From a virus: 30,040 nt of DNA. Position 1 is the stretch's first letter. Each line of letters starts with the position of its first letter. The DNA lies in the IMG/VR virus record IMGVR_UViG_3300029813_000184, positions 1-30,040 of that record; one strand, 5' to 3'. The translations under genes and the position numbers were made by a program. A model generated the notes under the pieces. It saw only the letters and a program-made list of their open reading frames with translations. It had not been told where the DNA came from and made no database searches. Positions 1-30,040 of the stretch are shown here, piece by piece.

Positions 1-1077
1 ATAAAAGGTGCTGAGTTATCTTTCGATCCAGGCCTGACGATAATCGTGGGAGCTACTAATAACGGCAAAACGTCTGTATTGAGAGCAATAGAGGCAGCTT
101 TATTCAATAAATCAGTTGATAGTTCTATATCCTATGGGAGTGATTGTGCGGTAGTCAATGTTTCTTATAATAATAATTCTTTAGTCTGGAAGAGGGACAA
201 AACGAAAGCATCTAAGACCTACTATAGATTGAATGATGATGTGATGGTGAAAGTAGGAAGAGGACAGTTAGATGAAATTAGGGATGCTTTTAACATCAAG
301 GAAATAAATTTATTGCGGACTAGGGAGAAACTCAATTTTTGGAAACAGATGAGATTTCCTTTTCTTTTGGATAGGACCCCAGCCCAGTTATTTGAATTTG
401 TAGTCATGTCTTCAGAGGAAGCTAACTTAGCCCAGGTTCTTAAATTAATGAACTCGGATATAAAAAATATGTCGAGTGCAGTTTTAGTAGTGGAATCTGT
501 AATAGACGAATATAAAAACAAAATAAGTGAAGGAGTAAATAATCTAAAAAGATTTAAGGGTTATCCAAAGATTAGCAAGGAAATAATTGATGAAGATTTT
601 CAGGTTAAATCTTTGTTAAATTTAGAGGATCTGTGCGATAAGTGTGAAGAAATAAATTTAGAAATCGAAAACAATGGGTCCGAGTTGAATAAGATAGATA
701 AGAGCATAGGAACCATATTGAAACTCATTTCTGAATCGGATAAGTGTCTTGCTGAAATAAGTATTTTGGAAAGAAATGGAAGAGAATGGAGACGTGCCTT
801 AGATGAAAAAAATAATCTCTGCAATGAACGAGAGGATGTTGATAATGAAATTAGGAAATTAGGAAAGGTATCAAAAAAAGACATAGATTCGTATATCGAG
901 ATTGAGAAGAATACAAATGAATTGTCTAGAATGTTATCTGATTATGATGTTCTAAGAGAATGGCTTGGAAGGGAAACCCAAAATTTGACTGGGATAGAGG
1001 AAGAAATAGAATCTATTGATTCAGAATTTAGAAGATTTAAGGTTTGTCCATTATGTGGGCAAACACTTAAAAAATAG
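1..1077 (+). CDS. Rad50/SbcC-like ATPase, N-terminal part, ending at the zinc hook (5' partial)
   Basis: The frame is open from the first base, so the gene starts outside the window; the GTG at 46 lies inside the P-loop and is not the start. Residues 16-25 read VGATNNGKTS, a Walker A motif, preceded by the beta-strand pattern usual in SMC/Rad50 N-terminal lobes. After about residue 150 the chain is long charged helix, as expected for the ascending coiled coil. The last ten residues are CPLCGQTLKK: the CxxC zinc hook that dimerises Rad50/SbcC arms, with the stop codon six residues later. Family knowledge: Rad50/SbcC works with Mre11/SbcD in DNA end processing and, in phages (T4 gp46/gp47), recombination-dependent replication. 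The descending coil and C-terminal ATPase lobe are in the next two genes, so this is one piece of a split ATPase. Confidence 0.88.
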   Translation: MKGAELSFDPGLTIIVGATNNGKTSVLRAIEAALFNKSVDSSISYGSDCAVVNVSYNNNSLVWKRDKTKASKTYYRLNDDVMVKVGRGQLDEIRDAFNIKEINLLRTREKLNFWKQMRFPFLLDRTPAQLFEFVVMSSEEANLAQVLKLMNSDIKNMSSAVLVVESVIDEYKNKISEGVNNLKRFKGYPKISKEIIDEDFQVKSLLNLEDLCDKCEEINLEIENNGSELNKIDKSIGTILKLISESDKCLAEISILERNGREWRRALDEKNNLCNEREDVDNEIRKLGKVSKKDIDSYIEIEKNTNELSRMLSDYDVLREWLGRETQNLTGIEEEIESIDSEFRRFKVCPLCGQTLKK

Positions 1078-1086
1078 GAGGGAAAA

Positions 1087-1386
1087 ATGGGGAATGGAGA
1101 AGATTTAGTTAAGAGATTTGATAATTTAAAAAGGAAGAGTGAACATTTAAAGTCAATGAAGATTGTACTTGAAACGAAGATTAGCTCTAAAAAAGAAGAA
1201 TTGATTTCTCTCGAGGAGGATATATTCAAAAACTTTAAAGTAAAAACGTTAGAAGAAGCTCGAGTATTGTTTAACCAAAGTAAATTAAAATTGGAAGAAA
1301 AACTTAAAAAACTTGAGGAGGAACTGTCACCATTTGAGAGTGTTACACATTTTGAGGGAGGGGAACATGAAGAATCTAGCTTATAG
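1087..1386 (+). CDS. Coiled-coil middle segment of split Rad50/SbcC
   Basis: A 99-residue protein, almost entirely charged helix with Leu/Ile heptad-like spacing (for example KKLEEELSPFE near the end). It is in the same frame as the upstream gene, separated by one TAG stop and nine bases, but has its own ATG with a strong GGAGGG site at 1078-1083. Its position directly after the CxxC hook suggests it is the first part of the descending Rad50 coil. No catalytic motif is present. It overlaps the next start by 20 bases in another frame, suggesting translational coupling. An assembly error or real mutations splitting one gene cannot be excluded, but each junction has a good ribosome binding site, which favours genuine separate proteins. 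Confidence 0.72.
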   Translation: MGNGEDLVKRFDNLKRKSEHLKSMKIVLETKISSKKEELISLEEDIFKNFKVKTLEEARVLFNQSKLKLEEKLKKLEEELSPFESVTHFEGGEHEESSL

Positions 1387-2017
1387 ATATGAAGATCTAA
1401 AGACAAAAGCTATCAGGTTAGATTCAGATTTAAAATCTTTAGAGACAAGTTTAAAGCAGTTTCAATCCTATAAAAAACAGAAAGAATCGGAGATTGTAAT
1501 TTTGCGGGAAGAATATAAAATACAAGAAAAATCAATAATAGTAATGAAGGAATTGATCGATAAACTATCTCAACAACACATTAAAAAACTTGTAGACTTA
1601 CTTAGTTTTGCTCTAAAGACTATCTTCTATGATAAAAATTATTCGGTGGAGCTTAAAGTTGAGAATAAACGTGACTCCAAATCTGCCCAATTTTTTCTGG
1701 TGGAGAAAATCGAAGAAGAGATTCTAAGGTACGATTTTGAAGATGGAATTGGAGGCGGTATTTTGGCTGTGGTAGGTTTCGTTTTACAAGTTTTTTATCT
1801 GGGATATTTCAAGTTAGCCAAAATTATATTTTGCGATGAATCTTTTTCGCAGATTTCAGACCAATACATTGATGGCTTGATGAGTTTTATTCATAAGTTA
1901 TCCGAGAAAAGAGGATTTATTTTCGTTCTGATATCTCACGATAAACGTTTGATAGATAGAGGCGATAAAGTATATGAGGTAGAAGATGGGGTAATAACAA
2001 AATTAGTGAAAGACTGA
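1367..2017 (+). CDS. Rad50/SbcC-like ATPase, C-terminal part
   Basis: A 216-residue protein: N-terminal coiled coil (about residues 1-75) followed by an ABC-type C-terminal lobe. The Walker B region reads KIIFCDESFSQIS and the switch histidine lies in LISHDKRL. The signature-motif position reads GIGGGILAVVGF, a GGG version instead of the classical LSGGE. The open frame reaches back to a TTG at 1313, but ATG 1367 has a GGGAGGGG ribosome site just before it and is preferred. The protein should complete the ATPase begun by the gene at 1-1077, since a Rad50 active site is built from P-loop and Walker B lobes. The mre11-like gene follows after 17 bases. Confidence 0.8.
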   Translation: MKNLAYRYEDLKTKAIRLDSDLKSLETSLKQFQSYKKQKESEIVILREEYKIQEKSIIVMKELIDKLSQQHIKKLVDLLSFALKTIFYDKNYSVELKVENKRDSKSAQFFLVEKIEEEILRYDFEDGIGGGILAVVGFVLQVFYLGYFKLAKIIFCDESFSQISDQYIDGLMSFIHKLSEKRGFIFVLISHDKRLIDRGDKVYEVEDGVITKLVKD

Positions 2018-2034
2018 GGAAAGGAATAGAGACA

Positions 2035-3036
2035 ATGGATTTTTACCAGAAAATAGAGTTAAAGGACAATAAATTATTGTTTGTAGGAGATACGCATTTT
2101 AATTCGGTACCTCCCCTGTCGAGGATAGATGATTATTCTCAAACCTGTATTGTCAAATTAATGAATGTCAAAAAATTGAGCATTGAACAAGGATATAAAA
2201 CAGTTATCTTTATGGGGGATATATTCCATAGAACCCAACAACCATTCTCTTATGTGTATCAGATAATTTCTACTTTAAAAGAATTCTATGACGAAGGGAT
2301 CAAGGTCTTTACTATTTTCGGAAATCACGATTTGCCTTATGAAAAGGTTGAGAATGTAGTTAGAACACCATTGGGGATCCTTTTACAAACGAATTACATG
2401 AAATCATTTGGAGAAATAAACGTCTGTGTGAAAGGAAAGAATATAAACATAAAAGGGTTTCATTATCCGGATAGTATTGTTAAAGCGAAAAAAAATGGTC
2501 TGAATATATGTGTGGCCCATAGATTTTATAACTATGATTTCAGTGAGTCTACTCTAAAGAGACAGGATATAGAAGACTTAGCTTACGATTACTATATTTT
2601 AGGGCATGACCATGTTCCTTATGATGATGTCGAAGTGGGGGATCAAGTAATAATAAGACCGGGAGCATTATTGAGAGGCACTAAACATGAATATAACCTA
2701 AATAGGGCTATTTACTTGGATGCTTTAATTTTTACAGTTGAGAATGATAAAGTTATTACCATCCGTAAACGCCATATACTTGGATGCAATAAAGCAGAGG
2801 AGGTTTTTTCGGCTCAGGCATACTCTCCCAAAGGAGATAAAGCTGAGTTTGAAGATTTTGAAGAAAGCGTAGAAGAGCTTCTTTCTAAGATGGAAGATTT
2901 TGGGACAGAGCTTTTTTCTGTATACAAGGTTTTAGATTCGATGGGATTGGATGCAAACATTAAATCAAGGATAGAAAAGTATTTAGAAGATTGCGGAATA
3001 ATAAGGAAGTTGGATGAATATTGTGTTAATAACTAA
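2035..3036 (+). CDS. Mre11/SbcD-like metallophosphoesterase nuclease
   Basis: A 333-residue calcineurin-like phosphoesterase. The metal-binding motifs occur in order: GDTHF (Asp19, His21), GDIFHR (Asp62), GNHD (Asn97, His98), AHR (His162) and GHDH (His191, His193). These are the hallmarks of Mre11/SbcD and T4 gp47, the nuclease partner of Rad50/SbcC. Family role: Mn-dependent endo/exonuclease trimming DNA ends, gated by the ATPase. The residues after about 270 are acidic and helical and may be the part that contacts the ATPase coils, as in Mre11 (inference). The gene sits just after the split ATPase, which supports a working two-component, four-polypeptide complex. A purine-rich AGGAAAGGA site precedes the ATG. 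Confidence 0.9.
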   Translation: MDFYQKIELKDNKLLFVGDTHFNSVPPLSRIDDYSQTCIVKLMNVKKLSIEQGYKTVIFMGDIFHRTQQPFSYVYQIISTLKEFYDEGIKVFTIFGNHDLPYEKVENVVRTPLGILLQTNYMKSFGEINVCVKGKNINIKGFHYPDSIVKAKKNGLNICVAHRFYNYDFSESTLKRQDIEDLAYDYYILGHDHVPYDDVEVGDQVIIRPGALLRGTKHEYNLNRAIYLDALIFTVENDKVITIRKRHILGCNKAEEVFSAQAYSPKGDKAEFEDFEESVEELLSKMEDFGTELFSVYKVLDSMGLDANIKSRIEKYLEDCGIIRKLDEYCVNN

Positions 3037-3069
3037 AAGATACAAAAATGAGGAAAGGAGGTTAAATAA

Positions 3070-3447
3070 ATGGTATCACGAAAAGAAGTAGATTTTATGA
3101 ATATGAAAATCGAAGCATTAGAGAAAGAAGTTCGTTCTCTTAATAAGAAATACGAAGGGAGAGGCAAGTCCTTAAACAAATTATGGGAGAAATATAAAGA
3201 ATTAAAAAAAGAGATTGTTACCCTACAAAAATACTGTGGTAAGATAACTTTTGATCTGTCTAAGCTACAACTTGAAAATAGGCTAATAATACCCGCAGAA
3301 ACAGGCGCAGGCACACAAATTTTGGTTAGAGACTTATTAAAACAACTGATAAATGAATCCGGTTATGATTTGCAATTTAAAGTACTGCAGATAAGGTATC
3401 CTACTAAATCGGGTCTAACAATAACCGGAGAAGAAACAAAGAAATAA
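3070..3447 (+). CDS. Coiled-coil hypothetical protein
   Basis: A 125-residue protein preceded by a near-perfect AAAGGAGG site. Residues about 5-70 are charged heptad-like helix (a coiled coil is likely); the remaining half is a mixed alpha/beta segment with no motif that I recognise. It is the last gene of the rightward recombination block and stops just before a bidirectional terminator hairpin. A role alongside the Mre11/Rad50 proteins is suggested only by position. Confidence 0.75.
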   Translation: MVSRKEVDFMNMKIEALEKEVRSLNKKYEGRGKSLNKLWEKYKELKKEIVTLQKYCGKITFDLSKLQLENRLIIPAETGAGTQILVRDLLKQLINESGYDLQFKVLQIRYPTKSGLTITGEETKK

Positions 3448-3454
3448 AAAAAGA

Positions 3455-3480
3455 GAGGCGGAGATTTATTTCCCCGCCTC
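3455..3480. terminator. Bidirectional rho-independent terminator between convergent blocks
   Basis: A 7-bp GC-rich stem, GAGGCGG (3455-3461) with CCGCCTC (3474-3480), and a 12-base loop. Leftward transcripts meet an uninterrupted T tract after it (complement of the A run at 3446-3452); rightward transcripts meet a weaker CTATTTTT about eight bases later. It lies where rightward genes (ending 3447) and leftward genes (ending 3466) converge, and the leftward gene's TAA lies in the loop. Confidence 0.8.
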
Positions 3481-3642
3481 GTCATCTATTTTTAGTTTGT
3501 ATGTCCTACCGCTTTTTCTAACTCCAATTATTGTTCGCTTACCTTGTTTAATAATATCCATTAGTTTTTTGTGATCCTTCTCTGATACTTCTTTTACTTC
3601 GGATATTTCAAAATAATCAAACATATTTCTTTTCTTTTTCAT
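3466..3642 (-). CDS. Small hypothetical protein (58 aa)
   Basis: ATG at 3642, TAA inside the terminator loop. The 58-residue product is basic at the N-terminus and predicted helix followed by short strands (IIGVRKSGRTYKLKI). No family recognised. Its ATG overlaps the TGA of the HTH gene upstream (ATGA), so translation is probably coupled, and it is the last gene of the leftward operon. Confidence 0.68.
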   Translation of the reverse strand: MKKKRNMFDYFEISEVKEVSEKDHKKLMDIIKQGKRTIIGVRKSGRTYKLKIDDEAGK

Positions 3643-3815
3643 TTTTTTGCCTCATCATCAACTAACATTATTCTTTTCCAACCCCTCCGGGCAATCCCCC
3701 AACCGACAGCTACTTGACGTATACGTTCGTAGCTTACACCATAGATTTTACCTATTTCCCTAAGAGATTTAGTTTTAACTAGCTCTCTTAATTCACTTTT
3801 TTTTATTGTTTTCAA
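3639..3815 (-). CDS. Small HTH protein resembling sigma-70 region 4
   Basis: TTG start at 3815 with an AGGAGG site seven bases upstream; 58 residues. The core LREIGKIYGVSYERIRQ closely follows the sigma-70 region 4.2 pattern (LEEIGKxxGVSRERIRQIE), the helix-turn-helix that contacts the -35 element. The rest of a sigma factor is missing: there is only a short basic lead and a short tail containing WGIARRGWKR. Possible roles are a DNA-binding regulator, a sigma/anti-sigma-like modifier of host RNA polymerase, or a recombinase-like HTH; the sequence cannot choose between these. It is in a leftward operon of small genes and overlaps its downstream neighbour by four bases. Too short for standard ORF cut-offs, so easily missed. 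Confidence 0.75.
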   Translation of the reverse strand: MKTIKKSELRELVKTKSLREIGKIYGVSYERIRQVAVGWGIARRGWKRIMLVDDEAKK

Positions 3816-3826
3816 GTTATCGCCTC

Positions 3827-4057
3827 CTATAATTTAGTTCTTATTTTTACTTCACAAATTAATCTTTTGATCAGTTTGTCAAAAGGAAAACGGTTTTTAT
3901 ATGGTCTAAAAATATAATCATCATCAAATGACTTTTCAATTATTGTTCTAAAAACGATTCTTAACTGATCTTCTTTGCTAAGTGTTTTAGGTTCAAACAT
4001 CTTAGCTTTCTTTTCTTCAAAATTCTTATCGCCTGACCTTATAGCTTTAACTTTCAT
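3827..4057 (-). CDS. Hypothetical protein (76 aa)
   Basis: ATG at 4057 with a strong GGAGGGAG site. A basic, helical 76-residue protein with an aromatic patch (DDDYIFRPYKNRFPFDKL). Not recognised. It overlaps the end of the zinc-ribbon-like gene and is followed 11 bases after its stop by the HTH gene start, so it belongs to the leftward operon. Confidence 0.7.
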   Translation of the reverse strand: MKVKAIRSGDKNFEEKKAKMFEPKTLSKEDQLRIVFRTIIEKSFDDDYIFRPYKNRFPFDKLIKRLICEVKIRTKL

Positions 4058-4202
4058 TATCTCCCTCCTTTTCTTTCAATCTTTTACAATCTTCACAAGT
4101 ACAAGTTTTATCAATATCATCTAAATTCATCAAAAAAAACAAAGCATCAATTTTAATAGTTTTACCACATTCGACGCAATACTGTTTTGTGTAACATTCC
4201 AC
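4047..4202 (-). CDS. Small zinc-ribbon-like protein (51 aa)
   Basis: GTG start at 4202 with an AAGGAAGG site upstream. The 51-residue product has CVECGKTI (CxxC) and then CTCEDCK (CxC and CxxC), plus an extra N-terminal Cys, giving two cysteine pairs about 25 residues apart as in a zinc ribbon. Probably a nucleic-acid or protein-binding accessory factor; no specific family is recognised. Its TAA lies 11 bases inside the next gene, a typical operon overlap. Confidence 0.65.
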   Translation of the reverse strand: MECYTKQYCVECGKTIKIDALFFLMNLDDIDKTCTCEDCKRLKEKEGDNES

Positions 4203-4236
4203 AACTTAACCTTCCTTTATAAAATTATTAAATTAC

Positions 4237-4662
4237 TTAATCAATTCTGGATGACCAGGTACATTCTAAATCGTGAGCCTTGCAGTAATCACAAAAGGTA
4301 TCAACCGCAGATTCTTGGACTGACATTTCTTGCCTATTGCTTAAATGAGCCATCAGACCATAACCGCCCCGATAAGTATTTTTTGAGATACTTAAACCGT
4401 TAATAGCTAAATCCCCGTAGCGATCAGGATTACCTAAGGCCTTAAAAGCTCTAACGATTTTAGATCTACCGGCTAAATGTAAAGCAGTACAACCGCATAC
4501 ATCAAGCATAGTACCCACAATCTTATTATCCGATTCATTTTTAACCGCCCACTGGGGACCAGTCTTTTGTAATTCTTTTAGTTTTGATTCCCCGGCTTCG
4601 ATTCCTGATCTTTGAGCATTCATTAAAACCGCTACAATGTGTTTTGCCTCGTATTTCTTCAT
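4237..4662 (-). CDS. Hypothetical protein (141 aa)
   Basis: ATG at 4662 with an AAAGGAGG site. The 141-residue soluble protein has a CGCTALHLAGRSKIVRAF segment that superficially recalls an ankyrin-type helix pair, then a glycine-rich stretch, and CDYCKAHDLEC near the C-terminus that could bind a metal. There is only one such segment, so an ankyrin protein is not claimed. It is the largest gene of the leftward operon and its function is unknown. Confidence 0.75.
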   Translation of the reverse strand: MKKYEAKHIVAVLMNAQRSGIEAGESKLKELQKTGPQWAVKNESDNKIVGTMLDVCGCTALHLAGRSKIVRAFKALGNPDRYGDLAINGLSISKNTYRGGYGLMAHLSNRQEMSVQESAVDTFCDYCKAHDLECTWSSRID

Positions 4663-4663
4663 T

Positions 4664-4876
4664 CTAAAAACCTCCTTTATTATTTAGATCAACCTTTATT
4701 CTAAATATGAAAATATCAATAGCGTAAGATTGTAATAATTGGTAACCTTCATCTGTGAATCTATCGCTTTCGTTCATTCCTCTGAGCCAACCTAAAACGT
4801 AATTCATTTCTTTGCCTTCATTAAATAGTCTGACAATATCAATTTTGATGTCTTTAAGTGAATATTGAGTTCTCAT
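4664..4876 (-). CDS. Hypothetical protein (70 aa), first gene of leftward operon
   Basis: ATG at 4876, eight bases after a GGAGG site. Mostly helical, 70 residues. Not recognised. The end of the gene (codons for KGGF and the TAG) supplies the GGAGG site for the next gene, so the two are tightly linked. It is the promoter-proximal gene of the leftward operon, where phage regulators are often found, but no HTH motif is obvious. Confidence 0.7.
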   Translation of the reverse strand: MRTQYSLKDIKIDIVRLFNEGKEMNYVLGWLRGMNESDRFTDEGYQLLQSYAIDIFIFRIKVDLNNKGGF

Positions 4877-4940
4877 TTTTAGGAACCTCCTTTCTTTTTA
4901 TTTGAGAAGTCCTGAAAGCCTTTGTTTTTAAGCCTGACTA

Positions 4941-4969
4941 ATAATATCACAAATTAACCTATTTGTCAA
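4941..4969 (-). promoter_or_regulatory. Leftward sigma-70 promoter with internal operator-like inverted repeat
   Basis: Read on the minus strand: -35 TTGACA (4969-4964), exactly 17 bases, -10 TATTAT (4946-4941) with a TG extension (TGA before the -10). Only one base departs from the -10 consensus. Between the boxes lies a perfect inverted repeat ACAAAT-N6-ATTTGT (4949-4966), which overlaps the -35 edge and is well placed for a repressor. Expected start of transcription is near 4934, about 58 bases before the first gene. Confidence 0.82.
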
Positions 4970-5006
4970 GTTTTATTTTAATACAAGGGATAAAACCTTT
5001 TAAAAA

Positions 5007-5035
5007 TTGAAGATAGATTGGAATTATGCTATTAT
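5007..5035 (+). promoter_or_regulatory. Rightward sigma-70 promoter for the packaging/head block
   Basis: TTGAAG (5007-5012), 17-base spacer, TATTAT (5030-5035) with a TG extension (TGC before the -10). Together with the leftward promoter it makes a divergent control region about 40 bases apart. The expected start of transcription falls at about 5042-5043, on or next to the ATG at 5043, so the first gene may be translated from a leaderless mRNA. Confidence 0.7.
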
Positions 5036-5042
5036 CCGAGTT

Positions 5043-5633
5043 ATGAAAGATAAAGAGATCCGCCATTCAAAAAAGAAAAAAGAATTAATACCGGTAAAAG
5101 AAGAGAAGAAAGAGAAAGAGAAAAGGAAAGTTGGAAGGCCTACAATATTGACTCCAGAGCTAAGAGCTGAATTGATTAGGCTTTTCGAGGAGCATTTTTT
5201 CATGGCTGTAGTTGCTTCGAGATCTGATATCTACAGACAGCAAATTTTTGAGTGGATAAGGGAGCAGAAGGGATTCCAGACCGCCGTTATACACGCTAAA
5301 GACAAGTGGATTGAACAACAATTGAAATTATTAAGAGAATACGCCAGAGACAAGAAAACAAAGGATTGGAGAGCATTAAAATACTTACTTTCGATAGCTG
5401 ATATTGAATATAATGATAAGAAATACCTCCGGGAAGCACCTAGAAAGCGAGATTCTACCCAAATTACCATCATAATAGACCGCAGGGATCTTAAAACAGC
5501 AGAAGAAGAAGCGGATAAAATCATCGGAGAAGGCAAAGTAGAGGAAGAAACTATCTCTTTGATCCCCTTCCAGAAGGAAAAGAGAGGGAAAAGGGGAGAA
5601 AAGGGGCAAACTGGAAACACTGAAACCCTTTAA
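5043..5633 (+). CDS. Small terminase subunit-like DNA-binding protein
   Basis: 196 residues from ATG 5043. The TTG at 5007 would also keep the frame, but it is the -35 box of the promoter and is rejected as a start. After a Lys/Glu-rich tail, KVGRPTILTPELRAELIRLF and the following helices (to FEWIREQKGFQTAVIHAKD) match the GRPT-type helix-turn-helix of many phage small terminases, and KDWRALKYLLSIADIEY resembles the family's GDWRAxxWLLE segment. Role: recognises the packaging site and recruits the large terminase. No ribosome binding site precedes ATG 5043. The C-terminus is basic and low-complexity (EKRGKRGEKGQTG). The large terminase is about 1.7 kb downstream. Confidence 0.75.
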   Translation: MKDKEIRHSKKKKELIPVKEEKKEKEKRKVGRPTILTPELRAELIRLFEEHFFMAVVASRSDIYRQQIFEWIREQKGFQTAVIHAKDKWIEQQLKLLREYARDKKTKDWRALKYLLSIADIEYNDKKYLREAPRKRDSTQITIIIDRRDLKTAEEEADKIIGEGKVEEETISLIPFQKEKRGKRGEKGQTGNTETL

Positions 5634-5646
5634 GCATAAGGGTTTT
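5623..5646 (+). terminator. Weak stem-loop at the end of the small terminase gene
   Basis: AAACCCTT (5623-5630) pairs with AAGGGTTT (5638-5645) around a 7-base loop that contains the TAA stop. Only four T residues follow, so this is a weak terminator or an attenuator/processing site. Confidence 0.4.
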
Positions 5647-5689
5647 AGCTCGCCAACGTCCTATAATGTACGATATGTAAAGTAATTAA

Positions 5690-5854
5690 ATGGGGATACA
5701 GAGTCTTGATTTCGTTGCGATAGTATCAAAGCGACTGGCCGGCTCAATTCTTTGTATCTCCACCAATCAATATAACAAAGGCAGGGGTGGGGGGTCTCGG
5801 GATTTCTTTCCGAAGAATATCTCCCGTAGCTCTTCCTCAATCTGTATGGCATGA
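5690..5854 (+). other. GC-richer segment open on both strands; possible structured or packaging site
   Basis: The 150 bases at 5701-5850 have 71 G+C (47%), visibly above the AT-rich surroundings. They are open on both strands: a 54-codon plus-strand frame (5690-5854, containing NKGRGGGSRDFFPKNIS) and a 63-codon minus-strand frame (5852-5661, containing RNPETPHPCLCYIDWWRY). Neither has a ribosome binding site. Three stem-forming pairs follow each other: TTGAT/ATCAA (5706-5729), CTTTGT/ACAAAG (5750-5780), CGGGA/TCCCG (5798-5826), with a G-rich run (about 5781-5794) between. Options: a short gene on either strand, a structured RNA, or a terminase recognition (pac/cos) site next to the small terminase gene. 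I cannot decide. Confidence 0.4.
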
Positions 5855-5889
5855 AAAAATCTGAAAAAGTCTTGAAAGGAGATAAATTG

Positions 5890-6056
5890 ATGGAGACTTC
5901 AGAGTATAAGACTAAATTGGAAGAAATAAAAAAAATATACTCAACGAGATAGACAAATCAATAGAACATCATGACCCATCCAATACGGTTAAATGGTTAG
6001 CGGTTCTTCATGAGATAGAAGAAAGAATTTTCCATGAAAAGCGGGGGATTAGTTAA
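5890..6056 (+). CDS. Small hypothetical protein interrupted by a -1 frameshift at an A8 run
   Basis: ATG 5890 has an excellent AAAGGAGAT site, but the frame stops after 20 codons at a TAG. A -1 shift on the eight A residues (5928-5935, read AAA AAA) joins it to a frame that continues to TAA at 6054-6056, giving a 55-residue helical protein METSEYKTKLEEIKK...HEKRGIS. The run offers the slippery heptamer A AAA AAA. Either this is programmed frameshifting, a homopolymer sequencing error, or a recently broken gene. The product is not recognised. The next gene begins two bases after the stop. Confidence 0.5.
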
Positions 6057-6058
6057 GA

Positions 6059-6241
6059 ATGAGCCTTTTGGAGTTAAAATTGACACTTTTGGAAGATGTC
6101 CTCGAGAAAAATGAGGATAGGTGGAGAAACGGATATATAAGAGCGAATTGGCCATTTGAGCCATTTTTGGAACTGTTGCGAACAAAGGGCAAAATGCCAG
6201 TTCCCCATAGGGCTGATATACGCATGGGAGGAGAAGAATGA
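6059..6241 (+). CDS. Small hypothetical protein (60 aa)
   Basis: 60 residues with GGGGG (6043-6047) as possible ribosome site. Helical N-terminus (LLELKLTLLEDVLEKNEDRW), then WPFEPFLELLRT. No family recognised. Its TGA overlaps the next ATG (ATGA), so it is part of the run of small genes between the terminase subunits. Confidence 0.6.
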   Translation: MSLLELKLTLLEDVLEKNEDRWRNGYIRANWPFEPFLELLRTKGKMPVPHRADIRMGGEE

Positions 6242-6402
6242 AGAATAAAGATATTATCTGTGATGTTATTAACGGATATTTTATGGATGTGTCGAATGAT
6301 GTTATTAGGGTCAAAGGTGATGAAGCGATGGTAGAAGATCTATCTGCTAAAATTTGTAAAGCGCTAAAGATAAGGGAGGAAGATGAACATGGACGAATAT
6401 GA
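6238..6402 (+). CDS. Small hypothetical protein (54 aa)
   Basis: ATG 6238 overlaps the previous stop and is preceded by GGAGGAG within that gene. The 54-residue product is mixed helix/strand (DIICDVINGYFMDVSNDVIRV), with no recognised motif. It overlaps the next gene by 20 bases. Confidence 0.6.
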   Translation: MKNKDIICDVINGYFMDVSNDVIRVKGDEAMVEDLSAKICKALKIREEDEHGRI

Positions 6403-6769
6403 TGAACTTTTAAGGGAAATTAATAGGGAGAGCGGAGAAAAGAAATTTTGGCAAGGTAAAAAGTGGACTGAAGAGCAAATAAGAAAAATGGAAGCACAAG
6501 ACAAAGCTCGCCTTGAGTCAAATCAGATTAAAAGTGGTCAAGAGATCCAGAGAGAGCAGATGAGGAAACAGATGGGTTTATCCAATACAGAAGGAATGAC
6601 CATAACAAAGGAAAATGTTAAAAAACTTATTGATGACTTAGCGAGGGCTAGACCTTACTGTGGGGGTATCCTCTCGGATTATGTGTTCTATCAAGATTTT
6701 AGTCAATTCAGCGGTTACTTGATTAATAAATATTTCACTAAAGAGGAAGGAGGTAAGAATTGTGGATAA
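6383..6769 (+). CDS. Hypothetical protein (128 aa)
   Basis: ATG at 6383 directly after GGGAGGAAG. Residues 1-70 are highly charged helix rich in Gln, Glu, Lys and Arg; the second half (KKLIDDLARARPYCGGILSDYVF) looks like a compact helical domain. Not recognised. It overlaps the next gene by eight bases. Position suggests a packaging or early structural accessory gene, but nothing in the sequence proves it. Confidence 0.7.
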   Translation: MNMDEYDELLREINRESGEKKFWQGKKWTEEQIRKMEAQDKARLESNQIKSGQEIQREQMRKQMGLSNTEGMTITKENVKKLIDDLARARPYCGGILSDYVFYQDFSQFSGYLINKYFTKEEGGKNCG

Positions 6770-6986
6770 GACCTTAACCAGTTCACCGAAACAAGAAATA
6801 AAGAATGAGAATAAAATGACTAATTGGAGTTTGCAATGTATAAATTGTGGTAGCGGGGAAGGAATAAATTTAGTGTCACATCGAAATGAAGGTGGGCATA
6901 TCTGCGGATTTGTAGTGGTCTGTACAGAATGTTCCGAAGCACTTAGGGAAGATAAAAGATATATCCGGTTAGTAGTTGACAAATGA
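6762..6986 (+). CDS. Zinc-ribbon-like small protein (74 aa)
   Basis: GTG start at 6762, after GAAGGAGG. Two CxxC pairs are visible, CINCGSGEG and CTECSEAL, with HRNEGGHIC between them that adds His and Cys ligand candidates. This fits a single zinc ribbon with a short 30-residue spacer. Probable role: nucleic-acid or protein contact; no specific family is recognised. Overlaps both neighbours by a few bases. Confidence 0.66.
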   Translation: MDKTLTSSPKQEIKNENKMTNWSLQCINCGSGEGINLVSHRNEGGHICGFVVVCTECSEALREDKRYIRLVVDK

Positions 6987-6997
6987 AGGAGGAAAGA

Positions 6998-7348
6998 ATG
7001 AAGGAAAGAGCAGAAAAGGAAATGGATAGGATTGATCCTTTCCATTATAGAAAAGAATGTAAAAAAAGAGGTTTAGCTTTTGAGATAATTGATATAAAAG
7101 ATGGCAACAAAGTCAGATGTCGTAAAATCTATCTTAACGGCCATATAGAAGGTTTTAAAGGAAATCCCTGTATTGTTAATCATATATTGCCTAAAATAAT
7201 GTGTCTTAAAGCACTTTTGAAGTATATGAATGAAGATTATAAAGATTTTATGACAAGATATGCGCTTGGATGTTTACCGCCTGAATTAGAGGCAATTAAT
7301 AGTCTATACGAAGAAAACCTGAAAAGGATCAATGAGATAAAGATATGA
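6998..7348 (+). CDS. Hypothetical protein (116 aa)
   Basis: The frame opens at ATG 6983, which overlaps the previous stop, but ATG 6998 has AAGGAGG just upstream and is the better start. A 116-residue soluble protein with an N-terminal charged helix and a strand-rich middle (FEIIDIKDGNKVRCRKIYLNG). Its stop overlaps the large terminase start (ATGA), so the two are translationally coupled. Function not recognised. Confidence 0.68.
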   Translation: MKERAEKEMDRIDPFHYRKECKKRGLAFEIIDIKDGNKVRCRKIYLNGHIEGFKGNPCIVNHILPKIMCLKALLKYMNEDYKDFMTRYALGCLPPELEAINSLYEENLKRINEIKI

Positions 7349-8736
7349 ATATGAGATTTGAATTTGAAGAGGAAAGAGAAAAAGTAACCTTTACACCAAA
7401 ACAAATCACTGCCTTACGGATACTTAATGAAAAAAGCGTGAGAGGTCTGTTATTTGGTGGAGCCAAAGGCGGAGGCAAATCGGTATTGCTTTGTAGATAT
7501 GCCTGGTTATATTGCAAGACTGTAATAAAGCATTTTGATATACCGGTCTTAAGGAGCCCTCTACCAATCTTTTTTATGGGGAGGTTACAGGGAGTAGACT
7601 TTGATGATACCACACTTGAGACCTGGAAGGAGTACATACCCGAAGCGGATTATACGATTAAAGAAAAAAACAAGGAAATCATCATCGAGAATAGAGTCAA
7701 GATCCAATATGGGGGTCTTGACAATAAGAAGGTGGTTAAAAAGTTTAATAGTGCCAATTATGGTGCCTTTGGCTTGGATCAGGCAGAGGAAATCGATGAG
7801 GATAAACTGACTGAGCTAAGATTGACATTGAGAAGAAATATAGGAGGCATTCCTCTCCCCTTTAAAGAAGTCTATACTGCTAATCCTGCCGATTGCTGGT
7901 TGAAAGACCAATTTGTTTCGGGCCACAATAGGAGATTCGTTTTTCTTCCTTCCTTGCCTTCAGATAATTCTTTCTTGCCTGCCGACTATGTCTCCAATAT
8001 GGAATATACCCTGCGTAACCGTCCTGAATTGTTGAAAGCCTATCGTGATGGCTCCTGGGATATACTGGCAGGTGCCGATATTGTGATACAGGACCGATGG
8101 ATTGATAGAGCAAATGAAAATAAATTTCATATACCCATAAGAAGAGTTATCACTTGTGATCCAGCTAAATATGGTGATGATGAGACAGTTATCTATGGTA
8201 TGGAAAATACCAGGATAGTAAAACCACCCCGGATATTTGGTAAAAAAGATGAGTATTATATCGCCAATGAAATGGAGAATATGGGTTTGGATTTTAGGCC
8301 TTCTCTTTATATAGTTGATGGTATAGGGATAGGTAGCGGAGTGGCTTCTATATTGAGCAATAAGGGACTGCCGGTTCTGGTGATAATGAGTTCGGAGAAA
8401 CAGGAATCAGGAGTGCCTAAACAATTTTTAAACCGGAGGTCGCAAATATGGTGGTATGCCGGACAACAGTTCGGTGATAATGAGGTAGAACTCCATCACA
8501 AAGATCAGGAGTTAAAGAGGCAACTTACCGTTCCCCGATATACCTATAAAGGTGATAAATTTATGATCAGATCAAGGGATGAGATTAAAAAGAGTTATGG
8601 TAGGTCCATTGATAGAGCAAGTGCTTATGTAATGGGACTTTGGGGACTTCAGTACGCTACTGAAGAAGAACCGGCAAGAAAACCAGAGGATTTCTTTACT
8701 GATGAAGATTTAGGTGCGGATTTTATGAGTGCTTGA
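7345..8736 (+). CDS. Terminase large subunit (packaging ATPase/nuclease)
   Basis: 463 residues, normal size for the family. ATPase domain: Walker A in GGAKGGGKS (about residues 38-46), Walker B in AFGLDQAEEI (141-150), coupling-type TANP segment at 178-181. Nuclease domain (RNase H fold): CDPAKYGDDE with Asp272, LYIVDGIG with Asp325, and SIDRASAYVMGLW with Asp423 as the likely catalytic acids. The enzyme translocates DNA into the prohead through the portal and cuts the concatemer. The gene overlaps the preceding stop by four bases. Next come a mini-unit and the portal gene, the standard order of a tailed-phage packaging module. Confidence 0.93.
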   Translation: MNMRFEFEEEREKVTFTPKQITALRILNEKSVRGLLFGGAKGGGKSVLLCRYAWLYCKTVIKHFDIPVLRSPLPIFFMGRLQGVDFDDTTLETWKEYIPEADYTIKEKNKEIIIENRVKIQYGGLDNKKVVKKFNSANYGAFGLDQAEEIDEDKLTELRLTLRRNIGGIPLPFKEVYTANPADCWLKDQFVSGHNRRFVFLPSLPSDNSFLPADYVSNMEYTLRNRPELLKAYRDGSWDILAGADIVIQDRWIDRANENKFHIPIRRVITCDPAKYGDDETVIYGMENTRIVKPPRIFGKKDEYYIANEMENMGLDFRPSLYIVDGIGIGSGVASILSNKGLPVLVIMSSEKQESGVPKQFLNRRSQIWWYAGQQFGDNEVELHHKDQELKRQLTVPRYTYKGDKFMIRSRDEIKKSYGRSIDRASAYVMGLWGLQYATEEEPARKPEDFFTDEDLGADFMSA

Positions 8737-8761
8737 CAAAATAAATAAAGTATGATATTAA
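8733..8761 (+). promoter_or_regulatory. Sigma-70 promoter overlapping the end of the large terminase gene
   Basis: TTGACA (8733-8738), 17-base spacer, TATTAA (8756-8761) with a TG extension (TGA before the -10). The -35 box contains the terminase stop codon. Expected start near 8768, which leaves almost no leader for the ORF at 8778. Same architecture as the promoters at 4941 and 29666. Confidence 0.7.
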
Positions 8762-8777
8762 ATAGGAGATAGTAAAA

Positions 8778-8933
8778 TTGTCAAAATCAGATGATACAAT
8801 CGAAAAAATAAAAAAATTATTAAAGGAGATATTAGAAAGAAGCCCCGATTTTACTGGTAATATCCGACTAAATTTTTACAAAGGCGTTTTGTCAAGTATG
8901 AATAAATCGGAAAAAGTTAAAACTGAAGTTTAG
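8778..8933 (+). CDS. Small hypothetical protein (51 aa) in a self-contained unit
   Basis: TTG start at 8778 with GGAGAT at 8765-8770; 51 residues, charged and mostly helical (DDTIEKIKKLLKEILERSPDF). Not recognised. It has its own promoter immediately upstream and a strong terminator 20 bases after the stop, so it looks like a moron-type insertion between terminase and portal. The predicted transcript begins within or at the edge of its ribosome site, so initiation may be nearly leaderless. The same transcript could instead be a roughly 210-nt small RNA. Confidence 0.55.
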   Translation: MSKSDDTIEKIKKLLKEILERSPDFTGNIRLNFYKGVLSSMNKSEKVKTEV

Positions 8934-8952
8934 AGACCACCTGAAACCCAGA

Positions 8953-8985
8953 AGCTCTGATGAGGAATCATTGGGGCTTTTTTTT
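8953..8985 (+). terminator. Rho-independent terminator just before the portal gene
   Basis: AGCTC (8953-8957) pairs with GGGCT (8974-8978, one G-T), and ATGA (8960-8963) with TCAT (8968-8971) around loop GGAA, separated by a TG/TG internal loop; eight T residues follow (8978-8985). It closes the short unit started by the promoter at 8733 and lies only ten bases before the portal ATG. Confidence 0.75.
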
Positions 8986-8994
8986 ATTGAAAAA

Positions 8995-10836
8995 ATGCCA
9001 ACAATAACAAAACCGAAGGAAGAAACAAAAAAAGAAACAAAAGAAGAATCAGAAGTAGCCTTGGTGGGTAAACTACAAAAGTTTTGGCGGGAAGCAGAGG
9101 AAGGGAATGCCAGTTGGTTAGATAGAGCCATCAAAAATTATGACTTCTATTGTGGGAAGCAATGGGATCCTAAAACTTTGGCTAACCTGAAAAAAGAGAA
9201 AAGGCCTGCCCTTACCATTAACCATATTCTACCTACGGTCAATCTTTTATCGGGAATGGAAAGAGAAAACAGAAATGATATTCATGTACTTCCGAGAAAA
9301 GGTGGAAATAGAATGTCTGCTGATGTCTTCACCGGGCTGTCTAAACATTCTATGGACTTATCTAACGGTGAATTTGAGCAATCAATGCAGTTTTTAGATG
9401 GTGGTATAGGAGGGAAAGGTTGGATAGGGCTGGATATTTCTTATGAAAAAGACCCCATCAATGGGGATATTACCATAGGAAGAAATTCTTCTTTTGATAT
9501 AAAAGAAGATCCCAATGCCAAGACCTATGATTTGAATAAATCTGCCAAATATATAATCCGTTATTACTGGGGAGATAAGGAACAGGCTTATTTGCTCTAT
9601 CCCAAAAAATCAGAAGAATTAGCAAAATACTTGGAAAGTTATAGCGGTGAAGATGCTTTTGAAATGACCCCGGCAAAACAGACCGATACCGATATGTTAA
9701 GGCCTTCTACCTATCGCTACCGTATAAAAGAAACCTGGTGGAAATCTTACAAAAGACAATTATTCTTAATCGATAAGACAAATCTTATGTTTATCCCTGC
9801 TCACAAATCTCAAGAACCAGTCTTGGAGGCACTTCTTACTAAAGACCGGGAAATGGCAGAAAAAGAAAAGAGACCATTAAGATATAACACCATCGAGAGG
9901 GTAATCCCAGTTATGAATGTTACCACCACTATGGGAGATGTTGTTTTGGAAAATATAGAAGATCCCTTCAGTGGTTTGACTCTATTTCCCTATATAAGAT
10001 TCTGTCCTTACTGGTCAGATGGTTACACCTTTGGAATTGTAGATAATTTAATATCTCCTCAAGAAGAGGTAAACAAAACTTCCTCAGGGATATTACATAT
10101 ATTAAATCGTACCGCTAACACCGGTTGGCTGAATAAGAAAATTAGTGGAGCAGTTACGAAGGTCTTAGAAACATTTGGATCGAAAGCAGGGATAGTAATT
10201 GAATATAAAGATGTGCCACCTACAAAGATAGAACCAAATACCTTACCTGCCGGACATTTTACTCACAAAATAGACTCTGTTCAAAACATAAGAGACATAT
10301 CCGGTGTAAATACCGCCAGTGTGGGAGCAGGAACCAAAGAGGAATCGGGTATAGCAATGTTAAGGAGACAGAGACAGGGAGCAGTTATATCGAATGTAGT
10401 TTTTGACAATTATAAACTTACTCAACAAATTTTCGGTGAAACCTTAATAGAGTTTATCCGGCATACCAACGTTTATTCCCCCAGCGAAATAGCCGAGATA
10501 TGTATTGAAGAAAAGATAAAAATAGACCCTAATCAGTTAGCTAAGGCAATACGCTCATTTAGAGTAGGCCATTACGGCATCAAAGTTTCTTCCAGGCCTT
10601 CTACTCCGACTATACGCCTGGCTAATTTTGAAATGTTAGCCAGACTGGCCGAAATGGGTATGCCTATACCAATTGATATTTTACTGGATAGCATGGATAT
10701 TCCTCGAAAAGAGGAAATAATCCAAAGAGTTAAACAGCAACAGGCACAACAGATGCAAATGCAACAGCAAGGACAAGCACAAAAAGGAAGAGCATCACCA
10801 CCGAAGCAGCAAAGTCTTGTAGGGAGAGCGATGTAA
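8995..10836 (+). CDS. Portal protein, P22-type
   Basis: 613 residues from ATG 8995; the open frame extends to TTG 8971, but that lies inside the terminator and is rejected. No ribosome site precedes ATG 8995, which is unusual for this genome. The N-terminal third has the P22-like portal layout: RAIKNYDFYCGKQWDP, KRPALTINHILPTVNLLSG, then GIGGKGWIGLDISYE and a SFDIKEDPNAKTYDL segment. After about residue 440 there is a helical stem/crown region, and the C-terminus (about 575-600) is Gln/Met-rich low-complexity (QQQAQQMQMQQQGQAQ). Role: dodecameric ring at one capsid vertex through which DNA enters and leaves, contacting the terminase and the neck proteins. Its TAA overlaps the ATG of an HNH endonuclease gene. 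Confidence 0.9.
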   Translation: MPTITKPKEETKKETKEESEVALVGKLQKFWREAEEGNASWLDRAIKNYDFYCGKQWDPKTLANLKKEKRPALTINHILPTVNLLSGMERENRNDIHVLPRKGGNRMSADVFTGLSKHSMDLSNGEFEQSMQFLDGGIGGKGWIGLDISYEKDPINGDITIGRNSSFDIKEDPNAKTYDLNKSAKYIIRYYWGDKEQAYLLYPKKSEELAKYLESYSGEDAFEMTPAKQTDTDMLRPSTYRYRIKETWWKSYKRQLFLIDKTNLMFIPAHKSQEPVLEALLTKDREMAEKEKRPLRYNTIERVIPVMNVTTTMGDVVLENIEDPFSGLTLFPYIRFCPYWSDGYTFGIVDNLISPQEEVNKTSSGILHILNRTANTGWLNKKISGAVTKVLETFGSKAGIVIEYKDVPPTKIEPNTLPAGHFTHKIDSVQNIRDISGVNTASVGAGTKEESGIAMLRRQRQGAVISNVVFDNYKLTQQIFGETLIEFIRHTNVYSPSEIAEICIEEKIKIDPNQLAKAIRSFRVGHYGIKVSSRPSTPTIRLANFEMLARLAEMGMPIPIDILLDSMDIPRKEEIIQRVKQQQAQQMQMQQQGQAQKGRASPPKQQSLVGRAM

Positions 10837-11348
10837 TGCCATCTAAAGAATATTACTGGAAACATAGAGAAAAGTGTATAAAAGAATCTCTAAAGTGGCA
10901 AAAAGACAACGTAGAGGCTTGTAAAAAATCTGATGAAAAGTGGAATGAATCAGAAAAAGGTAAGATAGCACATAAAAATTTTCGAGAAGCTAATCCAGAA
11001 AAATGTAAAAAATGGACAATGAATTGGAAGAAAAATAATCGTGAAAAGGTAAATAAAAATGATAGAGATTGGCGAAGTAAAAATCCAGAAGCTTATAAAG
11101 AATCTCAAAAACGATTTCAAAAAAATAATCCAAAGAAGATGAAAGAATATTGGCGAAAACATGAATCCAAAAGAAGAGCTTTAGGGTTTGAACCTTTAAA
11201 TAAACCCTTCGAAAATTCAGAAGCTCATCATATAAGCCAAAATTTGGTAATTTATATACCTATAAAAATCCATCAGAATATTTCTCATTGCATTTGGACT
11301 TGGAAAAATATGGATAAAATTAATAAACTTGCAATACAGTTTGTTTAA
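10836..11348 (+). CDS. HNH-type free-standing homing endonuclease (putative)
   Basis: 170 residues; ATG overlaps the portal stop (TAATG), AGGGAGAG upstream. Residues 1-105 consist of very basic repeats of about 16 residues built on (W)xxKNNPExxKK, likely a DNA-tracking region. The C-terminus carries EAHHISQNLVIYIPIKIHQ, followed by HCIWTWKNMDKINKLA, matching the HHI...VIYIPxxLHxxIxHNxxTGxxMxxIN pattern of small phage HNH enzymes, though with Gln/Lys replacing some usual residues. Family role: site-specific nicking or cutting that spreads the gene to uninserted relatives. Its position between portal and scaffold, two genes normally adjacent, supports insertion. Activity is unproven. Confidence 0.75.
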   Translation: MPSKEYYWKHREKCIKESLKWQKDNVEACKKSDEKWNESEKGKIAHKNFREANPEKCKKWTMNWKKNNREKVNKNDRDWRSKNPEAYKESQKRFQKNNPKKMKEYWRKHESKRRALGFEPLNKPFENSEAHHISQNLVIYIPIKIHQNISHCIWTWKNMDKINKLAIQFV

Positions 11349-11360
11349 ATATTTCCCTAA

Positions 11361-11419
11361 CCGCAGGGTGAAAAGCGGGAATAACCTCTGACCTCAGGGG
11401 CGAGAAAGGAGGGTTGAAC
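11361..11419 (+). promoter_or_regulatory. Two-hairpin leader before the scaffold gene
   Basis: CCGC (11361-11364)/GCGG (11375-11378), linker GAATAA, then CCTCTG (11385-11390)/CAGGGG (11395-11400, one G-T) with loop ACCT, linker CGAGAAA and the ribosome site AGGAGGG. The same layout is seen in the coat gene leader. Function unknown; candidate translation control or mRNA processing element. Confidence 0.5.
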
Positions 11420-12172
11420 ATGGAAATAAAGGATGAAAAGGGGCAAGAAACTCAAGATAAAGGTGAAGGAAAAGAAAAAACCTATACTCAGAAAGAACAC
11501 GATGGAGTAATTAGCGATTTGCAGAAAGAAAGACAATCACGCCACGATTCGGATTTTAAATTTTCACAATCTCAGAGCCAGTTGGAAGCTCTCAAAAAAG
11601 AGAATGAAGAATTAAAAAGGAAGTCTGAAGAGAAGGAAATTAAGAAATCTGTAATCGAGGGCGAGGACGAAGATGTCTTAACTAAAAAAGACGGTAGAGA
11701 TATTGAAACAAAAGTTATGACCAGTATCGAAAAAGCACAAAAAATAGTTAAGGAAAGAGACGAAAAAGAAAGGCTGGAAGCTAATTATCAAAAATCTCTC
11801 AGGGCTGCACGGACTAAATATCAAGATAGAAAAGATATAGGTTTGGACTTTGAGACAGTTCGTCAAGCTGCACTTAATCGTATTGGTGGTAGAAAATATA
11901 AACAACTGGACATTTATACCGCCGATAATCCAGGTGAAGAACTTTATCAAGAAGGTCTAAAAGACCCCGAAATGAAGGAAAAACTTAAATTAGTCAAGAA
12001 CGAAGAAATCCTTGATGCCATGGGAAATCGCAAGGTAGATAAGAAGGGCTTAACCGGCGAAACCAAAAAATATGGATTCCATTTCTATACAGCTGACGAA
12101 GTTGCTGCCATGAAACCGGAAGAAGCCTTAAAAGTAAAATCAGACATAGATAAATCTATGGAAAAATGGTAA
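11420..12172 (+). CDS. Putative capsid scaffolding protein
   Basis: 250 residues from ATG 11420, six bases after AAAGGAGGG; the in-frame TTG at 11414 lies next to the ribosome site and is rejected. The protein is extremely charged (Lys, Glu, Asp, Gln) and largely helical, with a coiled-coil stretch around residues 25-80 (QSQSQLEALKKENEELKRKSEEK) and a more compact C-terminal part. This composition, and its place between portal and coat genes, is typical of head-assembly scaffolds, which fill the procapsid and leave before or during packaging. No protease motif was seen. Sequence conservation in this family is low, so the call rests mainly on order and composition. Confidence 0.78.
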   Translation: MEIKDEKGQETQDKGEGKEKTYTQKEHDGVISDLQKERQSRHDSDFKFSQSQSQLEALKKENEELKRKSEEKEIKKSVIEGEDEDVLTKKDGRDIETKVMTSIEKAQKIVKERDEKERLEANYQKSLRAARTKYQDRKDIGLDFETVRQAALNRIGGRKYKQLDIYTADNPGEELYQEGLKDPEMKEKLKLVKNEEILDAMGNRKVDKKGLTGETKKYGFHFYTADEVAAMKPEEALKVKSDIDKSMEKW

Positions 12173-12207
12173 TAGGAAGGTAATAAAATACTGATATAGT
12201 TCAAGGA

Positions 12208-12325
12208 TACTCTAACTGTAGAGTAAAAAACAGGGTTAATACTTACTACAAGGCAATGTAGGAATACTTCACTCCGAAGGTAAATGGAGGGTACGTAAAT
12301 TAAATTAAGAAAGGAGTGAAATTAA
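12208..12325 (+). promoter_or_regulatory. Structured leader of the coat gene with an anti-Shine-Dalgarno
   Basis: In order: a perfect 7-bp hairpin TACTCTA/TAGAGTA (12208-12225, loop ACTG), a hairpin CTACA/TGTAG (12246-12261), linker GAATA, a small hairpin CTTC/GAAG (12267-12279), GGAGGGT (12286-12292) and the true ribosome site. TTCACTCC (12268-12275) is an exact 8-nt complement of GGAGTGAA (12313-12320), which holds the ribosome site of the coat gene, so closed (SD-masked) and open (CTTC/GAAG hairpin) forms are mutually exclusive. The gap between scaffold and coat is about 150 bases, long for this genome. Confidence 0.5.
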
Positions 12326-13201
12326 ATGTCTATGAGAGACGCAATACCTGTAATTTTTGCGGCAACATTACTTCAAGAGTTAAAGAATAAACTCGTATTT
12401 GGTAAGATTGCTTTCAAAAAACACAGCGGAGAAATAAAGGAAAAAGGCGATAGGATAAAACTAAAAGGCTATGGTGGAATAACTATCAATGATTATAACC
12501 CTGGTGATAAAGACTGGGACGCAGCTCATCCAAACGGAATTACTTACGAAACTCCGGAAGCTGCTGCCATGTTCCTGGATGTTGACCATGCCAAGGATTA
12601 TGGAATTAAGTTACATGATATTACAGAATTACAAAGTGATCCTGCTGCCCGAGAACATTATGCCAAAAAAGCTGGTTATGGATTGGAAGAAGAAGTAGAT
12701 AAATATATTGCCAGTTTGTATAGTCAGTCAGCTTTAGGAGCTTACGTTTTAAAACATACTGGAATGACTACTGCTCTTATAACCAGTTATATAGGTGAAT
12801 TAGGGCTTCGTTTAAAACATGTAAATGTCGAGGATAAATGGATTGCATTCCCACCTTGGGTAAGTTTAAAATTACAACTTGCCGGTATAGTTCAAGCTGA
12901 AGATTTAAAAGGTGAACTTAAAAATGGGTTTATCGGTAAGATATTACATTTCGATATGTATGAATCAAACAACTGTCCTGAGTTAGATCCAGTTACTGCT
13001 GGGCAAAGACGTAATATCATTATGGCTGGTTCTTACCAATCGATTGCCTTTGTTGACCAGATGACCGAGAGTGAAAGTCTTCGTTCACAAGGATACTTCG
13101 CTGACCTTATCAGAGGACTTCACGTCTGGGGTGCAAGAGTAGTTAAACCAAAAGAGTTGTTCTATCTTGACTTAGAAGAAGCACCTGAGATTGCGATTTA
13201 A
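12326..13201 (+). CDS. Major capsid (coat) protein, probable HK97 fold
   Basis: 291 residues, AAAGGAGTG upstream. N-terminal FAATLLQELKNKLVFGKIAF and then GEIKEKGDRIKLKGYGGITINDY correspond to the start of P22/N4-type coat proteins (F...L..A, followed by GDxIxI strand). A helical spine (REHYAKKAGYGLEEEVDKYIA) and a C-terminal beta region with GLHVWGARVVKPKELFYLDL follow. The protein forms the icosahedral shell; with 291 residues it is smaller than P22 gp5 and has little room for an insertion domain. Gene order (scaffold before, hairpin after) and likely strong translation support the call. I cannot distinguish P22-like from N4 gp56-like coat families by eye. Confidence 0.82.
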   Translation: MSMRDAIPVIFAATLLQELKNKLVFGKIAFKKHSGEIKEKGDRIKLKGYGGITINDYNPGDKDWDAAHPNGITYETPEAAAMFLDVDHAKDYGIKLHDITELQSDPAAREHYAKKAGYGLEEEVDKYIASLYSQSALGAYVLKHTGMTTALITSYIGELGLRLKHVNVEDKWIAFPPWVSLKLQLAGIVQAEDLKGELKNGFIGKILHFDMYESNNCPELDPVTAGQRRNIIMAGSYQSIAFVDQMTESESLRSQGYFADLIRGLHVWGARVVKPKELFYLDLEEAPEIAI

Positions 13202-13215
13202 TTTGTTGTTAATAT

Positions 13216-13236
13216 GAGGGGAGATAAACTCCCCTC
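13216..13236 (+). terminator. Strong stem-loop after the coat gene
   Basis: Perfect 8-bp stem GAGGGGAG (13216-13223)/CTCCCCTC (13229-13236) with a 5-base loop. No T tract follows, so it may protect the 3' end of the abundant coat mRNA or act as a partial terminator rather than a full stop. Confidence 0.6.
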
Positions 13237-13266
13237 TGGAATTTAATAAGAAAGGAGATAAAAGTA

Positions 13267-13977
13267 ATGGCTTATATAAACGTACCCACTAGTACAGATT
13301 TAGTAAGAAATGGCATTAAGATACTAACAGTTGTTGCAGCTACCTGTAACAAACACGATGATAATGCTGCTGCCTTTACCATTCAAGACGATGGAGCTTA
13401 CAGGATAACTCTTACTGGCATCGGTACTGCTTTTGCTACCGGCGATTGGATTGTTATTAGAGGTTCAAGAAGTGACGCGGCCCATGCACTCGGCAAGGAT
13501 GAAATCAACAACGATGGTATATATGAGGTCGAACTAAGTGAAAATGAAGGCTGGATTGAAGTAGTAAAACCAGTAGCACCGATGACATGGAAAGTATATG
13601 CTGATGGTGCTGCTGCTACAACTTACGATGAGATAGACACATTTATTCTGCATCCGACCAAGAGAATCGAACAAATTTGTGTTTTTCTAATTAATAGTGC
13701 TACTACCATTGTACAGGTTTGTTTTGCACCTGGTCCTTTTTGGGCTGCCTCGATTAAAACTGGTATACCTCCAATACAAGGTTCGCCAGCTGCTACTGCT
13801 AGTTACTTGTTCCAGGTAGAGACTGCAAAATACTTGCAGACAAAGTCGGAAGTATTATTAGGAACAGCAGGAGAATCTGACGAAGTAAATAGAAAGGGAA
13901 CAATACTAATGCACGTAATGCCAGCTGCTGCTGTGGATGGGACTACGGTAAGCGTAGGTTTGATCCAACTGTACTAA
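13267..13977 (+). CDS. Putative head decoration or minor virion protein
   Basis: 236 residues with AAAGGAGAT upstream. Rich in Ala, Thr, Val and Ile with many predicted strands (YRITLTGIGTAFATGDWIVIRG; FILHPTKRIEQICVFLINSA). No signal peptide and no enzyme motif. Its position directly after the coat gene is where decoration or head-completion proteins are usually found, but I do not recognise a family, so the call is by position and composition only. Confidence 0.6.
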   Translation: MAYINVPTSTDLVRNGIKILTVVAATCNKHDDNAAAFTIQDDGAYRITLTGIGTAFATGDWIVIRGSRSDAAHALGKDEINNDGIYEVELSENEGWIEVVKPVAPMTWKVYADGAAATTYDEIDTFILHPTKRIEQICVFLINSATTIVQVCFAPGPFWAASIKTGIPPIQGSPAATASYLFQVETAKYLQTKSEVLLGTAGESDEVNRKGTILMHVMPAAAVDGTTVSVGLIQLY

Positions 13978-13985
13978 AAAAATGA

Positions 13986-14012
13986 GGGGGAGGACTTTTG
14001 TCCTTCCCCTTT
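13986..14012 (+). terminator. Probable rho-independent terminator or attenuator
   Basis: GGGGGAGGAC (13986-13995) pairs with GTCCTTCCCC (14000-14009) over ten base pairs (one G-T) with a TTTT loop; a short TTT-G-TT follows and a run of seven A residues precedes it. Strong enough to terminate or at least attenuate before the next small gene. Confidence 0.65.
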
Positions 14013-14028
14013 GTTAGAAGGAGAGAAT

Positions 14029-14301
14029 ATGTTACTTGAAGGAAAGAATATGCTCTTTTTTGGGGCTGAAAAGAATCTGGTATTAAATAGCAAAAAGACA
14101 CATAAGATAATAGCTCGATTTAATGAAAATGGTAGTTTTGAGACAGATGATCCAGTTTTGATTGAAAAAATGAAACCTTATTTTAAGCACAGATTAAAAG
14201 CAAAGAGTAAAAAGAAAGGCAAGACCTTTGAACAGATGTATGGGAAAAAGAAAGCAAAAATAATGAAAAGAAGAATAAGTAAGACTTTGAGAGGAGAGTG
14301 A
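14029..14301 (+). CDS. Small basic protein with a NUMOD3-like C-terminus
   Basis: ATG 14029, after GAAGGAGAG; the in-frame TTG at 14011 overlaps the terminator and is rejected. 90 residues. N-terminal half: HKIIARFNENGSFETDDPVLIEKM, strand-turn-strand plus helix of a type common in short phage head proteins. C-terminal half: very basic, GKTFEQMYGKKKAKIMKRR followed by ISKTL, which resembles the NUMOD3-type DNA-binding motif found with homing endonucleases. No nuclease domain is present. It may be a head protein with an acquired DNA-binding tail or a remnant of a homing gene; the function is uncertain. Confidence 0.6.
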   Translation: MLLEGKNMLFFGAEKNLVLNSKKTHKIIARFNENGSFETDDPVLIEKMKPYFKHRLKAKSKKKGKTFEQMYGKKKAKIMKRRISKTLRGE

Positions 14302-14306
14302 GTTAA

Positions 14307-14708
14307 ATGGGTGAAAATCAGACCGTGATAACAGCAGCAGAATTAGAACTCAGAAGTCGTCCTATGGCGAAAATTATGACTATTGCAGCAGGTGAAAGCA
14401 TATCTACTGCGGTGGATAAATCTCATCACAGCCATATTGCTATATTTCTACCCGCAGACTGGACTACCGCAGGTATAACATTTTTGGGTAGTGAAACTTT
14501 TGATGGTACTTATGTCCAAGTATTGAGCGCCACCGATATATCGGAAGTCGCTATCCCCGCTGTTGTCGCAAGTAAAGTTATTGTTTTGGATACGGAATTT
14601 CTTGAAGCGTTGATCGCTATTCCGTTCCTAAAGTTAAGATCTGGAACTTTACTTATCCCTGTCAATCAAGTGGCAGAGGCAAGTATAAATATAATTTTAA
14701 GGAGATGA
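14307..14708 (+). CDS. Putative virion structural protein (133 aa)
   Basis: 133 residues; GAGGAGAG upstream. Beta-rich throughout: HSHIAIFLPADWTTAGITFLG, ETFDGTYVQVL, then FLKLRSGT and PVNQVAEASINIILRR. The pattern (P-x-W-T-x-A-x-ITFxGS...DGTYxxV...KLRSGT...PVNQ) is a recurrent small beta-sandwich type protein that I associate with phage head/tail modules. It starts with NQTVITAA, close to the NQTVVSAA start of the following beta-helix protein. Function not established. Confidence 0.65.
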   Translation: MGENQTVITAAELELRSRPMAKIMTIAAGESISTAVDKSHHSHIAIFLPADWTTAGITFLGSETFDGTYVQVLSATDISEVAIPAVVASKVIVLDTEFLEALIAIPFLKLRSGTLLIPVNQVAEASINIILRR

Positions 14709-14712
14709 TAAA

Positions 14713-16494
14713 ATGGCTAATCAAACAGTAGTAAGTGCCGCCGCAATATGGCAGGCACTATTTGACACATTAACTGGGAATAATAACCAAATGGATTTCA
14801 CACAATCCGGGGAGTGTTATTTTGTTGATGGAAACGCAGGATTAGATACTAATGACGGTTTATCTTGGGAAACTGCTTTTGTAACACTTAACCGTGCAAT
14901 ACAAGCAAGTAATGCTAATATTGCTGCATTACCCAAAGGCTGGGCTTCTCGAAACAAAATCTATGTCAAAGGAGATAGACTTGACGAAGATTTAACCACG
15001 TTCCCCAATAAGTGTGATGTAATCGGAGTAGGCTCTTGTGATGCCTACATTGGAGCAGGGATAATTGGAAACCATGCACCTACCAATTCTGGTAACTATG
15101 GAACAAGATTTATTAACATAAACTTTTTCCCTCAAGCTTCAGGTACGGATATTGTGATACTAGCAAGTACCAGTTCTGGTGTAGAATTTCATGGATGTAC
15201 CTTTATAGGAGTATGGCATGCTTATACACCAGCTAGTGCTATTGATTCGACAGCAAGTCCTCAACTTATGATTTCAAAATGTAGATTTCTAGGAGGATTT
15301 ACTGGAGATGTTATTGATATAGGTGCTGGTGATGCTAGTGGAACAAAAATCGTCGATAACGAAATAGTAGGTGGAGCAGATAACGGGATAGTAATTACTG
15401 GTGTGGCAACTATAGGAACTGGATCTGCTGGTGGAGCTATGTCTCGTGGATTAATCGCAAGAAATAACATCCAAGTCGCAGACAAGGTAATAGATAGTAG
15501 AGCTACAAGCATCTTTAATGTTGTAGACAATAAATGTATTAGTGGAGAAGTAATCGGAGCATTATCCTATGTTATTGACTTGACCTATGCCTCCGGTAAC
15601 ATAATCACTGGTGCTGACAGAGTAGTAAGTGTACCTAGCTCGCTTATCACAGTAAAGGCTACTCCTGTTACCGCTGGTAGGACTTATTATGTTCACAAAG
15701 GCGGGGATAATGCTGGTGGTTTGAGCTGGGCTCATGCATTTACCACAATAGCTGCTGCTATTGCTGCTCATACAACATACAGGGCAACTATTTCTTCTGC
15801 TCAAAAATCAATAAATAGTTACATATATATAGCACCTGGAACCTATGCAGAAGCTCTCACTTCTTTACCGTTTTCTTGTACTATAATCGGATTGGGTATT
15901 CCAGGAACTGATAAAGCAGTTTTAATTAAACCCGCTGCTGGTGCTTGTATTACTGGAACAGTATCAGGATTAAAACTTATCAATATAAGATTTGAAGCTG
16001 TCGGTGCTGTTAATCTACTTGATTTTGACATTAGTAATAATGTTGAAATCTTAGATTGCGAATTTGAATGTGGAGATACTGCTAATTTAGCTGCTATTTC
16101 TAATACAGGCGGCGGAAAATTTATGACTATAAGAGGTAACAAATTTGGTAGTCAAATAGCTGTTCCTGGATTTAGTTATTGCCTGAAATTTACATCTTGG
16201 TTTAGTGCTGCTCTAATAGAAGATAACGTATTTGATGGTATGGATGCTGTGGGAACTGCAATATCTATACATATTAATAGCGTAGGTTATGGTGCTGTAA
16301 TCAGAAATAACATAATTAGACTTAATGGTGCTGGGGTAGGAATAGATGATAATGCTGATGATGCTATGGTTATAGGTAATAAAGTATTCCACGTTGGTGG
16401 AACACCTTATGACATAAATGCAGCATTATCTATGAATAATAGAGCAAATGATAATGGCACAGTTACCGAAGTACCCGATTTAGCTCAATACTAA
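14713..16494 (+). CDS. Beta-helix fibre/spike-like protein with two tandem modules
   Basis: 593 residues. After a short N-terminal region, CYFVDGNAGLDTNDGLSWETAF (from about residue 35; first of the pair) and YYVHKGGDNAGGLSWAHAF (from about residue 324; second) start two modules; each entry is followed by repeated short strands of the kind KIVDNEIVGG, GLIARNNIQV, MTIRGNKFGS and AVIRNNIIRLNG, the signature of right-handed parallel beta-helices. No catalytic site could be assigned. Such proteins serve as tailspikes or capsid fibres that bind or cut surface glycans. The location inside the head block, before the neck genes, is unusual for a tailspike and would fit a capsid-attached fibre. Translation start sits just after AAGGAGATG. 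Confidence 0.75.
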   Translation: MANQTVVSAAAIWQALFDTLTGNNNQMDFTQSGECYFVDGNAGLDTNDGLSWETAFVTLNRAIQASNANIAALPKGWASRNKIYVKGDRLDEDLTTFPNKCDVIGVGSCDAYIGAGIIGNHAPTNSGNYGTRFININFFPQASGTDIVILASTSSGVEFHGCTFIGVWHAYTPASAIDSTASPQLMISKCRFLGGFTGDVIDIGAGDASGTKIVDNEIVGGADNGIVITGVATIGTGSAGGAMSRGLIARNNIQVADKVIDSRATSIFNVVDNKCISGEVIGALSYVIDLTYASGNIITGADRVVSVPSSLITVKATPVTAGRTYYVHKGGDNAGGLSWAHAFTTIAAAIAAHTTYRATISSAQKSINSYIYIAPGTYAEALTSLPFSCTIIGLGIPGTDKAVLIKPAAGACITGTVSGLKLINIRFEAVGAVNLLDFDISNNVEILDCEFECGDTANLAAISNTGGGKFMTIRGNKFGSQIAVPGFSYCLKFTSWFSAALIEDNVFDGMDAVGTAISIHINSVGYGAVIRNNIIRLNGAGVGIDDNADDAMVIGNKVFHVGGTPYDINAALSMNNRANDNGTVTEVPDLAQY

Positions 16495-16505
16495 TTAACC
16501 AGGTT

Positions 16506-16533
16506 TTGCGGTTGTCCGATGATACAACCGTAA
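16506..16533 (+). terminator. Stem-loop after the beta-helix gene
   Basis: TTGCGGTTGT (16506-16515) pairs with ACAACCGTAA (16524-16533) over ten base pairs with one G-T; eight-base loop. No T tract follows, so attenuation or mRNA processing is as likely as termination. Confidence 0.5.
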
Positions 16534-16561
16534 ATATCCTATGCTTTAACGAGGAGATTAT

Positions 16562-16771
16562 ATGCCTTATAAGGCGAGAAAGGTAAATGGGTGGAAAGCT
16601 GTAAATAAACGGACTGGTAGGGCTATGAGCAAAAAAGCAAAGAGTAAGAAAGCAGCACAAAGGCACGCTCAAGCTTTGAATATTAACGTGACTTTAAAAG
16701 AACGCCATCCGAAACTTTATAGAAAAGTAAAGAGAAAATATCCGGTAAAAAGAAAAAGGAAAAAGAGATGA
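16562..16771 (+). CDS. Small highly basic protein (69 aa)
   Basis: 69 residues with CGAGGAG upstream. About 45% Lys/Arg; starts MPYKARKVNGWKAVNKRTGR, then SKKAKSKKAAQRHAQAL, and ends in an almost pure basic tail. The WKAVNKRTGR...SKKAAQRHAQAL arrangement is familiar from small phage proteins of unknown role. Likely binds nucleic acid, perhaps packaged DNA. The stop overlaps the next start (ATGA). Confidence 0.66.
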   Translation: MPYKARKVNGWKAVNKRTGRAMSKKAKSKKAAQRHAQALNINVTLKERHPKLYRKVKRKYPVKRKRKKR

Positions 16772-16890
16772 GTTATTCAAAAAGAAAAAAAAGGACTGGT
16801 AGTGGTCCTTATAAAGGGAGCTATCAACGTAAAAAATATGGGATAGGCAGAAGAAGAAAAGCTGGAATAAAATGTCCTAAAAGTAGGTGA
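16768..16890 (+). CDS. Very small basic peptide (40 aa)
   Basis: 40 residues starting in the previous stop (ATGA) and preceded by an AAAGGAAAAAG purine run. Composition is Lys/Arg/Gly/Tyr (KRKKRTGSGPYKGSYQRKKY), with no hydrophobic core, so it is probably an unstructured nucleic-acid-binding peptide. Too short for common ORF callers. The reality of the gene is supported by coupling and by the same basic character as its partner. Confidence 0.5.
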   Translation: MSYSKRKKRTGSGPYKGSYQRKKYGIGRRRKAGIKCPKSR

Positions 16891-16901
16891 AAGGGTAAAA
16901 A

Positions 16902-17372
16902 ATGATAGAAAAAACTATTCTTGCTTATACAGCAGGTCTATTAGATGGAGATGGGTGTATTCAAATAAGTAGCGTTGAGCCTAATAATAAAGGCACACAA
17001 AAGACAAAGTACCATAATCTTAGCGTGCAAATTACAAATACAAACAAAGAAGTAATAAATTGGCTTAAAGATATATTTGGTGGATTTATTACAAGTAGGT
17101 ATAGTCTTCCTAGTTCAAGGAAGGACTGCAAAACTGGCTTTGTTTGGCATATTGCGACAATCCAAGCTAAAGATTTTCTCGAATCAATTTATCCATATCT
17201 TATCATAAAAAAGAAACAGGCTGACCTTGCTATAAGATTTCAAGAGAATAAAAAATCTATGAGAAAAAAAGAAATAAATTTTAAACTCAAAGAAGTTGTC
17301 AAACGGAACTGGTATCAACAAGAAATTAGCAAATTAAACGGAGGAAAATTAATAAGTGATATTAAAAAGTGA
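16902..17372 (+). CDS. LAGLIDADG homing endonuclease
   Basis: 156 residues with a single YTAGLLDGDGCIQI motif at residues about 9-22, the LAGLIDADG helix whose acidic residue takes part in catalysis. QITNTNKEVINWLKDIFGG and VWHIATIQAKDFLESIYPYL follow in the order usual for the family. Single-motif members act as homodimers. It is inserted between the basic-peptide genes and the neck adaptor, and its last 17 bases overlap the adaptor's start, so it is integrated in the translation of the operon. No intron boundaries were evident around it, so it appears to be free-standing. Confidence 0.9.
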   Translation: MIEKTILAYTAGLLDGDGCIQISSVEPNNKGTQKTKYHNLSVQITNTNKEVINWLKDIFGGFITSRYSLPSSRKDCKTGFVWHIATIQAKDFLESIYPYLIIKKKQADLAIRFQENKKSMRKKEINFKLKEVVKRNWYQQEISKLNGGKLISDIKK

Positions 17373-17982
17373 ACTGATTAATTGTGTGAATGAAACTTTA
17401 AATAGGAAATATGCTGTCGATGGGACCGAACTGGATGCTAAAATTACTTCTACATTGAAGGATCTTTCCAAGAGAGGGAATTTTTTGACCGAGGAGAGCG
17501 AAAGAAAAACTATTGCTGACCGGGCTTTCTATTCAATGCCTGACCATTATAAAGACCGCTTACTGATAATGATTGATGATTACTACCCTCTCGGATGGGA
17601 AACCTTTAAAAATTACCAGGAAGAACGTGCTTTAAGTCCTAACGATACGGGTCCTCCTCAAGTATTTTGCAAGATGAATAAATTTTATTATCTAAGACCC
17701 ACTCCTGATTCGGCTGATTATACCATAAGGCAGTTTTTTGCTTGTTATCACCCTGAAAAGATAACCGTAGATGAGGTAGAGTATGAGGCCTGTGATTATA
17801 TACTTTTCAATGACATTTATCGCCGAGCAATAGAATTAAGATTAATTTGGGAAGTGGCTATGGGATTAGAAATGTATGATACAGCTCGGGAATATATGAC
17901 ATATTACACGAGAGATGAGATTCCCAGCTTGTTGGCCAATATTGATGAGGATCCGGTTATTGCTGAATATCCTGATGATTAA
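17356..17982 (+). CDS. Neck/head-tail adaptor protein (P22 gp4-like role)
   Basis: 208 residues from GTG 17356 with GGAGG 11 bases upstream, inside the LAGLIDADG gene. Mostly helical, beginning ELINCVNETLNRKYAV, followed by FYSMPDHYKDRLLIMIDDYY, a pattern (FxSLPxDFxxV) typical of phage head-tail adaptor and connector proteins, with a C-terminal helix pair (FNDIYRRAIELRLIWEVAMGL). Role: forms a ring under the portal and closes the head before tail attachment. Position between capsid genes and the gp10-like gene agrees. Confidence 0.7.
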   Translation: MILKSELINCVNETLNRKYAVDGTELDAKITSTLKDLSKRGNFLTEESERKTIADRAFYSMPDHYKDRLLIMIDDYYPLGWETFKNYQEERALSPNDTGPPQVFCKMNKFYYLRPTPDSADYTIRQFFACYHPEKITVDEVEYEACDYILFNDIYRRAIELRLIWEVAMGLEMYDTAREYMTYYTRDEIPSLLANIDEDPVIAEYPDD

Positions 17983-18016
17983 AGAGATTTTAAAAAATAA
18001 AAAGGAGTGATTAAAT

Positions 18017-18718
18017 ATGGCTTGGGATCATAGATATGATGTCAATACCCCAGCGGGTACTGATGACCCTAAAGAAGGAGACGATAGAATACGAGAGGTT
18101 AAGGCAGCTTTACAGGAAAGGATTGCCAAAGACCATTACTTTCCCAAAACTGGTAGTGAAGTCAGCGATGAGGACGCTGGAGAACACAAGAAAGTTACAT
18201 TAAGAACAGGAGATGCTCCTACTAAAGCAGATGATAAAGGTCATATTTACGCTAAAGATGTTAGTGATAAAGCAGAACTTTTTTATATTGATGAAGATGG
18301 TAATGAGGTTCAAATAACTACTGGGGGATTGGTTAAATCATTAGCACCCAAAATTCATAGTGCTGTTGGCTCAACTAATATATCTACCACTTCTGTAAGT
18401 CTCGTTGATATGGCTAATGCGTCAATCACCGCAACCTTTCCAGCAGGAAAAGTCTTGATTAATTTTAATTGTACACTCAGAATAGCTGGTGATGATCTCT
18501 CAATCATTGCAATAGATGTAGATGGGACAAAAATCAAAACATCTGCTTACGTGAACGCACCTTATATTGCTCATCATTCTATAAGTATAAGGTGGGTAGA
18601 AACACTTACCGCTGGTGAACACACCATAAAAATACAATGGTCTACAGCAGCATATAGCACATTATACCAAGATGGTGCGACATATAAAAGAATCTTAACA
18701 ATATTAGAATGTAGATAA
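18017..18718 (+). CDS. Putative tail fibre / virion appendage protein
   Basis: 233 residues, AAAGGAGTG upstream. N-terminal module: MAWDHRYDVNTPAGTDDPKEGDDRIREVKAALQ... with GDxxIRExKxAxxERxxxDH and, further on, G-E-H-K-K-V-T-L and ELFYIDEDGNEVQIT; this arrangement is common at the start of phage fibre and baseplate-linked proteins. C-terminal half (about 120-233) is a compact beta domain resembling a jelly-roll tip (VLINFNCTLRIAGDDLSIIAI; GEHTIKIQWSTAA). A receptor-binding or structural tip is plausible; the exact target is unknown. Confidence 0.65.
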   Translation: MAWDHRYDVNTPAGTDDPKEGDDRIREVKAALQERIAKDHYFPKTGSEVSDEDAGEHKKVTLRTGDAPTKADDKGHIYAKDVSDKAELFYIDEDGNEVQITTGGLVKSLAPKIHSAVGSTNISTTSVSLVDMANASITATFPAGKVLINFNCTLRIAGDDLSIIAIDVDGTKIKTSAYVNAPYIAHHSISIRWVETLTAGEHTIKIQWSTAAYSTLYQDGATYKRILTILECR

Positions 18719-18727
18719 GGAGTTATC

Positions 18728-20494
18728 GTGCCAAAACAATTATTTGCAATTATGTCTCCCACAATGGGAAAAAGAGAAGATGTTCCCTCTATTCTTTTAG
18801 AGAAAGTCTTTACTACCGATAATGAAAATTCTTGTATAAGATATGGGGAAATTCATCGAATAAAGATGAGATTGAAAGAACTACTTACTACCTCTGCCGA
18901 CACAGAGGTAGACGTAGAATCCAGTCCTGGTGGCGACAATAAAGTATTAGCGGTTACTGCTACTACTGATTTTGCGATTGGTGGAGAAGTTCTTGTTGAT
19001 GAGGGCGAATCCCACGAATATACTTATACTATCGATTCTATCGATGATGGCGTTTCTTTAACTATGACAGAGGTTTTAGCCTATACACACGAGATTGGTG
19101 AAACAGTTACCCAGGCAGAATTGAATAAAATCCAAACTCCTGATGGTTATCCTGTACTTCGTTATCATTTATTTGTTAAAAGACAAACGGGAACAGAATA
19201 TCTTTTACTCTTTACCAAAAAACACATCTATCTATGGACAGGCGTATTAGAGGAAAAATTCGAGTGTTCTGCTTTTTGTGAGAGTTGGGAAGTGGTTTCC
19301 TACAATGATAAAGTAGTGGCTACCAACAATGTAGATCCAGTTTTAGTCTGGGATGACATTCCAGGAGATGGTTTTATTTTTTTAGATGACCCTGTTAATG
19401 GTATTGAATACGAAACTGGTGTTTATCTCACTGCAGCAAAACATCTAATAATCTTTGAGAATTATCTGATTTTAGGAAATACAACTGAAAATGCAGAAGT
19501 CCATTCTCAGAGAATACGTTGGAATGCTATCGGGGATGAAGTGCAATGGATAACTGGGACTTCTGGAAGTAAAGAAGTGGGAGAGGCAGATTTTATAACG
19601 GGATTTGGTATATGCCAGAGTTATTTATTTATATTCAAGAAAATAACTTATTATAAAATGTGGCTCGTACCACTTCCTTTAATATTTAATGTGGATCTTG
19701 TATCCAATAAAATTGGTTGTCTGTCCAGTCATTCGATTATAAATGATAAATATGGTAGATTATTTTTTTTGGCTTCTGATTATACAATCAAGGAAATAGG
19801 ATATGGAGAGATTTCTGCCCTTATTGATAAAACAATAAAAACTATTACTCCTGCTTATGCTCATCTTGTTGAGTCTACATTTATCGATAAGAACGGAGAA
19901 CTCTTGTGGGCTATACCTTTCAATAGTTCTACGAATAATAAAGTAATATCTTTTAAAAATGGTAAGTGGAACGAATATGATTTAGCAATAAATTCTTTCG
20001 GAGATTACAAAAGACAAATTGCCCATACTTGGGATACTTTACCCTTTGATACCTTTGATAGTTGGGGTTGGGACAAATGGAATGTTCAAGACCCCGAAAT
20101 AGGTTTTGAAATAGAACTTGGAGCAGATTATTTAGGTTATAGTTATGCTTTATTTGATAATGAAAAAGATGACGAAGAAGATTATTCTGGATTTTTTGTC
20201 CTTTCTACTGATCTATATAACAAACAAGGGTTGTCTTTTAACAAAAGACTACTGGATTTGAATATATACGTTAGGAAAGAAACAAAAGGAACGCTAATCA
20301 TAGAAATAAAAAGAGATCACGAATCAACTTGGCAATCTGCTGGAACTGTCGGCCTAACAGGAGATGAGGAAATTTTAATCAAGCATTTGCCAGTCGATTA
20401 CAGGGCGAAACATTTCCTAATCAAAATAAGTGGTGAGAATAGATACCGTTTTATTGGAATAATGTTTAGTTATATGGTTGTGGGAGAAAGATAA
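18728..20494 (+). CDS. P22 gp10-like tail accessory / DNA-stabilisation protein
   Basis: 588 residues from GTG 18728 after AAGGAGTTATC. The middle has the repeated W-x-D / R-I-R-W and GDEVQW strands of a beta-propeller, with WEVVSYNDKVVATNNVDPVLVWD and SQRIRWNAIGDEVQWITG as the clearest elements; the C-terminal third is a beta-sandwich (KGTLIIEIKRDHESTWQSAG). This is the layout of the P22 gp10 family, which attaches under gp4 and helps keep packaged DNA in the head. Its place directly after the adaptor and fibre-like genes fits. Family assignment is by pattern and context only. Confidence 0.72.
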   Translation: MPKQLFAIMSPTMGKREDVPSILLEKVFTTDNENSCIRYGEIHRIKMRLKELLTTSADTEVDVESSPGGDNKVLAVTATTDFAIGGEVLVDEGESHEYTYTIDSIDDGVSLTMTEVLAYTHEIGETVTQAELNKIQTPDGYPVLRYHLFVKRQTGTEYLLLFTKKHIYLWTGVLEEKFECSAFCESWEVVSYNDKVVATNNVDPVLVWDDIPGDGFIFLDDPVNGIEYETGVYLTAAKHLIIFENYLILGNTTENAEVHSQRIRWNAIGDEVQWITGTSGSKEVGEADFITGFGICQSYLFIFKKITYYKMWLVPLPLIFNVDLVSNKIGCLSSHSIINDKYGRLFFLASDYTIKEIGYGEISALIDKTIKTITPAYAHLVESTFIDKNGELLWAIPFNSSTNNKVISFKNGKWNEYDLAINSFGDYKRQIAHTWDTLPFDTFDSWGWDKWNVQDPEIGFEIELGADYLGYSYALFDNEKDDEEDYSGFFVLSTDLYNKQGLSFNKRLLDLNIYVRKETKGTLIIEIKRDHESTWQSAGTVGLTGDEEILIKHLPVDYRAKHFLIKISGENRYRFIGIMFSYMVVGER

Positions 20495-20495
20495 A

Positions 20496-20660
20496 ATGAG
20501 AACACCGAAGTCTTTAATATTACCAAATTTAGAGAACATTGAAGACGAGAAAATAAGAGGAATATTTGAAAGGTATAATAGAATTTTATCTGAATTAGTA
20601 ATTTATTTGAATACCGATATTAGTGAATTGCTTAAAAGAATTGAAGATTTAGAGGCTTAA
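20496..20660 (+). CDS. Small coiled-coil protein (54 aa)
   Basis: ATG 20496 follows GGGAGAAAG; the frame extends back to TTG 20478, which overlaps the gp10-like gene. 54 residues: a short Pro-containing lead and then a heptad-like helix (ISELLKRIEDLEA). Starting two bases after the previous stop. Possibly a small tail protein; no family recognised. Confidence 0.6.
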   Translation: MRTPKSLILPNLENIEDEKIRGIFERYNRILSELVIYLNTDISELLKRIEDLEA

Positions 20661-20677
20661 AGCACTTGAAACATAGA

Positions 20678-20839
20678 ATGTATAAAAAAGTAATAGAATG
20701 TTGCGACTATCGTTGTCCTTTTAGTGTTTGTGATGGAACAACGGGGACTCGAGATAGATTTTGTTTAAGGACAAAACGTAAAATCGGGAAAGAGGATAAA
20801 CCATTTCCAAAATGGTGTTCATTAGAATGGAGCGATTAA
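20678..20839 (+). CDS. Cysteine-rich mini-protein (53 aa)
   Basis: 53 residues containing six Cys: ECCDYRCPFSVCDG, then FCL and WCS. A compact metal-binding or, less likely, disulfide fold is suggested. A TTG at 20666 in the same frame is better spaced from an AGAGG (20651-20655) and is the alternative start. It fills most of the 230-base gap between neighbours. Function unknown. Confidence 0.5.
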   Translation: MYKKVIECCDYRCPFSVCDGTTGTRDRFCLRTKRKIGKEDKPFPKWCSLEWSD

Positions 20840-20888
20840 GATTACAACGGGAATCGATTAAAAAAATTGAAGATTTGGAGAGTTCATA

Positions 20889-21404
20889 ATGGAGAAGGAA
20901 AAGAAAGATAAAGAAGAGAAAATTAAGCCAAATGAAGTTTATATTATCAATAAATTAAATTTTGCTACTCAGGCTAATGCATTGGCCAAGATATGTATGA
21001 CTCTAAAATTTGCCAAAAGAGAACCCATCAATCCAGATATATTTATGGACTACATAACTGTATCTTTAGCTCTTGGTAATTGTATTATTTTAGTCACTTT
21101 TAATAAAAAAACGAAATTAAATACTTGTATAGTTATGCTCCTAAAAAATAATCCGATTAAGGGAAAAGTCCTTTGGATAGAGTGGGCCTGGACTGATGGA
21201 AAAGACCTTAAATTGGGGAACAAAGTTTTTGAAAAAGTGGAAGATTTAGCTCAAAGATTAGGAGCTAAAAGAATTGCAGGAGCAATGGAAAGAGGGATAG
21301 AAGCTGTTTATAAAAAATATGGACTTAAACAAGCTTATATTGTAGTCGAGAAAATAGTCGAGAAATCAGAGAAAGAGGTGAAAACTGATGTGGAAAAAAA
21401 TTAA
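20889..21404 (+). CDS. GNAT-fold-like protein
   Basis: 171 residues; GGAG upstream at 20878-20881. After a Lys/Glu-rich lead, the chain shows the strand-strand-helix order of a GNAT domain: LALGNCIILVTFNKKTKLNTCIVML, then KGKVLWIEWAWTDGKDL, LAQRLGAKRIAGAMERGIEAVYKKYGLKQAY and a final strand. The segment A-K-R-I-x-G-x-x-x-R-G-x-x-x-x-Y-x-K-Y-G-L is characteristic of the final part of acetyltransferases. GNAT-like proteins are found in several podovirus tail/ejection blocks, where a catalytic role is not proven. The usual RxxGxG/A acetyl-CoA loop is not obvious, so it may be a structural relative. Confidence 0.6.
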   Translation: MEKEKKDKEEKIKPNEVYIINKLNFATQANALAKICMTLKFAKREPINPDIFMDYITVSLALGNCIILVTFNKKTKLNTCIVMLLKNNPIKGKVLWIEWAWTDGKDLKLGNKVFEKVEDLAQRLGAKRIAGAMERGIEAVYKKYGLKQAYIVVEKIVEKSEKEVKTDVEKN

Positions 21405-22275
21405 AAGAATTATAAAGTCTGCAATATTGATGTCAATAGGCATCTGTTTTGCCAAGGGAACTTACGAAGAGGGACCGGAACCAGAATTGCTGACTACTCC
21501 GGAGGGAGAAGCAGCATTAGAGGAACTCATAGAATTGGCAGGTACTACGCCGACTTTACCTGGCGTAACGTTGCCTCCTTTTCCAACTTTACCTGGCATA
21601 TCAGCACAAGAAAAAAGATTATTAGGCTATGGCATGTCTGCGATAGAAAAATTAGTAAGTGGAGTAATGCCAGAGGCCTTTGGAATGGGAATGGAGAAGA
21701 TTAAAAGTATATTAGGTGGGGAATACGATCCTCTTACTTCTCCTTATTACACCGGGCTTAAAGAAGAGACAGCCAGATTTGAAGAGAAAGGCATAAGTGA
21801 TATTAGACAAAGAAGTCAATTAGGTGGGATGCTTTATAGTGAGCCGGCAATGGGAGCAGAGGCAGAGTTTAGAGGTGTATTGGGAACTGGTTTAACTAAA
21901 GAGTTAGGCAGGTTATACGAAGCAGATATTGGTAGACAAGCAGGTATGATTCCTCAATTATTAAGTTACGCTGGGCTTGAAGCCGGTATGCCTGCACAGG
22001 CTTTGGCAGGAATTGGTGCATTAGCGCCACTTGCAGGGGTAGAAAGAGGTATCACTACTCAACAGGCTTTAGGTGGTTTTGGGGTAGGAACTCAACAGGC
22101 TTTAGCTGATTGGCAGGTAGGAACTCAACAGGAACTATTCCCTTGGACGCATCAAGCACCTATATTGCAAAGTATTGCTGATTGGGGAACTTGGTATCAG
22201 CCAGAAATGCTTTATAAACCCGGACCTTTTGATTGGTTATTAGGTTTAGGATCAGCATGGTTAGGTAAAAAATAA
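21388..22275 (+). CDS. Putative internal/ejection protein (295 aa) with TQQ repeats
   Basis: 295 residues. Starts inside the previous gene with AGAGGTG upstream. The N-terminus (RRIIKSAILMSIGICFA) is a short basic-hydrophobic segment that could insert in a membrane. Then a Pro/Thr/Leu-rich linker, helices with small residues, and from about residue 224 three 11-residue repeats (TTQQALGGFGV, GTQQALADWQV, GTQQELFPWTH). The composition (Ala/Gly/Leu-rich, helical, few charged surfaces) and its place before two larger helical proteins are typical of podovirus DNA-ejection proteins (role of P22 gp7/gp20/gp16 or T7 gp14/15/16). No direct family match seen. Confidence 0.6.
   Translation: MWKKIKRIIKSAILMSIGICFAKGTYEEGPEPELLTTPEGEAALEELIELAGTTPTLPGVTLPPFPTLPGISAQEKRLLGYGMSAIEKLVSGVMPEAFGMGMEKIKSILGGEYDPLTSPYYTGLKEETARFEEKGISDIRQRSQLGGMLYSEPAMGAEAEFRGVLGTGLTKELGRLYEADIGRQAGMIPQLLSYAGLEAGMPAQALAGIGALAPLAGVERGITTQQALGGFGVGTQQALADWQVGTQQELFPWTHQAPILQSIADWGTWYQPEMLYKPGPFDWLLGLGSAWLGKK
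22057..22132 (+). repeat. Three 33-bp tandem units in the ejection-protein gene
   Basis: ACTCAACAGG recurs at 22057, 22090 and 22123, exactly 33 bases apart, encoding the (T)TQQ(A/E)L repeats. An in-frame period of eleven codons keeps the reading frame; the repeat number could vary between relatives. Confidence 0.7.
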
Positions 22276-22289
22276 GGAGGCGACGTTAA

Positions 22290-23657
22290 ATGCGAGTTCT
22301 GTCATTTCCTAGTGCTTACGGACAGGGGGAACGACCCTACGACATCTTTAAGGATAGGATGGCCGCAATAAGTTCTATTGTAGGTGGAATAAAAAATATA
22401 ATTGCCAATAAATATATCAATAAACAGAATGCCATGATTGCCGAGAATATCCAAACCGCAATCGATGAGCAGAAAGCCATTGATTTATCTAATTTAATTA
22501 TGGGTTCTCCACCAGAGGAAATTTACCCTGCTAATCTTGAGGATATGGTAGGCCAGTTTATAGATAAATATGCTATGGGACCAATGATGAAAAAAGAGAT
22601 AATGACCGGAGGTTTACCTGCTCCCGCGGCTCAAACTGGTGTTCCGAGTGGTGTAATTCCAACTGGTACACTTCCAAGTGTAGCTCCAACTGCAATGCCT
22701 ACAACTACACCAACTACCGAAACGATGATACCAAAGATGGACATCTACCAAATATACAATGCGGTAAAAGATTTACCGACTGGTGAGATAAGTTGGGATA
22801 ATATTTATAAAAAAATGACCGAGAAAAAACCTTTCTGGATGGGAACCACGGGCCCCGAGCAATACGTATTAAATCAGATGTTAGAACAAGTAAAAGACCC
22901 TAGAGCTAAAATAGAAAGTGATATAAACCTGGCTAAATTAGTAGAAGAAACCTTTGCTCCAGAGGAAGCAAAAAGACCTGGCAAATATCCTTATACAGAA
23001 GAAGAAGTTAAAGAATATGAATTATATAAGAAAAGCCTAGAACCGCCAGAAGAACAAATAGATTTTGATAAATTAAATGAATTTTTAGAAGCCAATAATA
23101 TGAAATTAAGTGGAGTGAGTGTTAATCCTAAAACTGGTAATTTATCTTATAGTTTTGGTTCAAAGAGCATTGAAAAGTCTTGGGGAGAGTTTCTCGGAGA
23201 AGCAAACGAATTTATAAAGCTCAATCCTGATTATGAGGTAACCTCTACCAACCCGAAAACAGGAAGTGTGACTATAAGCAAGAAAGGTGTTGGAGTTGCT
23301 GAAACAAAACCACCAACTTATACCACTGCTGAAAAAATAGAAGAAGGGTTTATGGAGAAAGTAGAAACCATACAAGATTTTACCAGTGAATTAAACAGAC
23401 TCAAAGCTTTAAAAATTGATGTCTCGATGTATGAGACTACAGAATATTTTGCAGAGTTAATGAAGAAAAAACATAGAGAAACGGTGAGTTATATTAAATA
23501 TGCTTTTGATAAAATTACCGCTGGGGTTGGGGAAGAAATACATGAAAAAAGCGGGAAAAGTTACAGGAACCTCTATAGAGAATATTGGGATAAAGCAAAT
23601 AACTATGACCAACAATACTTTATGGTAACTGGTGAACATTTACTAAAGGGAGAATAA
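22290..23657 (+). CDS. Putative internal/ejection protein (455 aa)
   Basis: 455 residues, GGAGGCG upstream. N-terminal helical part (about 1-100) with MAAISSIVGGIKNIIANKY; a Pro/Thr/Ala-rich linker at about 110-145 (PTAMPTTTPTTETMIP); helical middle; and two short related strands, VNPKTGNLSYSFGSKS and TNPKTGSVTISKKG, in the second half. Ends in a charged helical region. Together with the 295- and 1768-residue proteins it forms a set of three consecutive genes like the ejection proteins of P22- and T7-type phages. No enzymatic motif such as a lysozyme was found. Confidence 0.6.
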   Translation: MRVLSFPSAYGQGERPYDIFKDRMAAISSIVGGIKNIIANKYINKQNAMIAENIQTAIDEQKAIDLSNLIMGSPPEEIYPANLEDMVGQFIDKYAMGPMMKKEIMTGGLPAPAAQTGVPSGVIPTGTLPSVAPTAMPTTTPTTETMIPKMDIYQIYNAVKDLPTGEISWDNIYKKMTEKKPFWMGTTGPEQYVLNQMLEQVKDPRAKIESDINLAKLVEETFAPEEAKRPGKYPYTEEEVKEYELYKKSLEPPEEQIDFDKLNEFLEANNMKLSGVSVNPKTGNLSYSFGSKSIEKSWGEFLGEANEFIKLNPDYEVTSTNPKTGSVTISKKGVGVAETKPPTYTTAEKIEEGFMEKVETIQDFTSELNRLKALKIDVSMYETTEYFAELMKKKHRETVSYIKYAFDKITAGVGEEIHEKSGKSYRNLYREYWDKANNYDQQYFMVTGEHLLKGE

Positions 23658-26600
23658 ATGAATATTTGGGAATATATAAAAACTATAGAAGGGAAGGAAG
23701 AGGAAGAAAAAAAAGAGCAGCTAAAAGCTGTTTCAGGTGGCGGTGGTGCAGTAGGGGTAATTGAGAAGGAAGAAGAACCTGAAGATCCGTTGGTATTGCT
23801 CAATGAATCCATCGAGGATAAATATAAAGAATTTACTAAACTTCAAAAAACACTTTCTGCATTTACCTTAGAGGGAATACCTCAAGCGATACAACCAAGT
23901 ATTGTAGCCAACTACAACAAACAGATTGATAGATTCAATTCTCTGATTGGTGAATTACAGATTAACATTGCCGAGAGAGACCAGATACAATCTACCTTGA
24001 AGAAACAAGATTTTGTAAAAAGAAAGCAATTTGGAATTTACCAACCCCAACCTGAAGTAAAACCTCAACCGCAGGAGAGCGGATTGAAAGATATATGGGA
24101 CGCTTTTAGATTGGGTGCGAGTGGTATGTTTCATAGATCCAAACAATATTTTTCTTCTGCTTTGCCTAATATGATATTCCGAGACTTGACAGTTAATGAT
24201 ACGGTATCTCAATATGCTGGTATGACTGAAAGTCAAGTCGAAAAACTGAATATTGAAAATAGAAAAAAAAGAGAATCTTACAAAGAAGGATACATAAGAG
24301 GAGAAAGTAATTATAACCTATGGCTTCAGAAAAATCCCGAACTACAACCTCGCGAAGAGTGGGAAAAGGGGGTTATCGAAACCATAAGGGAAAATCCCAA
24401 AATATTAACTAAACCTGCTTACTGGGGATATGTGGCAGCCGAATCCGCAGCCTTTACTTTAGGGGTAATGGGGACTGTTTTAGCCACTACAGCGGTAACA
24501 GGAAATCCTTTAATCGGTTTAGCTTCAGGTGTTTTGATTGCGACTCCCATGCAAACTCAAGAACTTTATGAAGATTTAATTGATAATGGTGCAACCAAAG
24601 AACAGGCAACAAAATTAGCTATGCCCATCGGTGGAATAATTGCTGCTGTTGAAGTGATGGGAGATTTACCTATTCTTGCTTCTGTATCTGCTCCATTTAA
24701 AAAATTATTATTTGGGAATATAAGAAAAGGAGTGGTCAAGTCAGCAACAGGATTCTTAAAGAGAGGTATTAAAAGAGCTGTCCTCATCGAATTTAGTGAA
24801 ACATTAGAAGAAGTTGTGCAGGGTGCTATTCAGGACGCAACAGTAAAGACGGTAAACGAAAACAGGGATATGTTAGAGAACATCCCTGAAACTGTAGTAC
24901 ATACTTTGATAGCAACAGCTCCTTTTGCTCTGGTAGGTTTGGGGTCAGAGGTTCAGATTAATAAACAGTTACAGGAGAAAATAACAAATGTTAATTTCTT
25001 AAATGCAGTAAGAGTCCAGTTAGAAGAACAGGGTTTTATACCTCGAATGGAAGCGGAGGTATATGCTGCCGAACCTGAAAAATTGACTCCCAAAGAACTT
25101 GAAGCTAAACGTGAAATGCTACGAGGACGTGGAGTCAAAGAGGAATTGCTTACCGATGAGTTTGTTAAGATAGCCAGAGTTACCGAGATTCCTAAAGTTA
25201 AGGAAGAGAAGGTTGAGGAAGAAATGACCCCTGAGGAGTTGGAAGAACTTAGAGTATTAAGGGAAGCAAGGGTTGTCCCAGAGGAAGAGATAACCAAAGA
25301 GAAAGTGTTGGAGAAAGTTAAACCTGAGGCAAAATACCAATTACCAGCTATAACTGGGATAAGAACTGAACATCCAATACATTTTTATGTGAAATCTGAT
25401 GTTATTAACAAATTTAAAGATGCTAAAACTTTCAAAAGGAATATAGAGAAAGCAAGGAAAGTAGTTATTTCGGATAAAGAGTTAGACGATTTATCAAATT
25501 ATAATATTGAAGAAGAGTTCGGAAGTTTGGAAAATTATTATAATTGGGCAAAACAAAACAAAGCTAAAATAAAGGGTGTTAAGGAACAGTATGATAAATT
25601 TATTGATAAGTTACCAGTTGATGAGAAAACCAAAGCAATATGGAAAGAAGACCCGGAGAATTTTGAATTAAATTATGGAGATTATTTAAGAAGAGTTAAA
25701 CCAGAAGTAAAAGTTGAACCAAAGATAGAACCTAAAAAAGAAGATTTTGAAGCTCTAAAAACTACCGATAAAAACAAAGAACTTTTTTATGAAAAATATA
25801 ATAATGTCTATATAGAGACCAAAGGAAGTTATGATAAATTATTAGAGGAACAAGTTAAAAATCTTAAAGAGGAAGGATTTAAGGGCGTAGAAAAAGGAGG
25901 ACTTAAAAGAGATGAAGAAGGGAAAGTCATTGGTCGTTATCCTACTGTAAGCAAAAACCCAAAATGGTATAGAGATTTTTATGCACGAGAGAACAAAAAA
26001 CCGAGCGATGCAGATTTAAGGGAAATAGCCAGAGACCAATTATTAAGAGGGCATATTGAAGATTACGGAGAAGTCTCTGCTAATGAAACATTTATAAAAA
26101 TTGAAGCACAATTAGATAATTACGAAGCTATATTAAGTGATATCAAAGATGGTGATTATTCCTTCGAGACCCCTAAGAATGTAGAGAAACTTAATGAAAA
26201 ATTAAAGGAAATGAAGAAGGAAAATAAAAAAATAGTCAAAGATTTGAAGACAGAATTAGCCACATTAAAAGCGGAGAGAGAGGCTAAGTATGTAGGATTG
26301 AAAGAAGAAGTGGAGGCAGGAAAAAAAGTTGAAGTCGAAATAGGAATTAAGAAGGGTCTTAAAGTCGCTAAAGCAGAACTCAAAGGGAGGGCAATTAAAG
26401 GTATGCCAAAAGCAGAAATCAAGGAAGGCAATAAACTCATTCAGCAGATCCAGATGATGGTTAAAGACAGGGGCTTCACTAAAAAGCAATTTAGTGATAT
26501 CAAAATGACTCATGGAGGAGCAAGACACCTAACCGGCAAAACAAAGAGAATGACTATTCCCCAATTGAAAGCAGTCTTAAAAGCGGTGGAAAAAGCCAGA

Positions 26601-28964
26601 CCAAGACAAATAGGACACGAGAAAGTTGTTACCCTAAAAACGGAAAAGAAAATCCAATCCTTAAAAGATAATTTGATTGATAAACTACAAATGTCAGAAG
26701 AGGCTTATCAGAAAGTCCTAAAGGATGTGGGTATATATAAAGAACCCAAATATGTAGATGCCAAACACTTCATTACAGAGGAAAAGGGCAAGAAATTAAT
26801 ATATAGATTAATTGATGAATCCAACATTTTGAGAATAACTGAGCCATTAAGGATCGCCTTAGAAAAATTTCCTGAGGCAAAGAAAATAGCCGATGAATTA
26901 GACAAAAGAATAAGACTTGAAGGAAAGGAAAGGTTAAAAGACCCACATGAGCTGAACAGTATGCGTAAATATATACAGGTTATGGAAGGAATGACCGGTG
27001 CAAAGCTCTTTTCGATTTATCAAGATTTGATAGACTCTCATTTAGAAAACAGGGCAGACTTGAATAATTTAATAATGGAATTTGACGAGTATAGAGATGT
27101 CATCAAAGATGAGGAAGCCCTGAAAAGAGTAGAAATTTGGATACTTAACAAAAGCACTCTAAAGGGTGTGCCTAAGGTTTCCAAGAAAATCACCGAGGAG
27201 GAGATTGCCTTAGCCAAGAAAATTCAAGGTGTGTTAAAAGACTACGAAGTGAGGGCAAGGACTGAGAAATTCTTAGACAATATAGAAAATCTCAAAGGTA
27301 TGCCTCAATATATCGAATATAGGAAAGAAATTAACAAAGCTAAAGATATTTATGAAAGCAAAGGATACGATGAACTTGTTGACTATATGAAAACCCAAGA
27401 GTGGGGAGTAATCAAAAGCGGTTATGACCCCTTGCAGGTTGTGTCAGCTCAAGTGAGATTATATAAGGCGAAGTCCACTACTTTGGGTAAGACTCATATC
27501 GAAGTCAGAAAGGATATTGAATACAAGGAACAGGACAAAAATGTAATACAAAGACTATTTTCTTACAAAAGACAGATGGATAATCTGTCAGTTATGCGAC
27601 TCAAAATAAGAGCTTTTGTAACTTTGACAGAGGAAAATTTAGATAAATTCAAGGATCCCAACAGGGTGAAGACTAATATAGAAGTATTCTTTAGAGAACT
27701 AAAAGGTTACGACAGACCGGAGAATTGGTTTGACCGGGGGTTAAACCGTTTATATGCACAGGCTATGACCACGATTATTATGGGCAGTCCCGCCTTATCC
27801 TTTAGGAATTTAGGACAGAACATCGGACTCGGACACGATAAGATGATGCTGATTGATCCCAGAAATAAAAACCTTACTCCTGAGGAAATGGATTATTTAG
27901 AAACTTACGTTCAACAAGCAGAATTTATGAGGATAGATTGGTTTATGACTGGTGAGAAACCTTTGCCAGGATTAAAATTCTTGACCGATATAATTAAAAA
28001 AGTTAATCTATATCCCCGCTCTGATATTGCTAATAGACGTTGGGGATATTGGGCTAAAATCAATCAAGTAAGAATGGCTTTCGATAAAAATGTTTCGCTT
28101 GCGAAAAAGATGGAAGAAGCTAAATTTAGCGATATGACTTTGCTTGAACAGAAAAGGGCGTTGGAAATACTGTCTAAGGATGGTCAGAAAGCTATGGAAA
28201 AATATGTTGCCAGAGTTTATGTAGATGATGTCCATTTCATATATGAAAGAGCACAAAGAGCGCCTGCCGAGATGGGGAGGATGGGTAGAATAATGGGTAA
28301 CTTAATGCTATTCCCCAGAGCATACTGGGAAAAGTTAGCCCAACACTCCAAAAAAATGACTGACAAGAGAGCGCCTTTCAGAGAACAGGTGAGGGCTTTT
28401 AAAGTCATAGCTTCCGTCCTAATAGGTGGTGCTTTGGTGAGTGTAGCTTATAAAAAAATTACAGGTAGAAGAAAATCCCCTTATGATCCATTTGAATTGT
28501 TAGCTTATACACCTGGCGGGTTAGCAATACAAACAATAGGTGCGGTATCAGATGTGTTTACTAATATCGTTCTGGCTTCAAAGGGTGATGAAAAAGCTAT
28601 GGCTGATTTAACTACCGCTATACCAAATGCGTTAGATATGTTCGTTCCCTTTTATAATTATGCTCTAAGAGGTATTGAAGCTACTACCGATACTAAAAAT
28701 ATAGATAGATTAGCTTTGAGAAAATTGAGAATGTTAATTGATAAAGAATATCAAGTCAGAGGCGGAGCTTATAAATTAGAAAGAAATGCTATGGAAAAAT
28801 GGCAGTACTTTCTAAGTGGCGCTGGTATAGATGTGGCTATAAAAGAGAGAGAAAAGGAAGAGAGAGAAAAATTAAAGGCAAAACCTAAAATTGAAGAACC
28901 TAAAGGATTTGGGGGAAAAGGTTTAATATCTGTTGGTGCAGAACCTAAAGGATTTGGTGATTAA
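23658..28964 (+). CDS. Very large putative ejection protein (1768 aa)
   Basis: Starts one base after the previous stop. Residues 1-250 are helical and charged. Hydrophobic segments occur at about 257-298, 321-346 and 412-429 (AESAAFTLGVMGTVLATTAV; IGGIIAAVEVMGDLPILASV; VVHTLIATAPFALVGLG), and another at about 1583-1600 (VIASVLIGGALVSVAY). The middle thousand residues are mostly Lys/Glu-rich helix with coiled-coil stretches. The C-terminal region, with MGRIMGNLMLFPRAYWEKLAQ and DMFVPFYNYALRGIEATT, resembles the end of large polyvalent/ejection proteins of podoviruses. Function: likely carried in the head and released to help DNA cross the host envelope. No peptidoglycan hydrolase motif was found by eye. 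It carries EPKGFG near residue 1747 and ends with EPKGFGD. Confidence 0.68.
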   Translation: MNIWEYIKTIEGKEEEEKKEQLKAVSGGGGAVGVIEKEEEPEDPLVLLNESIEDKYKEFTKLQKTLSAFTLEGIPQAIQPSIVANYNKQIDRFNSLIGELQINIAERDQIQSTLKKQDFVKRKQFGIYQPQPEVKPQPQESGLKDIWDAFRLGASGMFHRSKQYFSSALPNMIFRDLTVNDTVSQYAGMTESQVEKLNIENRKKRESYKEGYIRGESNYNLWLQKNPELQPREEWEKGVIETIRENPKILTKPAYWGYVAAESAAFTLGVMGTVLATTAVTGNPLIGLASGVLIATPMQTQELYEDLIDNGATKEQATKLAMPIGGIIAAVEVMGDLPILASVSAPFKKLLFGNIRKGVVKSATGFLKRGIKRAVLIEFSETLEEVVQGAIQDATVKTVNENRDMLENIPETVVHTLIATAPFALVGLGSEVQINKQLQEKITNVNFLNAVRVQLEEQGFIPRMEAEVYAAEPEKLTPKELEAKREMLRGRGVKEELLTDEFVKIARVTEIPKVKEEKVEEEMTPEELEELRVLREARVVPEEEITKEKVLEKVKPEAKYQLPAITGIRTEHPIHFYVKSDVINKFKDAKTFKRNIEKARKVVISDKELDDLSNYNIEEEFGSLENYYNWAKQNKAKIKGVKEQYDKFIDKLPVDEKTKAIWKEDPENFELNYGDYLRRVKPEVKVEPKIEPKKEDFEALKTTDKNKELFYEKYNNVYIETKGSYDKLLEEQVKNLKEEGFKGVEKGGLKRDEEGKVIGRYPTVSKNPKWYRDFYARENKKPSDADLREIARDQLLRGHIEDYGEVSANETFIKIEAQLDNYEAILSDIKDGDYSFETPKNVEKLNEKLKEMKKENKKIVKDLKTELATLKAEREAKYVGLKEEVEAGKKVEVEIGIKKGLKVAKAELKGRAIKGMPKAEIKEGNKLIQQIQMMVKDRGFTKKQFSDIKMTHGGARHLTGKTKRMTIPQLKAVLKAVEKARPRQIGHEKVVTLKTEKKIQSLKDNLIDKLQMSEEAYQKVLKDVGIYKEPKYVDAKHFITEEKGKKLIYRLIDESNILRITEPLRIALEKFPEAKKIADELDKRIRLEGKERLKDPHELNSMRKYIQVMEGMTGAKLFSIYQDLIDSHLENRADLNNLIMEFDEYRDVIKDEEALKRVEIWILNKSTLKGVPKVSKKITEEEIALAKKIQGVLKDYEVRARTEKFLDNIENLKGMPQYIEYRKEINKAKDIYESKGYDELVDYMKTQEWGVIKSGYDPLQVVSAQVRLYKAKSTTLGKTHIEVRKDIEYKEQDKNVIQRLFSYKRQMDNLSVMRLKIRAFVTLTEENLDKFKDPNRVKTNIEVFFRELKGYDRPENWFDRGLNRLYAQAMTTIIMGSPALSFRNLGQNIGLGHDKMMLIDPRNKNLTPEEMDYLETYVQQAEFMRIDWFMTGEKPLPGLKFLTDIIKKVNLYPRSDIANRRWGYWAKINQVRMAFDKNVSLAKKMEEAKFSDMTLLEQKRALEILSKDGQKAMEKYVARVYVDDVHFIYERAQRAPAEMGRMGRIMGNLMLFPRAYWEKLAQHSKKMTDKRAPFREQVRAFKVIASVLIGGALVSVAYKKITGRRKSPYDPFELLAYTPGGLAIQTIGAVSDVFTNIVLASKGDEKAMADLTTAIPNALDMFVPFYNYALRGIEATTDTKNIDRLALRKLRMLIDKEYQVRGGAYKLERNAMEKWQYFLSGAGIDVAIKEREKEEREKLKAKPKIEEPKGFGGKGLISVGAEPKGFGD

Positions 28965-28984
28965 TCTCCGAACCCTGCTGGTTC
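28941..28984. repeat. Imperfect palindrome at the convergent gene ends encoding EPxGFGD on both strands
   Basis: The 22-base arms (28941-28962 and 28963-28984) match at 16 positions and centre on GATTAATC, where the stop codons of the plus and minus genes overlap by four bases. Read on either strand, each arm ends in a codon set for EPxGFGD followed by TAA. Four of six mismatches are synonymous third-base changes; the other two fall in the one differing codon (AAA Lys versus GCA Ala). It could also form a weak hairpin, but no T tract follows on either side. Confidence 0.8.
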
Positions 28985-29152
28985 TTTAATAGGAAAATAT
29001 ATTCTTACTTGTGTTACCTGACCAGTTATTCTGTTTAATTTATATATACTTCCTGAACGATTTATTAACTGATATTTTGGGATTAAAAAATAGGCTACTG
29101 AAATGATTAATAGAATGATTAAAAAATAAATAATGGAACGGGGGATTTTCAT
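28961..29152 (-). CDS. Single-pass membrane protein ending in EPAGFGD
   Basis: ATG 29152 after GGTTAGGAGG, 63 residues. The frame extends upstream but those residues are antisense to the lipoprotein end and lack a ribosome site, so 29152 is preferred. Residues about 5-25 (RSIIYFLIILLIISVAYFLI) form one transmembrane segment; the tail is polar and ends IKEPAGFGD. It follows the lipoprotein gene by 13 bases and its ribosome site overlaps that gene's stop, so the two form an operon. The C-terminal tag is nearly identical to the one ending the large ejection-type protein on the other strand. Function unknown. Confidence 0.7.
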   Translation of the reverse strand: MKIPRSIIYFLIILLIISVAYFLIPKYQLINRSGSIYKLNRITGQVTQVRIYFPIKEPAGFGD

Positions 29153-29165
29153 AAGAGAATACCTC

Positions 29166-29642
29166 CTAACCTTTAATAAAAATGGTAGTTCCTGAAGCGG
29201 AATCAGAATAACCATATACGCTGACAATTTGAATCCAAGTTCCACTTCCAGAGATACCACTGGAATTAATAGTACCTTCAAAATAGATAATAGTGGATAC
29301 AGTTGAACCATAAACATTTAAATAACTTCCGCTGATATTTGCGTTGATGATAGAGTTTTTAAATGTTCCGTAGCCTGTATTCCAGTTGATGAATGGTTGA
29401 CCGACAATATAAAAATTATAAAGAGTGAGTGAACCATTATTAACAACAATATTACATTTTGCGGTTGTAACTGCACCAATATCAGCAATTTGTGAAGAAG
29501 TAGTAAAAGTAGTAGTATTAGTCGTTGTCCAATTACCAGTTAGATCAGTTGCAGGTGTGGTAACTCCACCGCAACCCGATAAAAGGATAGTAAAAATTAA
29601 AAATAAAATTAGAATTTTGGGGATTTTACTTAAAACTTTCAC
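29166..29642 (-). CDS. Phage-encoded lipoprotein (lipobox LSGC)
   Basis: GTG 29642 with GGAGGTGG at about eight bases; 158 residues. The N-terminus KVLSKIPKILILFLIFTILLSGCGG is a textbook type-II signal peptide: basic start, hydrophobic core, lipobox LLSGC. The mature part is Thr/Ser/Asn/Gly-rich and beta-stranded (LTGNWTTTNTTTF; VYGYSDSASGTTIFIKG), with no enzyme motif. In phages, lipoproteins of this kind often block superinfection or modify the cell surface; that role is inferred, not shown. It has its own strong promoter and runs against its rightward neighbours, as expected of a moron gene. Confidence 0.82.
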   Translation of the reverse strand: MKVLSKIPKILILFLIFTILLSGCGGVTTPATDLTGNWTTTNTTTFTTSSQIADIGAVTTAKCNIVVNNGSLTLYNFYIVGQPFINWNTGYGTFKNSIINANISGSYLNVYGSTVSTIIYFEGTINSSGISGSGTWIQIVSVYGYSDSASGTTIFIKG

Positions 29643-29665
29643 ACTAACCACCTCCATAACTAAAA

Positions 29666-29694
29666 TATATAACACAAAATTGACCAAAAGTCAA
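29666..29694 (-). promoter_or_regulatory. Leftward sigma-70 promoter of the lipoprotein operon with an inverted repeat
   Basis: Minus strand: -35 TTGACT (29694-29689), 17 bases, -10 TATATA (29671-29666) with TG extension (TGT before the -10). The inverted repeat TTGAC-N5-GTCAA (29680-29694) overlaps the -35 box and could bind a repressor. Expected start near 29659, just before the ribosome site. Confidence 0.75.
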
Positions 29695-29710
29695 GGAGGA
29701 TAAAGTAAAA

Positions 29711-29830
29711 ATGGCTTGGACAAAAGTAGATAGAGAAAAAGAGGATTTCACTAAAGTAGATAAAGAAAGAGAAGATTGGACTAAAGTAGACAGAGAAAAA
29801 GGGGATTGGGATAAAAAAGATAAGGAGTAA
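29711..29830 (+). CDS. Tandem-repeat small peptide (39 aa)
   Basis: ATG 29711 after AAGGAGG; 39 residues made of four 10-residue units: WTKVDREKED, FTKVDKERED, WTKVDREKGD and WDKKDKE. The three full copies are near identical at the DNA level (30-base period). The protein is hydrophilic and likely disordered apart from the regularly spaced Trp/Phe. Similar Trp-containing repeat peptides occur in phages near lysis genes, but the role is unknown. Its ribosome site lies in the -35 region of the leftward lipoprotein promoter. Confidence 0.65.
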   Translation: MAWTKVDREKEDFTKVDKEREDWTKVDREKGDWDKKDKE

Positions 29831-29842
29831 GGAGATGAGGTA

Positions 29843-30040
29843 ATGATTGCAGAATTTATTAATAATTATGGCAAATTAGGAGTGCAAGGCGTATTAGTAA
29901 TACTTATGGCTTGGTTGGTATGGTATCTAGTTAGAAGTATTATGGGAATGTTTAAAAACGAATTAAAGGAATTGCATAAAGATGGCATAACGAATGCAAG
30001 GCTGAATCGTAAGAGTATAAATATGCAAAAGAAATTAATA
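29843..30040 (+). CDS. Holin-like single-TM protein (3' partial)
   Basis: ATG 29843 following GGAGATGAGG; cut by the window end after 66 codons. The N-terminus has one strong transmembrane helix (VQGVLVILMAWLVWYLVRSI, about residues 14-33) followed by a charged helical tail rich in Lys and Asn. Short N-terminal-TM proteins of this kind are typical phage holins or holin-like accessory proteins, which form holes in the inner membrane at lysis. The endolysin is expected outside the window. Confidence 0.6.
   Translation, partial: MIAEFINNYGKLGVQGVLVILMAWLVWYLVRSIMGMFKNELKELHKDGITNARLNRKSINMQKKLI

What the first reader, a model, noticed from the sequence alone, without database searches (positions are those of the whole stretch)
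28890..29000. Convergent unrelated genes end with the same peptide tag EPxGFGD
The large virion protein ends AEPKGFGD and carries a further EPKGFG 15 residues earlier; the membrane protein on the opposite strand ends KEPAGFGD, and the two stop codons overlap by four bases. The DNA of the two tags is an imperfect palindrome, but four of six mismatches are synonymous third positions and only one amino acid differs. This pattern indicates selection on the peptide on both strands. Inference: a common recognition tag, for example for a shared partner, packaging into the head, or a membrane-docking event linking the ejection protein to the moron membrane protein.
Basis: partly seen in the sequence, partly recalled or inferred. 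Interest (0 to 1): 0.75.

Follow-up and report, generated by a model that had tools for sequence, protein, structure and literature searches.

The report
Matched peptide tags on convergent genes
A giant phage protein that is probably injected into the host, and a small membrane protein encoded head-on against it, end in the same short peptide; in three related phages the same two genes again end in a shared peptide, but a different one each time, which suggests a fast-changing recognition tag, perhaps used to shut out sibling phages.

Summary
In detail: the 1768-aa protein (23658-28964, +) ends EPKGFGD, and the convergent 63-aa membrane protein (28961-29152, -) ends EPAGFGD, with a 4-nt stop overlap. 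The decisive result is comparative. Three homologs of the small protein were found in other viral contigs. Each is convergent with a homologous or mosaic large protein, each pair overlaps by exactly 4 nt, and each pair shares a different terminal motif: GKKFSF/GHKYRF (L011), STKLKFNF/STKLKFRF (L036), and KIKINKI in both (L035, at unequal distances from the stops). The small-protein bodies are conserved (66-67% identity between L011 and L035/L036). Only their last ~20 residues change, and they follow the partner's tail. Synonymous codons in matched tags agree no more often than codon usage predicts (11/23 observed, 12.4 expected). The window hairpin is as stable as random synonymous recodings, and it is not conserved. 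So selection acts on the peptide, and the palindrome is a by-product. The motif also recurs at the large protein's N-terminus in several relatives. Most likely it is a lineage-specific recognition peptide of an injected polyvalent-type protein, copied on the predicted outward tail of the membrane protein. Superinfection exclusion of same-tag phages is the best-fitting use, but that step is inference.

The parts
23658..28964 (+). 1768-aa large protein, polyvalent/ejection-type, last gene of the virion gene block; carries the tag twice at its C-terminus
   Evidence: ORF; 52% identical to the L002 protein, ~57% to L007/L011 over the last ~815 aa; the L011 relative carries ART-PolyVal PF18760
28896..28913 (+). 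first tag copy EPKGFG
   Evidence: DNA duplicate of the second copy
28941..28961 (+). terminal tag EPKGFGD of the large protein
28961..28964 (.). 4-nt overlap (TTAA) of the two stop codons; the same 4-nt overlap occurs in all four tagged pairs
28964..28984 (-). terminal tag EPAGFGD of the small membrane protein
28961..29152 (-). 63-aa single-span membrane protein, predicted N-in/C-out by homologs, with flexible tagged tail
   Evidence: homologs L014 (in L011), L035, L036; AlphaFold of the L035 homolog: helix 2-28, three strands, low-confidence tail
29081..29137 (-). transmembrane helix, residues 6-24 of the small protein
   Evidence: hydropathy
29162..29167 (-). AGGAGG ribosome-binding site of the small gene
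   Evidence: sequence
29166..29642 (-). 158-aa lipoprotein gene (lipobox LSGC) directly upstream of the small gene, probably the same transcript; not shown to be part of the tag system
   Evidence: weak PHROG match to the Cor superinfection-exclusion family over the leader, E = 0.025
28940..28985 (.). imperfect palindrome, a by-product of the two facing tags, not a terminator

Best explanation
EPxGFG(D) is the current version of a lineage-specific short recognition peptide. In the large, probably virion-packaged and injected, polyvalent-type protein it sits on flexible ends. The small convergent gene makes a single-span membrane protein (N-in/C-out predicted) that displays a copy of the same peptide on a flexible tail outside the cytoplasmic membrane. 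The most likely use is self-exclusion: the displayed tag occupies the docking site that the incoming large protein of a same-tag phage needs, or captures that protein, and so blocks entry of sibling phages. Tag turnover would then define exclusion groups. SHOWN by sequence: matched tags in four of four pairs, co-variation, peptide-level not DNA-level matching, and a tail that behaves as a module. INFERRED: virion packaging, topology, the binding partner and exclusion.
For: Four of four small-protein homologs share a pair-specific motif with their convergent large protein. In the tail-by-tail matrix the own partner scores highest in every row (35, 18, 33, 40); L036's tail also scores 39 against L007's near-identical tail. 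Small-protein bodies are 66-67% identical between L011 and L035/L036, but their tails differ. Identical residues share codons 11 times of 23 against 12.4 expected, and mismatches fall at third positions 15/28 against 5/56 at others. In L035 the motif lies 4 residues from one stop and 7 from the other, so no palindrome can produce it. L007 and L036 share a tail module although their C-terminal domains differ, while L007 and L011 share the domain (85%) but not the tail. In several relatives the motif recurs at the other end of the large protein. Topology: flank charges +3/+4 before and -1 after the span in three homologs. [quoted passage not shown]
Against: No experiment or expression data exist. 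The binding partner is unknown. The small protein has no recognised relation to any exclusion protein. No integrase or repressor was sought in the window, so lysogeny is not shown. Large proteins of L002, L007 and L010 lack a small-protein homolog nearby, so the tag cannot depend on it. The L011 match is modest (G, K, F identical plus H/K and Y/F): p = 0.07 when the position is left free, but it is the best C-anchored pair of 5356. Only four pairs are known. The window's own small protein does not obey the positive-inside rule clearly (+2 against +3).
Confidence: 0.4

Rival explanations
1. Shared assembly partner in the producing cell: the tag docks on a phage protein (portal, scaffold or another ejection protein); the large protein uses it to enter the head, and the membrane protein uses it to tether or time assembly at the membrane.
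For: The motif lies at both ends of the large protein in several relatives, like a capsid-targeting peptide; the N-terminal 30 residues of P1 DarB suffice for capsid targeting (PMC9024508); a phage-encoded partner explains lineage-specific co-variation.
Against: Flank charges put the tagged tail of three homologs outside the cytoplasmic membrane, away from assembling heads; no other virion protein found in these genomes carries the terminal tag.
Confidence: 0.2
2. Homotypic pairing: the tag is a short strand that pairs with a copy of itself, joining the N- and C-termini of large-protein subunits, and letting the membrane protein bind the incoming large protein directly.
For: Explains like-with-like matching without any partner; several tags (STKLKFNF, KIKINKI, KKFTF) alternate Lys and hydrophobic residues as amphipathic strands do.
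Against: EPxGFGD and DIRKEFGD do not look like strands; Lys-rich strands repel each other; not tested.
Confidence: 0.15
3. Shared host partner: both proteins are handled by one host factor (translocon, chaperone, protease), and tags differ because hosts differ.
For: Explains a tag on two otherwise unrelated proteins.
Against: L007 and L011 have 85% identical C-terminal regions but different tails, so tails turn over faster than the body; hosts of the viral contigs are unknown.
Confidence: 0.12
4. Inverted duplication by template switching at the gene junction copied the end of one gene into the other; the match is a hitch-hiking by-product with little function.
For: In window, L011 and L036 the tags are symmetric about the 4-nt stop overlap, so any palindrome there would give the same peptide on both strands.
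Against: Repeated in four lineages with four different motifs; no excess synonymous identity; asymmetric positions in L035; third-position mismatches.
Confidence: 0.08
5. DNA or RNA hairpin such as a bidirectional terminator, with the peptides incidental.
For: Window hairpin z = -4.1 on + and -2.9 on -; L036 about -3.
Against: Window energy equals the mean of synonymous recodings (-22.1 against -22.08); no hairpin in L011 and weak in L035; no terminator-like site; no Rfam match.
Confidence: 0.03

Closest known systems
P22 SieA and ejection proteins gp16/gp20 (PMC10883804)
   Same: Phage-encoded membrane protein thought to act on ejected virion proteins; escape mutations lie in C-terminal regions of the ejection proteins.
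   Different: SieA is 162-164 aa; I know of no shared peptide between SieA and its target; no sequence relation to the small protein was found.
Ltp superinfection-exclusion lipoproteins and the tape measure protein (PMC3952083)
   Same: Surface-exposed phage protein recognises the C-terminal end region of an injected virion protein.
   Different: Ltp works by charge complementarity through repeat domains, not by carrying the same peptide.
Capsid-targeting sequences of T4 internal proteins and P1 DarB (PMC9024508)
   Same: Short terminal peptide of a large injected protein.
   Different: They direct soluble proteins into heads; here the second carrier is a membrane protein, the tag can be at N- and C-termini, and it changes between lineages.
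Polyvalent proteins (PMC5512222)
   Same: Giant mosaic phage protein; the L011 relative carries the ART-PolyVal domain.
   Different: That study concerns effector domains; a passage search for motifs and C-termini showed no shared terminal tag or partner membrane gene in the passages read.

Membership tests
Polyvalent proteins | very large mosaic protein in the virion gene block | tested here: met
   1768 aa, last gene after portal, virion and ejection-type genes; domains exchanged among relatives
Polyvalent proteins | recognised effector domain | tested here: inconclusive
   ART-PolyVal above cut-off in the L011 relative (33.9 against 31.2 bits); no Pfam domain in the window protein
Polyvalent proteins | packaged and injected | not testable with these tools
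   needs virion proteomics
Superinfection-exclusion membrane proteins (SieA-like function) | phage-encoded integral membrane protein | tested here: met
   one strong hydrophobic span in all four homologs; helix predicted
Superinfection-exclusion membrane proteins (SieA-like function) | sequence relation to a known exclusion family | tested here: not met
   no convincing match in Pfam, NCBIfam, PHROGs or PADLOC
Superinfection-exclusion membrane proteins (SieA-like function) | blocks DNA injection of related phage | not testable with these tools
   needs a host and phage
Capsid-targeting sequence | same peptide on several internal head proteins | tested here: not met
   tag found at protein ends only on the large protein and the membrane protein in each genome
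Intrinsic (bidirectional) terminator | GC-rich hairpin followed by a T run, conserved at the junction | tested here: not met
   no terminator-like site; hairpin absent in L011 and weak in L035

The most novel reading that the evidence does not exclude
A phage compatibility-tag system: each lineage marks the ends of its injected giant protein with a private short peptide and displays the same peptide on a dedicated membrane protein of the infected cell, so that entry of incoming phages is judged by tag identity. The two genes are locked end to end and swap tags together.
Probability: 0.33. Interest if true: 0.87.

Novelty: new variant of a known kind. Interest (0 to 1): 0.74.

Why it matters
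Phages are known to block entry of relatives with membrane proteins that act on ejected virion proteins, but what sets the specificity is poorly understood. A peptide shared by the injected protein and a membrane protein, differing between lineages yet matched in every pair found, gives a directly testable code: swap the last eight residues and see whether the exclusion group or the binding partner follows. It also gives a sequence signature (convergent 4-nt stop overlap plus matched tails) for finding partner proteins of uncharacterised giant phage proteins.

Tried and rejected
The small protein alone found no relatives in viral contigs; only the two-sequence alignment with L011 did. A collection-wide search for EPxGFGD* gave one match that ends no ORF of 30 aa or more. 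tblastn in cultured-phage records gave only a ~50-aa match in Bacillus phages to the window protein, none for L011 and L012, and one distant match for L035. Searches of about 400 genomes of the phylum of the L007 host gave only that genome for the large protein and none for the small one. The terminator/hairpin idea was rejected. As controls, non-homologous convergent membrane ORFs in L002, L010 and L012 show no tag match (p = 0.21, 0.07, 0.97), so convergent position alone does not create matching tails. AlphaFold of the large C-terminal region was of low confidence (mean pLDDT 45) and was not used beyond the lack of predicted structure in the last 28 residues. One call went to a tool name that does not exist, with no effect.

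Full report
Observation. The window is a whole 30,040-base viral record. The large ORF 23658-28964 (+) ends ...KIEEPKGFGGKGLISVGAEPKGFGD*, and a 63-aa gene on the other strand (ATG at 29152, preceded by AGGAGG) ends ...FPIKEPAGFGD*; the stops overlap at 28961-28964. Among 6670 ORF pairs of the window this is the best C-anchored match. The two copies in the large gene are a DNA duplication (20 of 21 nt). The opposite-strand copy is not: 2 of 6 identical residues use the same codon, against 2.76 expected from codon usage.

Hairpin or peptide? The facing tags form a hairpin with z = -4.1 on the + strand and -2.9 on the - strand. When both tails are recoded at random with synonymous codons, the mean energy is -22.08 kcal/mol against -22.1 observed, so the hairpin carries no signal beyond the shared peptide. 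No terminator-like site or Rfam family is present.

First relatives. The large protein matches L002 (52% identity), L007 in a Bacillota MAG, L010, L011 and more distantly L012 and L031. Their tails differ from EPKGFGD: [IF]DIRKEF three times in L002, KLKFNF in L007, GKKFTF...GKKFSF in L011, HRVR in L010. But L011 carries a homolog of the small gene (L014, E = 1.1e-4), again convergent with a 4-nt stop overlap. It ends GHKYRF* against GKKFSF* of the large protein, which is the best pair of 5356 in that genome. The junction has no stable hairpin.

Independent test. An alignment of the two small proteins was used to scan viral contigs, and two new homologs appeared. In L036 the small protein ends SGESTKLKFRF* and its convergent large protein ends NIQSTKLKFNF*. 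In L035 the small protein ends GKIKINKIRLID* and the large one IPKINKIKINKISPIKVSF*. The prediction made from window and L011 thus held in both new cases, with two further motifs. In L035 the shared heptapeptide lies at different distances from the two stops, so symmetry of the DNA cannot be the cause. Across the four pairs third-position mismatches are 15 of 28 and others 5 of 56 (Fisher 1.4e-5). That test is biased because pairs were aligned by peptide. The less biased form is codon sharing at identical residues, 11 of 23 against 12.4 expected, so no DNA-level identity remains to be explained.

Co-variation. The body of the small protein is conserved: L011 is 67% identical to L035 over residues 1-72 and 66% to L036 over 1-58, while the window homolog is more distant, about 32-35%. 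The last ~20 residues are not conserved between homologs but match the partner: in the tail-by-tail matrix the own partner scores highest in each row. L036 and L007 share the tail module GKLIFTKPKLNI[KQ]STKLKFNF on different C-terminal domains, while L007 and L011 share the domain (85%) but have different tails. Tags therefore move and change independently of the folded protein.

Where else is the tag? Within each genome the motif at issue is found at the ends of the large protein and the end of the small one, apart from scattered short chance matches elsewhere. It is at both ends of the large protein in L011 (KKFxF four times; mean of shuffles 0.065), in L007 ([RK]LKF three times) and in L035. 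L002 has separate N- and C-terminal repeats, the window has only C-terminal copies, and the L036 contig lacks the large protein's N-terminus. Non-homologous convergent membrane ORFs of L002, L010 and L012 do not match their large proteins, so the sharing belongs to this small-protein family. Since L002 and L007 have tag arrays without the small gene nearby, the tag's primary role lies in the large protein and the small protein copies it (inference).

What the proteins are. The large protein is of the polyvalent kind: very long, mosaic, last in the virion gene block, with an ART-PolyVal domain in the L011 relative. Polyvalent proteins of this sort are thought to be packaged and injected (PMC5512222). 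The small protein has one hydrophobic span; three homologs carry +3/+4 charge before and -1 after it, predicting N-in/C-out. AlphaFold of the L035 homolog gives a long helix, three strands and a low-confidence tail that carries the tag. In the window a lipoprotein gene lies just upstream on the same strand.

Mechanism. A tail outside the membrane cannot meet heads assembling in the cytoplasm, but would meet proteins arriving from outside. [quoted passage not shown] By analogy I favour tag mimicry for self-exclusion: the displayed peptide occupies the docking site or captures the incoming protein of a same-tag phage. Tag turnover follows naturally, because a phage with a new tag escapes exclusion but must keep its own pair matched. 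A shared assembly partner, homotypic strand pairing and a shared host factor remain open.

Limits. Four pairs are all that the capped searches gave; the L011 match is the weakest; hosts and lysogeny are unknown; contigs may be incomplete; no binding or expression data exist. My library searches found no description of such matched tags, but most subscription literature is not held there.

Noticed in passing
29711-29830 (+): Short gene made of repeats WTKVD[KR]E.ED; related W-T/D-K repeats lie just downstream of the large gene in L002 (7392-7553), at the end of the L011 802-aa protein, in L007 (7949-8458) and in L036 (6557-6874), a recurrent low-complexity array in the same neighbourhood.
   Followed up: no
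29166-29642 (-): Lipoprotein gene (LSGC lipobox). Its ribosome-binding site and leader (GGAGGTGGTTAGT, MKV.LSK.P) recur at an unrelated short membrane ORF in L002 (6781-6918, -), as if only the 5' end were conserved.
   Followed up: partly
L002 1591-1800; L007 2485-2640; L011 4063-4150; L035 large N-terminus; window 23658-23760: The N-terminal stretch of the large proteins is followed by a run of glutamates (EEEEE) in nearly all relatives, even where the motif itself differs.
   Followed up: no
L042 (MW202497.1, 1766-6514): A distant large protein with L035-type C-terminal domain ends GISFKVDTPSKSGKKISIKL and has KISIAQ/RVSVS near its N-terminus, suggesting that matched end motifs extend beyond this phage group; no convergent gene there.
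   Followed up: partly
10836-11348 and 16902-17372 (+): The second ORF matches HNH-endonuclease families (PHROG 5046). The first has a relative inserted right after the large gene in L002 (6979-7383), likely mobile.
   Followed up: no
L012 3691-8634: N-terminus carries three copies of RLT[AG]LLEATPxPRP, another lineage-specific repeat at the end of a large protein, without a matching small gene.
   Followed up: partly
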